This document shows positions 1 through 64,000 of a stretch of DNA of 64,000 nt, one piece after another. The notes below the pieces were generated by a model. It did no database searches, was not told where the DNA came from, and was given only the letters and a program-made list of their open reading frames with translations. The stretch lies in assembly GCA_001442985.1 (NCBI GenBank), contig LDYB01000006.1, positions 1 to 64,000 of the forward strand, written 5' to 3'. The DNA comes from Armatimonadetes bacterium DC. Lineage in GTDB: Bacteria > Armatimonadota > Fimbriimonadia > Fimbriimonadales > GBS-DC. Both the position numbers and the translations under genes were made by a program. Every line of letters starts with the position of its first letter. Position 1 is the first letter of the stretch.

Positions 1-61
1 GGGCGCACGCAAGCGCCAGAGTTGTCAGCAAAGCCAGCAACAAAGACACTTGCTTCCACAT
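1..61 (-). CDS. N-terminus of an exported protein (partial)
   Basis: The reading frame starts at an ATG (complement of 59-61) and runs off the left edge of the window. A GGAGGT ribosome binding site lies seven bases upstream. The visible 20 residues begin MWKQVSLLLALLTTLALACA, which is a typical signal peptide: one lysine, a leucine-rich core and small residues near a cysteine. The ALACA end could be a lipobox or a signal peptidase I site. The function cannot be told from this fragment. Confidence 0.7.
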   Translation of the reverse strand, partial: MWKQVSLLLALLTTLALACA

Positions 62-83
62 ACTTCCGACCTCCATCTCGCGT

Positions 84-89
84 ATTATA
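84..89 (-). promoter_or_regulatory. -10 box of the partial exported gene
   Basis: A perfect TATAAT on the minus strand lies about 22 bases upstream of the start codon at 61, with the ribosome binding site in between. No clear -35 hexamer is visible. The rest of 90-312 holds no convincing gene: a 69-codon frame on the minus strand (85-294) lacks a ribosome binding site and recognisable features. Confidence 0.55.
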
Positions 90-312
90 ACACAGGGGGT
101 CTTACGAGAGTCTTAAAAAATCGGGGCTTTTTACGGGATTTGTTCTGATTTGGGGTGGATTTTGGAGCCAAATTCTCCCAGAAAGTGGCTTGCGTGAAGG
201 GTTGGCGGCAGGGTGTAGCCATGCGACCGTTTGCCGAAGCCAAGTAGAGAGGATCAAGGGCATGTTTCGGGCTTGCCCGCCGTAGAGACATCACGCTCCT
301 GCGGTTGATCTT

Positions 313-1584
313 TCATGGAGCGAAATCCTCCACATACTGCACCTGCCGCACGATGCGATAGCCGTGCCCACTCAAATCCAGTATCCTGTCCACATGCTCC
401 TCAGCAGGATACTCCTGCCATTTGTCAAAGCGGCTGAAAGTATCCCCTGTGCCGTGTATAAGTGGCTGTTCCTCAAGCGGGTAAAGCCCTGCCAGCCCCG
501 CTTCCCAATCCTCGCCTTCCATTCGGAATCGGAAGAGATAAGCGTCAGCGAGACCGTCCCCGGTTTCAATCGTGTAGACGCCCACGAGCTGAATTTCGTC
601 AGGCGGGCATCCTAACTCGGTGGGGAATATCAGCCAGTCCACCATATCGCTTTCGGCAAGCGCAGCCTGATTCCGATATTCCTCTGGAAACAGATGGGCA
701 AGTTCCATCCGCTGGAGGTATTCAAAGAGCCACCGGCGTGTTTCTGCATCCGCAGCAATACGCCTCAGGGTTTCATGGGGCACACTCTCCCCAAGGCGCA
801 GGAGCGAACAGGCGGCGTATAGTAAGAGGTAAGGATCGGTGTATGCCAGTGCCGCCTGCAACCGCTGGCGTACTTCGGGGGATTCGAGATACCCCATCAG
901 ATCGAGCAGGACTCCCGCAATCTCGCGCGCCTGCATATAGAGTTCGTCATCCCATATCCAGCGCATCGAATGCGGCTTCTGTTGGGGCATCAGCGTGCTG
1001 GCAAGCGAGTCGTAGCAGGCGAGAACATAGGGGACGCTCTCCGCAAGCACTTCCTTTGGGACGGCGCCCGCCTGCACATGTCGGAGGTAGAGCCGAGCGA
1101 TGTAGAAATGGTGATGCGCGTTTTCTTGCCTTGCAAGGAGCGTCAGGAGCGTCGGAAACAGCAAAGGCGCGTACTCTGTGCGCGACTCCAGCGCCGCGAG
1201 GCAAGAGGTATCCCCCTCCGCTTGAGCCAATAACGCGCAAAGAGATTGAATAGCGTTTGGGGTGGAAATCGTCACCAGTAAGTCAAGCGCTGCTGTCTGA
1301 GCGCGTGGGGAGTAGCGCCCGAAATCGCGCTCTATTACAGGAATGAAGGTGGGGTCAGGTTTTTTGGCTGCAATCTGCAGGAGAAGCCGTTGCGGGTCAT
1401 CGAACTCCGACTCCTGCAGGGGATACTCGGCACCTGCGGCTTCCAGCGCGGTGCGCGCCTCGTCGAGGTGAATCTTTCTATCGAGGAGATTTTGCAAAGC
1501 CCTGTACGCCTTCTGGCGGCTCTCGGCGTCTGCGCTCTGCAGCGCCTCAATCAGCGGCGCTACCCGATTGCGGTGAAACAGCAT
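313..1584 (-). CDS. HEAT-like repeat protein of unknown function
   Basis: This 423-residue soluble protein has no signal peptide. Its N-terminal two thirds are helical and repeat-like, with phrases such as PLIEALQSADAESRQKAYRAL near residue 10 and TAALDLLVTISTPNAIQSL near residue 97, which resemble HEAT/PBS-lyase repeats. The last 110 residues look like a separate alpha/beta domain and are rich in Asp, Glu and Gly. The start at 1584 has a strong GGAGGGG site nine bases upstream. It lies downstream of glmL on the same strand, but 165 bases away and with its own promoter. I do not recognise the family. A scaffold or protein-binding role is a guess from the repeats only. Confidence 0.7.
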   Translation of the reverse strand: MLFHRNRVAPLIEALQSADAESRQKAYRALQNLLDRKIHLDEARTALEAAGAEYPLQESEFDDPQRLLLQIAAKKPDPTFIPVIERDFGRYSPRAQTAALDLLVTISTPNAIQSLCALLAQAEGDTSCLAALESRTEYAPLLFPTLLTLLARQENAHHHFYIARLYLRHVQAGAVPKEVLAESVPYVLACYDSLASTLMPQQKPHSMRWIWDDELYMQAREIAGVLLDLMGYLESPEVRQRLQAALAYTDPYLLLYAACSLLRLGESVPHETLRRIAADAETRRWLFEYLQRMELAHLFPEEYRNQAALAESDMVDWLIFPTELGCPPDEIQLVGVYTIETGDGLADAYLFRFRMEGEDWEAGLAGLYPLEEQPLIHGTGDTFSRFDKWQEYPAEEHVDRILDLSGHGYRIVRQVQYVEDFAP

Positions 1585-1650
1585 CCACTATCCCCTCCTG
1601 TCCAAAACGAATGTGGCGTGCGGCGTCGCTCCGCCACACGCCATATTGTA
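1585..1650 (-). promoter_or_regulatory. Promoter and structured leader of the HEAT-like gene
   Basis: On the minus strand a TACAAT box (1645-1650, preceded by GGAGG) is followed by a hairpin with 7-bp arms (1614-1620 and 1637-1643), then the motif TCGTTTTGGACAGGAGGGG (1592-1610) carrying the ribosome binding site. Nearly the same 20 bases recur at 14623-14642, where no start codon follows. Confidence 0.45.
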
Positions 1651-1749
1651 CCTCCTGGCGTATTCAGCCTCTCGGAGTGTATACAGCGAGCGTCTATATG
1701 TCCCCGGCAAGCGCGTGGATGCCCACTGGGCTGGCATGAAGCGCCCCTT

Positions 1750-3525
1750 CTACGGCTCTGGCAGCCCGAAAGCGCGCAACCACTCAATCAGCTTGGCGCG
1801 GCGTTCAGCGTCGTTTTGCGGGAGTTGCAGCGGGCGTCCGCGCGTGTCCACAATCAGCCCCACGACGCCCCCTTCCACCACGGCTTCCATCGCGCGCCCT
1901 TTGCCTGCGCCCACATCGAATCCGCGTGCAGGCTTGAGCATCACACGCATCGTCTCGCCCACGCCCATCGGCAACACGCGAATCTCGCCGTAGCGGAAGG
2001 TCTCGCTCTTGCCGTTGTATTCCATCGTCAACACGGGTTCGCCAGCGCGTGCCTGCCCCACGGGCGCAATGCACGAGCCAAGCCGAATCAGACAGTCGCG
2101 GTCAAACACCTGCGCCGCCGCTTCGGGATGTACCGTCGACAACACGCCCAGCTGCGGCATCATGAAGATGGAGTCCACCGCCAGCATCGTAACGCCTTCG
2201 GGCTGGTAGGCGTCCATCATCATCAGGGCAGCCTGCGCACGGCGCGGCGCGTGGCTTAACACGCCCCCGCTGCCGACAATCATGTCCAGCTTCATCATCT
2301 CCACCAGCGACTTGCCCGTCTCGGTCTGCTCCAGCGCCTCGCCGATGGTGCGCTGTTGTTGCACGCCCTTGAGACCACGCGCCAGTTGCTTGTGGTGCAG
2401 GAACGCCAGCCGAAGCGCCTCGCGCGCCACTGCCTGCTCCAGCAGCAGGTCATGATAGGTCTGGGGGATGGTGGTGGGGCGAATCATCTTGTTGCGCAGG
2501 CGGTTGCGCACCTCATACTCTTCAATATCGAACGGCAACCACTTGCGGATGTTGGCAATCCCCGCCTCCAGCATCACATTACAGATGGAGTAGCTCATCC
2601 CCAGGTTCGCGCTGACCGTACGGGTGTAGTTGCCGTCAAACACCGAGAACACATCGGTGGTCGCGCCGCCGATATCCACACCGAGAATGTTGATGCCTCG
2701 CTGTTCGGCAATCGTGACCATAATCTTGCCGACGGCGTTCGGCGTGGACATAATATCGGCGGAAGTCCAGCTCATCAGTTTGGAGTAGCCCGGCGCCTGC
2801 TGCATTACATGTTCCAGAAACAGCTCGTGAATCGCTTCGCGGGCGGGACCGAGGTTTTCCCTGTCGAGGGTGGGGCGCAGGTTGTCTACGATTCGCAGGT
2901 CAAACCGCTCGCCGAGCAGGCGTTTGATCTCCTCGCGGGCGTCTTTGTTGCCGGCGAAGATGACAGGCAGGTTCATCGTGCCGAATCGGGGGCGCGGGTC
3001 GGCGGCGATCAGCAACTCCGCCAGCTCCACGAGGTGGGTAATCGTGCCGCCGTCCGTGCCGCCAGAGAGCAACACAATATCGGGGCGCAGCTCGCGCAGG
3101 CGCTGGATTTTCTGATAATCTTTGCGCCCGTCATCGATGGCGATGACATCCATAATAATTGCGCCTGCACCGAGCGCGGCGCGTTGGGCACTCTCCGCCG
3201 ACATCTGGCGCACCACGCCCATCACCATCATCTGCAAGCCCCCGCCTGCACTGGAGGTAGAGAGATACAGGTCTACCCCGCGCTTGTCGTCCACCTGAGG
3301 GGTGAGAATCTTGCCATCCTGAATAAACTGGCGCCCGGTGAGGTCTTCCAGCTCGCGCACGGCGTTCAGCACGCCAATCGTAACATCGTCGAAGGGCGCC
3401 TCGACGGTAGTGGGCGCCTCGCCGCGATTCACAAGGCGATACTCGTCGCCCTGTTTCTCAATTAAGATTGCCTTCGTGGTCGTGCTGCCACAGTCGGTCG
3501 CCAGAATGGAACGCACTTCCGCCAT
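1750..3525 (-). CDS. glmL: GlmL/MutL-family methylaspartate mutase accessory protein
   Basis: The 591-residue protein belongs to the ASKHA ATPase-like GlmL/MutL family, whose founding members sit beside the B12-dependent glutamate (methylaspartate) mutase. Visible nucleotide-binding motifs are DCGSTTTKAILI at residues 11-22 (phosphate 1), LLSGGTDGG at 152-160 and GVDIGGATTDVFSVF at 282-296 (phosphate 2). Length is normal for the family. The start at 3525 has a GGAGAG site nine bases upstream. No mutase subunits (glmE, glmS/mutS) lie nearby, so the partner is unknown. In other bacteria relatives occur apart from glutamate mutase, and a general role in maturing a B12 enzyme or as a linked ATPase is inference. 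The family call is firm, the substrate is not. Confidence 0.88.
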   Translation of the reverse strand: MAEVRSILATDCGSTTTKAILIEKQGDEYRLVNRGEAPTTVEAPFDDVTIGVLNAVRELEDLTGRQFIQDGKILTPQVDDKRGVDLYLSTSSAGGGLQMMVMGVVRQMSAESAQRAALGAGAIIMDVIAIDDGRKDYQKIQRLRELRPDIVLLSGGTDGGTITHLVELAELLIAADPRPRFGTMNLPVIFAGNKDAREEIKRLLGERFDLRIVDNLRPTLDRENLGPAREAIHELFLEHVMQQAPGYSKLMSWTSADIMSTPNAVGKIMVTIAEQRGINILGVDIGGATTDVFSVFDGNYTRTVSANLGMSYSICNVMLEAGIANIRKWLPFDIEEYEVRNRLRNKMIRPTTIPQTYHDLLLEQAVAREALRLAFLHHKQLARGLKGVQQQRTIGEALEQTETGKSLVEMMKLDMIVGSGGVLSHAPRRAQAALMMMDAYQPEGVTMLAVDSIFMMPQLGVLSTVHPEAAAQVFDRDCLIRLGSCIAPVGQARAGEPVLTMEYNGKSETFRYGEIRVLPMGVGETMRVMLKPARGFDVGAGKGRAMEAVVEGGVVGLIVDTRGRPLQLPQNDAERRAKLIEWLRAFGLPEP

Positions 3526-3567
3526 CGTTCTCGCTCTCCTGCGCCACGCCTCGCGGGGCGTCGCCCA

Positions 3568-3594
3568 AGATTATACCCACTAAGGGTATAATCT
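3568..3594. promoter_or_regulatory. Palindromic divergent promoter, glmL/nuoD
   Basis: Two perfect -10 boxes face away from each other inside an 11-bp inverted repeat with a 5-bp centre (ACTAA). TATAAT on the plus strand is 3587-3592 and serves nuoD nine bases before its ATG. TATAAT on the minus strand is 3570-3575 and serves glmL. Each -10 box lies about where the -35 region of the other promoter would be, so the two should compete. The same arrangement recurs at 28972-28994. Confidence 0.7.
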
Positions 3595-3601
3595 GAATGC
3601 T

Positions 3602-4822
3602 ATGCGCCAGCCGTTTATCCCGTCGGAAGCGGTCGCCACCCATGTGGAGCGCACCGAAGAAGGCACGATGATTATCAACATGGGTCCCCAGCATCCCAGC
3701 ACACACGGGGTGTTGCGTGTCATCTGCGAGCTGGAAGGGGAGCGTATCGTCAAAGCCGAGTGCGTGATTGGCTACCTGCACACCGGCATGGAGAAGGAAG
3801 CCGAGTATCTGACCTATCACAAAGCGCTCCCGATGACCGACCGCATGGACTATCTCTCCGCGAATAATAACAACCTCGCGTTTTCACTCTCTATTGAAAA
3901 GATTCTGGGGATAGAGATTCCGCCGCGCGGGCAGTACCTGCGGGTGATTCTGGCGGAGCTGTCGCGCCTTGCGAGCCATCTGGTCTGGATTGGCACGCAC
4001 GCGATGGATTTGGGCGCGATGACGATTTTCTTCTACGCCTTTCGCGAGCGCGAGAAGATTCTGGACCTGTTTGAGATGATGTCGGGTGTGCGCATGATGC
4101 CCAGCTGGATTTGCCCGGGCGGTCTGCGGGGCGACATGCCGCCCGGGTTCGAGTCGCGCCTGCGCCAGCTGATTAAAGAGTTGCCGAACGCCCTGGACGA
4201 TATTGAAGGGATGCTGAGTCAGAACCCCATCTGGCGCGAGCGCACGATGGGCATCGGCAAAATCACGGTGGAAGAGTGTTTCCAGCTCGGCGTGAGCGGA
4301 CCCACCATCCGCGCCGCAGGGTTCGCATGGGATATCCGCAAGGCGAACCCCTACAGCGGCTATGAACAGTTCGATTTCAACATCCCCGTCGGCAAGCACG
4401 GCGATGTATACGACCGCTATCTGGTGCGGATGGCGGAGATGCGCGAGAGCCTCAAGATTCTCCAGCAGGCGATCGACGGCTTGCCCGAAGGACCTTACCG
4501 CGTGAACGACCCCAAAATCGTGCCCCCGCCCCGCGAAACGATTGACACCTCGATGGAGTCGCTGATTCACTGGTTCAAGATTCACACCGAGGGGTTCCGT
4601 CCGCCAGTGGGCGAGGCGTATGTGCCCGTGGAGTCGCCGAAGGGCGAGCTGGGGTTCTATTTTGTGAGCGACGGCACGAACCGCCCGTATCGGATGCACA
4701 CACGCGCGCCCAGTTTTATGAACCTGCAGGCGCTGGAGAAGATGGCGGTCGGGCGCCTGATTGCCGATATGGTCGCGCTGATTGGCAGTATCGATATCGT
4801 GCTGGGCGAGATTGACCGTTAG
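3602..4822 (+). CDS. nuoD: NADH-quinone oxidoreductase subunit D
   Basis: The 406-residue protein is the 49-kDa subunit of complex I, part of the quinone-binding peripheral arm at the membrane interface. Diagnostic features are MGPQHPSTHGVLR near residue 27, the YLHTGMEKEAEYLTYHKALPMTDRMDY block near residue 58 and the C-terminal VLGEIDR that ends the family. Length matches stand-alone NuoD. No other nuo gene is in the window; nuoD normally lies in a long nuo operon, so this gene is an orphan, either dispersed or a second copy. There is no Shine-Dalgarno sequence: TATAAT ends nine bases before the ATG, suggesting a leaderless mRNA. It converges on deoB with a 4-bp overlap of the stop codons. 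Confidence 0.95.
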   Translation: MRQPFIPSEAVATHVERTEEGTMIINMGPQHPSTHGVLRVICELEGERIVKAECVIGYLHTGMEKEAEYLTYHKALPMTDRMDYLSANNNNLAFSLSIEKILGIEIPPRGQYLRVILAELSRLASHLVWIGTHAMDLGAMTIFFYAFREREKILDLFEMMSGVRMMPSWICPGGLRGDMPPGFESRLRQLIKELPNALDDIEGMLSQNPIWRERTMGIGKITVEECFQLGVSGPTIRAAGFAWDIRKANPYSGYEQFDFNIPVGKHGDVYDRYLVRMAEMRESLKILQQAIDGLPEGPYRVNDPKIVPPPRETIDTSMESLIHWFKIHTEGFRPPVGEAYVPVESPKGELGFYFVSDGTNRPYRMHTRAPSFMNLQALEKMAVGRLIADMVALIGSIDIVLGEIDR

Positions 4823-5991
4823 AAGGGTAGAGGGATCGGCTCACCCACTTCCATCGTAACGCCCCAGAGCCTGCCGATCGTGGCGCCAATATCGGCAAGG
4901 CTGGCGCGGGTTCCCAGCGGCTTGCCCTCCTGATGGGCAGGCGTGTACACCAGCAAGGGCACATACTCGCGCGAATGGTCGGTGCTGGGCGTGGTGGGGT
5001 CGTTGCCGTGATCGGCGGTCCAGATGACCAGATCGGTAGGGCGCAGGCGCTCCAGCAGGCGTGCCATCATCGTGTCGAACTCTGCGAGAGCGCGCGCGAA
5101 CCCCTGTGGGTCGTTACGGTGCCCGTAGAGCATGTCAAAATCTTCGAAGTTCGCGAAAATAAACACGCAATCGGAATCCAGGGCGCGCAAAAGCGCGTCA
5201 AAATGTTCGGGATTTGTCTGCGTGCGCTCAGCGTGGCGGAAACCCCGATAGGTGAACAACTCCGGCACGACACCGATGCCATACACCCCGATTCCCTTCT
5301 CGGCGAGCGCGTCTATCAGATTGGGCGGCGGCGGGAGCGGGAAATCTTTACGGCGTTCGGTGCGGCGGAAGTTGCTGGCGTTCTCGCCCTCAAAGGGGCG
5401 GGCAATCACCCGTTGCACATGGTGGGGTGGCTGAAGGAGTTCGCGGGCAATCTCGCACATGCGATAAAGCTCTTCAACAGGGATTACCTGCTCGTGCGCG
5501 GCAATCTGAAACACGCTATCGGCGCTGGTGTAGACAATCGGGTAGCCCGTGCGCAGATGCTCCTCGCCGAGTTGCTTAATAATTTCGGTGCCCGAAGCGG
5601 GGTAGTTGCCCAGCGTTTTGCGCCCGATACGCCGCTCAAACTCGGCAATCAGCTCAGGCGGAAAGCCGTTCGGATAGGTCGGGAACGGCGTCTCGGTTAT
5701 GATTCCCATCATCTCCCAGTGCCCCGTAACCGAATCTTTGCCTTTAGAGCGGGGTTGCGCCTTGCCGTAAGAGGCGAGCGGCGTTTCGGCAGGGGGCACG
5801 CCCTCTAAAAGCAGGATGTTTCCCAGCCCCAGTTGCTGGAAGGTGGGCATCTGCAGTCCGCCGACCGCCTGTGCGAGATGTCCCAGCGTGTTGGGTGTGT
5901 TTTCGCCGAAATCGCCGTACTCTGCCGCGTCGGGCGCCGCGCCCACGCCACAGCCGTCCATCACAATCAGAATCGCCCGCTCATACCGCAT
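4819..5991 (-). CDS. deoB: Phosphopentomutase
   Basis: DeoB converts ribose or deoxyribose 1-phosphate to the 5-phosphate in nucleoside salvage. The alkaline-phosphatase-superfamily metal sites are visible: VMDGCGVGAAPDA near residue 10, the GHWEMMG block in the cap region and DHGNDPTTPSTDHSREYVPLLVY at the C-terminus. From the ATG at 5991 the protein is 390 residues, the usual length. An in-frame ATG at 6042 would add 17 residues without family similarity. A GGTATCCT box ends seven bases before 5991 and there is no ribosome binding site, so I prefer this start and a leaderless mRNA. It is divergent from phhA, with both promoters in 5999-6024. Confidence 0.94.
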   Translation of the reverse strand: MRYERAILIVMDGCGVGAAPDAAEYGDFGENTPNTLGHLAQAVGGLQMPTFQQLGLGNILLLEGVPPAETPLASYGKAQPRSKGKDSVTGHWEMMGIITETPFPTYPNGFPPELIAEFERRIGRKTLGNYPASGTEIIKQLGEEHLRTGYPIVYTSADSVFQIAAHEQVIPVEELYRMCEIARELLQPPHHVQRVIARPFEGENASNFRRTERRKDFPLPPPPNLIDALAEKGIGVYGIGVVPELFTYRGFRHAERTQTNPEHFDALLRALDSDCVFIFANFEDFDMLYGHRNDPQGFARALAEFDTMMARLLERLRPTDLVIWTADHGNDPTTPSTDHSREYVPLLVYTPAHQEGKPLGTRASLADIGATIGRLWGVTMEVGEPIPLPF

Positions 5992-6018
5992 GGCGCATAG
6001 GATACCATGCATTTGGGG

Positions 6019-6024
6019 TACAAT
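6019..6024 (+). promoter_or_regulatory. -10 box of phhA
   Basis: GGGGTACAAT with the TACAAT core at 6019-6024 lies 22 bases before the phhA start. The opposing GGTATCCT box of deoB is at 5999-6004 on the minus strand, so the divergent promoters are packed into 26 bases. Confidence 0.6.
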
Positions 6025-6046
6025 AGGGGCGTGGAGGTGCAATGCG

Positions 6047-6979
6047 ATGGCGCAGACCGATGTGCAGTTTTACCCTGGCATGGGGTTGACGACGACGAAA
6101 GCCCCGTTTATTGAGGTGGCTCGCAATCGTGGCGAGCTCTACATCGAGCAGCCCTACGAGCTCTACTCGGAAGAGAACCATGAGGCGTGGCGTCGGCTCT
6201 ACGCGCGGATGCAGGAGCGCTGGCAACGCTACGCGACCGACAAGTTTCTGGAAGGCATCTCCAAGCTCTGTCTGGACCCGAACCGCGTGCCGCGCCTGAG
6301 CGATGTGAACCAGTTCCTCGCGCCCCTGACAGGCTTCAAGGCGAAAGCGGTTACGGGCTATGTGCCTGCCTATATCTTCTTTGATTGCCTGCGTCGCCGC
6401 GAGTTCCCCACTACCATCACCGTGCGCAGTCTCGATTCGCTGGACTACCTGCCCGAACCGGACATCTTCCACGATATTGCCGGGCATGTTCCGATGCACA
6501 CCGATAAGCGGTTCGCCGACACGCTGGTGCGCTTTGGCGAGGCGGCGCACACCGCCGCGCGACTGGTACAGGAAATCAAGGACCCTGAGCTCCAAACCCA
6601 GCGGATTATCAGCATCTTCCGAGCGCTGGCGCGATTCTTCTGGTTCACGATAGAGTTCGGGCTGATGCGTGGCAAAAACGGCGAGATCAAAGTGTACGGT
6701 AGTGGACTGCTCAGCTCCTACGGAGAAATTGCGCACGCCGTCGAGTCGCCCGAAGTGCAACGCTACCCCATCCAACTGGAGTGGGTGATTAACCAGCACT
6801 TTGAGATTGACCACTACCAGCCGTTGCTGTTTATCGTCGACTCGTTTGACCACCTGTTTGACCTGGTAGACCAGCTGGAGCGCTGGATGCTGGAAGGCAA
6901 GTTGAACAATGTGGCGCCGGGCGAGCCGAAGATGAGCGAGGAAGACATCCGCAGCTTCCTGGAAGCCGCGGTGGATTAG
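6047..6979 (+). CDS. phhA: Phenylalanine 4-monooxygenase
   Basis: This is a pterin- and iron-dependent aromatic amino acid hydroxylase that converts phenylalanine to tyrosine. The iron ligands are clear: HDIAGHVP (His142 and His147) and the glutamate in FWFTIEFGL near residue 203. The GSGLLSSYGEI motif near residue 220 is also typical. The start at 6047 has GGAGG nine bases upstream and gives 310 residues, close to bacterial homologues. The linker between the histidines and the glutamate is about 16 residues longer than in human PAH. It is followed 44 bases later by homogentisate dioxygenase, so the two mark a phenylalanine/tyrosine degradation route. 4-hydroxyphenylpyruvate dioxygenase is not in the window. 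Confidence 0.95.
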   Translation: MAQTDVQFYPGMGLTTTKAPFIEVARNRGELYIEQPYELYSEENHEAWRRLYARMQERWQRYATDKFLEGISKLCLDPNRVPRLSDVNQFLAPLTGFKAKAVTGYVPAYIFFDCLRRREFPTTITVRSLDSLDYLPEPDIFHDIAGHVPMHTDKRFADTLVRFGEAAHTAARLVQEIKDPELQTQRIISIFRALARFFWFTIEFGLMRGKNGEIKVYGSGLLSSYGEIAHAVESPEVQRYPIQLEWVINQHFEIDHYQPLLFIVDSFDHLFDLVDQLERWMLEGKLNNVAPGEPKMSEEDIRSFLEAAVD

Positions 6980-6982
6980 AGG

Positions 6983-6988
6983 TATAAT
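6983..6988 (+). promoter_or_regulatory. -10 box of hmgA
   Basis: GAGGTATAAT with the core at 6983-6988 follows the phhA stop directly. The leader of about 30 bases carries a GGGAGG ribosome binding site before the ATG at 7024. hmgA may therefore have its own promoter as well as reading through from phhA. Confidence 0.6.
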
Positions 6989-7023
6989 AGCGCTGTCAAC
7001 ACCACACAAGGGAGGTATCCACG

Positions 7024-8181
7024 ATGCCGTGGTATGTACGCATGGGTCAGGTGCCGCGCAAGCGGCATATCCAGTTCCGCCGCCCTGATGGCGGGCTGTA
7101 TGCCGAAGAGGTGCTGGGCACGGAGGGTTTTTCAGGCATTCAGTCGATTCTGTATCATTACTATCCGCCGACGCGCGTGAAGGAGTTCCATGTCTGCTAC
7201 GAGCGCACAATTGAGCCGCTGGAGGAGCCGATTCTGCAACATCGGCACTTCAAGACGGGCGAGATGCCCCCTTCGGGCGACGCGGTTACGGGGCGCGTGG
7301 AGTTGATGTTCAATCAGGATGTGATTTTCTCCGTTGCGCGCCCGATTGAGCAGATGGACTACTTCTACAAAAACGCCGACGGCGACGACCTCATTTTCGT
7401 GCATGAAGGCTCTGGGCGGCTGGAGTCGCAGTTCGGGCATCTGCGCTTCGGCGAGGGCGATTATCTGGTGATTCCGCACGGCACGATCTGGCGGCTGGTG
7501 TTTGATAAGCTGCCCGCGAAACTGGTATGGATTGAGGCGATTGGCGGGCAGATTCAGCCGCCGCGCCGCTACCGCAACGAATATGGGCAGCTGATGGAGC
7601 ATTCGCCCTACTGCGAGCGCGACATCCGCGTGCCCGAAACGCTGGAGACTCACACCGAGCTGGGCGACTTTGAGGTGCGTATCCACAAGCGCGGGCGCGT
7701 CTACGCCTACCACTACGAGCATCACCCGTTTGATGTCGTCGGCTGGGACGGCTATGTCTACCCCTGGGCGTTCAACATCAACGACTTCGAACCCATCACA
7801 GGGCGTATCCATCAGCCACCGCCTGTGCATCAGACCTTCGAAGGACCCAACTTCGTGGTCTGCTCCTTCTGCCCGCGCATGCTGGACTATCACCCCGAAG
7901 CCATCAAGGTGCCCTACAACCACAGCAACCTCGACAGCGACGAGGTGCTGTATTATGTGAACCGCAAGTTCGGCAGTCGGCGCGGGATTGAGGAAGGCTC
8001 CATCACGCTTCACCCGTCGGGCATTCCCCACGGACCGCAACCGGGCGCGGTAGAAGCCAGCATGAACCTCACCCACACCGAAGAGCTGGCGGTGATGATG
8101 GACACCTTCCGCCCGCTACAGGTCACCAAAGCCGCGCTGGAGTTTGAAGACCCGAACTATCCCTATTCGTGGCTGGGCTAA
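7024..8181 (+). CDS. hmgA: Homogentisate 1,2-dioxygenase
   Basis: The enzyme opens the ring of homogentisate to maleylacetoacetate, the committed step of tyrosine catabolism. The 385-residue double cupin carries the expected iron-ligand region YNHSNLDSDE (His300, Glu307) and the later PHGP (His336). The start at 7024 follows GGGAGG at good spacing. It is shorter than the human enzyme (445 residues), as many bacterial relatives are. Downstream genes for fumarylacetoacetate hydrolase and maleylacetoacetate isomerase are not in this window. A strong hairpin follows the stop codon. Confidence 0.92.
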   Translation: MPWYVRMGQVPRKRHIQFRRPDGGLYAEEVLGTEGFSGIQSILYHYYPPTRVKEFHVCYERTIEPLEEPILQHRHFKTGEMPPSGDAVTGRVELMFNQDVIFSVARPIEQMDYFYKNADGDDLIFVHEGSGRLESQFGHLRFGEGDYLVIPHGTIWRLVFDKLPAKLVWIEAIGGQIQPPRRYRNEYGQLMEHSPYCERDIRVPETLETHTELGDFEVRIHKRGRVYAYHYEHHPFDVVGWDGYVYPWAFNINDFEPITGRIHQPPPVHQTFEGPNFVVCSFCPRMLDYHPEAIKVPYNHSNLDSDEVLYYVNRKFGSRRGIEEGSITLHPSGIPHGPQPGAVEASMNLTHTEELAVMMDTFRPLQVTKAALEFEDPNYPYSWLG

Positions 8182-8186
8182 TTGAA

Positions 8187-8214
8187 ATCGGGGGCGTTCG
8201 CGGACGCCCCCGAT
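8187..8214. terminator. Hairpin after hmgA
   Basis: A perfect 11-bp stem (8187-8197 with 8204-8214) and a 6-base loop start six bases after the hmgA stop. The stem is GC-rich and there is no T tract, so it may act as a mRNA 3' barrier or a weak intrinsic terminator. The next 70 bases up to the opposite-strand gene hold nothing I can identify. Confidence 0.55.
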
Positions 8215-8286
8215 GACTCAACAGCCTGTGCCGAAAGGGAAAAGGACCCTATCCCCGAGGTGCTACTCTGGCGCATGGGGAGCGGG

Positions 8287-9258
8287 TTATTTCAAGAGCG
8301 CTTCGCCCAGCACCTTGCCATCCAGCGCCAGCACTACGCTCCCTTCGGTGGCGGCTTTGATAACGGGAGTGGCGACTTCTGCTCCCGCCACGACTGGCAC
8401 TGCGGGGTAGCCCAGCCGTTGCAGAATTGTGGCGCGACGGATGGCGCGCTCCATATCCCCCTCATCCACCACCCACGAGGCTTCCAGAACCACATAAACT
8501 GGCTCGCGGGTTTTCTTTTTCACAGCGTAGAAGATGGCGTCGGCACTCGTCAGCTCGTCGGCGTCTTCGTCTGAGAGTTCCGTGCGCGCCTCAATTTCGT
8601 CCAGCAGGTCGCCCATGTTCAGCAGTTGCACCTTGCGCAGGTAGCGTCCGAAAATCGCGTGGGCGCGCTCGCAGTAGTAGCGCTCGCGGTCGCTGCACTT
8701 GAGGATTGCCACATCTTTGAGCAGCTTGGCTTGAATCTGGCGCAGGTCTTCAATCGCGTCCCTCAGTTCGCTTTCTACACGGCGCGACTCTTCCAGCCCC
8801 GCTGCCAGCTGTTGCTCCACACGGCGCGACTCGGCGACTCCCTCCATCAGCTGAGCAACTGCGTTTTCGAGTCGGTCAAACCGCTCTCGAGTTTCCTGCT
8901 GGTACGCTTCCAGCTGGGCGCGAGACTCCTGCCGATAGGCTTCCAACCGTTCGCGGAACTCTTGACGCAACGCTTCTATCTGCTCGCGGGTCTCCTGGCG
9001 ATAGGCTTCCAGTCGCTCGCGAAACTCCTGACGAAACGCCTCCAGCTGTTCCTGATTCTCTTGCCGATAGGCTTCCAGCCGCTCGCGAAACTCCTGACGA
9101 AACGCCTCCAGCTGTTCGCGATTCTCCTGCTGGTACGCCTCCAGCCTCGCAGGCAGGTAGACCAGCTCACTCATCCCCAGCACCTGCAGCAGCTTCAGGC
9201 GCCACTCCGGGTGCGCCTCCAGCACGCGAAGAATGTCCTCTATGGACTCGACTCTCAT
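8287..9258 (-). CDS. Hendecad coiled-coil protein with nuclease-like C-terminal domain
   Basis: From the ATG at 9258 the protein has 323 residues. The first 35 form a helical cap (EDILRVLEAHPEWRLKLLQVL). Residues about 37-125 are tandem 22-residue units such as EAYRQENQEQLEAFRQEFRERL, each made of two 11-residue repeats, which predicts a long right-handed coiled coil. The last 100 residues (DEIEARTELSDEDADELTSADAIFYAVKKKTREPVYVVLEAS...) resemble the PD-(D/E)XK-like domain that follows coiled coils in DUF3782-type proteins, with a candidate acidic residue in VVLEAS. A GGTATACT box ends ten bases before the start and no ribosome binding site is seen. The function is unknown; nuclease activity is inference. 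Confidence 0.75.
   Translation of the reverse strand: MRVESIEDILRVLEAHPEWRLKLLQVLGMSELVYLPARLEAYQQENREQLEAFRQEFRERLEAYRQENQEQLEAFRQEFRERLEAYRQETREQIEALRQEFRERLEAYRQESRAQLEAYQQETRERFDRLENAVAQLMEGVAESRRVEQQLAAGLEESRRVESELRDAIEDLRQIQAKLLKDVAILKCSDRERYYCERAHAIFGRYLRKVQLLNMGDLLDEIEARTELSDEDADELTSADAIFYAVKKKTREPVYVVLEASWVVDEGDMERAIRRATILQRLGYPAVPVVAGAEVATPVIKAATEGSVVLALDGKVLGEALLK
8933..9130. repeat. Three 66-bp tandem repeats in the coiled-coil gene
   Basis: Units at 8933-8998, 8999-9064 and 9065-9130 have equal length. The last two differ at only a few positions. Partial units flank them. Each encodes 22 residues. The near identity of adjacent units suggests recent duplication and makes repeat number likely to vary between strains. 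Confidence 0.85.
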
Positions 9259-9329
9259 CGGTGACAGAAGTATACCTCGAACGAGTTCGTTGCTGCGCAC
9301 CGGCTCATGCGGTATACTCTCCCACTGAT

Positions 9330-10526
9330 ATGGTCAGGAATCGCGGGGCACGCTACCGATGGTGGCTTCTGGGCGTGTTGCTAAGTCTGCTCACTGCGGG
9401 CGAGCTGAGCGCGTTGAGTCGCGACTCTGAATGGCTCATTCGTGTAGGGCTGGAGCGCGGCGCGTTTGGGGAAGTGATTTATGTGCGGGCGCAGGGCGGT
9501 AGCCTGCGCTGGGTGAACCCCGACACGGGGCAAACGCTGCTGGAAGCCGCGGAAGGCACGCTCTGGCAGGTTCGGCTGGAATCAGGGCAGCTGGTGGCGC
9601 GTTCTTCGGGGGCACGGGTGTCGGCAAGACGGCTCCACGCCCAACCCGTCGGCTCAGCGTTGCTAACGGTGGGCACAGACCCCAATCGGCTCCGGCGGTA
9701 TCGGGGCGCGCTGGAGTGGGTGCCGCGCGACGGCAAGCTCCTCACGCTCAACTGGGTGCGCCTCGATGATTACCTCAAGGCGGTACTGCCGATGGAGATG
9801 CCCCCCAACTTCCCGATGGAGGCGCTCAAGGCGCAGGCAGTGGCTTCGCGCTCGTTTACGCTAAAACGGCTGAACCGCTACCGCCAGTGGGGCTACGACC
9901 TCTGCGACCACGCCCCATGCCAGGTGTACGGCGGCGTGGATGCCGAGCGCCCCACCACCAATCAGGCAGTAGAGTCCACCGCGGGTGAGGTGCTGTATTA
10001 CAACGGCGCGGTGCTGGAGGCGGTCTACACGGGCAACTGTGGGGGGCACACGGCTCCAATCGAGCTGGTGATGGCAGGCACGCGCGCTCTGGAGCCACTT
10101 CAGGGTGTGCCCGATACCGACCGCGAGGGCAAGCCTTACTGCAATCTTGCCCCTAACAGCGAGTGGCGCGTGTTGCTTACACGCGACGCCCTGCAGAAGG
10201 CGTTCCCGCAGGTAGGCGCGATCCGCTCGCTCACGATTGAGGAGCAGGCGCCCAGCGGTTATGTGGCGCGGCTCAAGTTAGTGGGCGAGAAAGCCACGCT
10301 CACGCTCACAGGCGCCGAGTTTCGGGCGCGAATCGGCGCGACGGTTCTCAGGAGCCAGCGGTTCACCCTGCAACCGCTCAGCGACGGCTGGGAAGCAATC
10401 GGGCGCGGCTCGGGGCACGGCGCAGGGCTGTGCCAGTGGGGCGCGAACGGTCGCGCCCGCGCAAGACAAACCTACGCCGAAATCCTGCAAGCCTACTACC
10501 CCAACACGACGCTGGGCAAGTGGTGA
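9330..10526 (+). CDS. SpoIID/LytB-domain exported protein
   Basis: The protein has 398 residues from the ATG at 9330. A membrane-targeting segment (WWLLGVLLSLLTAGELSAL) comes first. The SpoIID domain follows, with VLPMEMPPNFPMEALKAQAVASRSF near residue 150 and a Cys/His-rich block YDLCDHAPCQVYGG, and ends with SGHGAGLCQWGANGRA. SpoIID proteins are lytic transglycosylases that cut denuded peptidoglycan. In non-sporulating phyla the domain occurs in cell-wall remodelling proteins, which is the likely role here. The upstream extension to 9261 covers the promoter: GGTATACT ends 11 bases before this ATG and there is no ribosome binding site. Confidence 0.88.
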   Translation: MVRNRGARYRWWLLGVLLSLLTAGELSALSRDSEWLIRVGLERGAFGEVIYVRAQGGSLRWVNPDTGQTLLEAAEGTLWQVRLESGQLVARSSGARVSARRLHAQPVGSALLTVGTDPNRLRRYRGALEWVPRDGKLLTLNWVRLDDYLKAVLPMEMPPNFPMEALKAQAVASRSFTLKRLNRYRQWGYDLCDHAPCQVYGGVDAERPTTNQAVESTAGEVLYYNGAVLEAVYTGNCGGHTAPIELVMAGTRALEPLQGVPDTDREGKPYCNLAPNSEWRVLLTRDALQKAFPQVGAIRSLTIEEQAPSGYVARLKLVGEKATLTLTGAEFRARIGATVLRSQRFTLQPLSDGWEAIGRGSGHGAGLCQWGANGRARARQTYAEILQAYYPNTTLGKW

Positions 10527-10535
10527 GGCGTCGGG

Positions 10536-10541
10536 TATAAT
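10536..10541 (+). promoter_or_regulatory. -10 box for the DUF697-like gene
   Basis: GGGTATAAT with the core at 10536-10541 lies ten bases after the SpoIID-type gene and 30 bases before the next start codon, which has a GAGGGGG ribosome binding site. Confidence 0.6.
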
Positions 10542-10571
10542 CTACCATCACACTTTGAGGGGGACGAAACG

Positions 10572-11396
10572 ATGGCTATCCGACAGAAGTTGAGCCAGCT
10601 GACCCACTGGTGGAATATTGTCAAAGAGTTATCGCCTCGCCAGGTGGAGCAGGAGTTGCTGACCCCGTTTCGGATTGCGCTGGTGGGTCAGCCTGACCGC
10701 ACGGAAGCCGTCTGGCGCGTGCTGACCGAAGGCGCAAGCCCCACGGTGCTCCAGACCGCCAGCGAATATGTGAAACGATTCACCTCCCCGCCAAACGAGG
10801 AGTTTGACTTCGTGCTGGCATGCGATGTGCTGGAAGTGCCTCAGGATGCCGTAGAGGCGGTGGTAGACCACTTTCACAAGCACGAATTTCCGCTGGTTGC
10901 CCTCGCGCGGGTGTTGCCTGGCACACGCACCTTGGTGGTGAATCGGATTATCGAGGATGTGGCGACTCTGAACGCGGGGCTGGCGATGCTCTCGGCAGTG
11001 CCGAGCGTGTTTCCGCTGCTGGGGTTGCTTGCACCGCCTGCCGCGCTGGCAGATATGGTGGTGCTGACCAAGAATCAGCTGATGATGGTGTTGCGCGTTG
11101 CGGCGGCGTTCGGGAAAGCGCCCGACTGGAAGCAGCGCCTGCCAGAACTCTCTTCGGTGCTGGGCGCGGCGTTCGGGTGGCGTGCCGTCGCGCGCCAGCT
11201 GGTCGGGCTGGTGCCCGGCGGGGTCGGCATGGTGGTCAAGGGCATGGTGGCTTACGCGGGCACGCTCACGGTGGGGCGGGCGGTGGCATGGTTCTATGCC
11301 ACAGGGCAGGCGCCAGGCACGGCGGAACGCGCCCGACTCTATCAGCAGGCTTGGGAAGAGGCGCGCGAGAAAAGCAAAGAATGGCGTCAACCCTGA
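10572..11396 (+). CDS. DUF697/YcjF-like membrane protein with degenerate GTPase-like N-terminus
   Basis: The 274-residue protein begins with about 100 residues that look like a small GTPase fold: FRIALVGQPDRTEAVWRVL resembles the first strand and P-loop, but the GKS/T needed for nucleotide binding is missing. From residue about 125 the sequence (DVATLNAGLAMLSAVPSVFPLLGLLAPPAALADMVVLTKNQLMMVL) matches the hydrophobic helical hairpin of DUF697/YcjF proteins, and a second hydrophobic stretch follows near residue 215. In known relatives this domain follows an active GTPase. Here the GTPase seems to have decayed or been replaced. The role is unknown. Its end overlaps the M16 gene by 16 bases. Confidence 0.7.
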   Translation: MAIRQKLSQLTHWWNIVKELSPRQVEQELLTPFRIALVGQPDRTEAVWRVLTEGASPTVLQTASEYVKRFTSPPNEEFDFVLACDVLEVPQDAVEAVVDHFHKHEFPLVALARVLPGTRTLVVNRIIEDVATLNAGLAMLSAVPSVFPLLGLLAPPAALADMVVLTKNQLMMVLRVAAAFGKAPDWKQRLPELSSVLGAAFGWRAVARQLVGLVPGGVGMVVKGMVAYAGTLTVGRAVAWFYATGQAPGTAERARLYQQAWEEAREKSKEWRQP

Positions 11397-13864
11397 CACG
11401 GCTTGCCGCACTGGCACTGTTGTGGGCGCTGAGTGGCTGGCTTGCGCTGGCACACGCTCCCTATAAACTCACGCGCCTGCCCAGCGGTGTCCGCCTTGTG
11501 GTAGAGCCAGACCCCAGCATGCCGCTTGTGGCGATAGAGGTTTGGGTTCAGGCAGGCGTCGCCTACGAAACGCCCGAAACCTCAGGCGTTGCCCACCTGC
11601 TGGAGCATATGATTTTCAAAGGCACTGCTCGCCACCCCGCTGGTACACTGGACAGAGTGTGTGAAGAGTCGGGGGGTATCCTCACAGCGACCACCGAGCG
11701 CGATTGGGCGCGCTATTCGGTGAGCGTGTTGCCTGACCAGTGGCGCGAGGTGCTGAAAACGCTGCTGGAACACCTGCGCGCGCCCGCCATCCCGCCCGAA
11801 GAGCTGGAAAAAGAGCGCCAGATTATCCTGCGCGACGAATATGCCCTGCACCACGCTGACCCCATCCGCCCTGTGCGCTATCGCGCGTTTGAGCAGGCGT
11901 TTCCGAACCATCCCTATGGCTTGCCGTTGCTGGGCAATCCCGAACGGTTGCGCGTGCTGAATCGCGAGGCGATTCTGGAGTTTCACCGTCGCCATTATCG
12001 TCCTGAACGCATTGTGGTAGCGCTGGTGGGCAATCTTCAGGAGAGCGAGGCGCGCGCTGTGGTGGAATCTGTTTGGGGGCAGGCATCGGAAGACAATCCG
12101 GAGGCAAGCCTCCCAGCCGCCCTGCCCCAACCGCCTGCTCGCTTTCTTGAGGTGAATGGCGTGCTGGTGCGCTGTGTGCCCGCCCCGCCCGCCAGAGCCA
12201 CTGAGGCGATGCTGGCGACCGAGGTTTTACGCCTCGTACTGGCGGAGCCGTATCTGGGGCTACTGTATGGGGGTGAGCCGCCACACCCGTTCGGGCGCTG
12301 TGTCAGCGAGTACCTGCCGCGCTCGGAGTCGGGGCTGCTTTGCTTCTATTTCCTGCCGCCTGTGGAGCCAGCCGAAAACTGGCAAGCGCGCATGGCAGAG
12401 CGCTGGGCGCAGGCAATCGAGCGCCTCAGGAGCCAGGGAGCGCGCACGCTGATAGAGCAGGCGAAACAGTGGCTGATTCTGCGCCACCGCCACGCCATGC
12501 GCAACCCCATCGAGCGGGCGCGACTTTATGCTTTCTACACGCTGCTGAACCTGCCCCACCTGCCCGCCGAGTATGAAGCGCGCGTGCGCGAGATTACTCC
12601 AGAACAGGTGGAGGCGCTTGCTGAAAAACTTTTGCAAAGCGAACCGCCCCGCGACTGGAGCCTGCCCCCCTCCAGCGAGCGCGAAGGCTCGCCTGCCCCT
12701 TCACTGCATGCCCCTGCTGCCGCGCCGCTCAAAGCCGTGCGCCAGCGCTATGCGAACGGCTTGCGTGCGATTGCGCTCCAGCAGGCTGGGCGCGAAACCG
12801 CGCTGATTCAGATTCTCATCCGCACCGACACGCCCGACGCTTTCCCCGCAGGCACGGATGAACTCACCGCTCGCATGCTGTTCACCACCACGCGCAACGA
12901 GACGCTTCAAACGATGGGCTACCGTCTTGCGCTTTCGGGCGGCACATTACAGATATTCTGGGAGCCAAACCTGACCCGAATCGTCGCCTACGCCCGACCG
13001 AACGCGCTGGGGAATGTGTTATCTACCCTCGCCGAGGGGCTGACACGCTCCGAGTTCGAGGCGGAGCATCTCCAGCGTGCAACTCAGCAGGCGCTCTGGG
13101 AACGGCGCTGGGCGGACGGCACGCAGGAGTGGCGACTCTATCAGCAACTGAGCCAGTTTTACGCTGACGAGAACACCCTGCGCCGCGTGTCGCTGGAGGC
13201 GGTACGCCGATTCTACCGCGCCGTCTACCGCCCGGAGCGCGTGGTGGTGGTGGTGCTGTCGCCGCAAGCGCCCGAAAATGTGCTTGCGGAAATCGCCCGC
13301 TATCTGAGCAACGAGTGGGGGGAGTCGGGGCGCTCGCGCTCCAGCCCCCCGCTGGAGCCGCCCGCCCCACGCCTGCAGGTCGGCGCGGTAGAGGCGCAGG
13401 GCGTGGTCTATGCAGGCTATCTGCACACGCTGCCGTGTGAGGGGCTGGAATCGTACCTGCAGGTGCTGATCCACCACACGGCGCTGAGCGAGGGCAAGGG
13501 CGCGCGCCTCTTTCGGGCATACCGCGAGGAGCGGGGACGCGGCTACGGCATACGCGGGCAACTCGCGCTCACCGAGAAGGGCGTGATTCTGGGCGGATTC
13601 GTGCAGTTCGGCACGCTGACCCCAGAGGAACGCAAAGCTTTCACGGAGATTTTGAACACGCTCTGCACTGCGCCCCTCACCCCCGAAGAGACCCGTCGCG
13701 CCCGCGCCCTGCTGAAAGGGCAAACCCATCGCCATTTTTATGACGGCGAAGAGCTCACGCGCCGTCTTGGCTTGGCGGAACTCTTCGGCTGGGGCTACGA
13801 GAGAGAAATGCGCCTGCCCGACGCGCTGCCGAATCCAGAAAGCGCCCCAATCGGCTACAATTAA
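11381..13864 (+). CDS. Exported M16-family zinc peptidase (two domains)
   Basis: The protein has 827 residues from the ATG at 11381 and begins with a signal peptide (LAALALLWALSGWLALAHA). Zinc site: HLLEH at 72-76 plus Glu153 about 76 residues later, the standard HXXEH...E arrangement. The N-terminal half is therefore an active M16B domain. The C-terminal half (from about residue 440, RQRYANGLRAIALQQ...) is a second M16 domain without the motif, as usual for pairs that close into a chamber. It probably degrades peptides outside the cytoplasm. It overlaps the preceding gene by 16 bases, implying translational coupling. The frame stays open upstream to 10820, but that part is antisense shadow of the DUF697-like gene. 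Confidence 0.9.
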   Translation: MASTLTRLAALALLWALSGWLALAHAPYKLTRLPSGVRLVVEPDPSMPLVAIEVWVQAGVAYETPETSGVAHLLEHMIFKGTARHPAGTLDRVCEESGGILTATTERDWARYSVSVLPDQWREVLKTLLEHLRAPAIPPEELEKERQIILRDEYALHHADPIRPVRYRAFEQAFPNHPYGLPLLGNPERLRVLNREAILEFHRRHYRPERIVVALVGNLQESEARAVVESVWGQASEDNPEASLPAALPQPPARFLEVNGVLVRCVPAPPARATEAMLATEVLRLVLAEPYLGLLYGGEPPHPFGRCVSEYLPRSESGLLCFYFLPPVEPAENWQARMAERWAQAIERLRSQGARTLIEQAKQWLILRHRHAMRNPIERARLYAFYTLLNLPHLPAEYEARVREITPEQVEALAEKLLQSEPPRDWSLPPSSEREGSPAPSLHAPAAAPLKAVRQRYANGLRAIALQQAGRETALIQILIRTDTPDAFPAGTDELTARMLFTTTRNETLQTMGYRLALSGGTLQIFWEPNLTRIVAYARPNALGNVLSTLAEGLTRSEFEAEHLQRATQQALWERRWADGTQEWRLYQQLSQFYADENTLRRVSLEAVRRFYRAVYRPERVVVVVLSPQAPENVLAEIARYLSNEWGESGRSRSSPPLEPPAPRLQVGAVEAQGVVYAGYLHTLPCEGLESYLQVLIHHTALSEGKGARLFRAYREERGRGYGIRGQLALTEKGVILGGFVQFGTLTPEERKAFTEILNTLCTAPLTPEETRRARALLKGQTHRHFYDGEELTRRLGLAELFGWGYEREMRLPDALPNPESAPIGYN

Positions 13865-13868
13865 GGCT

Positions 13869-14474
13869 ATGGACGCGCTCAAGGAGTGGGCAAAGGGCAT
13901 TATCCAGTCGTATGGGCTGGGGGGGCTGTTTGGGATTGCCTTTATCGAGTCGTCGTTTTTCCCCATCCCGCCTGATGTGTTTATGATTGGGCTGCTGCTG
14001 ACCCCGAATGCGCCCACGCCGTTCATCACCGCGCTCATCTGCACGATAGGGAGCGTGCTGGGCGCGGCGTTCGGCTGGGTGATTGGGGCGTATGGGGGCT
14101 ACCCGCTGTTGCACCGCTTTTTCAAGGAAGAGAAGGTGCAGGCGGTGGAGCGGCTCTATCAGCGTTATGGGGTCTATGCGATTCTGATTGCGGCGTTCAC
14201 GCCCATTCCCTACAAAGTGTTCACGATTGCCAGCGGCGTGTTTCGGTACAACCTGCTGGTGATGATGGGGGTGAGCGTGGTGGGGCGCGGGGCGCGCTTC
14301 TTTCTGGTGGCGTATCTGGTGCAGTGGTTTGGGGCGAGCATCCTCCAGCAGTTTGACCGCGTGTTGCTGGTGGGCACGGTTCTGCTGATTGTGGGCGCGG
14401 CGGGCTATCTCTACTGGCGCTCGCGCTATGGCAAGGTTCGCCTGCGCGGGCGACGCGAAGTGGTGGAGGAATGA
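13869..14474 (+). CDS. DedA/VTT-family membrane protein
   Basis: The 201-residue integral membrane protein resembles the YqaA/DedA (VTT, SNARE-associated) family, members of which act in lipid translocation. Evidence: the re-entrant motif FIESSFFPIPPDVFMIGLLL near residue 22, the glycine-rich GSVLGAAFGWVIGAYGG segment, and the second motif AFTPIPYKVFTIASGVFRYNLL near residue 112. The start at 13869 has TACAAT ending seven bases upstream, overlapping the stop codon of the M16 gene, and no ribosome binding site. The mRNA may be leaderless. Confidence 0.85.
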   Translation: MDALKEWAKGIIQSYGLGGLFGIAFIESSFFPIPPDVFMIGLLLTPNAPTPFITALICTIGSVLGAAFGWVIGAYGGYPLLHRFFKEEKVQAVERLYQRYGVYAILIAAFTPIPYKVFTIASGVFRYNLLVMMGVSVVGRGARFFLVAYLVQWFGASILQQFDRVLLVGTVLLIVGAAGYLYWRSRYGKVRLRGRREVVEE

Positions 14475-14662
14475 TACCAATGCCGAGTGAGGTTCCCCAC
14501 GCAAGCGAGGGGAACCGAGAACGGGGTTTTCACACCACTGGAAGCACTTATCGGGGGGCAGGGGAACCTCACGGAGGGGATCGTGAAACACACCCCCCAA
14601 CCCTTGCGACAGAGCGAGTTCACCCCTCCTGTCCAAGAACGATTTTTCGCACACCCTTAGCG
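14475..14662. repeat. Intergenic palindromic element
   Basis: This gap contains alternative inverted repeats. An 8-bp stem pairs 14491-14498 with 14509-14516 across loop ACGCAAGCGA, and a perfect 12-bp pairing joins 14487-14498 with 14561-14572. Both cannot form together. A copy of the motif CCCCTCCTGTCCAAGAACGA lies at 14623-14642 and also near 1592. It resembles an intergenic repeat family rather than a gene. A hairpin with a related loop sits at 42194-42221. Confidence 0.45.
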
Positions 14663-15577
14663 TCAGTCCACCACGAAGACCACTTTGAGCTGTTTCAGGA
14701 AGCCTGTGCGGGCGTCTTCTGTTAGCAGTTTCGCGGCGTCGGCGTCGCTCAGCACCACATCGGTGGTCGCCGCGCTGCGCCGATAGACGCCAATCGGGCG
14801 TAGCACGAGCGGATTGCTGCCCGCTCGCGGGTCGGAACGCGCCGCGCCCATATCGCGATAGTAAGACGCCAGCCCCTTCTCGATGACCATATCGATATCG
14901 AAGTTCCCCACGCCGTAGAGGGGCGTGCCGTCTGCCTTGAGGATACGGGGCGCCATCGCAGGCTGAACCTTCAGCCCGCGCGCGTCGATAATCAGCCCCG
15001 TATAGTTGCCCTCGACGGTGAGCGTCGTGGGGGCAGGCGTGTTGGGCGCGAGCAGCTCAATTCGCGGCAGCGTCGGGTCGCTCGCAGGCTCTGGCGTCGC
15101 AGGCGACGGGCGCAACAGCAGGCGGCTCAGCCCATTCTTGCCGTACATCGCCGTGCCAACAGTAACCTGAACTGCCTCCTGACCCTCAATAAAGATTTTG
15201 CGCTCGTCGAGAATCTGGGCGCCGCGCACAAACCCCGTAACGCTGGCACGCAGAATTTCGCTCTGCATCATGTAGTCCGCGCCCGTATATTGGGCGTCAA
15301 TCTGCACGCGGTCGATGAGCATCAGCAGGTTCGCGAGCGCGTCCAGTCGGGCGTAGCCGCGCGCCTTGAGGTACGCGCGGGCGCGATTCGGTTCGTCCTG
15401 CGGCAGCAGCCCCACGCCTGTTGCCGTCAGCATGCCTTCCGACCAGTTGATGGAGGCTTCCTCGTAAACCTCAATATACCCTTGCGGCGAGACGACTTTA
15501 GTGACGGTTTGCGCGTGTGCGTGCAGTGTTGCGAGGAGCAGAAGCCCCGCCGCGATTAGCGTTGCGTTCGTTCGCAT
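14663..15577 (-). CDS. Exported LPP20-like protein
   Basis: The 304-residue protein has a clean signal peptide (MRTNATLIAAGLLLLATLHAHA). Residues about 55-125 (NRARAYLKARGYARLDALANLLMLIDRVQIDAQ...SVTGFVRGAQIL) match the pattern of LPP20/FlgT-middle type domains found in envelope and flagellum-associated proteins. The C-terminal part is of unknown fold. The start at 15577 has AAGGAGG ten bases upstream. It is the last of three consecutive exported genes and overlaps the previous one by 80 bases. A role in an envelope or flagellar accessory structure is inferred from the family and neighbours. Confidence 0.72.
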   Translation of the reverse strand: MRTNATLIAAGLLLLATLHAHAQTVTKVVSPQGYIEVYEEASINWSEGMLTATGVGLLPQDEPNRARAYLKARGYARLDALANLLMLIDRVQIDAQYTGADYMMQSEILRASVTGFVRGAQILDERKIFIEGQEAVQVTVGTAMYGKNGLSRLLLRPSPATPEPASDPTLPRIELLAPNTPAPTTLTVEGNYTGLIIDARGLKVQPAMAPRILKADGTPLYGVGNFDIDMVIEKGLASYYRDMGAARSDPRAGSNPLVLRPIGVYRRSAATTDVVLSDADAAKLLTEDARTGFLKQLKVVFVVD

Positions 15578-16475
15578 TTCTTTGAACCTCCTTCTTCGCG
15601 GGTTTGAGTTCTACGGAATGGCTTTTGAAACCCTCTTCGGGACGACTCAGCAGGTGTTCCACCCAGAGGGTGGCGAGTGTGATGCGCCAGTTCGCGTCGG
15701 GCTGGGTGAGCGCGTGGCGAATGGCGCGATGCACAGCGTCCGTGTCGCTGACGAGGCTCACGGCGCGTGCCGTGCGCTGGGCGAGCAGCACAGGCTCCTT
15801 GCGGTCAGGGGCGAGTGCCAGCAACTGCAGGCGCGCCTGCCAGCTCGCGAACTGGTCGCCCAGCGCGTAGGGGGCGTTCGCATCGCCCCAGCGCGTGATG
15901 GGCGACACCTCCAGCTCGGCAATCAGCTGCCACTGGCTCTTGTCGGGTTGCGTGCTGAGGCGCACGCCCATCTCCGCCAGCAACTGGCGTGCAAGGGATT
16001 GTATCGCCTGGCGAGCCGATGGCTCCATCGCCAGCTCGCCCGTGTAGCGGAGGGTCCATCGCAGCGGCGGATGCCCCACGGTTTGCCACACTTCGCGCCA
16101 GTCGGCGGGCGTTTGCAGGGCGCTGAGGGGCATCACCTCAGCCCGCACGCGCACATACACGCAGCCGTTCTGCTGGCGCGGCGCGCCCAGCATCTGCCAG
16201 TTCAGCACGACGCCCTGCGCGAAGGCAAGTTGCGCCGACTGTTCCAGCATCCCGTCGCGCCCGATCTCCATTCGGGCAAGGCGCACGCCGCACGCCTGCT
16301 CTATCGCCTGCTGGAGCGCGTCGCGAATCGCCTGCCGCGTTGCCTGCTCGTAGGGCTTTTTCCACTCAGCGACGCCCTCTGCCTCCACCGCGACGGGCAC
16401 AGGTTTGTCGTTGCCCGCTGTGGAGCCTACTAAGAGCAGCAGAACCCCCAGCAGCCAGCTGACGACTCGCATCAT
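15498..16475 (-). CDS. Exported FlgT-like protein
   Basis: The 325-residue protein has an N-terminal signal peptide (MMRVVSWLLGVLLLLVGSTAG). The following segment VAVEAEGVAEWKKPYEQATRQAIRDALQQAIEQACGVRLARMEI is the typical FlgT N-terminal domain. FlgT forms the H ring of Vibrio flagella, but relatives occur in other envelope complexes. The middle part, near residue 140 onward (LRYTGELAMEPSARQAIQSLARQLLAEMGVRL), resembles a peptidoglycan- or CsgG-like domain. The last 45 residues are Asn/Arg-rich low complexity and overlap the next gene. The stop codon of the upstream SLH gene overlaps its start (ATGA), so the two are coupled. Confidence 0.72.
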   Translation of the reverse strand: MMRVVSWLLGVLLLLVGSTAGNDKPVPVAVEAEGVAEWKKPYEQATRQAIRDALQQAIEQACGVRLARMEIGRDGMLEQSAQLAFAQGVVLNWQMLGAPRQQNGCVYVRVRAEVMPLSALQTPADWREVWQTVGHPPLRWTLRYTGELAMEPSARQAIQSLARQLLAEMGVRLSTQPDKSQWQLIAELEVSPITRWGDANAPYALGDQFASWQARLQLLALAPDRKEPVLLAQRTARAVSLVSDTDAVHRAIRHALTQPDANWRITLATLWVEHLLSRPEEGFKSHSVELKPAKKEVQRNANERNANRGGASAPRNTARTRANRH

Positions 16476-17425
16476 GGCGCACCCCCTTGCGTGTTCGGCG
16501 GCGACGCCTCCATCGCCCGAAACAGGTTATAGAGCAAGGCGGCGAGCTGTTCGCGCGTGAGGGGTGCGGCATGCGCACGCCCCACGACGCCCTTCGCCCA
16601 GTCGGGGATGTCCAGATACGAAGCGCGGCGGTCGGGCAACCGCGCGCGGCTCGCTTTCGCCAGCAGCAGCGCCGCCTGCCCACAGCGAATCGGCTGGGCA
16701 GGCTCCGAAGGCTGATACTCCACGAAACTCCCCAGATGGGTCTGCAGCCGCTGGAGCAACGCGGCGAAGTAGCAGGCAGATACTGGCTCGTTGGGGCGGA
16801 AGTTGCCATCAGGATACAGGCGCATCCAGCCTCGCGCAAGAATGCTCTCAATCTGCTCACGGTAGGGGCTACTCGCGTAATCGTAGCGATTCTCGCCCGG
16901 CGGCACGCCCTCATCAGGGAGCGGTTCTGTCGCAATCCCGATGGGCAGGGCATAGCCTGTCAGGCGACGGTGGATCCGTTCGGCGGCACGCAACGCCAGC
17001 GTTTCCCATTCGGCTCGCCGCCCGCTGACCGCCTCTGTTCCGCCCAGAAGCAGCGCGCCCGTGCGTACATCCAGACTGCTCAACTCAATCTGTGTCTGCT
17101 CGCCGCTGACGACCACGCGCCCCACCAGCAGCCATTTCGCAGGGGGCAACGGCGCGCTCTCGGTGTCCGATTTGCCCGTCAGCCCCGTCTCACGCAGGCG
17201 CTGTTCCTCAAGCACCGCGCGCGCATGCTCCCGGTCGGAAACCCGCAATTGAGAGGAGAGACTGAGCGCCTGCACCACCCGCTGGCGTACTTGCTGTGCC
17301 AACGCTCCATCAGTGCCCCCAAACGCGCCGACCGCCAGCACAGGACGCGCCTGCTGACCGAAAGCGATCAGCACGCCCCACAGCGCGCCCAGCAGCAGAC
17401 CGCCCACACGCCACCAGCAACCCAT
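16472..17425 (-). CDS. Exported CsgG-like protein with SLH domain
   Basis: The 317-residue protein starts with a membrane-targeting segment (WWRVGGLLLGALWGVLIAFG). Residues about 28-165 (PVLAVGAFGGTDGALAQQVRQRVVQALSLSSQLRVSDREHARAVLEEQ...) have the layout of CsgG-type secretion/curli-like domains. The C-terminal third (SILARGWMRLYPDGNFRPNEPVSACYFAALLQRL) is an S-layer homology domain, which anchors proteins to cell-wall polymer. It is the first of three coupled exported genes on this strand. Domain calls are from pattern only. The joint function, perhaps an envelope or flagellar anchoring structure, is inference. Confidence 0.72.
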   Translation of the reverse strand: MGCWWRVGGLLLGALWGVLIAFGQQARPVLAVGAFGGTDGALAQQVRQRVVQALSLSSQLRVSDREHARAVLEEQRLRETGLTGKSDTESAPLPPAKWLLVGRVVVSGEQTQIELSSLDVRTGALLLGGTEAVSGRRAEWETLALRAAERIHRRLTGYALPIGIATEPLPDEGVPPGENRYDYASSPYREQIESILARGWMRLYPDGNFRPNEPVSACYFAALLQRLQTHLGSFVEYQPSEPAQPIRCGQAALLLAKASRARLPDRRASYLDIPDWAKGVVGRAHAAPLTREQLAALLYNLFRAMEASPPNTQGGAP

Positions 17426-17681
17426 CGCGCCTCACCCCGTACATTAGACGAATCATCCCGCGAAATATGTTATGCAGGCGTTGGGATTCTCCTGCAGGTG
17501 GGCGCAGAGTCATGGCTACCTTGTTCTCCTGATTCGGGTGCCTGTGCCAGAGGACGCTCCCCGTAGTAATACCACACCCCCGCTGCGCCCCAAAACTCGC
17601 ATTTTTGCGTATGCAAACGAGAAACCGGGCACGCTGATTGCTGTGTCTAATCCCCAGACTTCGGAAATGGGGGTAAGAACG

Positions 17682-18320
17682 ATGCGGAAAACGCTGCTTG
17701 GCTTGGGGTTAGCAATTAGCCTGTGTGTGAGTGCAAACGCCAGTTTGACAATTGACGACTTCACAACCGGCGCCTACTCGGTGAGCCTGATTACAGGGGT
17801 GAACTCGAGCCTTCAGTCTGGCTCGATGCTGGGGGGCTTCCGTCGAACAATCCTGTAGGTACTCTCCAACCCTCTGAATCGCCCTGTGGTGCTGGATATC
17901 GGATCAGGGCTCAGTGTACTGGACAACGGGAGCCTTGCCCAGTCGCAGCTCACACTGATTTATCTGATAGGCACTACCACGGTAGACCTGAGCGGCTACG
18001 ACCGCCTGCGCCTGCACTTCGTGGGGAACGATCTGCCGATGAATATGCAGGTTGCCTTCTACTCGCCCACAGGGCAGGCGATGGGCACTTCAGCGGTTGC
18101 GCCCGGCGTGAGCTTCCAGCACGATATTCTGTTCAGCTCGCTGACGACCTTCGGCACGATGGACTGGTCGCAGGTGAACTATATCTCCGTGCGCTTCGAG
18201 CCGTCGCCCGGCGGCGATTTTGCTCTGGGACAACTGGAGATTGTTCCGGAGCCTGCCAGCCTGATTGCGCTGGCAACCGGGATTGTCAGTCTGGTGAGCT
18301 ACGCGCGTCGGCGTAAATAA
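17682..18320 (+). pseudogene. PEP-CTERM exported protein interrupted by an amber codon
   Basis: A signal peptide frame starts at 17682 (MRKTLLGLGLAISLCVSANA) with a GGGGG site upstream. It reads to ...GGFRRTIL and meets TAG at 17856-17858. The same frame continues without another stop through VLSNPLNRPVVLDIGSG to 18320 and ends in a PEP-CTERM signal (VPEPASLIALATGIVSLVSYARRRK). A single C-to-T change from CAG would explain the stop. Intact, it would be 212 residues and sorted by an exosortase. It may be a recent pseudogene, a readthrough gene or a sequencing error. The 256 bases upstream hold no other gene I can support. Confidence 0.75.
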
Positions 18321-18350
18321 GACCGCTTCATCCCCTCTGACACCCTCCCT

Positions 18351-18384
18351 GCCGTGCCTGCGCTTCTGCGGGCACGGCGTTCTT
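18351..18384 (+). terminator. Intrinsic terminator after the PEP-CTERM gene
   Basis: GCCGTGCC (18351-18358) pairs with GGCACGGC (18371-18378). The loop has its own CGC/GCG pairing, so the stem is long. GTTCTTT follows. It lies 30 bases after the stop codon. Confidence 0.7.
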
Positions 18385-18392
18385 TAAACGGG

Positions 18393-18398
18393 TATAAT
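18393..18398 (+). promoter_or_regulatory. -10 box of the fadN-like gene
   Basis: CGGGTATAAT with the core at 18393-18398 starts just after the terminator of the preceding gene. It gives a 5' leader of about 50 bases for the gene at 18458. Confidence 0.65.
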
Positions 18399-18412
18399 CC
18401 CCCCCACAGGAG

Positions 18413-18433
18413 TTTTGACTCGCGAGTCGAAAA
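18413..18433. promoter_or_regulatory. Palindrome in the fadN-like leader (candidate operator)
   Basis: The 12-bp perfect palindrome GACTCGCGAGTC is flanked by TTTT and AAAA, giving a near-symmetric 21-bp site 15 bases downstream of the -10 box. Its position suits a repressor. A fatty-acid-responsive TetR/FadR-type regulator is a reasonable guess, but no regulator gene is nearby. Confidence 0.4.
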
Positions 18434-18457
18434 ACACCCTGTAGAGGAGGTTATCCG

Positions 18458-20863
18458 ATGTTGAACGAACATAAAACCACAGGCAAAGCTGCCGTTTTGG
18501 GGGCAGGCACGATGGGCGCCCAGATTGCGGCGCACCTGGCGAATGTCGGCTGGCAGGTGTTGCTGCTCGATATTGTGCCCACGCAACTGACCCCCGAAGA
18601 AGAAGCGAAAGGACTTACCCTCCAGAGCCGCGAGGTGCGCAACCGAATCGCTCGCACAGGCTTGGAGCGCGTCAGCAAACTCAAACCCGCACCTTTCTAC
18701 CTGCCGGAACTGGCAAGCCGAATTGAAATAGGCAACTTCGAAGACGATCTCCCGCGCCTCAAAGAAGCCGACTGGGTGATTGAGGCGGTCGTGGAAGACC
18801 CCAAAATCAAACGCGAACTCTGGACGCGCGTGCAGGACTATGTGAACCCCGATGCGATTGTTTCCACCAACACCAGTGGTCTCTCCGTTCACGAGATGAG
18901 CGAAGACTGCCGCGACGACATCAAGCGGCGCTTTATGGGGACGCACTTTTTCAACCCCCCGCGCTACCTCAAGCTGCTGGAGATTATCCCCCGCAAGGAG
19001 ACCGACCCCGAACTGGTGGAGGGCATGATTCGCTTCGCCGAACGGGTGCTGGGCAAGCGCGTGGTGATTGCCCGCGACACGCCCGGCTTTATCGCGAACC
19101 GACTCGGCGTGCATGCTATGATGGTCGTCTTCCCCATCATGCAGGAGTTCGGGATGACGATTGAGGAGGTGGACGCGCTCACGGGTCCGCTAATCGGGCA
19201 TCCGCGCAGCGCCACCTTCCGACTGGCAGATATTGTGGGGCTGGATGTGATGGCAAGCGTCGCCAAAAACCTGCACGAGCGCCTCGAAACCCCCGAAGAG
19301 AAAGCCATTTTCACCTTGCCCGAAGTGGTGCAGCGCCTGATTGCGGATGGGCGCCTCGGCGAGAAAACGGGCGCGGGATTCTACCGACGCCAGAAAGACG
19401 GCACGATTGAAGCCCTGGATCTCAACACCTACGAGTATCGCCCGCGCCAGAAGCCTAAATTCCCCCATCTGGAGCCGCTGGAGAAACTCCCGCTGGAGGA
19501 GCGCCTCAAAGCGCTGGTGAACCACGACAGCCGTGAGGGGCGGTTCCTGTGGCGCTTGACTGCCGAAACGCTGACCTATGTCGCCCAGCACGCCCCGGCT
19601 CTCGCCGACGACCCAATTGCCATTGACCACGCCATCAAGTGGGGCTTCAACTGGGAGCTGGGTCCGTTCCAGATTTGGGATGCCCTGGGGGTCAAAGAGA
19701 CCGCCGAGCGACTGGAACGCGAGGGTAAACCCGTGCCACCGGTGGTGCAGCAACTGCTCGCCAAAGGACGCACGGGATTCTACGAGACCGCCGACACAGG
19801 CGAGACCACTGTTTATGTCTGGCTCGGCAGCGGGCAGATTGCGCCCTATCACCCCTCTGAAGAGTTTCTCACGCCGGGCAACATGGCGCGCCACTGCCCC
19901 GAAGTGGAGCGCAACGCCGACGCTTCGGTGTATGACCTCGGCGACGGCGTGTTCTGCGTGGGCATTCACAGCAAGATGAACACGCTCGGTCCCGGCGTGA
20001 TGGAGATGCTCTACAAGGGCGTGGAGCGCGCCGAGCGCGAGGGCGTCGGGCTGGTTATCACAGGGATTGGCGAGCATTTCTCGGTCGGGTTCAACTTGCA
20101 GCTCTTTTTGATGATGATTGGCACCGGCGACTTTGACGAGTTGCTGATGGGCGCTAAAGCCTTTCAGGATTCGCTTTTGCGCCTGCGCCACGCGAAAGTG
20201 CCCACCGTTGCGGCGGTGTTCGGCTACACGCTGGGCGGGGCGTGCGAGCTGGCGATGCACTGCACCAAAACGGTCGCCAGCGCAGAAACTTACATCGGCT
20301 TGCCCGAAGTGGGCGTGGGTATCATCCCGGCGGGGGGCGGCACCAGCACGATGCTCTGGCGCGCCCTCAGTGACCTGCCCCCGAACGCCGACCCCTACCC
20401 TGCTATCCGCCGCGTGATGGAAACGCTCGGCTTTGGTAAAGTCGCCACCAGCGCGCTGGAAGGCGTGCAGTACGGCTTCCTGCGCGAAGGCGTGGATCAT
20501 ATCGTGGTGAACCCCGACCGCGTGCTGTGGACTGCCAAGCAGGAGGTGCTTCACCTCGCCGAGGTCGGCTACACGCCGATGGAAGAGCCGAAGGTGATGG
20601 CATACGGCGACGCGGTGCTGAACCGCCTGCTGGTGGAGCTGCACAACCTGAAGCGGGGCGGATTTATCACCGAGCATGACTTCACGATTGCCTCACAGAT
20701 TGCCTATGTGCTGTCGGGCGGCGACCTGAGCCAGCCCACCGAGATGCCCCTGAGCTACTTCTATGGGCTGGAAGTTCAGGTGGTGGGCTTCCTCGCCCAG
20801 CAACCCAAGACATGGGAGCGCATGCGCCATATGCTCGAAACGGGCAAACCGCTGCGCAACTGA
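18458..20863 (+). CDS. fadN: 3-hydroxyacyl-CoA dehydrogenase / enoyl-CoA hydratase fusion
   Basis: The 801-residue bifunctional beta-oxidation enzyme has the FadN-type domain order: NAD-binding hydroxyacyl-CoA dehydrogenase first (GAGTMGAQIA at 15-24; STNTSGLSV near 139; GTHFFNPP near 162), then the dehydrogenase C-terminal domain, then a crotonase domain near residues 500-690 (GEHFSVGFNLQL oxyanion region and AVFGYTLGGACELAMHC). It oxidises acyl-CoA in the cytoplasm together with a thiolase and an acyl-CoA dehydrogenase, neither in the window. GAGGAGG lies at good distance before the ATG. A terminator follows directly. The symbol is given by similarity of layout to Bacillus FadN. Confidence 0.92.
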   Translation: MLNEHKTTGKAAVLGAGTMGAQIAAHLANVGWQVLLLDIVPTQLTPEEEAKGLTLQSREVRNRIARTGLERVSKLKPAPFYLPELASRIEIGNFEDDLPRLKEADWVIEAVVEDPKIKRELWTRVQDYVNPDAIVSTNTSGLSVHEMSEDCRDDIKRRFMGTHFFNPPRYLKLLEIIPRKETDPELVEGMIRFAERVLGKRVVIARDTPGFIANRLGVHAMMVVFPIMQEFGMTIEEVDALTGPLIGHPRSATFRLADIVGLDVMASVAKNLHERLETPEEKAIFTLPEVVQRLIADGRLGEKTGAGFYRRQKDGTIEALDLNTYEYRPRQKPKFPHLEPLEKLPLEERLKALVNHDSREGRFLWRLTAETLTYVAQHAPALADDPIAIDHAIKWGFNWELGPFQIWDALGVKETAERLEREGKPVPPVVQQLLAKGRTGFYETADTGETTVYVWLGSGQIAPYHPSEEFLTPGNMARHCPEVERNADASVYDLGDGVFCVGIHSKMNTLGPGVMEMLYKGVERAEREGVGLVITGIGEHFSVGFNLQLFLMMIGTGDFDELLMGAKAFQDSLLRLRHAKVPTVAAVFGYTLGGACELAMHCTKTVASAETYIGLPEVGVGIIPAGGGTSTMLWRALSDLPPNADPYPAIRRVMETLGFGKVATSALEGVQYGFLREGVDHIVVNPDRVLWTAKQEVLHLAEVGYTPMEEPKVMAYGDAVLNRLLVELHNLKRGGFITEHDFTIASQIAYVLSGGDLSQPTEMPLSYFYGLEVQVVGFLAQQPKTWERMRHMLETGKPLRN

Positions 20864-20873
20864 GTAAGAAATA

Positions 20874-20900
20874 CGCCCCCAGCCGTTGCGGCTGGGGGCG
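20874..20900. terminator. Bidirectional terminator between fadN and rsr
   Basis: A perfect 11-bp GC-rich stem (20874-20884 with 20890-20900) around loop GTTGC lies between two convergent genes. TTCTGCT follows on the plus strand and TATTTCTT on the minus strand, so it probably ends both transcripts. Confidence 0.8.
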
Positions 20901-20918
20901 TTCTGCTATGACAAGCAT

Positions 20919-22508
20919 TCACAAGTTGCCCCGCACGAACTCAGCAATCGCGCTCGGTGTGTTGGGGTCAAAACCAACCACATCGAGCATGCCCGCGTCG
21001 TTAGGGTCGGCAATCGAGAAGGGGTTCGCCAGCATGCCGACCACCACCAGTCGTGCAGGGATACCCGTCGCCTCGCGGTACATGCGTAGCGCCTCCACAG
21101 GATGCACCTCGCCGTACCAGGTCTCCGAGTCGGTGTAGATAACAAACGCATCCGCTGCCACGCCGCGCTCCAGCGCCCAGAGCATCGGCAACGCGCAGTC
21201 GGTTGCACCGAACGGCAGACGCTCAAGGTACTTCACGGCTCGCTCCAGAGGCATGTCAGGCTTCAGCTTCAGCGGCATCAGCTGGTGCGAGAAGCCAACG
21301 ACATGCGCCTCTTGCTCGGCGTTCAGCGTGACGAGCGCGAGCGCGGCGCTGGCAATGCGCGGGGTCAGCCCCATAATACCGCCCACATTGCCCCAGCTCA
21401 TCGAGCCAGAGATGTCCAGCGCCAGCACGAGGCGCTTGCCCGTGGGCGCGACATTCTCAAAGGTGGCGTAGAACGCCCCGTTGAGCGCACGCACGATTGC
21501 AGGCACAGGCTCCCACACGCCGCTGCCGCGTCCGCCACGCCCGCGCTCATAGGTCACGAGCGCCGCCAGCACCTGCAGGGGGTGAACCCGTGCCTGGCGC
21601 AGGCGCGCACGGTCGGTCAGCTGAGCCACCACAAAGTGCGTTGCCTCGCTGTCTGGCGTCAGCAGCCCCACGCGCGTCATCGTGGCGAGGTTGCGAATCA
21701 GCGCGGTCATCGGCATCGCGGGCAGCAGCGCGTTCCACACCTCCGCCGAGGTCAGCAGGTGGGTGGGCACGACCTCGCGCGGCAGGGCGTAGTCGCGGAT
21801 CAGGCGCGCCGCCTCAGGCAAAGGCAGGTCAGGCGCGTTCAGCCGCTCCACCGCCTCAAGGTACGCCCCCACCTCGGCAGGCAAATTCGCCGATACCTCG
21901 CGCGTGAGGATATAACGGTAGAGCGCGTTCCGCTCTGCGGTATCCGCCTTCGGGTGCGCCAGACGGAGCAGGTCGCGATGCGCCCAGCCATAGCGCTGGC
22001 GATACTTGGTGACCTGATATGCCAGTTCACGCAGGTCGCGCGCCTGATACCAGTGCGCCACGGCGCGTCGCACTGCCCGTCCCCAGCCGCGCAACTGCGT
22101 CAGGTAATCGACGAAGGTGAACAGGTGGGTTCCCGTGCGCACGATGCGCGGCATCGCCTCCAGCGCGAGCGTGCGAATTGCGTCGCGCCCCGAAGCAAGC
22201 GCCAGCGCCAGCACGAACAGCGCAGGGTCGTTCTTGTAGGCGCGCCCCTGCTCGCTGATAGTGGCAGTGCGCTCCAGCACATAGGCTGGCTCCTGATAGA
22301 GCAGCTCCAGCACCGCCTTCACATTCTCCAGCGTCAGGCGCTGCTCGGACACATAGTAAGTGCCGCCCTCCGTGCCGAGGATCAGGAACCGCTCCAGCTG
22401 TTGACGCGGCTCCAGCGGGTAGGCGAAGCCCCCCGCGTCGTTGCGTGTCTGTCCCGGCAGCGCCACACGCTGCGTGCGCGAAAGCACTCGTGGTACTTGC
22501 ATTCGCAT
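20919..22508 (-). CDS. rsr: Ro60 homologue (TROVE domain plus vWA), Y-RNA-binding protein
   Basis: The 529-residue protein has both parts of the Ro60/Rsr fold. The N-terminal HEAT-like TROVE ring carries the family phrase FLILGTEGGTYYVSEQRLTLEN near residues 41-62. The C-terminal von Willebrand A domain has the MIDAS motif DISGSMS at 365-371 and the threonine in GATDC near 455. Ro60 binds Y RNAs on its outer surface and misfolded RNA ends in its central hole. In Deinococcus and Salmonella it works with PNPase in RNA degradation. Two Y-RNA-like genes lie only 28 bases upstream on the same strand, which strongly supports this assignment. A GGGGGA site precedes the ATG. No PNPase gene is in the window. 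Confidence 0.93.
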   Translation of the reverse strand: MRMQVPRVLSRTQRVALPGQTRNDAGGFAYPLEPRQQLERFLILGTEGGTYYVSEQRLTLENVKAVLELLYQEPAYVLERTATISEQGRAYKNDPALFVLALALASGRDAIRTLALEAMPRIVRTGTHLFTFVDYLTQLRGWGRAVRRAVAHWYQARDLRELAYQVTKYRQRYGWAHRDLLRLAHPKADTAERNALYRYILTREVSANLPAEVGAYLEAVERLNAPDLPLPEAARLIRDYALPREVVPTHLLTSAEVWNALLPAMPMTALIRNLATMTRVGLLTPDSEATHFVVAQLTDRARLRQARVHPLQVLAALVTYERGRGGRGSGVWEPVPAIVRALNGAFYATFENVAPTGKRLVLALDISGSMSWGNVGGIMGLTPRIASAALALVTLNAEQEAHVVGFSHQLMPLKLKPDMPLERAVKYLERLPFGATDCALPMLWALERGVAADAFVIYTDSETWYGEVHPVEALRMYREATGIPARLVVVGMLANPFSIADPNDAGMLDVVGFDPNTPSAIAEFVRGNL

Positions 22509-22535
22509 AAATATCCCCCAGAAGAGAGTTTTTTT

Positions 22536-22615
22536 GCGTGGGAGGCGGGTGGGGGCTTCGAACCCCCAACAGCCCGTAGGCTGTGCGACCGATAACCCTC
22601 TCCGTTCGACCCAGC
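22536..22615 (-). ncRNA. Y-RNA-like gene 2, with tRNA-like T arm
   Basis: Read on the minus strand, the 5' part TGGGTCGAACGGAGAGGG is followed by TTATCGG and matches the Ro60-binding element of Y RNAs (GGTCnGA then a helix then GTTATC). The 3' part CCCGCCTCCCACGC can pair with it to close the base stem. In between are a 6-bp hairpin (22569-22574 with 22579-22584) and a perfect T-arm mimic, a 5-bp GGGGG/CCCCC stem with a TTCGAAG loop (22551-22567). This layout resembles YrlA-type bacterial Y RNAs with a tRNA-like module. No matching acceptor stem or anticodon arm is present, so it is not a tRNA. The rsr start is 28 bases downstream. Confidence 0.75.
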
Positions 22616-22621
22616 GGATAA

Positions 22622-22690
22622 GGGCGCGGCGACGGAATCTATCGCGTCGCGATTCAAGCGATAACCGTCTGCCTCCGACCCACTGGATAA
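22622..22690 (-). ncRNA. Y-RNA-like gene 1, compact Ro60-binding hairpin
   Basis: The minus strand reads TTATCCAGTGGGTCGGAGG followed by CAGACGGTTATCG, a 32-base unit (22659-22690) that matches gene 2's unit (22590-22621) at 26 of 32 positions. It folds into one hairpin. GGG (22679-22681) pairs with CCC (22622-22624). A TCGGA internal loop follows. Then GGC and GACGG, separated by one bulged A, pair with GCC and CCGTC (22628-22635). An upper 6-bp helix pairs 22658-22663 with 22640-22645. A conserved helix with a bulge below a TTATC loop is what Ro60 recognises. It lacks the T arm of gene 2. Confidence 0.72.
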
Positions 22691-22811
22691 ATCTGTGGAG
22701 ACGGCAGCCCGCTCTCCCACTCCCCCTGCAAAAGCAAAGGGACAGGTCGTTTTAACGGCATATCGCGCCTGAAAGTTCCCGCGGGCGAGTTGTTTTCCGA
22801 AAAGTATGGGG

Positions 22812-22817
22812 TATTAT
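22812..22817 (+). promoter_or_regulatory. -10 box of the HD-GYP gene
   Basis: GGGGTATTAT with the core at 22812-22817 lies 22 bases before the GTG at 22839. It also places the upstream ATG at 22806 inside the promoter. The interval 22691-22805, upstream of the Y RNAs on the other strand, shows no clear promoter for them. Confidence 0.5.
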
Positions 22818-22838
22818 TATGGCGCACGGAGGCGGAGC

Positions 22839-23432
22839 GTGACACGCGACCAGCTGGTGAGAATGGAAAATGATGTGGTGCGGGCGCTGGTACGCGCGCT
22901 GGAGATGGCGCATCCCCATCTGGAAGGGCACAGCGAGCGCGTGGCGACCTACGCGGTAGCAATCGGCTGCGAGCTGGGATTGAGCAAACCCACCCTGCGC
23001 CTGCTCCGAATCGCGGGCGCCCTGCACGACATCGGCATGCTCGCCCTCCCTACACCCCTGCTGACCAGAGCAAACCCCACACCCGAAGAGTGGGAACAGA
23101 TTCGGAGCCACCCCACGCTGAGCGTGCAACTGCTGCGGCGCATTCACCGCTTCAAAGACGCTCTGGTGTGGGTGGAGTGTCATCACGAACGCTGGGACGG
23201 ACGCGGCTATCCGTTCGGCTGGCGTGAAGAGCAGATTCCCCTGCCCGCGCGAATCTTAGCCGTCGCGGAGGCTTTTGACGGCATGCGCACGCCTATGCCC
23301 TACCGCGACGCGCTCTCTGAGCAGGAAGCACTGGAGCTCATCCAGCAAGGCGCGGCGATGCAGTTTGACCCCCGTGTGGTAAAAGCCCTCCTCAAAGTGC
23401 AGCCCGTGATTCAGCCTGTGGGACGGGAATAA
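22839..23432 (+). CDS. HD-GYP domain protein, candidate c-di-GMP phosphodiesterase
   Basis: From the GTG at 22839, preceded by GGAGG at six bases, the protein has 197 residues and consists almost only of an HD-GYP domain. Metal and catalytic motifs are visible: EGHSERVATYAVAIG near residue 25, LHDIGML (HD pair) near 60, and HHERWDGRGYP near 113, with the GYP signature intact. HD-GYP enzymes hydrolyse cyclic di-GMP. The c-di-GMP riboswitch before flgM in this window makes such an activity relevant. No sensor domain is attached. An upstream ATG at 22806 would add 11 residues but overlaps the promoter. Confidence 0.88.
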   Translation: MTRDQLVRMENDVVRALVRALEMAHPHLEGHSERVATYAVAIGCELGLSKPTLRLLRIAGALHDIGMLALPTPLLTRANPTPEEWEQIRSHPTLSVQLLRRIHRFKDALVWVECHHERWDGRGYPFGWREEQIPLPARILAVAEAFDGMRTPMPYRDALSEQEALELIQQGAAMQFDPRVVKALLKVQPVIQPVGRE

Positions 23433-23491
23433 AAATCGCAGCAGGAATCTCACTTGAGAGCGCGAACCCCTCCCTGACAAGGAGGACTCCA

Positions 23492-24013
23492 GTGCGCAGT
23501 CGGGACTGGTGGGTAGAGTGGCTTGTAGGAAAGTTCGCGATAAGCCGCGACGACGCAGAAGACCTCATGCAAGCATCTCTAATCTACTTCACGAAGACTT
23601 ACCTGCGCGAAAACCCTGACGCAGGCGAAGCCGATGTGGAGAGGTATCTTGCAGAAATACCAGACGCGCTTATCTCTCGCACGCTTCGCTGGCGGTTTCG
23701 CGACCTGGTTCGGGCGCGCACTCGTGACCAGCAGGCGCTTGAACACTGGTCAGCCTGCCAGCTGCCAGCGGAAGACCCCGAACAAGACGCACTGGAAAAT
23801 CTGGAACTGGAGAGGATGCTTGCGCAGATTCCAGAATCTGCACGGGATGTGGTACGACTATGGCTTGAGGGCTACCGCTGGCAAAAGATTGCCCAGAAGC
23901 TGGGGATTAGCGCGAGCGCAGCCAAAATGCGCTTCAACCGCGCAATCGAGGCGCTTCGTGCCAACCTTGGGATTCGATGTGACGATCGGGCAGTTTGTGG
24001 CGTTAATTTTTAG
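23492..24013 (+). CDS. ECF-like RNA polymerase sigma factor
   Basis: The 173-residue protein contains a region-2-like segment (FAISRDDAEDLMQASLIYFTKTYL near residue 15) and a clear region 4 (ALENLELERMLAQIPESARDVVRLWLEGYRWQKIAQKLGISASAAKMRFNRAIEALR, residues about 100-158) with a helix-turn-helix. The start is GTG at 23492 with AAGGAGG seven bases upstream. Length fits group-4 (ECF) sigma factors. No anti-sigma factor is adjacent. It is followed by a small secreted peptide gene and an exported protein gene on the same strand, which are its most likely targets or partners by position. Confidence 0.85.
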   Translation: MRSRDWWVEWLVGKFAISRDDAEDLMQASLIYFTKTYLRENPDAGEADVERYLAEIPDALISRTLRWRFRDLVRARTRDQQALEHWSACQLPAEDPEQDALENLELERMLAQIPESARDVVRLWLEGYRWQKIAQKLGISASAAKMRFNRAIEALRANLGIRCDDRAVCGVNF

Positions 24014-24065
24014 CGGAGAGTGCAAAAAGGAAGCTCTCCACAAAAACCTTTGACGGAGGTGTACG

Positions 24066-24230
24066 ATGAAACGACGCAGGCTGTTAGGCACAATAGCGAT
24101 GGCGTTGCTGGCAGCGAATTTTGTGGCGCTTAGTACTGCGTTTGCCAGTGCAGGTACACAAGGAGATTTCGATTCCACCCCTTCCTACAGATCCCACCTA
24201 CAGGGTGTAGATTCCGTGGGAGGAGAGTGA
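24066..24230 (+). CDS. Small secreted peptide, 54 residues
   Basis: This short frame starts at the ATG at 24066 with GGAGGTG eight bases upstream. It encodes MKRRRLLGTIAMALLAANFV and a further 34 residues. The first 27 form a textbook signal peptide ending ALSTAFA, a signal peptidase I site. The mature part would be about 27 residues, polar, with no cysteine, starting SAGTQGDF. It lies between a sigma factor gene and an exported protein gene with tight spacing (52 and 6 bases). The function is unknown. A signalling or surface peptide controlled by the sigma factor is possible. The ribosome binding site and signal peptide make it a likely real gene. Confidence 0.65.
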   Translation: MKRRRLLGTIAMALLAANFVALSTAFASAGTQGDFDSTPSYRSHLQGVDSVGGE

Positions 24231-24236
24231 GCTCCG

Positions 24237-25223
24237 ATGAGAATGTTCATCTTATGGATGTTGTTGGTGATATTGGGAAATTTGAATGCTCAGACTTTAG
24301 TGGTTGCAGGATATGAATCCGAATCCCAGCGGAAGATCGCCGAGCGACTGATAGAGCAGAGTCGTGAAAAGAGCTGGAATCGTCGCGAGTGGGAGGCACA
24401 CTGTCGCGAAAATGGGTATGTGGTAGTAGGCAGTGGCGATGTTATCTATCTTATTCCTATCTATTACACGCCTGAATTTATTGAGTATTCGCTTGTTCCG
24501 TTTGTGGAGCATCTTGCCCAGCTCCACCTGAAGGTGACGACGCAGGAGATGCTATCTCCGCCACTAAAGCAAGTGATTTTTGCCCTTGCGGCTCGAGCGC
24601 CTGATTGGGGGGTATCATGGGGGCTATCGTCTCCTGAGATAGCTGAAACAAAGCTGCGCTCAGGCGCGATAGCAGTCGGACTGAAAGCAGGTTGGCTTTT
24701 TGAGAGCGCCTCAGATAGTACCAAGCCGCTCCATGTTCTCGTGGATTTGCAAAGCTTGGAATACAGTCCAACGAAAGTCTTAGAGACCTTCCGCCTTGAG
24801 CGTGTTCCAACTATTTCTTCTGTCCCCAAAAATTCTGGATTGAGCGATTGGTCGTTCCTCTTTTCTCATCCCTTAGGCATAGAAAGGCGTATTGAACACA
24901 TGAAAGCGTATCTTGAATGGGTTCTGGCTTTTCAGAAGCAGCTGCAATTACTTTGGCAACAAACGAAATCGCGGATTCAATCTATCTTGTGCGCGCAAGA
25001 GATACCTCTACAAATGGGGGCGACCTATTCCATTAGTGAGATAGAAGACATGTTCAGAGGAATAGGGTTGGTGATCCCGCTTGAGGGAAAGGTTTCCGAG
25101 TCTCTGATCTATCGGGAATGGCAGATCTGGCTGACAGTGCTTTACCAGGACGAAATGGGTACAGGGACGATAGAGGTTTGTGTTCCCCTTGAAACGTTGA
25201 TGGGTATGAAGCGCAGGAACTGA
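24237..25223 (+). CDS. Exported protein of unknown function, AT-rich
   Basis: The 328-residue protein begins with a signal peptide (MRMFILWMLLVILGNLNAQ). The rest is predicted soluble and has no motif I recognise. It is rich in Ser, Leu and Glu, with two isolated cysteines. Its base composition is visibly lower in GC than the neighbouring genes, with many TTT, AAA and TAT codons, which hints at horizontal origin or relaxed selection. It follows the small secreted peptide gene by six bases; the GGAGGAG at 24217-24224 near the end of that gene can serve as its ribosome binding site. A second ATG two codons later is also possible. Confidence 0.65.
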   Translation: MRMFILWMLLVILGNLNAQTLVVAGYESESQRKIAERLIEQSREKSWNRREWEAHCRENGYVVVGSGDVIYLIPIYYTPEFIEYSLVPFVEHLAQLHLKVTTQEMLSPPLKQVIFALAARAPDWGVSWGLSSPEIAETKLRSGAIAVGLKAGWLFESASDSTKPLHVLVDLQSLEYSPTKVLETFRLERVPTISSVPKNSGLSDWSFLFSHPLGIERRIEHMKAYLEWVLAFQKQLQLLWQQTKSRIQSILCAQEIPLQMGATYSISEIEDMFRGIGLVIPLEGKVSESLIYREWQIWLTVLYQDEMGTGTIEVCVPLETLMGMKRRN

Positions 25224-25314
25224 GCAGTTGCCGACTGCGGCGGCGGTCGCTGCGAGGACACCGAGCTATCTGTCAACCCCTCGTCTTACCTGTTTATGGG
25301 CTTAACAACGCCCT

Positions 25315-25363
25315 AAAACAGGGGGCAATCCTCAAAATTCCCGCAGGAATTTGGACCCCTGTT
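25315..25363. other. Nested hairpins in the 25224-25395 gap
   Basis: AACAGGGG (25317-25324) pairs with CCCCTGTT (25356-25363), enclosing a second perfect hairpin AAATTCC/GGAATTT (25335-25341 with 25346-25352) with loop CGCA. The element lies just before TATAGC and the ribosome binding site of the next gene. It could be a 3' end structure of the exported-protein gene or a leader element. I do not recognise a known riboswitch. Confidence 0.4.
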
Positions 25364-25395
25364 CTCGTATCTGTATAGCAGGGGGACGGAGAGCG

Positions 25396-26070
25396 ATGCT
25401 GATTGTCTACCGCATTCTCTGGATTGTGGGGTTAGTGGCGCTGATTGTGGAGCTGGCGTTGCTGGCGAACCCGCGTGTGCGTGCGCCCCAGAGCAGCAAA
25501 GAGTGGCAGATTGTGCAAGAGGGCAGTTTCACGATGCGTGCGCCGAAGCAGTTCCGCTCGGCGCGCGTGCCCAACTTCATGCTGGCCATGTACGGCTCCG
25601 ACAGCGAGTTTCGGGTGCTTGAGGCGGTGTTCCTGACGCGCGGGCGGCGGTTCGGGATGGAGATTCTGGTCGTTTCGCCTAAGCAGATGAACTTACCGCC
25701 TCCCTTCGGGCAGGCGCAAAACCCGCTTGCCCAACCTCCGACTATGGGGCAGCTCCTGCGCAAAGCGCACGCCTCCTACATCGCCTCGCTCCGTGAAGAC
25801 TGGGAGTTTGTAGACTTCAAAGAGACAGGCAACCGCTCCGTCAAAGTGCAGGGCGTGCCCGCTTTGCGCTCCGACTACACCTGCAAGATTCCACATCCGA
25901 TAGACTTCCTGAGCATGCCCCTGCAGGGGTTCCTGATTACTGTGCCACTTTCTCAAAACCAAATCGTTCACATCAATGCCTACGCGCCACCTGGCTCGTT
26001 CAAAGAGTACGAGAAGGTCTACGAGCAGATGATTGCTTCTATCCGCATTCAACAGGGGGGATACCGATGA
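25396..26070 (+). CDS. Membrane-anchored protein of unknown function
   Basis: From the ATG at 25396 the protein has 224 residues. One N-terminal transmembrane helix (YRILWIVGLVALIVELALLA) is followed by a soluble extracytoplasmic domain beginning KEWQIVQEGSFTMRAPKQFRSARVP. The domain resembles PsbP/DUF1795-like lipid- or substrate-binding folds by its repeated phrase pattern (SFTMRAPKQF... and a C-terminal EKVYEQMIASIRIQ), but this is only a resemblance. Its stop overlaps the next start by 4 bases (ATGA), so the two are translated together. Confidence 0.65.
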   Translation: MLIVYRILWIVGLVALIVELALLANPRVRAPQSSKEWQIVQEGSFTMRAPKQFRSARVPNFMLAMYGSDSEFRVLEAVFLTRGRRFGMEILVVSPKQMNLPPPFGQAQNPLAQPPTMGQLLRKAHASYIASLREDWEFVDFKETGNRSVKVQGVPALRSDYTCKIPHPIDFLSMPLQGFLITVPLSQNQIVHINAYAPPGSFKEYEKVYEQMIASIRIQQGGYR

Positions 26071-26837
26071 CTCGATGCCGATGGTGCGGGATGGAGAGTC
26101 GCGACCCGAATGTGTGTGAGTGGTGTCGCCGCGATATGCGCACGGGGAACTTCGTGCAGGGGTATCGTCCGCCCACACAGCCTGCTGCCCCGAACCCACC
26201 GACAGCGAACACCCCTGCAAGCAGCCAGCCGACCGTTCAGGGCGCGCAGCCGCTGTATGACTACTCGCGCCCCGCGACGCCCGCCCAGACGCCCCAGCAA
26301 GGCGACCAGATTCGGTTCCTCTATGAGGTCTCAGAAGGGTTCCCTTTCTGGGTGCGGGTGGAGCGGTTTCTGGGTGTCGTGTTGCCTCTGACCGCGATCA
26401 ATGTGCTGTTGTTGTGGCAGAAGCCCGAATGGTCGTTCTGGACGAATGCGCTTTACTTCTTTCTCGTGGGGCTGTGGCTGCCCGGCTCGCATCTGGTGGG
26501 GCGCTTTGACGATTTTGATGAGTATCGCGATATTGCGATTGTGTTGCTGCTGAATCTCCTCTGTTGCGGCAACCCGGTGGTGGTATTCGCGCTCTACGGG
26601 CTGACGCTGTTAGGTCTCTGGCTGATTACACGCGCCGACATCAACTGGTCGCTGCTGGGGGTCTATGGTGTCTATATGATTTTGATGCTCTTTTTCAACC
26701 TCGTGCTGATTCTGGTGGACTATGCCGATATAGCGGACGCCCTGACCGTTGGGATTGCGTTCGCGCCCATATTCCCCCTGCTGGCGCTGTTTGCGGGCTG
26801 GTTTTTTGGTGGGCTGGTGCGCCCCGAATATGGCTAA
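26067..26837 (+). CDS. Zinc-ribbon membrane protein of unknown function
   Basis: The 256-residue protein begins with a zinc ribbon, CRWCGMESRDPNVCEWC (two CxxC pairs in the first 20 residues). A Pro/Gln/Thr-rich linker to about residue 78 follows. About four or five transmembrane helices make up the rest (for example GVVLPLTAINVLLLW, NALYFFLVGLWLPGSH, IAIVLLLNLLCCGNPVVVFALYGLTLLGLWLI). Such zinc-ribbon/proline-linker/membrane layouts are common but have no assigned function. It is coupled to the preceding anchored protein and converges on nhaA with 4 bases of overlap. Confidence 0.68.
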   Translation: MTRCRWCGMESRDPNVCEWCRRDMRTGNFVQGYRPPTQPAAPNPPTANTPASSQPTVQGAQPLYDYSRPATPAQTPQQGDQIRFLYEVSEGFPFWVRVERFLGVVLPLTAINVLLLWQKPEWSFWTNALYFFLVGLWLPGSHLVGRFDDFDEYRDIAIVLLLNLLCCGNPVVVFALYGLTLLGLWLITRADINWSLLGVYGVYMILMLFFNLVLILVDYADIADALTVGIAFAPIFPLLALFAGWFFGGLVRPEYG

Positions 26838-28186
26838 TCCAGTTCGGGCTGGGGCTTGGTCCATCGGCTCAGGAGCGTGAACCCGATGGCGCCAGAAAGT
26901 GCAGACCCCAGCAGAATGCCGATTTTGGCGAGGTCGAGCGCCTCTTTCGCAAAAGCGAGCTGGGCAATAAAAAGCGCCATCGTGAACCCGATTCCCGCAA
27001 GGAATCCGACGCCCCACAGATGCACCCAGCCAATCCCTCTGGGCAGTTGGGCAATCCCCAGCCGAACAGCCAGCCATGAGGCGCCCACAATCCCTATCGG
27101 CTTGCCCAGAAGCAACCCCAGCACAACGCCCCAGATCACGCGGCTATCCCACTGAATGGCGGCGTCGCCCCCCAGCGCGACGCCTGCATTCGCCAGCGCG
27201 AAAATCGGCATAATCAGAAACGCCACAGGGTAGTGCAGCTGATGTTCCAGCCGCTGCAGGGGCGATTGCACGCGCAGCGAGGCACGCTCAATCGCTTCCA
27301 CCGCCGACTGTTGCTCGGAATCCAGAATAATCTGCGCTTCCGTGTAGGGCTTTTCAAAGCGCCCCAGATACTCGCGCACACAGCGTACATAGTGCGCAGG
27401 GTCAATGCGCGAGCGCACGGGGATTGCCATCGCTGCCAGCACACCTGCCACCGTCGCATGCACGCCCGACTTGAGCATGAAGAACCACATCACCAGTCCC
27501 ATCAGAAAATAAGCGAGCGCACTGCGCACGCCCAGCCGATTCGCGCCTATCATCAACCCCCAGACCAACAGGGCATACCCCAGAAAGCCGATTTTGAGGT
27601 TTTCCGTGTAGAAGATGGCAATCACCAGCACCGCGCCGAGGTCATCCACAATCGCCAGTGCGGTCAGAAACACTTTCAACGCAGTCGGGGCGCGCGTGCC
27701 CAACAGCGCCAGCGCCCCCAGGGCGAACGCGATATCCGTTGCCATCGGGATGCCCCAGCCGCGAAGGTTCTCTGTGCCCCAGTTGAGCGCCGTGTATATC
27801 AGCGCAGGCGCCACCATCCCTCCAATGGCTGCAGCGACCGATAACGATGCTTTTTTGAATGATGCCAGCTCCCCCACCAGCAGCTCGCGCTTGATTTCCA
27901 TCCCCACAAGGAAGAAGAAGATGGCCATCAAGCCGTCGTTAATCCAGAGAAGCAGGGGCTTGTTCAGATTTATCAAGTTTCCGAAGCGAACTTCAACAGG
28001 CGTGTTCCACAGGCGAAAGTAGGCATCTGCGAGCGGGGAGTTCGCCCAGAGGAGCGCCACAATCGCGCACGCCAGTAGCACAATACCTCCCGCCGTCGAG
28101 CGCTTGGCGAACTGTTGAAACGGGCTGAGCAAGCGCTCGATGGGAGCCTCCACCGAGATGCTGTCAGGGATCGCCGTTTTGGGCAT
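26834..28186 (-). CDS. nhaA: Na+/H+ antiporter NhaA
   Basis: The 450-residue integral membrane protein exchanges protons for sodium at the inner membrane. Signature segments are MEIKRELLVGEL, ATDIAFALGALALLG and FLTALAIVDDLGAVLVIA; the last holds the adjacent aspartates that bind the ion (Asp163/Asp164 in E. coli). It is about 60 residues longer than the E. coli protein because of a charged insert near residues 260-310 (RIDPAHYVRCVREYLGRFEKPYTEAQ...), also seen in many non-enteric NhaA. The start at 28186 lies two bases after the fabI stop, so fabI and nhaA form an operon. Confidence 0.94.
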   Translation of the reverse strand: MPKTAIPDSISVEAPIERLLSPFQQFAKRSTAGGIVLLACAIVALLWANSPLADAYFRLWNTPVEVRFGNLINLNKPLLLWINDGLMAIFFFLVGMEIKRELLVGELASFKKASLSVAAAIGGMVAPALIYTALNWGTENLRGWGIPMATDIAFALGALALLGTRAPTALKVFLTALAIVDDLGAVLVIAIFYTENLKIGFLGYALLVWGLMIGANRLGVRSALAYFLMGLVMWFFMLKSGVHATVAGVLAAMAIPVRSRIDPAHYVRCVREYLGRFEKPYTEAQIILDSEQQSAVEAIERASLRVQSPLQRLEHQLHYPVAFLIMPIFALANAGVALGGDAAIQWDSRVIWGVVLGLLLGKPIGIVGASWLAVRLGIAQLPRGIGWVHLWGVGFLAGIGFTMALFIAQLAFAKEALDLAKIGILLGSALSGAIGFTLLSRWTKPQPELD

Positions 28187-28188
28187 GA

Positions 28189-28965
28189 CTACATACCTAA
28201 CACATGGTATCCTGCGTCGATGTAAATCACTTCTCCCGTAACGCCGCGCCCCAGTTCGCTGAACAGAAACACCGCCGCGTCGCCCACCTCATAGGGGTCC
28301 GTATCGCGCTTGAAGGGGGCACGCTCGCGCACATACTCCATCATGGAGGTGAAGCCGCGAATGCCGCGCGCCGCCAGCGTACTCACAGGACCCGGCGAAA
28401 GCGCGTTAACCCGAATCTGCCGATCGCCTAACTCATAAGCGAGATAACGCACGCTGGCTTCCAGCGCCGCCTTGGCAACCCCCATCACATTGTAGCCAGG
28501 CACCACCCGCTCACTCCCCAGATAGGTCAGCGTGAGAACAGAGGCTTTGGGCGCGAGAATCGGCTCCAGATGGCGCACTGCCGCGACAAAAGTGTACACG
28601 CTGGTCTCCATCGCAATCTTAAAACCCTCGCGAGAGGTGTCCAGAAAGCGTCCTGCGAGCTCCTCACGCAGGGCATATGCCACACAGTGCGCCATGAAAT
28701 CCACCTGCCCCCAGCGCTCTTTGAGCATCGCGACCCGTTCTGCGATTTCGGCGTCGTTGTTCAGGTCGCACTGAAAAGTGAAGGCATCGGGCAATTCCGC
28801 TGCCAGCGCGCCCACCTTTTCCTCAAAGCGTTCGTTTTGATAAGAAATCGCCAGCGACGCCCCGTGCTCCGCACAGCGTTGCGCAATCTTCCACGCCAGA
28901 CTGTGCTGGTTCGCAACGCTAAAGATCACACCTCGTTTCCCTGCAAGCAGACCGTTTCCCTGCAT
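28189..28965 (-). CDS. fabI: Enoyl-[acyl-carrier-protein] reductase (NADH)
   Basis: FabI performs the last step of fatty-acid elongation and is the target of triclosan-type inhibitors. The SDR-type active site is complete: Tyr148 in TLTYLGS, Tyr158 and Lys165 in YNVMGVAK, matching Tyr146/Tyr156/Lys163 of E. coli. From the ATG at 28965 the protein has 258 residues. An in-frame ATG at 28983 overlaps the promoter. TACAAT ends six bases before 28965, with no ribosome binding site, so the mRNA is probably leaderless. It is divergent from uvrB across a shared palindromic promoter. Confidence 0.94.
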   Translation of the reverse strand: MQGNGLLAGKRGVIFSVANQHSLAWKIAQRCAEHGASLAISYQNERFEEKVGALAAELPDAFTFQCDLNNDAEIAERVAMLKERWGQVDFMAHCVAYALREELAGRFLDTSREGFKIAMETSVYTFVAAVRHLEPILAPKASVLTLTYLGSERVVPGYNVMGVAKAALEASVRYLAYELGDRQIRVNALSPGPVSTLAARGIRGFTSMMEYVRERAPFKRDTDPYEVGDAAVFLFSELGRGVTGEVIYIDAGYHVLGM

Positions 28966-28971
28966 AGCCTG

Positions 28972-28994
28972 ATTGTACCCCATGCGGGTATAAT
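28972..28994. promoter_or_regulatory. Palindromic divergent promoter, fabI/uvrB
   Basis: ATTGTACCC, five bases, then GGGTATAAT: the minus-strand TACAAT (28972-28977) serves fabI and the plus-strand TATAAT (28989-28994) serves uvrB nine bases before its ATG. The spacing between the two boxes (11 bases) and the flanking CCC/GGG are identical to the glmL/nuoD promoter at 3568-3594. Confidence 0.7.
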
Positions 28995-29003
28995 TCCCTT
29001 GCC

Positions 29004-30983
29004 ATGTTCCGCCTGAACCCCGAATACACGCCCAAAGGCGATCAACCCCAGGCGATAGAAAAGCTGGTGCAGGGGTTGGAAGCGGGGTATCGGTTTCAAA
29101 CGCTTCTGGGGGCGACGGGCACGGGAAAAACCTTCACGATGGCGTCGGTGATTGCGCGCGTTCAGCGCCCTGCACTGGTAATTGCGCACAACAAAACCCT
29201 CGCCGCGCAGCTGTGTCAGGAATTCCGTGCCTTCTTCCCGGAAAACGCGGTTCAGTTTTTCATCAGTTACTACGACTACTATCAACCCGAAGCTTATGTG
29301 CCTCAGACCGACACTTACATCGAGAAAACCGCCTCCATCAACGACGAAATTGACCGCCTGCGCCATGCCGCCACTCAAGCCGTACTGGAGCGCCGCGATG
29401 TCATCGTGGTCGCCAGCGTTTCGTGTATCTACGGTCTGGGTTCGCCTACCGAGTACCTGCGGAGCATCGTGACGGTCAAACGCGGAGATTGTATAGACCC
29501 CCGTGAGCTGGCGATGCGTTTGGTGGAGCTCCAGTATGTGCGCTCCGACATGGTGCTGGGGCGCGGCACTTTCCGAATTCGCGGCGATGTGATCGATGTG
29601 CAGCCTGCTGACGATGAGTTTGTTACGCGGATTGAACTCTTCGGCGACGAAGTGGAGCGCATCTATCAGTACGACCCCCTCAAGGGCGATATTCTGGCGG
29701 AGCTGGAGCGCGCCGTTTTCTTCCCTGCCACCCACTATGTAACGCCCTGGGATCGGATGGACAGCATTCTCGAGCAGATCCGGGCGGAGCTGGAGGAACA
29801 GGTGCGCTATTTCGAGTCGCAGGGACGCCTGATAGAAGCCCAGCGCATCCGTCAGCGCACCGAGATGGACATCGAGATGATGCGGGAGCTGGGCTACTGC
29901 AACGGTATCGAGAACTACTCGCGCTACTTTGATGGGCGCAAGCCGGGCGAGCCACCCTACACACTGCTGGATTACTTCCCCGAAGACTACATTGTGTTCA
30001 TCGACGAGTCGCACCAGACAATCCCCCAGCTGCGGGGGATGTATAATGGCGACCTGCAGCGCAAACGGATGCTGGTGGAATACGGCTTCCGCCTGCCTTC
30101 CGCGATGGATAACCGCCCTCTACGGTTCGAGGAGTTTCTCCAGCGCGTAGGGCAGGTCATCTTCGTGTCGGCAACACCGGGTCCTTACGAACGCGAGGTC
30201 AGCGAACAGATTGTGGAGCAAATCATTCGCCCCACAGGGTTGCTGGACCCCGAGGTGATTGTACGCCCCACGCAAGGGCAGATTGACGACCTGATTGGCG
30301 AAATCCGGAAGCGCATCGAGCGTCAGGAGCGGGTGCTGGTCACGACACTTACCAAGAAAATGGCGGAAGACCTGACCAGCTATCTTCAGGAGCTGGGCAT
30401 CAAGGTGCAATACCTCCATTCTGACATCCAATCGCTGGAACGAGCCGAGATTCTGCGCGATTTGCGGTTAGGGACTTACGATGTGGTTGTCGGTGTGAAC
30501 CTGCTGCGTGAGGGGCTGGACCTGCCAGAGGTCTCGCTGGTGGCGATTCTGGATGCTGATAAGGAGGGCTTCCTGCGTTCGGAGACCTCTCTGATTCAAA
30601 CAATCGGGCGTGCGGCGCGCAACAAGTTCGGGCAGGTCATCCTGTACGCGGACAAGATCACAGGCTCCATGCAGCGGGCGATTGACGAGACCAATCGCCG
30701 TCGTCAGATTCAGATGGAATACAATCGCCAGCACGGCATCGAGCCAGAAACAGTGCGTAAAGAGGTTCGTGAAACGGTGCGGGCTTACAAAGTTGCCGAA
30801 GAGCGTGAAGCCTATCGGGTTGTGGACACCGACCGCGTGGCGTTTGAGGACCTGCCGCTGGTGATCGACCGCCTGGAGAAGGAGATGCGCCAGTGCGCGA
30901 AGAACCTGGAGTTTGAGCGCGCTGCCATCCTGCGCGACGAAATTCTCCGCCTTCGCAGGATTCTGGAGCAGAGCGCTGTATAG
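29004..30983 (+). CDS. uvrB: Excinuclease ABC subunit B
   Basis: UvrB is the damage-verifying helicase-like subunit of nucleotide excision repair. The 659-residue protein has Walker [11 protein letters not shown] near residue 37, the beta-hairpin tyrosines [12 protein letters not shown] near 93, DESH (Walker B) near 334, the RGMYNGD region and the C-terminal UVR motif ([26 protein letters not shown]) that binds UvrC. It starts nine bases after a TATAAT without a ribosome binding site. An AT-rich hairpin terminator follows at 31011. Confidence 0.96.
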
Positions 30984-31010
30984 GACTCCAGAAATTACGG
31001 GGTGAAGCCG

Positions 31011-31033
31011 AAAATCTGGGACTCCAGATTTTT
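31011..31033 (+). terminator. Terminator after uvrB
   Basis: AAAATCTGG (31011-31019) and CCAGATTTT (31024-31032) form a perfect 9-bp inverted repeat with loop GACT, ending in a run of five T. It lies 28 bases after the uvrB stop and overlaps the -35 region of the flgM promoter. Confidence 0.7.
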
Positions 31034-31049
31034 CGAAGCCTGCCGATAA
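31023..31049 (+). promoter_or_regulatory. Sigma-28 (FliA)-type promoter of flgM
   Basis: GCCGATAA at 31042-31049 is an exact match to the sigma-28 -10 consensus. Eleven bases upstream, TCCAGATT (31023-31030) matches TAAAGTTT at five of eight positions. Transcription would start near 31056, just before the riboswitch. flgM is known to have a sigma-28-dependent promoter in enterics, so the context agrees. No sigma-70-like box is seen in this gap. Confidence 0.6.
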
Positions 31050-31067
31050 TTGAAAGCAGGCAGTATG

Positions 31068-31191
31068 CTGAGGCAGAAAAAGGCAAACCTGCAGCGATGC
31101 AGGGGCGCAAAGCCCAAGGGTCTGCTCAGAAGGCAGACAGCCGGGTTGCCTGCCTCCGCGCTGATAGCAAATCAGCAGAGTAAGGAGGCAG
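31068..31191 (+). promoter_or_regulatory. Cyclic-di-GMP-I (GEMM) riboswitch controlling flgM translation
   Basis: Conserved aptamer blocks are in order. AAAAAGGCAAACC (31077-31089) leads into a hairpin CCTGCA/TGCAGG with a GCGA (GNRA) tetraloop at 31094-31097. GGCGCAAAGCCC (31104-31115) follows, then hairpin GTCTGC/GCAGAC, then AGCCGGGTTGCC (31139-31150). P1 pairs GAGGCAG (31070-31076) with CTGCCTC (31150-31156). The expression platform is visible: CTGCCTCC (31150-31157) is also perfectly complementary to GGAGGCAG (31184-31191), the ribosome binding site of flgM. Ligand-stabilised P1 and the sequestering helix exclude each other, so c-di-GMP should turn translation on. A small hairpin GCTGAT/ATCAGC lies between them. 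Confidence 0.88.
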
Positions 31192-31195
31192 AACG

Positions 31196-31480
31196 ATGCA
31201 GATCACATTTGAGGAAGTACGGCGAGCGGTGAAAGCCTATCGGGCGGCGGTGCAGGCACCGATCCCGAAAGAGCATGTGCCAGAGCCGGTTCAGACCTCG
31301 CCCGAGGCGGATCAGCAACTGGCGCGTGAGCTGGCGCGGCAACTGGTGCAAATGCCTGATGTGCGCGAAGAGCGCGTCAACGAGGTCAAAGCCAAACTCG
31401 CCAGCGGGACCTACCGCGTCTCGTCCGAGATGGTCGCGGGAGCCATCATTCGACGCGCCCTTGCCGACAAAATCCGCTAA
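31196..31480 (+). CDS. flgM: Anti-sigma-28 factor FlgM
   Basis: The 94-residue protein carries the FlgM C-terminal sigma-28-binding region: ARELARQLVQMPDVREERVNEVKAKLASGTYRVSSEMVAGAIIRRAL (residues about 43-89). The N-terminal part is polar and likely disordered, as in other FlgM. FlgM holds FliA inactive in the cytoplasm until the flagellar hook is complete. GGAGG at seven bases precedes the ATG and is the strand captured by the riboswitch. It is followed by parA. No other flagellar structural gene is in the window. Confidence 0.9.
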   Translation: MQITFEEVRRAVKAYRAAVQAPIPKEHVPEPVQTSPEADQQLARELARQLVQMPDVREERVNEVKAKLASGTYRVSSEMVAGAIIRRALADKIR

Positions 31481-31491
31481 CTCCGCACCGC

Positions 31492-31514
31492 ATGGGAGGC
31501 GAAATGCCTCCCAT
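31492..31514 (+). other. Hairpin at the parA start
   Basis: ATGGGAGGC and GCCTCCCAT form a perfect 9-bp stem with loop GAAAT. The stem contains the GGGAGG ribosome binding site and two of the three possible ATG start codons (31492, 31504, 31513). It may end the flgM message or limit parA initiation. Confidence 0.5.
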
Positions 31515-32343
31515 GCGCCCAAAACCTGCAGGAAAACCGCTCTCAGGCGAGAACCCTTTGCATGTGAGCCAGCACTGTCGGGTTCTCGCTGTGGTGAATC
31601 AGAAGGGTGGTGTGGGTAAAACCACCACGGCAGTCAATCTGTCGGCGGGACTTGCCACAACAGGCGATACTGTCCTCCTGATCGACGCCGACCCTCAGGT
31701 AAACGCCACAAGCGGGCTGGGCGTGGCAGAGCGCGAATATACCCTGTTTGACCTCTTTCAAGAGGAAGCAACGCCTGAGCAGGTCATCACCGAAACAGGA
31801 CGCCCGAATTTGTGGCTTATTCCCGCCAGCATAGACCTTGCAGGGATCGATGTGCTTTTCGCCTCGCGAATTGCTCGTGAAACAATCCTCAAGCAGATTC
31901 TTCAGCCTCTACGCGAGCGGTTCCAGTGGATTATCGTGGACACACCCCCCTCTCTGGGATTACTGACGATTAACGCATTGACTGCCGCCGATGGACTGAT
32001 TATTCCCCTTCAGTGTGAATACTATGCACTTGAAGGCTTAACGCAACTGATGCGCACGATTGAGCTGGTGCGCCAGCACCTTAACCCGAACCTGACTATC
32101 TGGAAAGTGTTGCTCACGATGTACGATACACGCACACGCCTCGCGGAGCAGGTGGAATCGGAAGTGCGTAAGTTCTTTGGCACGAAGGTGGCGCAAACGG
32201 TGATTCCGCGCAATGTGCGGATCGGCGAGTCACCCAGTTTTGGGCAACCTGTTATAGAGTACGATCCCCGTTCGCGGGGGGCACACGCATATCTGGAATT
32301 TGTGAAGGAGGTGCGCGAATATGGCGCGTCGCGGTCTGGGTAA
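31492..32343 (+). CDS. parA: Chromosome-partitioning ATPase ParA/Soj
   Basis: The protein is 283 residues from 31492 and shorter from 31504 or 31513; the true start is uncertain. The conserved core begins CRVLAVVNQKGGVGKTTTAVNL, the deviant Walker A motif of ParA ATPases, followed by LLIDADPQVNATSGLG and the Walker B-like IIVDTPPSLGLLTINAL. ParA forms ATP-dependent dimers on the nucleoid and moves ParB-parS complexes. parB overlaps its end by 23 bases, the usual parAB order. It lies 12 bases after flgM, so the riboswitch transcript may extend into the partition genes. Confidence 0.93.
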   Translation: MGGEMPPMRPKPAGKPLSGENPLHVSQHCRVLAVVNQKGGVGKTTTAVNLSAGLATTGDTVLLIDADPQVNATSGLGVAEREYTLFDLFQEEATPEQVITETGRPNLWLIPASIDLAGIDVLFASRIARETILKQILQPLRERFQWIIVDTPPSLGLLTINALTAADGLIIPLQCEYYALEGLTQLMRTIELVRQHLNPNLTIWKVLLTMYDTRTRLAEQVESEVRKFFGTKVAQTVIPRNVRIGESPSFGQPVIEYDPRSRGAHAYLEFVKEVREYGASRSG

Positions 32344-33199
32344 AGGGATTGGCGCCCTGTTAGGGCAGTCGGAGTTTTCAGAGACTCTGGTTCAGGAGAT
32401 TCCCATCGCGCAAATACGCCCAAACCCGTTTCAGCCTCGTCAGCAGTTCAGTGAGGAGTCCTTGCGGGAGCTGGCGGAGTCGATTCGTCAGATGGGCGTG
32501 ATTCAGCCGATTATCGTTCGTCAAGAATCGGCGGAGGATTATGTACTGGTGGCAGGGGAGCGGCGTTTACGCGCGGCACAGATGGCGGGACTTACCACCA
32601 TCCCGGCGATTGTGCGTTCGCCATCCGAGCAGCAGATGCTGGAGATGGCGCTTGTGGAGAATGTTCAGCGCGAGGACATCAACCCCGTTGACGCGGCACT
32701 GGCATATAAGCGCCTGATGGACGAGTTTGGCTTGACGATGGAGCAGGTTGCTCAGCGTGTGGGCAAGAGCGTCCCCGCTATTTCCAATACCATTCGCCTG
32801 CTCCAGCTACCAGACTACATTCTGGAAACGATTCGCAACGGCGCCCTGAGCGAAGGGCACGGGCGTGCTTTGCTCATGGTTCGGGATGCCGTTCACCAGC
32901 GCCAACTGTGGCAAGAGATTCTATCGGACAACCTGAGCGTTCGCACAGCGGAGCTGCGTGCCCGCGAATGGCGTGAACGAGAGATGAACCCCACTCCCCG
33001 CAACGCGCCCCAAGCGGCGCCCCAGCCGGTCCCTGTTTCAGCGGAGTTGAAAGCGCTGGAGCAAAACTTGAGTGCCTACCTGGGTACGCGCGTGCAGGTG
33101 GTGCAGGTGGCTGGTGGCGGGGGGCGTATCGTGATTGAGTTCTACTCGGAGGAAGAGCTGGGGCGGATTCTGGAGACTATTGCCCCAAACGGGCTGTAG
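32321..33199 (+). CDS. parB: Chromosome-partitioning protein ParB/Spo0J
   Basis: The 292-residue protein has the normal ParB layout. The N-terminal ParA-activating peptide MARRGLGKGIGALLG comes first. The CTPase/ParB domain follows, with IRPNPFQPRQQF, VAGERRLRAAQMAG and ALVENVQREDINPVDAALAYKRL. Then come the helix-turn-helix (LTMEQVAQRVGKSVPAISNTIRLLQLP) and the C-terminal dimerisation segment (LEQNLSAYLGTRVQVVQ). A linker rich in Pro/Gln/Ala lies near residue 230. It overlaps parA. No exact parS site is visible in the window; a weak palindrome follows its stop codon at 33199-33214. Confidence 0.95.
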   Translation: MARRGLGKGIGALLGQSEFSETLVQEIPIAQIRPNPFQPRQQFSEESLRELAESIRQMGVIQPIIVRQESAEDYVLVAGERRLRAAQMAGLTTIPAIVRSPSEQQMLEMALVENVQREDINPVDAALAYKRLMDEFGLTMEQVAQRVGKSVPAISNTIRLLQLPDYILETIRNGALSEGHGRALLMVRDAVHQRQLWQEILSDNLSVRTAELRAREWREREMNPTPRNAPQAAPQPVPVSAELKALEQNLSAYLGTRVQVVQVAGGGGRIVIEFYSEEELGRILETIAPNGL

Positions 33200-33214
33200 T
33201 TTTCATGTGAAAAC
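33199..33214. repeat. Palindrome after parB
   Basis: GTTTTCATGTGAAAAC has 7-bp arms around a TG centre. It could be a small terminator hairpin for parAB. It resembles parS (TGTTTCACGTGAAACA) only partly. Confidence 0.35.
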
Positions 33215-33236
33215 CCCCTGCTACAGGGTGAATACG

Positions 33237-34427
33237 ATGGAAAAGGCAAGGATGAAAGCCAGGGAACAGTTCCGCGAGATGCGCTTCGGGCTTTTCGTTC
33301 ACTGGGGCATCTACTCTCTTCTGGGGCGAGGGGAATGGGTCATGTACCACGAAAAAATCCCTCGCCAGGAGTACGAAAAGCTCATGCATCAGTTCAACCC
33401 CACCCTGTTCAATGCCCGCGAATGGGTGCAACTCGTCAAAAAGGCAGGGATGCGCTATATCACCATTACCGCGAAACACCACGACGGCTTCTGCATGTAT
33501 GACAGCGACCTGACCGATTACAAAATCACCAATACGCCCTATCGCCGCGACCCTATTGCTGACCTCGCCCGCGAATGTCAACGGCAAAAAATCGCGCTCC
33601 TTTTCTACTACTCGCCTCTCGACTGGCATCACCCCGCCTATGAGAACGACTGGGAAACTTATACACGCTACTGGCATGGACAGGTGCTTGAGCTCTTCCG
33701 CAAATACCAGCCTTTCGGTATCTGGCTGGACGGATGCTGGCATAAACCGGAACAACTGGATGCCACTTGGAAACTTACCCAGCTCTATCGGGAAATCCGA
33801 AAAATTGCGCCTGGAGCCATTGTCGGAAACAATCACCACCAGCCGCCTCTTCCCGATGAAGATATCCAGACCTTCGAGCAGGACCTACCCGGAGAAAATA
33901 CGGCAGGTTTCAATCCTGTGAAACCCGTAGAAGATGCCCTCTACGAGACCTGTATGACCATCAACAACAGCTGGGGGTATCACGCAAGCGACCACAACTA
34001 TAAAAGCGTTGAAACCCTCATCAAAATCCTTTCCACTTGCGCAGGGCGGGATGCCAACCTGCTCCTGAATGTTGGTCCCAAGCCTGACGGCACCATTCAA
34101 TCCGAGTTTGTAGAAAGGCTGGAAGGAATGGGCAAGTGGCTCGCCATCTATGGAGAAGCGATCTATCGCACGCGGGGGCGACTCATCCCAGAAGCAGAGT
34201 GGGGCACTCTCACCGCAAGGAACAAGCGCTATTTCCTGCACCTCTGGAAAATACCCCCGGATCGCACTATTGTGATTGCTTCCTTTCCCATGCGCGTGCG
34301 CAAGGCTTTCTGGATGGACACGAAAGACCCCGTCCCGTTCGCTCAAGAGGCGCAAACCCTGCGCGTGACACTTCCAGAGAGGAATCTTACCAAGGGCGTT
34401 GAAGTGATTGAACTGGAGGTCGTTTAA
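33237..34427 (+). CDS. Alpha-L-fucosidase (GH29)
   Basis: From the ATG at 33237 the protein has 396 residues and no signal peptide, so it is probably cytoplasmic. GH29 motifs are clear: the N-terminal FGLFVHWGIYSLLGRGEWVMY, ITITAKHHDGFCMYDSDLTDYKI, and GIWLDGCW with the nucleophile Asp165. The acid/base residue is variable in this family and I cannot place it. The sugar-binding block ETCMTINNSWGYHASDHNYKSVETLIKIL follows. It removes alpha-L-fucose from oligosaccharides. A weak AGGG site precedes the start. The next gene starts one base after its stop, suggesting an operon. Confidence 0.92.
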   Translation: MEKARMKAREQFREMRFGLFVHWGIYSLLGRGEWVMYHEKIPRQEYEKLMHQFNPTLFNAREWVQLVKKAGMRYITITAKHHDGFCMYDSDLTDYKITNTPYRRDPIADLARECQRQKIALLFYYSPLDWHHPAYENDWETYTRYWHGQVLELFRKYQPFGIWLDGCWHKPEQLDATWKLTQLYREIRKIAPGAIVGNNHHQPPLPDEDIQTFEQDLPGENTAGFNPVKPVEDALYETCMTINNSWGYHASDHNYKSVETLIKILSTCAGRDANLLLNVGPKPDGTIQSEFVERLEGMGKWLAIYGEAIYRTRGRLIPEAEWGTLTARNKRYFLHLWKIPPDRTIVIASFPMRVRKAFWMDTKDPVPFAQEAQTLRVTLPERNLTKGVEVIELEVV

Positions 34428-34428
34428 A

Positions 34429-35022
34429 ATGGCTTCGGAACTCATTCTCAGCAAAGAGCGAAGTGCCCTTGTGGTCGTCGATATGCAGGAAACCTTTCTT
34501 GAACCCATCAAGGTGCGGGGACTCATAGAGCGCAACATTCAACTGCTCATGCAAATTGCGCAACAGCTGGGTGTCCCTGCATTGGCGACGACTCAGAATG
34601 CCGAGAAACTCGGCGGTATGGTTCCAGCGCTTCAGGAGGTGCCGGGGGTGCCTGTTTTCAACAAGCTCTGCTTCAGCTGCTGGCAAGAGGAGGTGTTCGC
34701 AAAGGCACTGCAAGAATCAGGCTGCCAGCAGGTTCTCCTGACAGGTGTAGAAGCCCACATCTGCGTCATGCAAACGGCTCTTGACCTGATAGAAGCGGGC
34801 TATCAGGTGCATATTCCCTACGACGCCGTTGCCAGCCGCAATAAGCGCGACTGGAAGTACGCTCTCTATCGCTTGCAAAGCGGGGGCGCCATCATCACCT
34901 CAGTAGAGTCGGCAATCTACGAATGGCTGCGAGCCGCAGGAACGGAGGAGTTCCGTCAGGTACTCCCTCTGCTGAAGGCACACATGAGTCCTCAGCGGGA
35001 ATCTTCTGAGGAAACGGAGTGA
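34429..35022 (+). CDS. Isochorismatase-family cysteine hydrolase
   Basis: The 197-residue protein has the isochorismatase/nicotinamidase fold with the expected triad: Asp18 in LVVVDMQ, Lys79 in VFNKL and Cys112 in EAHICVMQT. The sequence GVEAHICVMQTALDLIEAGYQVHIPYDAVASR is closest in pattern to YcaC-like hydrolases of unknown substrate. It starts one base after the fucosidase stop, with GGAGG inside the end of that gene, so translation is coupled. The substrate cannot be told. Confidence 0.88.
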   Translation: MASELILSKERSALVVVDMQETFLEPIKVRGLIERNIQLLMQIAQQLGVPALATTQNAEKLGGMVPALQEVPGVPVFNKLCFSCWQEEVFAKALQESGCQQVLLTGVEAHICVMQTALDLIEAGYQVHIPYDAVASRNKRDWKYALYRLQSGGAIITSVESAIYEWLRAAGTEEFRQVLPLLKAHMSPQRESSEETE

Positions 35023-35026
35023 GAAG

Positions 35027-35941
35027 TCAGCCGCGGAACAGGCTCTTCAGGACAAAGTAAAGGTTCGCAGGGCGCTCAGCTAAGCGCCGTGAGAAGTAGG
35101 GGTACCACTGCTCCCCATAGGGCACATAAATCAGGGTGCGATAGCCTTCTGCCACCAGCTGCTTTTGGAGATCGCGGCTGATACCGTAGAGCAACTGAAA
35201 CTCAAACTGATTTTTGGCAAGCCCAATTTGCTGGGCATACTCTTTCGCGTGGCGAATGAGGCGCCTGTCATGGGTGGCTATTGCCGGCTCCTTGCCACGA
35301 CGAAGAAGCTCTTCCATCAAAATCCAGAACTGCCGATCCACCTCCCGTTTGGAGCGGTATGCCACTGAAAGTGGCTCGGCGTATGCCCCCTTGACCAGGC
35401 GAATACGCGCCCCCAATTCCAGAAGACGCTCCATATCCCGGGGAGTGCGATAGAGATAGGTTTGTAAAACCGTGCCCGTATTCGGATACCGCGGGAACAT
35501 CTCGCAGAAGAGACTCAGGATCCCATCTGTGTGTTTACTGCTCTCCATGTCAATCCAGACGAAGTTACCCAAATCGCGCGCTGTTTTGAGAACGCATTCC
35601 AGGTTCGCCTTGCAAAGATCGTACCCCAGATCCAGCCCCAGCTGGGTCAGTTTGATAGAGATGCAGGCGTTGACCCCTGTTTCTGCAATTTTTTCAAGCA
35701 ATAAAATATACTGGCGCGCCGCGTTTTCTGCATCTTCGGGGCGTGTGGTATCTTCCCCCAGGTAATCCAGAGCAACAGCGAAGCCCTGCTGATTGAGGTT
35801 TTGAGTGACTCGTATCGCGGTTTCCAGATCCTCCCCTGCAATAAAGCGCTCCACCAGCCCCCGCGTCATGCGGCTATGTTTAATCCAGTTTTTGAAAGCA
35901 GGCCACTCTGCCACTTTCAGCACCAGTGCGCGTGAGAGCAT
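35027..35941 (-). CDS. Proline dehydrogenase
   Basis: The 304-residue FAD enzyme oxidises proline to pyrroline-5-carboxylate and has the monofunctional length. Visible family motifs are SIKLTQLGLDL near residue 98, VWIDMESSKHTDGIL near 128, QTYLYRTPRDMERL near 162, RLVKGAYAEP near 179 and the C-terminal FEFQLLYGISRDLQKQL. These form the (beta/alpha)8 barrel with the flavin and substrate sites. AAGGAGG lies eight bases before the ATG. The upstream small membrane protein gene is 23 bases away on the same strand. The second enzyme of the pathway is not in the window. Confidence 0.93.
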   Translation of the reverse strand: MLSRALVLKVAEWPAFKNWIKHSRMTRGLVERFIAGEDLETAIRVTQNLNQQGFAVALDYLGEDTTRPEDAENAARQYILLLEKIAETGVNACISIKLTQLGLDLGYDLCKANLECVLKTARDLGNFVWIDMESSKHTDGILSLFCEMFPRYPNTGTVLQTYLYRTPRDMERLLELGARIRLVKGAYAEPLSVAYRSKREVDRQFWILMEELLRRGKEPAIATHDRRLIRHAKEYAQQIGLAKNQFEFQLLYGISRDLQKQLVAEGYRTLIYVPYGEQWYPYFSRRLAERPANLYFVLKSLFRG

Positions 35942-35964
35942 CGTCGCTCCTCCTTATTGCGGGG

Positions 35965-36309
35965 TTACTTCTTGCCCGTCTCGGCAGGTTTCATCTCCCA
36001 CCAGTAATCCATTACATCACGCGAGGGGTCAGGCTTGGGCGGCTCCACCCGGGACGGGGCTTTGGGAGCAGAAGTCTGAGGGGCAGCAGGCGGCTTGGCG
36101 CCGATTGCCTGCTTATTTCTCTCCAGCATCGCCTTGACCTCTGCTTCCGAAGGAGCAGGCGTGCTCGGGGGAGTTTCGTTCTGAGCCTCATGCTGATGCG
36201 TTTCTTCCATAAGGGGTGCAATCTGGGTAGACCACCCGTACCAGATAATAAAGGCAAGCGCGATAATCATCACACCAATATAGCCGATAGGAATGCTACG
36301 CCGTCGCAT
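35965..36309 (-). CDS. Small single-pass membrane protein of unknown function
   Basis: The 114-residue protein has one N-terminal transmembrane helix (IPIGYIGVMIIALAFIIWYGW). A Pro/Ala/Glu-rich soluble tail follows (APLMEETHQHEAQNETPPSTPAPSEAEVKAMLERNKQAIGAKPP...). The tail looks disordered. GGAGG precedes the ATG, and the TATAAT box of its promoter (36329-36334, minus strand) lies between it and the nitrilase gene. It heads a two-gene unit with proline dehydrogenase. Confidence 0.65.
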   Translation of the reverse strand: MRRRSIPIGYIGVMIIALAFIIWYGWSTQIAPLMEETHQHEAQNETPPSTPAPSEAEVKAMLERNKQAIGAKPPAAPQTSAPKAPSRVEPPKPDPSRDVMDYWWEMKPAETGKK

Positions 36310-36328
36310 TGTTTCAGCCTCCAGAGAG

Positions 36329-36334
36329 ATTATA
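36329..36334 (-). promoter_or_regulatory. -10 box of the small membrane protein / proline dehydrogenase unit
   Basis: GCGGTATAAT on the minus strand with the core at 36329-36334 lies 19 bases before the start at 36309 and is followed by GGAGG. Confidence 0.6.
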
Positions 36335-36342
36335 CCGCATGG

Positions 36343-37248
36343 CTACCCGATTCGTTCCTGTTGAACAATCGCATCGAACTGCAGCGCAACATCCGCCAGG
36401 ACAGAGCGCAAGTCGGAGAGCAGGGGCAATTGCGCCCGGGCAATCGCCACATCGTCCAGATTAATCGGAACCACCAGCAATGCCTCCTGTCCGAGTGGTC
36501 CCTGCATAATCACCTTGCCAAAGGGGTTGACAATCCACGACGCGCCGACAAAGCCCTTGCCTCCTTCAAACCCCACCAGACTGGACTGCGCCACAAACAG
36601 GGTGTGTTCGCTGGCAGCTTGGGTGAGCATGCGATGGTAGGCTTCCACATTCTCTATTTGCTCACTTTGAAATCCTCGCGCGGGTGAGGCGGTGGGCACA
36701 TAAATGATTTGCGCCCCCTTGAGCGCCACAATTGCTGAAGTCACGGAGTGCCATACATCCTCGCAGATGAGGATAGCCGCCTTGGCAAAGCGTGTGGGGA
36801 ACACATCCAGCCGTGTCCCGCGTGCCACAAAGCGCTCCTCTTCAAAAACGCCATAGGTTGGGAGGAAGAATTTCCGATGAACATGCACAAGGCGAGAGTG
36901 TTCAGCTTTCGGCTCTAAAGTTCCATAGAGCGCCGAGTTGTAATATTCGCCCTCGTAGCGCTCATAGAAGCCGATGCAGATGTCCATCGCACGGTTTGGC
37001 GATAGCGCCTCGTAGCGCGCGGCTAAGTCAGCAAACAGATGCTCCGCAGGCATTGCCAGCTCACGAACGCCCCCCTGCACAAAGTAGCCTGTAGTCGCGG
37101 TCTCTGGGAACACCAGCACATCCACGGGAGGCGTCGTGTTCAAAGCCTGATGCATCACCGCTTGAATCGACTCCAGATTGCGCAGGTACTGCCCTTTTAC
37201 GGGTTTGAACTGGACTATGCCGAGCGTAAACTGCGTCGTTTCCATCAT
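36343..37248 (-). CDS. Carbon-nitrogen hydrolase (nitrilase superfamily)
   Basis: The family triad is complete: Glu49 in VFPETATTGY, Lys126 in RKFFLPTYGVF and Cys162 in ILICEDVWH. The protein has 301 residues from the ATG at 37248. A longer frame begins at 37263, but there GGGTATGAT is a -10 box ending ten bases before 37248, and no ribosome binding site exists, so the later ATG (37248 or 37245) is the likely leaderless start. Superfamily members hydrolyse amides or act as glutaminase domains. The exact substrate is unknown. It sits directly downstream of a sugar ABC importer, eleven bases after the permease stop. Confidence 0.88.
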   Translation of the reverse strand: MMETTQFTLGIVQFKPVKGQYLRNLESIQAVMHQALNTTPPVDVLVFPETATTGYFVQGGVRELAMPAEHLFADLAARYEALSPNRAMDICIGFYERYEGEYYNSALYGTLEPKAEHSRLVHVHRKFFLPTYGVFEEERFVARGTRLDVFPTRFAKAAILICEDVWHSVTSAIVALKGAQIIYVPTASPARGFQSEQIENVEAYHRMLTQAASEHTLFVAQSSLVGFEGGKGFVGASWIVNPFGKVIMQGPLGQEALLVVPINLDDVAIARAQLPLLSDLRSVLADVALQFDAIVQQERIG

Positions 37249-37273
37249 TGCCGACAGAATCATACCCTGCGAG

Positions 37274-38089
37274 CTAACCTTTTACCGCGCCAGAGGTCAG
37301 CCCAGCCACAAACTCCTTCTGGAGCAGCAGGAACAGGATAATCACGGGCAGAATGCTCAACAGCGTTCCCGCCATCAACATCCCATATTGCTGCTGGTAA
37401 ATGCCAACCATCTGTGTCAGGGCAATCGGCAGGGTGAAGCGCTCCGCGCTGTGAAGCACAATCTGCGGCCAGAGGAACGAGTTCCACTGCCCCATGAACG
37501 CAATCAACACGAACGCGCCCACCATCGGGCGAACCGTGGGCATCACAATTTGCCAGTAAATGCCAAACTCGGAAGCGCCGTCCACACGCGCCGCATGAAT
37601 CAACTCGGTCGGCACGCTCAGAATCGCCTGACGGAACAGGAAAATCCCGAAGACACTCACAGCTCCAGGCACCAGCAGCGCCCAGTAGGTATCGATCCAG
37701 CCCAGATGATAAAGCAGCTCATAAGTCGGCGCCAGTGTAACCTGTCCCGGGATCAGCATCGTCGCCAGCATCAGCAAAGTGAGGGCATATTTACCACGAA
37801 ACTCGTACTTCGCCAGCGCATAGCCCGCCAGCGACGAGAAGAAAAGCTGAATCACGACGCTGGCACAGGACACAAAGACACTATTCACAAAATAGCGTAA
37901 AAAGTCTACCTGCGTGAAAAGGTCCACAAAATTCTTCAGGCTGGGGTTCGGCGAGAAAAAGGTGTAGGAGAACAGGTCTTCAGGCGCTTTCAGGGAGGCT
38001 GCCAGCAGCCACACCAGCGGTGTCATCGCGATGCCTGCTGCCACCGCAATCCCAACCCACAGAATAAGCCTGATGAGACGCAAAGTCAT
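37274..38089 (-). CDS. Carbohydrate ABC transporter permease (MalG-type)
   Basis: The 271-residue inner-membrane permease has six predicted helices. The EAA motif is near residue 185 (DGASEFGIYWQIVMPTVRPMVGAFVL), which docks the ATPase. The N-terminus (WVGIAVAAGIAMTPLVWLLAASLKAPEDLF) and the C-terminal AGLTSGAVKG end are typical of MalG/UgpE-like proteins. GGAGG precedes the ATG and the upstream permease ends 12 bases earlier. Together with the two preceding genes it forms an importer for an unknown sugar. Confidence 0.93.
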   Translation of the reverse strand: MTLRLIRLILWVGIAVAAGIAMTPLVWLLAASLKAPEDLFSYTFFSPNPSLKNFVDLFTQVDFLRYFVNSVFVSCASVVIQLFFSSLAGYALAKYEFRGKYALTLLMLATMLIPGQVTLAPTYELLYHLGWIDTYWALLVPGAVSVFGIFLFRQAILSVPTELIHAARVDGASEFGIYWQIVMPTVRPMVGAFVLIAFMGQWNSFLWPQIVLHSAERFTLPIALTQMVGIYQQQYGMLMAGTLLSILPVIILFLLLQKEFVAGLTSGAVKG

Positions 38090-38101
38090 CGTTTTTGCCT
38101 C

Positions 38102-39034
38102 CTACGATGCGCGGGGCTTCCATGCGCCTGTCAGGCGCAGCTGAACCAGGCTCACCACCAGCAAACCGAGCGCCAGCGTCCAGCCCACAGCAGAAGCATA
38201 GCCCAGGTCGCCTGCAACATACCCATTCAGGTAGAGATACATCACGATGGTCAGCCCTGAAGCGTCGGGTCCAGGACCGCGCCCCAGCATCACCCACGGC
38301 AGCTCAAATAACTGGAATGAGCCGATGGTACTGATGAGCAAGAGAAAAATCAATACATGGCGCAATCCGGGCAGGGTCACATGCCAGAACTGCTGCCAGC
38401 TGTTGGCGCCGTCCAGGAGCGCTGCTTCGTAGAGGTCTTTCTCGATACTCTGAAGCCCTGCGAGGATGTAGACCATATGGAACCCCACCGACATCCAGAG
38501 GCTGGTCATCACCAGCGCGGGCATCACCAGCGCAGGGTCGGCAAGCCAGCGTGTATCCAGCGGGATGCCGAAAAGAGCGTGTAGTCCCCGATTAATCAAG
38601 CCATACTGGGGCACAAACAGCACGCTGAACAGCACCCCCACAAACACACCCCCTACAAGGTTGGGCGAGAAAAACGCCAGCCGAAACAGGTTCCGCCCCC
38701 GCATCCACGGGCTGTTGAGCAAAAGCGCCAGCCCCAGACCTGCAGGAATCTGTAGCACAATAGACCAGAAGGTGAAGACCGCTGTGTTGCGAACCGCCTT
38801 CCAGAAGTTGGGGTCGCTGAACATGTAGCGAAAGTTGTCCAACCCGACGAACACCACATCGCGTGGACCGTTTGTGATATAGAGAGACAGCAGAAAGCTT
38901 TTGGCAAGCGGGTACGCCCCAAAAATAAGAAACAGGATGACAAAGGGCGCCACGAACAGGTAAGGCGCTATCTGTTCGGCACGCCAGCGCCGTTCCCGAA
39001 CACGCTCAGAGATACGGGTTTCGGCGTATGGCAC
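38102..39034 (-). CDS. Carbohydrate ABC transporter permease (MalF-type)
   Basis: I place the start at GTG 39034, where GAGGAGG lies six bases upstream; longer frames reach 39100 inside the binding-protein gene. This gives 310 residues: VPYAETRISERVRERRWRAEQ, then six transmembrane helices with the first at IAPYLFVAPFVILFLIFGAYPL. The EAA motif is LLDGANSWQQFWHVTLPGLRHVLIF near residue 215. It pairs with the MalG-type permease. Its start overlaps the end of the binding-protein gene by 29 bases. Confidence 0.92.
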   Translation of the reverse strand: MPYAETRISERVRERRWRAEQIAPYLFVAPFVILFLIFGAYPLAKSFLLSLYITNGPRDVVFVGLDNFRYMFSDPNFWKAVRNTAVFTFWSIVLQIPAGLGLALLLNSPWMRGRNLFRLAFFSPNLVGGVFVGVLFSVLFVPQYGLINRGLHALFGIPLDTRWLADPALVMPALVMTSLWMSVGFHMVYILAGLQSIEKDLYEAALLDGANSWQQFWHVTLPGLRHVLIFLLLISTIGSFQLFELPWVMLGRGPGPDASGLTIVMYLYLNGYVAGDLGYASAVGWTLALGLLVVSLVQLRLTGAWKPRAS

Positions 39035-40337
39035 GGCGCACCTCCTCGGCACTTTGTTCCAACTGCTTGCGGACATAGCCGTCAAAACCGCGCTCTCCAT
39101 AGGTGTTATAGTAGCGCACGCAGCCTATCAGCGCTTCGCTCATCTTGGCTTTCGCCAGGCTGATATAGGGGCTGGTATACTGAAACGGCACATCGGGAGC
39201 GAGTTTGGCGTAAAGCGCCCCCAGAGGCTGATGGCTCCAGTAGGGGCGTTTCTCGTAATATGCGGGGTGATCCCACAAATCGCGGGCGGGGGGCAGGATG
39301 TTCGTATCGCGAAAGCGTTGTGCCAGATCCTCGCGATTGAAGTAGAGATGCATTATCAGCTCCCATGCCAGATCGGGGTTCTGGCATCGGCGGGTGATGC
39401 CAATCATGGTGCCGCCCCATGTGGTCGTGCGGCGCTTGCCGGGCGCGACGGCGGGCAGGGGCATCAGCGCCATGCGCCCTGCAACGCGCGGGACATCCTG
39501 TTCAATGGTGCGGCTACGCCAGTCGGGCGTAATCAGGAACAGAAAGTAGCCATCCTCCACGGCACGGGTGAAAATTTGCCCTCCCCCCAGATCGCTGGCG
39601 ATGCGGGAGCGCCCTGCCACCATCGGCACATACATCTTCATCGTCTCCACAGCAATCTCGTTATCCATAATGCACTGCCCCTGTTCGTCAAAATAGCCGC
39701 CGTCGCGCTGGAAAAGCAACGCCTCAAAACGCGACGACTCGGTGTCGGGCAGCTCAATCATGTAGCGCTTGCCGGGCTGAGTGATTCGGCGTCCCACCTC
39801 AATAAAGTCGTCCCATGTGCGCAGTTGCTCCACATCGATGCCGAGCCGCTCCACCAGATCGCGTCGGTAGGCGAGCATCACAGGATGCACATCGTGCGGA
39901 ATCCCGAAGATTCGCCCACGGGAGGTGTAGGGGGCAAACCGCGCCTGCACCACGCGCTCCCACAAGCCGGATTGGTGAATACGCTCGGTCAAATCCAGAA
40001 AGCCGATGCTTTCCAGCGGTCCCCGGAAAAAGCTGCCTGCCCAGCTGATTTCCACTTCCACCAGGTCGGGCACATCGAGGTCTGCCCAGAAAGCAGCCTG
40101 CAGGCGCGAGGTAACGGCTTCCCCTGCCACAATCTGCACTTCCACCGAGACGCCGGGATGCGCCTTTACAAACGCGGGAACCGCCTGCTGGTATGCCTCA
40201 CCGTGCGTTTTCGCAAAGGTCCACAGGCGCAAAGTCGGCTTTGCCTTGCTGGGGCGGTTCAGAGTGAGATAGGCGCCACTTGCCGCCGCCAGCCCCAGCA
40301 TCGCCAGCGCCGAGTTGCCGTAGGGAAACTTGCTCAC
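39006..40337 (-). CDS. Extracellular solute-binding protein of a sugar ABC importer
   Basis: The 443-residue protein starts at GTG 40337. A short hydrophobic segment (ALAMLGLAAASGAYL) gives membrane targeting without a lipobox cysteine. The mature part is a family-1 solute-binding protein: LRLWTFAKTHGEAYQQAVPAFVKAHPGVSVEVQ, then WDDFIEVGRRITQPGKRY and PYWSHQPLGALYAKLAPDVPF. It captures a sugar outside the cell for the two permeases downstream. No ATP-binding subunit is encoded nearby, so a shared MsmX/UgpC-type ATPase elsewhere is expected. Confidence 0.92.
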   Translation of the reverse strand: MSKFPYGNSALAMLGLAAASGAYLTLNRPSKAKPTLRLWTFAKTHGEAYQQAVPAFVKAHPGVSVEVQIVAGEAVTSRLQAAFWADLDVPDLVEVEISWAGSFFRGPLESIGFLDLTERIHQSGLWERVVQARFAPYTSRGRIFGIPHDVHPVMLAYRRDLVERLGIDVEQLRTWDDFIEVGRRITQPGKRYMIELPDTESSRFEALLFQRDGGYFDEQGQCIMDNEIAVETMKMYVPMVAGRSRIASDLGGGQIFTRAVEDGYFLFLITPDWRSRTIEQDVPRVAGRMALMPLPAVAPGKRRTTTWGGTMIGITRRCQNPDLAWELIMHLYFNREDLAQRFRDTNILPPARDLWDHPAYYEKRPYWSHQPLGALYAKLAPDVPFQYTSPYISLAKAKMSEALIGCVRYYNTYGERGFDGYVRKQLEQSAEEVRRAIRRNPYL

Positions 40338-40372
40338 GCCCTCTTAATACGCCTTTGAAACGCTTAAACCTG

Positions 40373-41722
40373 CTATTTTCGCAAGGCGTCGGCGAGCGAT
40401 TCGGCAAAGGTCTCTATTTCTTCGCGCGTGCGGGTTTCCGTTACGCACACCAGCAGCGCGTTTTCCATATTCGGGTAGTACGGCTCCAGCGGCAGCCCAG
40501 CCAGAATCTGCTTGTCAAGGAGTCGGTCGCAGACCGCTCTGGCGCTGAGGGGCAGCTCCAGCACAAACTCTTTGAAGAAGGGGGTTTTCGGGAATCGGAG
40601 CGCCACGCCAGGGATTTCCGTCAGGCGCTGGGCGGCGTAGTGAGCTTTCTGAGTGCAGGTTTCCGCCAGTTCACGAAACCCCTGCTTTCCCAGTGCGCTC
40701 ATAAAAATCGTGCTGGCGAGGGCACAGAGCGCTTCGTTGGTGCAGATGTTGGAGGTTGCCTTCTCGCGTCGGATATCTTGCTCGCGGGTGCGCAGGGTCA
40801 TCACGAAGCCGCGGCGCCCCTCGCTGTCGGTCGTTTGCCCCACGATGCGCCCGGGTATGCGTCGCACATATTCCTGCTTACAGGCGAACAGCCCCAGAAA
40901 CGGTCCGCCGAACCCCATCGCGTTGCCCAGCGACTGCCCCTCGCCCACGACAATATCCACACCGTACTCGCCAGGAGGCTTCAATACACCCAGCGCCATC
41001 GGGTCGGCGCACACAATAGCAAGCGCTCCGTGCTGATGCGCCGTTTCCACTATCGGCGCCAGCGGCTCAATCAACCCAAAGAAGTTCGGATATTGCACCA
41101 GCACGCAGGCGGTCTGGTTGTCTATTGCCGCTCGGAGCGCGTCTGAGTCGGTGATTCCTTCAGCATGCGGAATCTCCACCAGTTCGCGGCTATTCGTCCA
41201 CAGGTAGGTGCGCAGAACCTGACGATAGTGCGGGTGAATCGCTTGGGAAGCGATCACTCTGGAGCGCCCCGTAATCTGGCACGCCATCAGCGCCGACTCC
41301 GCCAGCGCGGTGGAGGCATCGTACATCGAGGCGTTGGCGACTTCCATCCCCGTGAGTTCGCACACCATCGTCTGAAACTCAAAAATGCTCTGGAGCAGCC
41401 CCTGACTGGCTTCAGGCTGATAGGGCGTGTAGGCTGTAAGAAACTCCCCGCGGCTGATGAGGGTCTGTACGATGCTGGGGATGAAATGGTCATAGGCGCC
41501 TGCGCCCAAGAAGCTCAGGTAGCGTGTGGTGTCGGCGTTCTGGTTCGCCAGTCGGGCAAGGCGTTTGAAAAGAGCATGCTCGTCCAACCCATCGGGAATG
41601 GGCAACGGCTCTTTGAGGTAGAGCGAATCGGGAATATCCTGAAACAAATCGCGAATGCTGGTAACCCCGATGGTCGCCAGCATCTGCTGGATATCCTCTT
41701 CTGTGTGGGGGATGTATCTCAT
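40373..41722 (-). CDS. gcvPA: Glycine dehydrogenase (decarboxylating) subunit 1
   Basis: The 449-residue protein is the N-terminal half of the split P protein of the glycine cleavage system. Motifs: FLGAGAYDHFIPSIVQTLISRGEFLTAYTPYQPEASQGLLQSIFEFQTMV at residues about 70-120, GEGQSLGNAMGFGGPFLG near 264 and TLRTREQDIRREKATSNICTNEAL near 310. The PLP-binding lysine resides in subunit 2 (GcvPB), which is not here: the gene downstream is an ABC binding protein. Its start overlaps the gcvH stop by 4 bases (ATGA). Assigned by clear family similarity. Confidence 0.95.
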   Translation of the reverse strand: MRYIPHTEEDIQQMLATIGVTSIRDLFQDIPDSLYLKEPLPIPDGLDEHALFKRLARLANQNADTTRYLSFLGAGAYDHFIPSIVQTLISRGEFLTAYTPYQPEASQGLLQSIFEFQTMVCELTGMEVANASMYDASTALAESALMACQITGRSRVIASQAIHPHYRQVLRTYLWTNSRELVEIPHAEGITDSDALRAAIDNQTACVLVQYPNFFGLIEPLAPIVETAHQHGALAIVCADPMALGVLKPPGEYGVDIVVGEGQSLGNAMGFGGPFLGLFACKQEYVRRIPGRIVGQTTDSEGRRGFVMTLRTREQDIRREKATSNICTNEALCALASTIFMSALGKQGFRELAETCTQKAHYAAQRLTEIPGVALRFPKTPFFKEFVLELPLSARAVCDRLLDKQILAGLPLEPYYPNMENALLVCVTETRTREEIETFAESLADALRK

Positions 41723-42099
41723 AGTCCTCGATAGGCGCGATATTCGTCGGCGGTCATGAGCGTGTTCACCTGGCTGGGGTCTTTCATGCGAATCTTAATC
41801 ATCCAGCCTGCGCCGTAGGGGTCCTGGTTAATCTGTTCCAGCGCCGATTGGAGCGCCGTGTTGACCTCAATCACTTCGCCTTCCACAGGAGCATAGAGGT
41901 CGGATGCGGCTTTGACGGATTCGACTGCGCCGAACGCTTCGTCCGTTTGCAGGTAGCGCCCCACTTCGGGCAGTTCCAGAAACACAATATCGCCTAACTC
42001 CGACTGGGCATAATCGGTGATGCCGATGGTCGCCACATCGCCTTCGACGCGAACCCACTCATCGCTTTTGGTATAACGCAGTTCTGCGGGCGTATCCAT
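41719..42099 (-). CDS. gcvH: Glycine cleavage system H protein
   Basis: The 126-residue lipoyl-carrier protein shuttles the aminomethyl group between P, T and L proteins. The lipoylation site is Lys63 in FGAVESVKAASDLYAPV. YTKSDEWVRVEG near the N-terminus and NQDPYGAGWMIKIRM near the C-terminus are also typical. GGAGG precedes the ATG, and a TAAAAT -10 box (42121-42126, minus strand) gives a leader of about 14 bases. gcvPA overlaps its end. No gcvT is in the window. Confidence 0.96.
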   Translation of the reverse strand: MDTPAELRYTKSDEWVRVEGDVATIGITDYAQSELGDIVFLELPEVGRYLQTDEAFGAVESVKAASDLYAPVEGEVIEVNTALQSALEQINQDPYGAGWMIKIRMKDPSQVNTLMTADEYRAYRGL

Positions 42100-42344
42100 A
42101 AGGTGCCTCCGTCGCGCTATATTTTACCCGATGTTCTGGTAGTAGCAGGAGACCTCTCCTGGAGGGAGAATCCTCTATTGAAGAGGCGAGAGCCTTACTC
42201 CACGAGCAAGCGAGTTGGTAAGCCTTCTGGGCGTAGCGTCGTGTGCCCACTCATTTTGAGCGTGGATGGCGCATTGGGCTTTTGTGGCGTTTCACCTCCA
42301 AGTGTCCCTGCTTGAATTCAAATAGTGCGTTCCTACTCAACCTC
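42100..42344. other. Intergenic region upstream of gcvH
   Basis: Of the 318 bases between gcvH and the next gene, this part holds the gcvH promoter (TAAAAT on the minus strand, 42121-42126), a hairpin CCTCT/AGAGG near 42172-42186, and an imperfect hairpin CTTAC/GTAAG plus CTC/GAG at 42194-42221. The loop of the latter (CACGAGCAAGC) resembles the loop of the element at 14491-14516. I looked for a glycine riboswitch and do not see its conserved blocks. Confidence 0.45.
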
Positions 42345-42374
42345 TTGACAAAATCCCGCCTGACATGCTATAGT
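42345..42374 (+). promoter_or_regulatory. Sigma-70 promoter of the exported-protein operon
   Basis: TTGACA at 42345-42350 and TATAGT at 42369-42374 are separated by 18 bases. It is one of only two complete -35/-10 promoters I can see in the window. The leader of about 40 bases carries GAGGAGG before the ATG at 42418. Confidence 0.75.
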
Positions 42375-42417
42375 AATTTTGCGCGTGTTCCACTATAGCG
42401 CTTGAGGAGGCACTGCG

Positions 42418-43308
42418 ATGAAACGGACAAACCTCTTGCGGTGGGTGCGCCGAACCTGGGCGCAGGGAGCAGTCGGGAAGACAGTGGCGACGGTGTTGCT
42501 GGTGGCGATGGGGGTGCTTGTGCGTTTCTCATTTTCTCACTCTGCTTTAGATGAACAGCCGCCTGTCATTTCTGTCAACATTCCTTACGGCTCCCTTTGG
42601 CTAAAGCAAGTTACCCCGCAGATCGTGGTCAAAGATGATATTGACCCAAAGCCGACCTTCGTAGCCCTGTTGGGCGATGAACCCTATACCGTAGGCACGC
42701 CAATTCGTGAACCAGGAGTGTACGAGTTGCGGATACTTGCCAGAGATTCCTCGGGTAACTCCTCGGAAAAAGCGGTCACCTTTCAAGTGTTAGAACAGCC
42801 TCACTATATTGCCTCTTTGGCAGTAGTTCAGTGGCATTATGAGGTAGAGGGGGATTGGGCGGGATTGGACGCTTGGCTGCTGCTATATGGTCCTTTTATT
42901 CCTGACAAGCGTCTTCACGCTCTGGGCGACTACCCTGAGGCTATCCCTGTCTGTGTTGTCGAGCCGCTTCATTTCTCGATGCTTGTCTTAGATGAAGAGG
43001 GGATGCCCCTTAACAGAGGAGATGCGATTTTACCAGCAGGGATAAAGATGTGCGAAGCCGATTCTTCGCCGCGCTACGAGTCGGTTTACTATGACATTGC
43101 GAAGGATATTGTGGCGCTCCATTTTCGGGTGACTCCTCAGGAGCGGATTTTGCGTAAGGGTGTTCCTGTGAGCGTGAAAATCGTGGGCATTGCCACAGTG
43201 AAGGCAGGAGACTTTACTTTTGAAGCTGGTGCAGCATCTTCTGCAAACCCAGCCTTTGGCGACCTGGTGAGTGGCGTGCGGGAGACTTACGGATGGGAAG
43301 CGGAATAA
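42418..43308 (+). CDS. Exported protein with bacterial Ig-like domain
   Basis: The 296-residue protein has a long positively charged N-terminus followed by a signal-anchor (VATVLLVAMGVLVRFSFSHSAL). Residues about 45-125 (DEQPPVISVNIPYGSLWLKQVTPQIVVKDDIDPKPTFVALLGDEPYTVGTPIREPGVYELRILARDSSGN) have the pattern of HYR/Ig-like surface domains. The remainder is unknown. GAGGAGG precedes the start. Its stop overlaps the start of a 53-codon frame (TAATG). It heads a run of short exported-protein genes leading to rodA. Composition is somewhat lower in GC than the neighbours. Confidence 0.68.
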   Translation: MKRTNLLRWVRRTWAQGAVGKTVATVLLVAMGVLVRFSFSHSALDEQPPVISVNIPYGSLWLKQVTPQIVVKDDIDPKPTFVALLGDEPYTVGTPIREPGVYELRILARDSSGNSSEKAVTFQVLEQPHYIASLAVVQWHYEVEGDWAGLDAWLLLYGPFIPDKRLHALGDYPEAIPVCVVEPLHFSMLVLDEEGMPLNRGDAILPAGIKMCEADSSPRYESVYYDIAKDIVALHFRVTPQERILRKGVPVSVKIVGIATVKAGDFTFEAGAASSANPAFGDLVSGVRETYGWEAE

Positions 43309-43469
43309 TGGCTAATGGCTGGAACCAGAAGCATAGCATCGTTTTACTGAATGAGAGAGGATACTACGGTTACGGCGTAGCGCTGTACCCCCAGACATCC
43401 AGCAGGAGAACAGAGTGTTATCACGAAGAGAAACAGGGCGCAAGACCTGACGGACTCATGGAGGCATAA
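43308..43469 (+). CDS. Small protein of 53 residues, unknown
   Basis: The frame starts at the ATG at 43308, whose A is also the last base of the preceding TAA. It encodes MANGWNQKHSIVLLNERGYY and 33 further residues, ending ARPDGLMEA at 43469. The next gene starts four bases later, using GGAGG (43460-43464) that lies in this frame. A GGAAGCGG stretch may serve as its own ribosome binding site. It has no signal peptide or membrane helix. The tight packing favours a real gene, but codon evidence alone is weak. Confidence 0.45.
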   Translation: MANGWNQKHSIVLLNERGYYGYGVALYPQTSSRRTECYHEEKQGARPDGLMEA

Positions 43470-43473
43470 AGCG

Positions 43474-43923
43474 ATGGCGATTCGGGTGCAGTGGTGGACG
43501 ATTGCGGGGTTGTTGTGTCAACTGGCAGCAGGCAGCGCGATGGATGGCTCTGCCCCTGAACAGACGGTCAAACTCCATAAAATACGATGTTCCGTACAAC
43601 TGACCATCCAGAGTGCGGAGGGCAAGACGCTCTTTGCTTCTTCAACAAGCGCTCAGGTGGAGTTCTCCGAGCCGTTGAGCGTTACCTTTGCGGAAGCGAA
43701 CGCAACCGCGGGGCAGATAGTAGAAACCCTTTTCCAGGAGGCGATAGAGGACGCGGTAGGCTCAGTGGGACTCGCGTTCCCACAGGCATCAGAGGAAACA
43801 CTGAAACAACCGTCCGCGATATGGGATAGTGAGTGGTTATTCCCCAGCAGTACCCAGTTTCGGTGGCGTCCAGAGGGCTCGGCTCTGCTCCCTATCGAGC
43901 TGGGTCAAGTCCGCAGGAGGTGA
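43474..43923 (+). CDS. Exported protein of unknown function
   Basis: The 149-residue protein has a short signal peptide (VQWWTIAGLLCQLAAGSAM). The mature part has no motif I know: KLHKIRCSVQLTIQSAEGKTLFASSTSAQVEFSEPLSVTFAEANATAGQIVETLFQEAIEDAVGSVG looks like a beta-rich segment followed by a helix. GGAGG lies five bases farther than usual from the ATG but is clear. The next gene begins five bases after its stop codon. Confidence 0.6.
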   Translation: MAIRVQWWTIAGLLCQLAAGSAMDGSAPEQTVKLHKIRCSVQLTIQSAEGKTLFASSTSAQVEFSEPLSVTFAEANATAGQIVETLFQEAIEDAVGSVGLAFPQASEETLKQPSAIWDSEWLFPSSTQFRWRPEGSALLPIELGQVRRR

Positions 43924-43927
43924 CGCG

Positions 43928-44368
43928 GTGGAAAGCAACCGCTTTCAGAAATGGATTCTCGTGGTTGCTGGGGTTGTGCTGGTGGTATGTGTGGCGTGTG
44001 GTATCAGCATGTGGGTTCTCGCTCGTGGCACACTACAAGCGCATGCAGGAAGCCAGCAAACGGCACAAAGGCTGCTTATGGCTTTGCGAAACCATGATTG
44101 GCGAGCTGCTCGACAGGAGCTGACGCCTGAAGCTCAGGCGCGTTTCAAGCCCGAGACACTCCAGCAACGATGGCAACTGTTGGAACAGGCGATAGGAACA
44201 GTGCAAGACTGGACGATGGAAGAGTTCAATTTGCAGATCGACACAACAGGATCGTGGATGGATTTGAGGTACAGGATTCAGGGTGGCTGGGGGACAGGCA
44301 CAGCACGGATGCGCCTGCGCGAGGCGGGTCGTCAGTGGCGGGTGGAGACACTGGAATTCGGCTGGTGA
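43928..44368 (+). CDS. Single-pass membrane protein of unknown function
   Basis: It starts at GTG 43928, with AGGAGG seven bases upstream (overlapping the end of the previous gene), and gives 147 residues. One transmembrane helix (WILVVAGVVLVVCVACGISMWVLA) precedes an outside domain of about 110 residues. The domain pattern (TAQRLLMALRNHDWRAARQELTPEAQARFKPETLQQRWQLLEQAIGTVQDW...) resembles the NTF2/cystatin-like DUF4878/DUF3887 type domains. The function is unknown. It ends 50 bases before rodA. Confidence 0.65.
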   Translation: MESNRFQKWILVVAGVVLVVCVACGISMWVLARGTLQAHAGSQQTAQRLLMALRNHDWRAARQELTPEAQARFKPETLQQRWQLLEQAIGTVQDWTMEEFNLQIDTTGSWMDLRYRIQGGWGTGTARMRLREAGRQWRVETLEFGW

Positions 44369-44418
44369 CGGGAATTCGCGCCATGTTAGACTTGAGGCGC
44401 GGGTACAATTCTCCCACT

Positions 44419-45540
44419 GTGGCGACAGCGCTGGCGTGGCGGAGCCGTTTACATGCGCTCAAGAATCTGGACTTCCCGCTACTTCTGAGCGTGCTGACGC
44501 TCGTTGGGGCGGGACTGCTGATTCTGCACAGCGCCACTTACCACTGGGCGCCGGGGCTGATGCGCCGCCAGCTGATGTGGCTGGCGCTGGGCACAGGCGC
44601 GATGCTGTTCTTCATGCTGGTGAATCCGCTGGTGTGGATGCGCTATTCCCGATGGCTTTACGGGCTGAATGTGCTGATGTTGCTGTATGTGGATTTGTTC
44701 GGCGCCGAGCGCAAGGGCGCCCAGCGCTGGATTGAACTGCCCGGGGGCTATCAGTTCCAGCCCTCTGAGCTGGCGAAACTGTTGCTGATTCTCACGCTGG
44801 CGAGCCTGCTCGTGCGCATGGGCGCGCAGCTCCGCACGCCGAAAGGGTTTTTGCTTTCGCTGTTGCACACCGCCATCCCTGCCTTTCTGGTGTTCAAGCA
44901 GCCTGACCTGGGGACTTCAATCGTGCTGGGGGTGTTGTGGTTCGCGATGGTCTTTCTGGCAGAGGCGCCGGGACGCTGGCTGGCGCTCACGGTGGTGGCG
45001 GGCGCGCTCGGATTCGGCGCGATGTGGCATCTGGACATCCTGCGTGATTACCAGAAGGCACGGCTGGTTTCCTTCCTCAACCCAGAGGCTGACCCCCAGC
45101 AATCGGGCTATCACATTCTGCAGGCGCGGATTGCGATTGGCAGCGGGCAGCTCACAGGCAAGGGCTACCTGCAGGGAACCCAGAAGACCCTGCGCTACAT
45201 TCCAGAGCAACACACCGACTTCATTTTCGTGGTGATTGGCGAGGAGCTGGGATTCATAGGCGCAACGGGGTTTCTGGCGCTGTACGGGCTGTTTTTGTAT
45301 CGCGTCTGGCGTGTGATGGTGGAGACGCACCATGAGTTCTATCGGCTTGTGGCAGGCGGGGTGCTGACGCTTTTCCTGTTTCATCTGCTGACCAATGTGG
45401 GCATGACGATGGGGCTGTTTCCTGTAGTGGGCATCCCGTTGCCGTTCGTGAGTCTGGGAGGGAGCATGCTGTTAGCATCTATGATGGCGGTGGGGCTTCT
45501 GCTGGGGGTTCGCCTGCACGAGAAAACGCTTCAGTTGTGA
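44419..45540 (+). CDS. rodA: Rod-shape/cell-division peptidoglycan polymerase (RodA/FtsW family)
   Basis: The SEDS-family glycosyltransferase has ten predicted membrane helices. Motifs: GAQRWIELPGGYQFQPSELAKLLLILTLA near residue 105 and IPEQHTDFIFVVIGEELGFIG near 268, which include catalytic-loop residues. The sequence favours RodA over FtsW. I choose the GTG at 44419 as start: GGGTACAAT ends exactly nine bases before it, as in the leaderless genes, giving 373 residues. An ATG at 44383 would put the promoter inside the gene. The partner class B PBP and mreBCD are not in the window. Confidence 0.9.
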   Translation: MATALAWRSRLHALKNLDFPLLLSVLTLVGAGLLILHSATYHWAPGLMRRQLMWLALGTGAMLFFMLVNPLVWMRYSRWLYGLNVLMLLYVDLFGAERKGAQRWIELPGGYQFQPSELAKLLLILTLASLLVRMGAQLRTPKGFLLSLLHTAIPAFLVFKQPDLGTSIVLGVLWFAMVFLAEAPGRWLALTVVAGALGFGAMWHLDILRDYQKARLVSFLNPEADPQQSGYHILQARIAIGSGQLTGKGYLQGTQKTLRYIPEQHTDFIFVVIGEELGFIGATGFLALYGLFLYRVWRVMVETHHEFYRLVAGGVLTLFLFHLLTNVGMTMGLFPVVGIPLPFVSLGGSMLLASMMAVGLLLGVRLHEKTLQL

Positions 45541-45548
45541 GGTTGCCG

Positions 45549-46142
45549 ATGGAGAAGCCGCGTCCCCTGCCTGTGGAGTTTTATCTTCAGCCGACGGTGG
45601 AGGCGGCGCGCGCCCTGCTGGGGCACTGGCTGGTGGTCTATCATCCGGGCGCGGGCTGGGTTGGCGGGCGTATCGTGGAGGCAGAGGCGTACACACAGGA
45701 CGACCCCGCGAGCCACAGCTATCGGGGGCGCACCGAGCGCAACGCCGCGATGTTCGGACCCCCGGGCACGGCGTATGTGTACCTGATTTACGGCGTGCAT
45801 GAGTGCTTTAATGCCGTGTGCCAGCCTGAGGGGGTGGGCGAGGCGGTGCTGATTCGCGCGCTGGAGCCGACGCTGGGCGTGGAGTGGATGATTCGCCATC
45901 GGGGGCATCGCCCGTTGACGATGCTCTGTCGCGGACCGGGCAATCTCTGTCGGGCGCTGGGCATTACGCGGGCGTTTAACGGCGAGTCGCTCATCACGGG
46001 GCGCGTGCAAATCTGGCAGGGCGAGCCGGTGCCCGACTCGAAAGTGGGCGTTTCGCCCCGTATTGGCATTCAGAAGGCGACGGATCGGCTCTGGCGATTT
46101 TATGAGCGGGGCAATCCGTGCGTGTCGGGGCGTGGGCAGTGA
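45549..46142 (+). CDS. 3-methyladenine DNA glycosylase (AAG/Mpg family)
   Basis: The protein has 197 residues from the ATG at 45549; a GTG at 45537 overlapping the rodA stop would add four. Family features: the nucleophile-activating region RIVEAEAYTQDDPASHSYRGRTERNAAMFGPPGTAYVYLIYGVHECFNAV (residues about 40-90), the PGNLCRALGI block near 134 and RIGIQKATDRLWRFY near the C-terminus. It excises alkylated purines in base excision repair. It is tightly linked to rodA and the next gene, whose start overlaps its end by 25 bases. Confidence 0.93.
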   Translation: MEKPRPLPVEFYLQPTVEAARALLGHWLVVYHPGAGWVGGRIVEAEAYTQDDPASHSYRGRTERNAAMFGPPGTAYVYLIYGVHECFNAVCQPEGVGEAVLIRALEPTLGVEWMIRHRGHRPLTMLCRGPGNLCRALGITRAFNGESLITGRVQIWQGEPVPDSKVGVSPRIGIQKATDRLWRFYERGNPCVSGRGQ

Positions 46143-46897
46143 ATCTGGTGCTGGGCGTGTTGCTGGCGGGTGGGGTGGCGTGGGGAGCCTATCGGATGCG
46201 CCTGCTGACTCGCGACGGCGCGCTGGGCGCGGTAGTGGTGGGGGCGAGCGTGTTCGGGTTAGGGGGCTGGCAGCCGAGCCTGCTGATGGTGGTCTTCTTT
46301 TTCACCTCCAGCCTGTTGCCGCGCGTGCTGGGGCGGTCGGGGCAATCAGAGCGGCGTAACCTCTGGCAGGTGCTGGCGAACGGGGGTATGCCGACCCTCG
46401 CGGTGTGGCTGGCATTTCTGGCTCCTGCCTTCGCCGAGCGCGCGTGGCTTGCCTATACCGCCAGCCTTGCCTGCGCAACGGGCGACACATGGGCGACCGA
46501 GATCGGCATTCGCTATGGCAGACAGCCGCGCCTGATCCTTACGGGGGCGCCCGTGCCGCCGGGCACTTCGGGTGCGGTCAGCCTCGCGGGCACGCTGGGG
46601 GCGCTGCTGGGAAGTGGGCTGATAGGGGGGCTGGGCGCGCTGGGGACGGGGCTATCGGCTGCGCAGTTTCTGTGGGCGTGGGGCGCAGGACTGGCGGGCG
46701 TGATGCTGGACAGCCTGCTGGGTGCGTCGGTGCAGGCGCGGTTTGTGTGCCAGCGGTGTCAGAAGCGCACCGAGTCGCGTGTTCACTGCGGCGTGCCTGC
46801 AGAGTGGCACTCGGGCTGGCGCTGGCTGGACAATAACGGAGTGAACGCGCTGGCGACACTGGGGGCGGCGCTGACAGGGTTTATGGGGCGTTTCTGA
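46118..46897 (+). CDS. DUF92-family integral membrane protein
   Basis: The 259-residue protein starts at GTG 46118 (46139 is an alternative). It has six or seven hydrophobic helices. The DUF92/VTE6-like signature is visible: LTRDGALGAVVVGASVFGLGGWQPSLLMVVFFFTSSLLPR near residue 30, SLACATGDTWATEIG near 118 and PVPPGTSGAVSLAGTLGALLGS near 145. Plant and cyanobacterial relatives act as phytyl-phosphate kinases; the substrate here is unknown. A CxxC near the C-terminus (VCQRCQKR) is unusual. It converges on the methyltransferase gene with 17 bases of overlap. Confidence 0.88.
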   Translation: MRVGAWAVNLVLGVLLAGGVAWGAYRMRLLTRDGALGAVVVGASVFGLGGWQPSLLMVVFFFTSSLLPRVLGRSGQSERRNLWQVLANGGMPTLAVWLAFLAPAFAERAWLAYTASLACATGDTWATEIGIRYGRQPRLILTGAPVPPGTSGAVSLAGTLGALLGSGLIGGLGALGTGLSAAQFLWAWGAGLAGVMLDSLLGASVQARFVCQRCQKRTESRVHCGVPAEWHSGWRWLDNNGVNALATLGAALTGFMGRF

Positions 46898-47552
46898 TCT
46901 CCATCACCAGTGCTTCGCGGTGGGGCGACTCGCCAAGCGGCGCCAGTGAAAGCTCCACTTGCCAGCCCGCCTGTAGCAGGCGCTCGGCAAACAGCCAGCC
47001 CGAATCGCGCCCGGGGTCTACCAGAATCGCCTCCCCCTCTGGCGCGAGCGCCCGCTCCAGCACGCGCATCAGCGGCGTGTGCAAGTCGCGGTCGTACACC
47101 ACATCCGCGCCCAGCACGAGGTCGTACTGCTCTGAGTGCGTCCATGTGCGCCAGTCCATCAGCAGCGGTTCGGGGGGTGTCATCCCGTTCTGCCGCGCAT
47201 TCTGAGCGGAAAGCACCAGCGCAGGGGGATGATTGTCGTTCTGCACCACGCGCGCCGCGCCCACCATCTGGGCGACGATCCCCACCAGCCCGACGCCGCA
47301 TCCCAGCTCCAGCACGCGCTTGCCCCAAACCCGATGGGGGTTCGCCCAGAGCCAGCGCCCCAGCCAGAGCGCGGAATCCCACAGAATCGCCCAGTAGGGA
47401 ATCTCACTCTCGGGCGGGAGCGCGCTCAGCAGGTCATCCACCGAGCGCACGGTCCACAGGCGCAGGCAGTGCCCCCCAATCTGCACTGTTTCTTCGTGGA
47501 GCCATTCGGGGTTGACGCCTGCGTTCTGGAGAGCGACACGCCAGTCTTCCAT
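46881..47552 (-). CDS. SAM-dependent methyltransferase (METTL21/ETFB-KMT-like)
   Basis: From the ATG at 47552 the protein has 223 residues. The SAM-binding motif I is VLELGCGVGLVGIVAQ near residue 79, followed by the acidic loop NDNHPPAL and motif DLVLGADVVYDRDLHTPL. The preceding IPYWAILWDSALWLGRWL is typical of the group that methylates lysines in proteins (methyltransferase family 16). The substrate is not known. No ribosome binding site is seen; the start lies just after the terminator of the tricorn gene, so transcription may read through from it. Confidence 0.85.
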   Translation of the reverse strand: MEDWRVALQNAGVNPEWLHEETVQIGGHCLRLWTVRSVDDLLSALPPESEIPYWAILWDSALWLGRWLWANPHRVWGKRVLELGCGVGLVGIVAQMVGAARVVQNDNHPPALVLSAQNARQNGMTPPEPLLMDWRTWTHSEQYDLVLGADVVYDRDLHTPLMRVLERALAPEGEAILVDPGRDSGWLFAERLLQAGWQVELSLAPLGESPHREALVMEIRNAP

Positions 47553-47566
47553 AAATGCAAAACAAA

Positions 47567-47587
47567 GGGGAGGCAAAGCGCCTCCCC
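47567..47587 (-). terminator. Intrinsic terminator after the tricorn protease gene
   Basis: On the minus strand GGGGAGGC, loop GCTTT, GCCTCCCC and then TTTGTTTT form a classic intrinsic terminator, eight bases after the stop codon at 47595. Confidence 0.8.
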
Positions 47588-47594
47588 CATATTT

Positions 47595-50500
47595 TCAGCG
47601 CTTCTCCAGCTGGCTCATCAGCACCTCAATCGCCTTGTCCAGCTGCGGGTCGCGCTCGTTCACCCAGTCGTCGGGCGACATCCAGACGGCAATATCGGGC
47701 GCTTCGCCGTTGTTCTCCATGTTGGAGCCGTCCTTGCGGTAGACGCCCAGCTGGGGCATGCGCGCGCCCGTGCCGTCCACAAGGTCCAGACTCCATGTTG
47801 CAATCACATAGCCGGGCGTCTGCCAGCCGACCAGAGTGCCCAGTTTTTTGGCGCGGACCGAGTAGGGGAACATCTCGGCGTTGCTGAAACTGCGCTCGTT
47901 CATCAAGACCACCAGCGGCAGTTCCATCGCGCCCGATGGCCAGGGATAGGGCTGCCAGTCGCGCGGGCGGTAGTAGCCGTACTGGGTGCGCTCCAGCCAG
48001 TCAATCAGCGTGTCGGCGATATTGCCCCCGCCGTTGAAGCGCACATCGATAATCATCGCCTGCTTGCCCCGTGCGTACTCGTAATATTCGCGTTCGAAGC
48101 GGTTCAGGTCGGAGCCGCCCATGCCGCGAATATGCACATAGCCGATTTTGCCGCCGCTGCGCTCTTCCACATAGCGGCGCAGGCGGTTCACGCGGTTCCG
48201 GTAGTGCAGCTCGCTCCACTCACCTGCGCTGAGCGGTTTATACTTCACCACCCGCGCGCCCTCCTCAAAGGGACCGCTGTTGACCAGAAACTCGAAGGTG
48301 CGGTCGCCCTTGTCGTTGATGAGCTGCCAGAGTTTCTGGTTGGCTTCCACGGGTTCGCCGTTGATTCTAAGGATGTATTCACCCGGCTGAATTCGGGTTT
48401 CGGGGTAGGAACCGGGCGCGCCTTCGGGCACGGCAGCCACCTTCAGCCCGCGCCCGCGATGGCTGTAGTCTATCGTGAAACCCAGATGGGGCGTGCTGGG
48501 ACTGCGCCCGCCACTGGAACGCGGCGACACCTCCGAGTGCGAGGCTTCCAGCTCACCGACCATCATCGAAAGCACCAGCGCGAACTCTTCGGGCACGCCC
48601 ACACCCGCAAGCAGCGGACGATACCGCTCGCGAATCGCCGTCCAGTCGCGCCCGTGAAAACCGGGGTCGTAGAACCCGCGCTCGTAGGCACGCCAGAACT
48701 GCACAAACGCCGCCTGACGCACAGCCTCCGTATCAACCTCCATCTCCGCCTTGAACTCCACCTTCTCCACACGGTTGTTTGCCTGCAGGTTCATCGTGTA
48801 CAGTTCGCCGTTGCGGATGAAGTAGAGTTTTTTGCCGTCGGCGGAGACTCGCAGTGCCGCATGCCCACCTCCCGTGGTGAGCCGCTTGCTCTCGCTCCCG
48901 TCATAAGACACCTGCCAGATGTCGCCCTCGGAGAGGAAGTAAATCTTGCCGTCCGCGCTGACCGTCAGATCGCCCTGCGAGGACTGGCTCACGAACCGCC
49001 GGATGCGCTGGTCAATCCCGTCAAAGTCAATCTTGACCTCCAGCGGCTCGCCCTCTCTGGGCTTCTCGAACTTCATTTCGGTGTCTTCCGTGCGGGCGGT
49101 CTCGCGCGTGAGCGGCACGACATAAATCGCGCTCCCTGCACGATTGCTGTTGAAGAAAAGATACTTCCCGTCGGGCGACCATGCAGGCTGGTTATGGAAA
49201 GCGTTCAGGCGCGTGATGTTGACGGGTTCCCCAGAGCCATCGGCGGGCAGAATCCAGAGGTTCCAGCTGCCGCGCGGGTCGCGCCGTTGCACGCACAGCC
49301 AGCGCATATCGGGCGACCATGCAAAGTCGCCGCCGCCCAGCCCGTACCAGTGCGTGCCCGGCTCATGGAGCACCTTCTTCACCTCGTTCGTCTCCAGGTT
49401 CAGTGTGAACAGCCCGCCGTCCTCGCCCGAAACCCAGAAGCCCAGAAACTTGCCGTCGGGCGAGAGTTGCAGGCGCGACACATCGGCAGGCTTGTCCCAG
49501 AGGCGCTTCACCTCCAGCGTCTCTACATTCAGCGCATAGACCTGCTGATAGTAGTTGCGGTCGGAGGTGAAGTAAAGGGTCTTGCCGTCTTTAGACCAGT
49601 AGAAATCGGAGTCGTCGCCTGCCCAGTCGGTGAGGCGTCGGGCGAACTCGGCGTTGCGCTTTTCGGGCAGGCTCCTGGGCTTCTCAATATCGATTACCCA
49701 GATGTCGCCGCGCAGGCGGAAGGCGTAGCGCTTGCCATCGGGCGAGGGTTCCGCCTCCTCCACGCCGCTGGTGAACACCTCGCGCTGGCGTGTGTTCTGG
49801 GCGTCATCCTGCATCGCGTAGAAGGTGAGTTTTTGAGGCTCCCGCGCTCCCGACCGAAGCAGATAGAGATGCCCCTCGTACTCAAACGCAATATCGCCCG
49901 ACTGTGCGGCGACAGAGGGAAACCGCACCGCGCCGCCCACCATCTGCGTCAGCTGGCGCTTGCGCCCCTGCAAATCCACCAGCCACAGGTTGGGCGTGCG
50001 GCGTGGATTATCCTGAAACAGGGGCAACTTCTCTCCCAGCCGGGGCGAGTCGGGGGTCTTCTCGCCAATCGTGACGGTCAGCAGGTGCTTCCCATCGGGC
50101 ATCCACTGAGTCCACAGGTGCTGGCGCTGGTCGTTGACCAGTGCGCGGCGGGCGCCTGTTTGCATCTCCATCACCCAGATTTGCATCGCGCCCGAACCTG
50201 TGTAGCGCGGACGCCACCAGGGAAACCCACCCCGCCCATACGCCAGCAGCTTGCCATCGGGCGAAATCTGGGGTCCAGTAAGCGTCTGGTAATCTTCTGT
50301 CAGGCGACGGAAACGCCCCGTCGCAACCTCCAGCTCCACCAGCGACGGGTTGTTGGAATCATACGACGCGGCATAATACAGATAACGCCCATCCCGACTC
50401 CAGCTGCTGGGGGTTTCCGACTGGGAGTGGAAGGTGAGCTGCACGGGCGCGCCCCCTTCCGCCGAAATCAGAAAGATATCCCAGTTGCCGTTGCGCACGC

Positions 50501-50765
50501 TGGCGAACGCAATCCACTTGCCGTCGGGCGACCAGAGCGGATAGGCGTCGTAAGCCACATGACGAGTCAACGGTGTCGCGCGCCCACCCTCTGCAGGCGC
50601 CAGCCAGATATCGCCACGATACACGAACGCAATCTGCTTGCCATCGGGACTCAGCGCCGGCATCCGTGCCCCAACAATCGGCTTCGGCTCAGGCAACGCC
50701 ATCTGCGCCCAACCAACGGCAAGCCACACACACAGCAACATCCAGAACCATACCCAGCGTCTCAT
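47595..50765 (-). CDS. Tricorn-like protease (S41 family)
   Basis: The 1056-residue exported protein has a signal peptide (WVWFWMLLCVWLAVGWAQ). The tricorn layout follows: two beta-propellers built from repeated SPDGKxIAF-type blades (residues about 30-650), a C1 domain, a PDZ domain near 750-840 (HLGFTIDYSHRGRGLKVAAVPEGAPGSYPETRIQPGEYILRINGE) and an S41 protease core. The core carries MIIDVRFNGGGNIADTL and the nucleophile serine in NERSFSNAEMFPY. Tricorn degrades oligopeptides. Here the signal peptide suggests the periplasm or surface. A terminator follows it and it is divergent from sucD. Confidence 0.93.
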   Translation of the reverse strand: MRRWVWFWMLLCVWLAVGWAQMALPEPKPIVGARMPALSPDGKQIAFVYRGDIWLAPAEGGRATPLTRHVAYDAYPLWSPDGKWIAFASVRNGNWDIFLISAEGGAPVQLTFHSQSETPSSWSRDGRYLYYAASYDSNNPSLVELEVATGRFRRLTEDYQTLTGPQISPDGKLLAYGRGGFPWWRPRYTGSGAMQIWVMEMQTGARRALVNDQRQHLWTQWMPDGKHLLTVTIGEKTPDSPRLGEKLPLFQDNPRRTPNLWLVDLQGRKRQLTQMVGGAVRFPSVAAQSGDIAFEYEGHLYLLRSGAREPQKLTFYAMQDDAQNTRQREVFTSGVEEAEPSPDGKRYAFRLRGDIWVIDIEKPRSLPEKRNAEFARRLTDWAGDDSDFYWSKDGKTLYFTSDRNYYQQVYALNVETLEVKRLWDKPADVSRLQLSPDGKFLGFWVSGEDGGLFTLNLETNEVKKVLHEPGTHWYGLGGGDFAWSPDMRWLCVQRRDPRGSWNLWILPADGSGEPVNITRLNAFHNQPAWSPDGKYLFFNSNRAGSAIYVVPLTRETARTEDTEMKFEKPREGEPLEVKIDFDGIDQRIRRFVSQSSQGDLTVSADGKIYFLSEGDIWQVSYDGSESKRLTTGGGHAALRVSADGKKLYFIRNGELYTMNLQANNRVEKVEFKAEMEVDTEAVRQAAFVQFWRAYERGFYDPGFHGRDWTAIRERYRPLLAGVGVPEEFALVLSMMVGELEASHSEVSPRSSGGRSPSTPHLGFTIDYSHRGRGLKVAAVPEGAPGSYPETRIQPGEYILRINGEPVEANQKLWQLINDKGDRTFEFLVNSGPFEEGARVVKYKPLSAGEWSELHYRNRVNRLRRYVEERSGGKIGYVHIRGMGGSDLNRFEREYYEYARGKQAMIIDVRFNGGGNIADTLIDWLERTQYGYYRPRDWQPYPWPSGAMELPLVVLMNERSFSNAEMFPYSVRAKKLGTLVGWQTPGYVIATWSLDLVDGTGARMPQLGVYRKDGSNMENNGEAPDIAVWMSPDDWVNERDPQLDKAIEVLMSQLEKR

Positions 50766-50815
50766 AGCACCTGCCCGTTTCGCGCAAGGGTAGGGGAATC
50801 CTGCCCCTCATCGGG

Positions 50816-50821
50816 TACAAT
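50816..50821 (+). promoter_or_regulatory. -10 box of sucD
   Basis: TCGGGTACAAT with the core at 50816-50821 lies 25 bases before the ATG at 50846. The leader carries AAGGAG. Confidence 0.6.
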
Positions 50822-50845
50822 CTTGGCGCGAAGGAGACTGGAACG

Positions 50846-51730
50846 ATGGCAATTCTGGTGGACGCGAACTCAAAGGTGCTGGTACAGGGAATCACGGGGC
50901 GCGAAGGAGAGTTCCACACGCGCCAGATGCTGGAATATGGCACAAAAGTCGTCGCGGGAGTCACGCCGGGCAAAGGAGGACAGGAAGTCGCAGGCGTGCC
51001 CGTGTTTGATACCGTCAAGCAAGCCGTGCGCGAGACGGGCGCGAATGTGTCGTGTATCTTCGTGCCCGCGCCGTTTGCTCCTGATGCCATCCTCGAGGCG
51101 GCGGACGCTGGGATTGAGCTGATTGTGTGCATCACCGAAGGCATCCCTGTTCAGGATATGGTGCGCGTGGTGAACTACCTCAAGCGCTGCACCCAGAGCC
51201 GACTGATTGGTCCCAACTGTCCGGGGTTGACCACCGCCAAAGAGTGCAAAGTGGGCATTATGCCGGGCATGCTGTTCCGCAAAGGCTCCATCGGGCTGGT
51301 CTCCCGCAGCGGCACGCTGACCTACGAGATTGTCTACGAGCTGACCCAGGCAGGCTTGGGGCAGTCCACCTGCGTGGGAATTGGCGGCGACCCGATTATC
51401 GGCACGACCTTTATTGATGTGTTGCCTCTGTTTGAAGCCGACCCCCAGACCGAAGCGGTGGTGCTGGTGGGCGAAATCGGCGGCTCCGATGAAGAGATTG
51501 CGGCGGAGTATATCAAAAACCACATGACCAAGCCCGTGGTGGGCTTCATTTCGGGACGCACTGCGCCGCCAGGCAAGCGCATGGGGCACGCAGGGGCGAT
51601 TATCTCAGGTGGTAAAGGCAGTCCCCAATCCAAGGTTAAGGCGCTCACAGAAGCAGGCGTGCCGATTGCCGACACGCCCAGCGACATCCCCGCGCTGGTG
51701 AAGCAAGCGCTGGAAAACTGGCGCAGGTAA
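50846..51730 (+). CDS. sucD: Succinyl-CoA ligase (ADP/GDP-forming) alpha subunit
   Basis: The 294-residue alpha subunit binds CoA and carries the phosphohistidine of the TCA-cycle enzyme. Evidence: [21 protein letters not shown] near residue 13, IGPNCPGL near 121 and the active-site His248 in [15 protein letters not shown]. Length is standard. The beta subunit gene sucC usually precedes sucD, but upstream here is the divergent tricorn gene, so sucC must be elsewhere. AAGGAG precedes the start. Confidence 0.96.
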
Positions 51731-51948
51731 GGGGTTCGCCTGAACAGAAAACCCCTCCCTATAAAAGGCGTGTGTAGGGTCGTCGTCTCCGCTAGCTCGC
51801 CCGGAGTGGTGGGCGATACACGAAACCCGGAATTTTTACCAGCAGGAAATTCTGCGGGGGACCAGTATTAACGCAGCATCGTCAGATTCTTCACACCGCA
51901 GGGACGCCCCGCTTTCCGTACAGGGAGGGCACAAGAGGGTGATGGTCT
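51731..51948. other. Structured intergenic region before the HD-GYP regulator
   Basis: AGGGGTT (51730-51736) pairs with AACCCCT (51750-51756), probably ending sucD. Further on, TCGCCC and GGGCGA form a hairpin near 51800-51820, and GAATTT/AAATTC another near 51832-51853 around ACCAGCAGG. No known riboswitch class fits. The core blocks of the c-di-GMP aptamer are absent. Confidence 0.35.
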
Positions 51949-53028
51949 ATGCCTATCGCGGAAGCAACTTCACAGGCAGTTGTGCTGGTGGTGGATGATG
52001 AGCCGCTGACAGGAGAGTATATCGCGACGCTGCTGCGTGAAGCGGGGTACAAGCAGATTCTTACGGCTTCCGCCCCCCACGAGGTGCTGGACCGACTGGC
52101 TGCTGTGGCTCCCGATATTGCGCTGGTGGACTGGCATTTGAAGGAGGCAGAGGGGAAAGAGATTGTCCGTGCGCTACGCGAGCGATATTCCAGCGAAGTG
52201 TTGCCGATTATTGTACTGACCGCCGATCTGGCTCCAGAGATCAAACTCGAAGCCTTTCGGAGCGGCGCGACCGAGTTTCTGCATAAACCCTTTCAGGCGA
52301 CGGAGTTGCTGCTGCGCGTGCGCAACCTGCTGGAGATGCGCCGGCTCCATCAGCAGTTAGCGGAGCAGAAGTTGCAGATTGAACGCCTTCTGGAGCGGCG
52401 CGAGCGGGAACTGGAGCTGGCGCGGATAGAGATTCTGGAGCGTCTGGCGCGCGCGGCGGAGTATCGCGACGACATAACAGGCGAACACATCGTGCGCGTG
52501 GGGCGCCTGAGTGAGGCGATTGGGCGCGTGCTGGGGCTTTCAGAAGAGGTGCTGTTTCTGCTGCGCCACGCCGCGCCCCTGCACGATCTGGGCAAAATTG
52601 CCATCCCCGATGCTATCTTGCGTAAGCCGGGCAAACTCACCCATGAGGAGCGACGCATTATGCGTCAGCATACCCTTCTTGGCGCTCAGATGCTGGAGGG
52701 CTGTCCGTACCCTGCCGTTCAGATGGCGCGCCAGATTGCGCTGACCCATCACGAACGCTGGGATGGGCGTGGCTACCCCTGCCGCTTGAAAGGCACCGAA
52801 ATCCCCCTCTGGGGACGAATCGTGGCGCTCGCCGACGCCTACGATGCCATGACTCACGACCGCCCTTACCGCCCCGCAAAACCCCTTGAAGAGGCAGTAG
52901 AAGAAATCCGACTTCAACGGGGCAAGCAGTTCGATCCCATCGTGGTGGATGCCTTTCTGGAGCCTGCCACTTTCACCGCCATCGGGGAATCCGGTTCCGT
53001 CTCAACCCCTGAGGAAACGGTGCCCTGA
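51949..53028 (+). CDS. Response regulator with HD-GYP output domain
   Basis: The protein has 359 residues. The receiver domain (1-125) has acidic residues DD16-17, phospho-acceptor Asp61 in IALVDWH and the lysine in FLHKPFQ near 114. A coiled-coil linker (LHQQLAEQKLQIERLLERRERELELARIEILERL) follows. The HD-GYP domain carries HDLGKIAIPDAIL, ITGEHIVRVG and HHERWDGRGYP. This is the RpfG-type layout, expected to hydrolyse c-di-GMP when phosphorylated. No histidine kinase is adjacent. A GAGGGTGATGG stretch before the ATG is a possible ribosome binding site. Confidence 0.93.
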   Translation: MPIAEATSQAVVLVVDDEPLTGEYIATLLREAGYKQILTASAPHEVLDRLAAVAPDIALVDWHLKEAEGKEIVRALRERYSSEVLPIIVLTADLAPEIKLEAFRSGATEFLHKPFQATELLLRVRNLLEMRRLHQQLAEQKLQIERLLERRERELELARIEILERLARAAEYRDDITGEHIVRVGRLSEAIGRVLGLSEEVLFLLRHAAPLHDLGKIAIPDAILRKPGKLTHEERRIMRQHTLLGAQMLEGCPYPAVQMARQIALTHHERWDGRGYPCRLKGTEIPLWGRIVALADAYDAMTHDRPYRPAKPLEEAVEEIRLQRGKQFDPIVVDAFLEPATFTAIGESGSVSTPEETVP

Positions 53029-53077
53029 GTCTGCACAGGCAGGAATCGGCAACGAAAGGTGTAAAATTAATCTCGCT

Positions 53078-55063
53078 ATGCACAAGGGGCTTCTGGCGCT
53101 GGGGTTGTGGGCGTTTGTTGTGGGGGTGTGGAGCCAAAAGCCGATAGAGATTAAAGCCACGCCGCTGTTCGGGCAGCGCGCGACGCTCAATAGTCCCTTC
53201 CCGATCGCGATAGAGGTGCGCTCCAACACGGGCAATCTGCGCGGCGTGCTGACCGTTCGAAGCGCCGGGTTCGGCTCGATACGCGAATATCGATACCCGC
53301 TGGAGCTACCCGCAGGCGGGCGTAAGGTGGTGGTCACGACCCCCATCGTGAGCGACTACACAAGCAGTTTTGAGATTCTGTTTGAGGGCGGGCGTCATCG
53401 CGTCAGTGTCCGTCAGGAGGTGCAACCCCTCGGCGAAACCGATACCCTCGTGGTGAATGTGGGCGACCTGATTGGGGGGCTGCAGAACCTGACCCGCATC
53501 CCGAACCGTCGTAAAACAGAGTGGGGAGGCTTGAGTCAGAGCGGCAAGTACCAACCCGCCTACTGCATGCCTGAATATTTCCCGGAGAGCGCGCTGGCGC
53601 TGGGGGGTGTCAGCGTCGTGATTCTGCACGCAGGCGCCGAGCGGCTGAACGCCGAGCAGTGGAACGCCCTGCGCCAGTGGGTTGCGTTGGGCGGCGTGCT
53701 GATAGTGCCCGGCGGCGCGGGTGCGCTCTACCTGCAAACGCCTGCGCTCCGCTCGATATTGCCCGTGCAACCAGAGCAGCTGATTCAGGCTCCGCGATTG
53801 CCTGCGCTGGGCACTTTCGCCCAGAGCCGACCGCTCAATCAGCCCGTGTCGCTCACCCGTGCGCGCGTTCTCAAGGGCAGTCGAACGCTGCTGCGGCAGG
53901 GCGAGTTGCCCCTGATTGTGGCGCGTCCCTACGGGCTGGGCGCGGTGATCTTCCTCGCGTTCCACCCTGCCGAAGAACCGTTGCGCTCCTACATGGGGAT
54001 TGACGGCTTCTGGAAAGCCTTACTGCGCCATGCGCCCGACCTCCCACCCAGCCAGACGGTCAACCGCGTCTTCGCCGTGCAGTCGGGGGTTGCATCGAAC
54101 CATTTCGGCAGGAATCCGCAGCCGGTACCAGGTGCCGATGTGAAACTGGAGCTGCCGTCGCTGGGGCTGGTGTTTACCCTGCTGGCGCTCTATTTCTTTC
54201 TGGTGGTGCCCGTGAACTACTGGGTGCTGAAACGGTTTCGGGCGTTAGACTGGGCGTGGATCACCACCCCCCTGATCGCCCTGGTATTTGTGGGCATTCT
54301 GGCGCGGTTCACAGCGCATCTGTATCGGAAGCCGCTCTCGGCGAACATCCAGTCGGTTCTGATTATGCCGGTGGGTGCCTCCGAAGCCTATGCAATCAGT
54401 AGCGCGCTACTTTTCTTCCCGCGCGCGGGGCTGTACGATTTGCAGTTTGACCGCGCGGAGCTGGTGGAAAGCGGCACGCTGAGCTCTTTTGTGAGGCGAG
54501 GAGGCGACCTGCTGGAGGTGCTGGGCACGCTGGAGGGCGACCCCAAGATAGTGCAGGACTACCGGGTGCGCAATCTCAGCTTCCAGTGGTTCCGCTACAC
54601 ACGCTATGTGGAGCTGGGCGGGCATCTGGAAGCCCAGCTGCGCCTCAAGCCTGTGGGACGCCGCTGGCAACTGGAAGGCACAATCCGTAACCGATTCCCC
54701 TTCCCCCTCCGCCAGGTGGAGCTTCATGTGGGCGACCGCATTCTTTACATTCACGACCTGGAGCCGGGTGAGGGGCATTTCGTGCGTGAAACGGTCTTTC
54801 AAAAAGTACCCCCACAAGTAGCGCGTCCGCGCGAGGTGGATCCGTGGATGCTTCGTGCATACAGCGATGTCGCCTCGTTTAACGACATCATAAGCCTCGC
54901 GCGTGAGGAGTGGGTGCAATCACTCCACGAGGTGTCTGTGGCGTATCTGACGGCGGAAACTTCGGAGCCTGTGCTGGCGCCCAGCCTGCGCGACGCCGCC
55001 CAGAGCAAAGCACGCAACACCCTCTGGATCAGCATCCCCGTGGAGGTCTCCAATGAGAAATGA
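53078..55063 (+). CDS. Large membrane-anchored protein with GATase-like domain, GldG/DUF4350-like
   Basis: The 661-residue protein starts with a signal peptide (GLLALGLWAFVVGVWSQ). The extracytoplasmic part has an Ig-like region, then a segment near residues 175-310 (VSVVILHAGAERLNAEQWNALRQWVALGGVLIVPGGAG ... ARPYGLGAVIFLAFHP) of the class-I glutamine-amidotransferase-like fold seen in GldG/DUF4350-type proteins. Two membrane helices follow near 370-430 (LVFTLLALYFFLVVPVNYWVL, ALVFVGILARF), then another beta domain. TAAAAT ends ten bases before the ATG at 53078, without a ribosome binding site. It overlaps the ABC permease gene and is likely part of that exporter. Confidence 0.75.
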   Translation: MHKGLLALGLWAFVVGVWSQKPIEIKATPLFGQRATLNSPFPIAIEVRSNTGNLRGVLTVRSAGFGSIREYRYPLELPAGGRKVVVTTPIVSDYTSSFEILFEGGRHRVSVRQEVQPLGETDTLVVNVGDLIGGLQNLTRIPNRRKTEWGGLSQSGKYQPAYCMPEYFPESALALGGVSVVILHAGAERLNAEQWNALRQWVALGGVLIVPGGAGALYLQTPALRSILPVQPEQLIQAPRLPALGTFAQSRPLNQPVSLTRARVLKGSRTLLRQGELPLIVARPYGLGAVIFLAFHPAEEPLRSYMGIDGFWKALLRHAPDLPPSQTVNRVFAVQSGVASNHFGRNPQPVPGADVKLELPSLGLVFTLLALYFFLVVPVNYWVLKRFRALDWAWITTPLIALVFVGILARFTAHLYRKPLSANIQSVLIMPVGASEAYAISSALLFFPRAGLYDLQFDRAELVESGTLSSFVRRGGDLLEVLGTLEGDPKIVQDYRVRNLSFQWFRYTRYVELGGHLEAQLRLKPVGRRWQLEGTIRNRFPFPLRQVELHVGDRILYIHDLEPGEGHFVRETVFQKVPPQVARPREVDPWMLRAYSDVASFNDIISLAREEWVQSLHEVSVAYLTAETSEPVLAPSLRDAAQSKARNTLWISIPVEVSNEK

Positions 55064-55916
55064 GAACCCCCTGCTCTGGTATCACCTGGTCGGCAGCACG
55101 CGCCATCGTTTCACCCGCCTGCGCGTGGTCTACTACTCCATCGGCGTGGTGCTGATTCTGGTGTACATGACCACCTTCCTCATGATTGTGAATCTGCGAT
55201 TAGGCATCACAGAGACCTTCTTTCTGATACTGTTCGTGGTCTGTCTGATTGCACCGCTGTTCAGCTACAATCTCTTTTCTTCGGAGTACGAGAAGGCGAC
55301 ATGGGAGTTTCTCGCACTCACACGACTCACAGCGAAAGAGATTGTGCTGGGCAAGTGGGGCGTGGGATTGATTCGGCTGGTGGTGTTGCTGGCGGCGTTG
55401 TTCCCTCTGGGGCTGGCGTCTTCGGCGTTAATGCCGGCAAGCCACGATTTTATGACGCACCTGATTTTGGGAACGCTCTGCATCGGGTGCTGGGGCGTGC
55501 TGCTCATCTCGGCTGGCACCTGGCTTTCGTTCCGCTGGCGTAGCACGGTGTTAAGTGCGTCGCTACTCTATGCGCTTCAGGTTTTTGTCTTGTTACTGCT
55601 TCCTTCACTGGTCGGCATTTTGACCTACGAGCCATGGGTGGACTTCCTCGGAACCATGCTTCAGGATGACTTCTCAAGTTTTGCCAGTCGCGCCTATTTC
55701 TGGCTCGCCTCAGTGACGAATGGGCAGTGCCTCGTCTGGCTGAATCCGTTTTACACGCTTGGAGAAATGGGAACGATGTTCGGCAGGTATGACGAAATAG
55801 CACAGGGAATGCATGCTGTCGGCTGGGGGTTGGTGCAAAGTGGGATCTACCTGCTGCTTGCGACAGGATTCCTGTGGCTGACTTATAATGGAGTTAAGCA
55901 GCGGTGGCGCAAATGA
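55053..55916 (+). CDS. ABC-2 type transporter permease
   Basis: The 287-residue protein has six hydrophobic helices (for example YSIGVVLILVYMTTFLMIV, FFLILFVVCLIAPLFSYNLF, GTLCIGCWGVLLISAGTWL). The phrase FSSEYEKATWEFLALTRLTAKEIVLGKW after helix 2 is typical of ABC-2 permeases that pair with a CcmA/NatA-type ATPase. GGAGG precedes the ATG inside the end of the previous gene (11-base overlap). The ATPase gene follows 13 bases later. Confidence 0.88.
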   Translation: MRNENPLLWYHLVGSTRHRFTRLRVVYYSIGVVLILVYMTTFLMIVNLRLGITETFFLILFVVCLIAPLFSYNLFSSEYEKATWEFLALTRLTAKEIVLGKWGVGLIRLVVLLAALFPLGLASSALMPASHDFMTHLILGTLCIGCWGVLLISAGTWLSFRWRSTVLSASLLYALQVFVLLLLPSLVGILTYEPWVDFLGTMLQDDFSSFASRAYFWLASVTNGQCLVWLNPFYTLGEMGTMFGRYDEIAQGMHAVGWGLVQSGIYLLLATGFLWLTYNGVKQRWRK

Positions 55917-55929
55917 GGAGGGAACACGC

Positions 55930-56856
55930 ATGCTGGATGTGCAGAACCTGCGCAAAGAGTTTGGCGACCTGGTAGCGGTGAAAGATATCTCGTTTCAGCT
56001 GGTGCCGGGCGATGTGTTCGGCTTCATCGGTCCGAATGGAGCAGGTAAAACCACCACCATTAAGATGCTGGCGACCCTGCTGGAGCCGACTTCGGGAACC
56101 GCCACGCTGAACGGGATCGATATCGTGAAGTATCCCGAAGAGGTGCGCCCCCTGCTGGGGTATATGCCCGACTTCTTCGGGCTGTACGAGGGCATTACGG
56201 TGCGAGAGTATCTGGAGTTCTTCGCGGCGGCGTATCGGATTCCCAAATCCCAGCGTGAGCAGATTATCGATAATGTGCTGATGCTGACCGACCTCACCGT
56301 CAAGAAAGACGCTTATGTGGAAACCCTCTCGCGGGGGATGCAGCAGCGCCTGTGCCTGGCAAAAAGCCTCGTGCATGACCCCCTGTTGCTGTTGCTGGAC
56401 GAGCCCGCGTCCGGGCTGGACCCGCGCGCCCGAATCGAAATCAAAGAGCTGATTCGCGAACTGGGCGCGATGGGCAAAATCGTGCTGGTTTCTTCCCATA
56501 TTCTGCCAGAGCTGGCGGACTTCTGCAACAAGATTGGCATTATTGAGAAGGGCGAGCTGCTGGTGTGGGGCGCAGTGGAAGAGATTGTGAAGCAGTTGCA
56601 GGCGAATCGGCTGATTGCGATTCGCCCACTGGACGAGCCAGAAAAGATTATCCAGCGACTGGAGCGCGAGAGCCTCGTGCATGGGGTGGATCTGCGCGAC
56701 GGGAGCGTGGTGGTGCATTTCGCAGGCGGATTGGAAGAGCAGGCGGAGCTGCTGAGCGCCCTCGTGCGCGACGGCTATCGCATCGCCTCCTTCCACGAAG
56801 AAGCGCTGGACCTGGAGGATGTGTTCATGCAAATAACAAAGGGCGAGGTGAGTTAG
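55930..56856 (+). CDS. ABC transporter ATP-binding protein
   Basis: From the ATG at 55930, preceded by GAGGAGGG, the protein has 308 residues. Walker A GPNGAGKTTT is near residue 37, the Q-loop is near LLGYMPDFFGLYEGITV, the signature is LSRGMQQRL near 135, Walker B is LLLLDEPASGLDPRA and the switch histidine is in VLVSSHIL. The C-terminal 80 residues are the usual regulatory tail of the NatA/CcmA group. With the preceding permease and membrane-anchored protein it forms an export module of unknown substrate. Confidence 0.92.
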   Translation: MLDVQNLRKEFGDLVAVKDISFQLVPGDVFGFIGPNGAGKTTTIKMLATLLEPTSGTATLNGIDIVKYPEEVRPLLGYMPDFFGLYEGITVREYLEFFAAAYRIPKSQREQIIDNVLMLTDLTVKKDAYVETLSRGMQQRLCLAKSLVHDPLLLLLDEPASGLDPRARIEIKELIRELGAMGKIVLVSSHILPELADFCNKIGIIEKGELLVWGAVEEIVKQLQANRLIAIRPLDEPEKIIQRLERESLVHGVDLRDGSVVVHFAGGLEEQAELLSALVRDGYRIASFHEEALDLEDVFMQITKGEVS

Positions 56857-56913
56857 GCGTGGGAGGTCAGGGGTAGCGCGATTTAATACCCGTGTCCGGA
56901 AGGGAATTCAGGG

Positions 56914-57297
56914 ATGGTCTTTACAGGCAAGGACGCGATACTGCACGGTGTAGGACTCAGCGAGCGAATAGAGCAGGTCTACCAGAGTCTGCTGAGTCGA
57001 ATCTCAAGCGCTGTCGGGGTTCCGTGTGCTGGGCTAAATCTGGTACTGACCGAAGACCGCCCTGTAGAATTTTCTGATGGAGAATACGAGTTCAGGAGGT
57101 CATCGGGAGTTTTGACGATCCGCATCAACAGCCAGCTACCCCCTGATGAGCGCGTTCGTGTTTTCTTCAGGGAACTGGCAGAATTTCTGCAGCGATGTGA
57201 GAGGGGCTACTGCATTACCAGAGAAGTATGGGAATTACATGCGCCGATGGAGTATAATACTGTCATGGAGGCGCTTTATGCCCGAATCAGCTGGTAA
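56914..57297 (+). CDS. Unknown protein, possible degenerate ImmA/IrrE-like fold
   Basis: The 127-residue soluble protein shows a pattern that recalls ImmA/IrrE metallopeptidases. GVLTIRINSQLPPDERVRVFFRELAEFLQRC (residues about 69-97) sits where those have ...I.VN..L...R..FT.AHELGHYL, but the zinc-binding HExxH is absent. If the relation holds, it is enzymatically dead. The N-terminus (LSERIEQVYQSLLSRISSAVGV) is helical. A GGG stretch precedes the ATG but no strong ribosome binding site. It overlaps the next gene by 20 bases. The family call is weak. Confidence 0.5.
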   Translation: MVFTGKDAILHGVGLSERIEQVYQSLLSRISSAVGVPCAGLNLVLTEDRPVEFSDGEYEFRRSSGVLTIRINSQLPPDERVRVFFRELAEFLQRCERGYCITREVWELHAPMEYNTVMEALYARISW

Positions 57298-57700
57298 CGG
57301 CTTGGAGATTGTTGTTATCCCTCCAGGGGGTCAGGCGCAGGAGATACTGCATCGCGCCCTTCGCTACCTTTCTGGAAGCCTCGCCAAAGCGTGGATTCAT
57401 CTCGCTACAAAGCCATCGGAAGCAATAGTGCCAAAACTGGTGCTTATTGACGAGCAAGCGCTTCACCGCGACAATCGTGGGCTGGCAGAAACGCTTCGCG
57501 AGCTGCAGCAAAGTAACTGGCGAGAAGTTCCCGTGATTGTCCTTGACGACCCGGAAGCCGATATAGTGAGTGGCTATGCAGCAGGTTATGTGGCGCGCGT
57601 TTGTCTCAGTAGCTCGCCACAAGAAATTGCCAGAGTTATTCAAAAAGTTTTGGGCTATGAGGATCATATTATACCAACGGGCACAGACGGTCGACAATGA
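57278..57700 (+). CDS. Receiver-like protein lacking the phospho-acceptor pattern
   Basis: From the ATG at 57278, preceded by GGAGG at six bases, the protein has 140 residues. The spacing of strands and helices follows a CheY-type receiver: GLEIVVIPPGG, PKLVLIDEQAL, RGLAETLRELQQSNWREVPVIVLDDPEADIVSGYAAGYVARVCLSSSPQEIARVIQKVLG. The usual acidic pair after strand 1 is missing and Lys after strand 5 is not evident, so it is probably a pseudo-receiver. It overlaps the preceding gene and its stop overlaps the start of a 33-codon frame (ATGA). Confidence 0.6.
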   Translation: MPESAGNGLEIVVIPPGGQAQEILHRALRYLSGSLAKAWIHLATKPSEAIVPKLVLIDEQALHRDNRGLAETLRELQQSNWREVPVIVLDDPEADIVSGYAAGYVARVCLSSSPQEIARVIQKVLGYEDHIIPTGTDGRQ

Positions 57701-57798
57701 TCAGAAGCAAATCTAGCGAATTAGAAATAACCAATATCGACGAAGAAAGGGCGAGCTCTTCATCAAGCAGTTCTGAGCCACTTACAGAAGGCAATTGA
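57697..57798 (+). CDS. Serine-rich 33-residue peptide
   Basis: The ATG at 57697 overlaps the stop of the receiver-like gene as ATGA. The frame reads MIRSKSSELEITNIDEERA, then seven consecutive serines, then EPLTEGN and TGA at 57796. The acidic N-terminal half and the polyserine tail look like a leader and core of a modified peptide, or a small regulatory protein. No modification enzyme is visible nearby. The serines use five different codons, so the tract is not a simple DNA repeat, which suggests selection for the protein. Evidence is limited to coupling and composition. Confidence 0.45.
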   Translation: MIRSKSSELEITNIDEERASSSSSSSEPLTEGN

Positions 57799-57907
57799 CC
57801 GAACCGCCTCCTGACCCTATAGAGGACAAAAAATGCTCCCCTGACAGGACGCCCGACTCGGCGATCGAAACGCCCGTCTAAACACTGTGTACGGGCAGTT
57901 GTTCGCC

Positions 57908-57943
57908 ACACGGAAACCCTGCTATCTTGCAGGGTTTCCGTGT
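57908..57943. terminator. Strong terminator between the 56914-57798 operon and clpX
   Basis: A perfect 15-bp stem (57908-57922 with 57929-57943) with loop TATCTT is followed on the plus strand by TTACTTTCTT. It ends the plus-strand operon and, being symmetric, may also end the clpX transcript. A smaller GCCCGT/ACGGGC hairpin lies at about 57880-57898. The rest of 57799-57907 holds no gene I can see. Confidence 0.75.
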
Positions 57944-57951
57944 TTACTTTC

Positions 57952-59214
57952 TTAAGAAGCCTGCTGAACCTCGTCTTTGGTGAGGATAATCGGCTCTTTG
58001 CGCTGGGTGACGGTCTCTTCGGTGATAATCACCCGCTTGATGTTGGGGTTGGAGGGCACTTCGTACATCACATTGAGCATAATCTCTTCCATGATGGAGC
58101 GCAGGGCGCGTGCGCCTGTGCCCCGCCGAATCGCCTCGCGGGCGATTGCTTGAAGCGCCTCCTCTTTGACCACCAGCTCCACGCCGTCCAGCTCGAAGAA
58201 CTTCTGGTACTGGCGCACGAGCGCATTTTTCGGCTCCACGAGGATTCGGACAAGCGTGGCTTCGTCCAGCGCGTCCAGAGTCGCGATCACGGGCAGGCGC
58301 CCGATGAATTCGGGGATTAGCCCGAACTTGAGCAGGTCTTCGGGCATCACATGCTGGAGAATCTCGCCGACATTGCGTTTTTTGCGGCTTTCGGGGCTGG
58401 AGCGGAAGCCCATCGTCTGGTCGGTGAGGCGTCGCTCGATGATGCGATCCAGCCCTTCAAACGCGCCGCCACAGATGAAGAGGATATTGGTGGTGTCAAT
58501 CTGGATGAACTCCTGATGAGGGTGCTTGCGTCCGCCCTGCGGTGGCACATTGGCAATCGTACCTTCCAGAATTTTCAGCAGCGCCTGTTGCACGCCCTCG
58601 CCTGACACATCGCGCGTGATGGAGGGGTTATCCGATTTGCGGGCGATTTTGTCTATTTCGTCGATATAGATAATCCCGCGCTCGGCAGCCTTGATGTCCA
58701 TATCTGCCGCCTGAATCAGCCGCAGCAGGATATTCTCCACATCCTCGCCCACATAGCCCGCCTCCGTGAGGGCGGTGGCGTCTGCAATCGCGAAGGGCAC
58801 ATTCAGAATCCGTGCCAGCGTCTGCGCCAGGAGCGTCTTGCCACTGCCCGTGGGACCGATCAGCAGGATATTGCTTTTCTGCAGTTCCACATCGGTGGCG
58901 TTGCCCGCTTTGAGGCGCTTGAAGTGGTTATACACTGCCACCGACAGCACCCGTTTGGCGCGGTCTTGCCCGACCACATACTGGTTCAGGACGCGATAGA
59001 TGTCTTTGGGTTTGGGAATAGTATCCACGCTTCCTGCATGGACGCCCGCGCCGGCAGGTTGCATTTCGTTTTTGAGGATATCGCTGGCGAGCCGCACACA
59101 GTCCGAGCAGACCCCGCCATACATCCCCAGAATCAACTTGCGTACCTGCTCACGGGTTTTCCCGCAGAGGACGCAACGATCCATCATTCGGTTCTCCGAC
59201 GAAATCCTCGCCAC
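57952..59214 (-). CDS. clpX: ATP-dependent Clp protease ATP-binding subunit ClpX
   Basis: The 420-residue AAA+ unfoldase starts at GTG 59214 with AGGAGG five bases upstream. The N-terminal zinc-binding domain has Cys14, Cys17, Cys36 and Cys39. Walker A GPTGSGKT is at 120-127, the pore loop is GYVGED, Walker B is IIYIDEIDK, and the sensor/arginine region is in ERRLTDQ. The ClpP-docking loop carries MGF (QTMGFRSS) in place of the usual IGF. It feeds unfolded substrates to ClpP, whose gene lies 23 bases upstream in the same operon after tig. Confidence 0.97.
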
Positions 59215-59237
59215 AATCGCCTCCTGTGCGTGTGAGA

Positions 59238-59852
59238 TTACTCCTCCCCCGTGCGCCGAGTGAGGACATGATCGATTATTCCATACTCCTTGGCTTCCTC
59301 TGCAGACATAAAGTAGTCGCGAGCGGTGTCCTGCTCGATGCGCTCGATGGGCTGCCCCGTGTGGCGGTGCAGAATGTTGTTGAGGATGTCTTTATAGCGG
59401 AGCACCTCGCGTGCCTGAATCTCGATGTCAAGCGCCGTGCCCTGAAAGCCCGCATGCACCTGGTGAATCATGATACGGGCGTGCGGGAGGGCGTAGCGCT
59501 TGCCGGGCGCGCCGCCTGCCAGCAACACGGCGCCCATGCTGGCAGCCTGTCCGATACAGATGGTCGCCACATCGGGTTTAATCATCTGCATCGTGTCGTA
59601 GATTGCCAGCCCTGCGCTCACCACGCCGCCTGGCGAGTTGATGTACATATCGATGTCTTTATCGGGGTCTTCTTTCTCGAGGTAAAGCAGTTCAGCGACA
59701 ATCAGGTTTGCCACATAGTCGTCGATGGGGGTGCCGATGAAGACGATTCGGTCTTTGAGCAGTCGGGAATAGATGTCGTAGGCGCGTTCCCCGCGCGCGG
59801 TCTGCTCCACCACCATCGGTATCAGCTGGCTTCGGAGAATTCGGTCGTTCAT
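59238..59852 (-). CDS. clpP: ATP-dependent Clp protease proteolytic subunit
   Basis: The 204-residue serine protease has the catalytic triad Ser105 (GQAASMGA), His130 (MIHQVHAG) and Asp179 (ARDYFMS). The INSPGG oxyanion motif is near residue 72. It forms the tetradecameric chamber docked by ClpX. Its start overlaps the tig stop (ATGA), so translation of the three genes is linked. Confidence 0.97.
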
Positions 59853-61138
59853 GGCGTCGCTCCTTCTGCTTCTTTATTTTGGAGATTCGCGGTCAGTTTT
59901 TGGAGAGCCTTTTCGATGCGCAGCTCCTGCGTGAGCTGGTAGCGCAGGTCGCGGTCGCTGCGCATGCGGGCGCGCTCCTGAGGGGTTTTGGCGTTTTCCT
60001 CGATAAACTGGTCAAGGTACTGTTCAATTTCCTCGTGCGTAGGCTCCAGTTGCTCCTTGTTGGCGATTTCCAGCAGGATGAAGGTGTTCTGGAGCCGTGC
60101 CAGGGCGCGCTGGCGGAGCGCCTCCTGAAGTTGCTCACGAGTCATGTTAGATTGCTCCAGAAACTGTTCCAGCGTCAGGCGACTGGCTTGCAGCTGCTCC
60201 ACGAATCGCACCGCTTCAGCACGGGTTTCCTCCTCGATGAGCGCATCGGGGATATGCACGGTGCTTTGTTCGCGCAGGGTTTGCAGGAGCTGGTCGGTCG
60301 CGCTGTTGATGGCATCCTGCATTTTACGGGACAGGAGGCTCTCACGCAACCCCTCGCGGAGCGCATCCGGCGACTCGAAACGGAAAAACTGCGCCAGCTC
60401 CTCGTCGTCCTTATAGCGCGGGCGATGGATTTGTTGCAGAGTTAACTCTACAGGGACAGTTTTGCCTGCGAGTTCGGGGTCGTCCCAGCTTTCGGGGAAG
60501 GTCAGCTCCAGCTGTTTGGTTTCGTTTTCGCGCATGCCCGCGAGGGCGTTATCCAGATCGGCAAAAGAGCGTCCCAGGATCACCATAAACCGTTGAGGGC
60601 GTGCCTCCGCTGGCTCCAGTGGGCGCAGCTGAATCACGAGTCTGTCTTCCACCTCTGCCTGCGCGTCGCTCACACGCTCGAGCGTAAGGGTTTCGTCACG
60701 CAGGGCTTCTATCATCCGTTGCACTTCGTCATCCGAAACTTCCACAGTGGGCAACGGGATATGAACCGATTCGTAATCGCCCAGTTCCACCACAGGACGC
60801 AGGGGGATGGTGGCTTTGAATCGGAACGGTTCGCCCTCCTGGAACTGCTCAATTTCAACCCGCGGCTCGCGGTATGGGGTGATATTTTGCTCTTGCAGGG
60901 CGCGTTCGAGGCTTTCTTCCACCAGAATTTCGCTGGCGACCCGGCGCACCATATCGGGCGCAAGCATCTGCTTGAGAATATTCAGGGGCGCCTGACCGGG
61001 GCGGAAGCCGGGCACGCGCACATTTTTGCCCAGATAGCGCACCGCCCGGTCGAACGCACGCTGAACCGTCTCCGTATCGGCTTCGATGGTTATCTGTATC
61101 GTTACGGGGTTAAGTTGCTGGACAGACAGAACTTGCAT
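59849..61138 (-). CDS. tig: Trigger factor
   Basis: From the ATG at 61138 the protein has 429 residues. The ribosome-binding signature [11 protein letters not shown] lies near residue 43 in the N-terminal domain, the PPIase domain is near 150-240 ([25 protein letters not shown] ... [20 protein letters not shown]) and the helical chaperone domain follows. The upstream part of the frame to 61210 overlaps the tRNA-Gly gene and is not coding. AAGAGGG precedes the ATG. It is the first protein gene after five tRNA genes and leads into clpP-clpX. Confidence 0.95.
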
Positions 61139-61165
61139 GGGTTTCCCTCTTGGCTGGATTAAGGA

Positions 61166-61240
<75 letters not shown>

Positions 61241-61253
61241 ACATCGTGTGGGT

Positions 61254-61259
61254 ATTATA
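61254..61259 (-). promoter_or_regulatory. Internal -10 box between tRNA-Leu and tRNA-Gly
   Basis: CGGGTATAAT on the minus strand (core 61254-61259) lies 13 bases before the tRNA-Gly 5' end. It may drive tRNA-Gly, tig, clpP and clpX independently of the upstream tRNAs. Confidence 0.55.
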
Positions 61260-61266
61260 CCCGATT

Positions 61267-61352
61267 TGGTGGGCGAGGGGAGACTCGAACTCCCACGGGC
61301 AAATGCCCACCAGATCCTAAGTCTGGCGTGTCTACCATTCCACCACTCGCCC
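61267..61352 (-). tRNA. tRNA-Leu (TAG)
   Basis: Class II tRNA with acceptor GGGCGAG/CTCGCCC, discriminator A and encoded CCA. The anticodon TAG is at 61317-61319. A long variable arm (TGGGCATTTGCCCG) is present. Confidence 0.97.
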
Positions 61353-61354
61353 GA

Positions 61355-61430
61355 TGGTGCCGGGGGCCGGAGTCGAACCGGCGACACCTGGATTTTCAGT
61401 CCAGTGCTCTACCACCTGAGCTACCCCGGC
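61355..61430 (-). tRNA. tRNA-Phe (GAA)
   Basis: Acceptor GCCGGGG/CCCCGGC, discriminator A and encoded CCA. The anticodon GAA is at 61395-61397 in loop CTGAAAA. Only two bases separate it from tRNA-Leu. Confidence 0.97.
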
Positions 61431-61444
61431 GGGCAGGGTAGAAA

Positions 61445-61522
61445 TGGCGGGGCTGACGGGACTTGAACCCGCGACCTCTAGCGTGACAGGCTAGCGCTCT
61501 GACCTGGCTGAGCTACAGCCCC
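61445..61522 (-). tRNA. tRNA-Asp (GTC)
   Basis: Acceptor GGGGCTG/CAGCCCC, discriminator G and encoded CCA. The anticodon GTC is at 61485-61487 in loop CTGTCAC. The T arm is GCGGG-TTCAAGT-CCCGT. Confidence 0.96.
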
Positions 61523-61541
61523 GCGTGTTTTCGGCTCGCAC

Positions 61542-61617
61542 TGGTGGGCGAAGCAGGACTCGAACCTGCGACCTCTTCCTTGTAAGGGAAGCGCTCTCCC
61601 ACCTGAGCTATTCGCCC
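61542..61617 (-). tRNA. tRNA-Val (TAC)
   Basis: Acceptor GGGCGAA/TTCGCCC, discriminator A and encoded CCA. The anticodon TAC is at 61582-61584 in loop CTTACAA. It is the first tRNA after the promoter. Confidence 0.97.
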
Positions 61618-61637
61618 GGTTGCTTCCGAGCGCCTAT

Positions 61638-61667
61638 ATTATACCACATCGGCGCGAGAGTTGTCAA
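61638..61667 (-). promoter_or_regulatory. Promoter of the tRNA-tig-clpPX unit, overlapping the glnD stop
   Basis: On the minus strand TTGACA (61662-61667), an 18-base spacer and TATAAT (61638-61643) form a near-consensus sigma-70 promoter 20 bases before tRNA-Val. The TGA inside TTGACA is the stop codon of glnD (61664-61666). Confidence 0.85.
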
Positions 61668-64000
61668 GGGGTACCCTCTGGTTTCTGCGCGATAATTGCT
61701 TCCAGGGCGGCATAGGCGCGGGGGTCTATCTTGTTGCCCTGCGCGTCGGTGCAGTAGAAGCTGAGCAGGGTGCGCCCTGCCCACTGTCCCAGTCGTGCGC
61801 TGTGAATGTTCCAGCCCAGCCGCGAAAGCGCATACGACGCCCGATAGAGCGCGCCTGCGTCCAGGGGCGTCTGCAGGTCAATCACCGTGTAGTGATCCGA
61901 GGCGTTCTCGTGGAACTGGAGCTGGTGAACCTGCAGGGGGGCGTCGGGGTCTTTCTGGTGGGCGCGGAGCAGCTCCGCCACCGACAGCTCGCCCTGCAGC
62001 ACCCGACGCAGGTCGCGCTCCAGAATGGCGCACTGGTTCGCTGTCAATGGGCGGTGGCGCACCGTGAGCCACAGAGTGTCCAGCGCGACGCGGGGCGGGT
62101 CTTCGCGGGTCAGCACGCGCGCAGAACTCACCTCCACCTCATGCGCATACAGCACGCCGGCAATCTTGCTGAGCAATCCGGGCTGGGGGTCGTCAAAGGT
62201 GCAGAGCGTCAGCTCGGTATAGGGCGAATCGGGCGCGTTGTGAAATTCCAGCACGGGACCCTCGCCCTGACGCACGCGCTGTATGTAATGGATATGGAGG
62301 CTAATCTGGTCGGGAGGCGTGTTGAGCAGGTAGCCCGGGGGCATGCTTTCGATGTGTTGCTCGATGGCTTCCTGTGGGAGGGGATGGCGTGCGAGGGCGC
62401 GCATCAGGCGCTTACGCAACTGCCCCACTGGCACCGGTTCTGCTGCCATGCCTGCCTCCAGCGCCCGTATGCTTCGCCGATAAAGCTCCAGCAGAAAGCT
62501 TGCCTGCGCGGGCGTCCAGATGCGTTCGCCCACCGCCTGCGTGTCGGCGCAGGTGAGCAGGTAAAGCATCTGCAGGCGCTCGATATCGTCCACAATCCGG
62601 GTGAACTCGCGAATCGTTTCGGGCAGGTGCAAGTCGCGCTGGCGGGCGGTCTGCGCCATCAGCAGGTGGTGGCGCACCAGAAACACGACATCGGCGCGCG
62701 CCTGCTCGTCCCAGCCAAGCTGAGTGAGAATCTGTTCTGCGAGTTCAGCGCCGGCTTCGGCGTGCGGACGGTTGGGGTCCACCTTGCCGAGGTCATGGAG
62801 CAGGAGCGCCATATACAGCACTTCGGGGCGCGGAATCTGCTCCAGCAGCGCATGCCAGAGTTCGCGGTCGGAGCGTCCGCTTTTGGGCGGTGGCTCGCGC
62901 CACGAGTCCAGAATGCGAATTGCCTGCAGGGTATGCTCGCCGACAGTGAACTCGTGGGTGGGGTCGCCTGCGGGAAGCGCCATCGCCTGCTGCCATACAG
63001 GGAGCGCCCAGCCCAGCACGCCCAGCCGCGCCATCGGCTCCAGCACGCGATACACCGCGCCCACTCGACGGAACAAATCGTGCAAACATTGCCCCACCAC
63101 TTCGGGAGGCGGCGGGGGCGCATGGCGCAGTGTCGCCTCGATGCGCTCGGCAATCGCAGGGCTGAGTCCCAGCTGATAGCGTTGTGCCAGCACGAACACC
63201 CACAGGCACCATTCGGGCGGCTCGCGCTCGATGGCGGGCGCGGGTGTAATCTCGCGGTTCACGCTATCCAGCCCGATCCCTAACACAAGGGGCGCGCGCA
63301 CCAGTCGCTCGATGGTGCGTCGGGTCAGGCGGGCGTGTGTTTCCAGCACGGGGTAGAGTTTTTTCGCGAGCGCCTCCCGCGAGACACCCAGTCTTTCGGC
63401 AATCCGCTCTTGCTTGCTGAGCGTGAGCTGTTCGCGCGCCTCGCCGCCCAGCCAGTGCAAAAGCGCCCGGAACCAGAGAAGCGTTTGCGTGGCGCATTCC
63501 AGCGCTTCGGCGTCGTCGGCGGAGATCAGCCCTTCGGCAATCAGGGTCTCCAGCGCGTGGTCAGGCGCTATGCCGAAGCGCGCCTGCGCCATCCAGTTGA
63601 GGGTGTGGCGGTCGCGCAAGCCGCCGCGCCCCTCCTTGAGGTCTGGCTCCGTGCGCAGAACCCCCTCGCCCTGTTTCTGCCAGCGCGCCTGATATTCCTG
63701 ATACCGTTCCAGCACGAACCCCGTTGGGTCCAGCGTGCGCCAGAAGGTTTGCTGAAACGCCTCGGCGACCTGCGGGTTGCCCCCAATTCGGCGCATATCC
63801 AGCAGCCCCGTGCGCGTCTTGTCGTCCAGCGATTCGCAATCTTCCATCAGGCGGTAGGCGTAGCCCACCTTGAGGCGGGCGTGCGTGTAAAACACGCTCA
63901 TCAACAGCTGAAACAGGCGTTTCACCAGCCGCTCCGTGAACGGGTCATGGTCGTTCAGAGGCACGAAAGTGAGGTCAATATCCGAGTAGGGCGCCAGCTC
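61664..64000 (-). CDS. glnD: [Protein-PII] uridylyltransferase / GlnD-like (C-terminal part)
   Basis: The frame enters from the right edge; the first visible residues ELAPYSDIDLTFVPLNDHD contain the nucleotidyltransferase DxD motif. Then follow the GlnD-specific LKEGRGGLRDRHTLNWMAQARFG segment, an HD domain (LLHDLGKVDPNRPHAEAGAELAEQIL) for uridylyl removal, and two C-terminal ACT domains (ELTLCTFDDPQPGLLSKIAGVLYAHEVEV... and YTVIDLQTPLDAGALYRASYALSRLGW) that sense glutamine. GlnD modifies PII proteins in nitrogen control. About 780 of the usual 850-900 residues are present. No PII gene is in the window. The second ACT domain has a weakened ligand motif. Confidence 0.92.
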   Translation of the reverse strand, partial: ELAPYSDIDLTFVPLNDHDPFTERLVKRLFQLLMSVFYTHARLKVGYAYRLMEDCESLDDKTRTGLLDMRRIGGNPQVAEAFQQTFWRTLDPTGFVLERYQEYQARWQKQGEGVLRTEPDLKEGRGGLRDRHTLNWMAQARFGIAPDHALETLIAEGLISADDAEALECATQTLLWFRALLHWLGGEAREQLTLSKQERIAERLGVSREALAKKLYPVLETHARLTRRTIERLVRAPLVLGIGLDSVNREITPAPAIEREPPEWCLWVFVLAQRYQLGLSPAIAERIEATLRHAPPPPPEVVGQCLHDLFRRVGAVYRVLEPMARLGVLGWALPVWQQAMALPAGDPTHEFTVGEHTLQAIRILDSWREPPPKSGRSDRELWHALLEQIPRPEVLYMALLLHDLGKVDPNRPHAEAGAELAEQILTQLGWDEQARADVVFLVRHHLLMAQTARQRDLHLPETIREFTRIVDDIERLQMLYLLTCADTQAVGERIWTPAQASFLLELYRRSIRALEAGMAAEPVPVGQLRKRLMRALARHPLPQEAIEQHIESMPPGYLLNTPPDQISLHIHYIQRVRQGEGPVLEFHNAPDSPYTELTLCTFDDPQPGLLSKIAGVLYAHEVEVSSARVLTREDPPRVALDTLWLTVRHRPLTANQCAILERDLRRVLQGELSVAELLRAHQKDPDAPLQVHQLQFHENASDHYTVIDLQTPLDAGALYRASYALSRLGWNIHSARLGQWAGRTLLSFYCTDAQGNKIDPRAYAALEAIIAQKPEGTP

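Follow-up and report, generated by a model that had tools for sequence, protein, structure and literature searches.

A c-di-GMP-I riboswitch in front of flgM in Armatimonadota: a predicted translational ON switch inside a putative sigma-28 feedback loop

The second messenger c-di-GMP usually shuts down flagellar genes via protein receptors. In Salmonella, flgM is partly transcribed by sigma-28 and thus subject to negative feedback; the checkpoint is the export of FlgM, and we know of no riboswitch that acts on the Salmonella gene. In C. difficile, the c-di-GMP-I riboswitch Cd1 precedes the flgB operon and terminates transcription of this early operon, which contains sigD, while flgM is SigD-dependent and has not been described there as riboswitch-controlled (PMC5386303, PMC3649979). 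In Streptomyces and Rubrobacter, c-di-GMP binds the RsiG protein together with WhiG (PMC8325347). The GEMM riboswitches Vc1 and Vc2 of Vibrio cholerae have gbpA and a tfoX-like gene as their targets (PMC12564702). In line with the original prediction for the locus studied here, which had considered control of flgM by a GEMM element to be apparently undescribed, no description of riboswitch control of flgM was found in open-access full text, subscription papers not being covered.

The locus resides in a window of 64,000 nucleotides, by which we mean the whole stretch of DNA that was analysed, and is made up of the following features:

31023-31027, + strand: degenerate -35 element TCCAG (consensus TAAAG), a poor match in the window
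31042-31049, + strand: -10 element GCCGATAA of the predicted sigma-28 promoter, 8/8 match
31070-31076, + strand: 5' strand of P1, GAGGCAG, the partner of 31150-31156 in the ligand-bound form
31072-31153, + strand: c-di-GMP-I (GEMM) riboswitch aptamer, RF01051, 57.9 bits
31094-31097: GNRA loop GCGA, enclosed by CCTGCA/TGCAGG
31150-31157, + strand: switching strand or anti-Shine-Dalgarno (anti-SD) CTGCCTCC, pairing with P1 and with the Shine-Dalgarno sequence (SD)
31160-31176, + strand: inner hairpin GCTGAT-AGCAA-ATCAGC joining anti-SD to SD, predicted by folding; 85.8% of cells paired in 15 leaders
31184-31191, + strand: extended SD GGAGGCAG, 7 nt from GGAGG to ATG
31196-31480, + strand: flgM, anti-sigma-28 factor, 94 aa, PF04316 and TIGR03824

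The open reading frame at 31196-31480 encodes FlgM, with 47.2 bits for PF04316 (cut-off 25) and 48.4 bits for TIGR03824 (cut-off 40.75). The original identification of this gene as flgM is upheld by both curated cut-offs. The gene is present as a single copy, starts 42 nt behind the 3' end of the aptamer and lies in the order uvrB, leader, flgM, parA, parB, a neighbourhood common to most of the window's family and not found in the other families examined. A genome scan with the FlgM alignment returned nine named loci, and these named relatives belong mostly to Armatimonadota (bacterium HR15, uncultured Armatimonadetes, Fimbriimonadaceae). The same genome encodes a FliA-type sigma factor (G000:C4:48684-49358; 242 bits) as well as FlhA (866 bits), with three flagellin matches and six GGDEF matches, and both sides of the proposed circuit therefore exist. 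Between flgM and parA we also noted a perfect 11-bp hairpin without a T run (GCATGGGAGGC-GAAAT-GCCTCCCATGC, 31490-31516), within which GCCTCC is complementary to the flgM SD.

A separate observation concerns a sigma factor with Pfam sigma-70 regions 2, 3 and 4 that is fused to a degenerate GGDEF domain (L099:14399-15685, - strand, corresponding to G000:C17, ~32.4-33.7 kb) and whose gene adjoins type IV pilus-like genes. An alignment across 18 genomes of the order shows loss of the catalytic GGDEF motif along with an invariant RxxD I-site motif five residues upstream, a pattern that suggests a sigma factor carrying its own c-di-GMP receptor.

When the window was searched with cmscan, the RF01051 match at 31072-31153 (+) exceeded the gathering score of 35 and covered the complete model from position 1 to 87 with an E value of 1e-8 for the whole window. 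It is the single RF01051 GEMM in the 2.85-Mb genome. The conserved blocks GGCAAAC, CGCAAAGCC and 3' GCC are all present along with the GNRA tetraloop, and they form invariant columns in A1, an alignment of 15 leaders from the window's family. The Infernal check against RF01051 that had been put forward with the original prediction hence gave a covariance-model match, and the presence of all conserved GEMM blocks and of the GNRA hairpin was borne out by the alignment. Aligned to Vc2, whose ligand contacts we take to be numbered G20, A47 and C92, the aptamer has canonical contacts throughout, with G20 at 31082, A47 at 31109 and C92 at 31149. That c-di-GMP is the ligand is inferred from these contacts, binding data not being available.

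The switching strand CTGCCTCC pairs perfectly with two partners, forming 8 bp with GGAGGCAG (31184-31191) and 7 bp with GAGGCAG (31070-31076). The competing pairings foreseen for this strand are therefore exact; P1 covaries and the SD hairpin is predicted. P1 comprises 12 pairs in A1 with 89% of cells paired, and six pairs show changes on both sides, compensatory examples being GAGACAG/CTGTCTC and GAAGCAG/CTGCTTC. The covariation score of P1 was reached by none of 500 shuffles, and slid registers performed far worse. For the anti-SD/SD pairing, 92.5% of cells are paired over the 15 leaders, and in the window shuffled anti-SD regions never matched the real SD pairing (0/200, z -4.9). Where the anti-SD strand changes from C to U, the P1 partner becomes A, and the SD stays G with a G-U pair being kept. 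In two relatives (G001 and G023), SD and anti-SD differ jointly from those of the window (TGGAGGTTG/TGACCTCCG and TGGACAG/CTGTCCG). RNAalifold, run on the alignment without a given structure, returned the SD-sequestering hairpin. A scan of the leader yielded neither a terminator-like site on the + strand nor a sigma-70 promoter, and a transcription terminator platform was rejected on the basis of the former result. According to the modelled pairings, the layout is that of a translational ON switch, with P1 and the SD hairpin competing for one anti-SD strand and without a terminator.

The leader folds better than its shuffles (z -2.9). All energies are model values at 37 °C, and the trend was unchanged at 60 °C. 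In the free leader, the probability of the SD being unpaired is 0.18 on average (15 leaders) and 0.00 in the window, and it reaches 0.71 and 0.77, respectively, when the aptamer core and upper P1 are enforced. The P1 state of the window lies 3.6 kcal/mol above the SD-hairpin state, a predicted gap that ligand binding could pay for. Across the family, forcing P1 lifts SD accessibility well beyond the free value in 13 of the 15 leaders at 37 °C; in the other two (G007 and G014) the SD is predicted to be open without ligand and remains unchanged. Folding further indicates that the SD-hairpin state also permits a register-shifted P1 (AGGCAG/UUGCCU), so the states are not simply P1 on or off. In the unbound fold, the shifted P1 pairs the strand that contains C92 and should, as we infer from the model, hence block ligand binding.

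In principle, the same riboswitch could work with the opposite sign, such that the ligand lowers flgM and c-di-GMP favours sigma-28 genes. Cd1, the flagellar c-di-GMP-I riboswitch of C. difficile, is indeed an OFF switch (PMC5386303), and the shifted P1 is able to coexist with the SD hairpin. The ligand-competent P1 and the SD hairpin are mutually exclusive, because this P1 uses the anti-SD strand itself. An OFF switch is at odds with the gain in SD accessibility upon forcing P1 in all leaders except the two already open ones, and on an anti-sigma factor it would make c-di-GMP promote flagellar genes, contrary to its usual role. We therefore regard the OFF sign as improbable. The ON switch that had originally been proposed is supported by anatomy and constrained folding, without ligand or reporter data.

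As far as comparison of leaders can tell, support for the ON platform is confined to the window's family, in which 12 of 15 leaders pair anti-SD with SD better than shuffles do. Elsewhere the same is true of some leaders in families f4, f5, f12, f17 and f37 and of hardly any in f3, a larger family with very short spacers, or in f21 and f26; the layout of family f8 is similar, and folding gave mixed results for it. The comparison does not support one SD-pairing platform shared by the entire phylum. Outside the window's family the platform is not conserved, and the ON sign is predicted for this family alone. Leaders from f10, f21 and f40 (L126-L130, L137, L140, L141, L144) carry GTTTGCCTTTTT or a near copy 3' of the aptamer. 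This element is complementary to the aptamer's AAAAAGGCAAAC, which suggests an anti-aptamer platform of another type.

A second alternative is that the aptamer senses a different ligand, either cGAMP or the ligand of the c-di-GMP-I-GGC variant. The model for the latter, RF03167, scores 58.9 bits in the window, marginally below its cut-off of 59, and passes this threshold in 11 genomes of the class. Its consensus ACGCGAAG, however, has a G at the A47 position, while the window reads CGCAAAG with A at 31109, and A occupies this position in all 15 family leaders. Identity with the GGC variant was rejected for lack of this distinguishing G. Selectivity for cGAMP is contradicted by position 20, which is A in cGAMP-selective GEMM forms and G here. 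We hold a ligand other than c-di-GMP to be very improbable.

The link between aptamer and gene was followed in 61 genomes of the order Fimbriimonadales (phylum Armatimonadota) and in a sample of the phylum outside the order. GEMM elements occur in 47 of the 61 genomes, and all 47 aptamers lie upstream of a flgM match, on the same strand and at a distance of 23-191 nt. The flgM gene is present in 52 of the 61 genomes, and of the five flgM genes without a GEMM match, three are preceded at the expected place by a GEMM-family match below threshold. Outside the order, 43 genomes from 12 families carry the GEMM-flgM pair; inspection of 11 unlinked flgM loci revealed three further pairs, giving 46 of 85 flgM-bearing genomes in at least 12 families. 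The pairing is conserved across the phylum Armatimonadota. Within the order, GEMM was found in 46 of 54 genomes with flagellar FlhA versus one of seven without it (Fisher p 3e-4). This value overstates the association because related genomes are not independent, and more weight rests on how widely the pair is spread among families. For other phyla, a plasmid search meant as a starting point turned up no more than partial and weak matches. One near-complete genome of 5.2 Mb (G041; L103, L155) has GEMM-flgM and a FliA-type sigma factor without FlhA or Flg_bb_rod matches, so the circuit may have non-flagellar targets.

That the aptamer has decayed and no longer influences flgM, as its single copy and the weak -35 element in the window's genome might suggest, is scarcely credible in view of core residues that are invariant in 15 genomes, compensatory changes in P1 and retention of the aptamer before flgM though gene neighbourhoods changed.

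Alignment of the DNA upstream of 90 GEMM-flgM leaders from the phylum revealed the pattern CTAAAG-N15-GCCGATAA. In 53 of the 90 leaders, at least seven of the eight -10 positions agree with this motif, compared with 3% of shuffles, and CTAAAG usually stands 15 nt before it. The flagellar sigma-28 consensus consists of TAAA at -35 and GCCGATAA at -10 (PMC8325347). The window's genome has four exact copies of the bipartite pattern and two with a single mismatch, and the two one-mismatch sites immediately precede a flagellin gene and a FlgB-like gene (FlgB named from sequence only). Transcription starting near 31056 would yield a leader of ~140 nt that includes the aptamer. With a sigma-28 promoter motif before the leader, flgM is probably made by the very sigma factor that FlgM inhibits, a dependence inferred from the motif. 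Since such a predicted promoter precedes most leaders, FlgM synthesis looks like a c-di-GMP-gated sigma-28 feedback loop.

Two further observations were made on this region and motif. Behind uvrB, a terminator-like hairpin (GAAAATCTGG-GACT-CCAGATTTTTC, 31010-31034) was seen by eye and not reported by the scan; it overlaps the weak -35 region of the flgM promoter. At another locus (L175; G000:C23:163862-163889, - strand), an exact sigma-28 promoter match lies 19 nt before the gene for a 290-aa protein that is HDOD-signalling-like in appearance.

We consider it highly probable that the c-di-GMP-I riboswitch turns on translation of flgM and does so within a sigma-28 feedback loop. In the proposed sequence of events, sigma-28 would transcribe the leader from its own promoter. 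At low c-di-GMP, CTGCCTCC would fold onto the SD GGAGGCAG, flgM would be poorly translated, and so sigma-28 would stay free. At high c-di-GMP, P1 (GAGGCAG/CTGCCTC) would be locked, the SD exposed and FlgM made, which would then hold sigma-28, and late flagellar genes would fall. The aptamer, the identity of FlgM, the conserved linkage, both pairings and the promoter motif support this proposal in silico; ligand binding, switching direction, sigma-28 dependence and the effect on motility are inferences. The poor -35 element in the window, the two relatives with an open SD and the absence of binding or expression data count against it, as do the register-shifted P1, the lack of a conserved platform in other families and the GEMM-flgM pair of G041. 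The original prediction was right about riboswitch, target and competing pairings; it lacked the sigma-28 promoter, the phylum-wide conservation and the clade-specific SD platform.

With somewhat less assurance, we favour the view that gating of the sigma-28/FlgM loop by c-di-GMP through RNA is the ancestral motile-to-sessile switch of the Armatimonadota, with platforms being rebuilt per family and the aptamer-target pair remaining unchanged. If so, the flgM messenger would be both a sigma-28 product and a c-di-GMP sensor. Evolution would then keep an aptamer-gene pair while swapping the expression platform. A second messenger would act on an anti-sigma factor solely through RNA and from within a feedback loop, in a compact circuit that unites promoter, aptamer and brake in 450 bp and is found across a little-studied phylum.

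The aptamer belongs to a known class and is unremarkable within it; what is new is the flgM target and the gated feedback circuit. With Vc1 and Vc2 it shares aptamer class and ligand contacts, but its target is flgM. As in Salmonella, flgM appears to be under sigma-28 negative feedback, yet here a riboswitch precedes the gene. Like the RsiG-WhiG system, the circuit would let c-di-GMP silence a FliA/WhiG-family sigma factor via an anti-sigma factor; unlike in that system, RNA would control the synthesis of FlgM, a different anti-sigma factor. Cd1 belongs to the same aptamer class and lowers the output of a sigma-28-type factor (SigD) at high c-di-GMP, as the circuit proposed here would do for sigma-28. 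In contrast to Cd1, however, the target is the anti-sigma factor itself, and the predicted sign is ON, at the level of translation.
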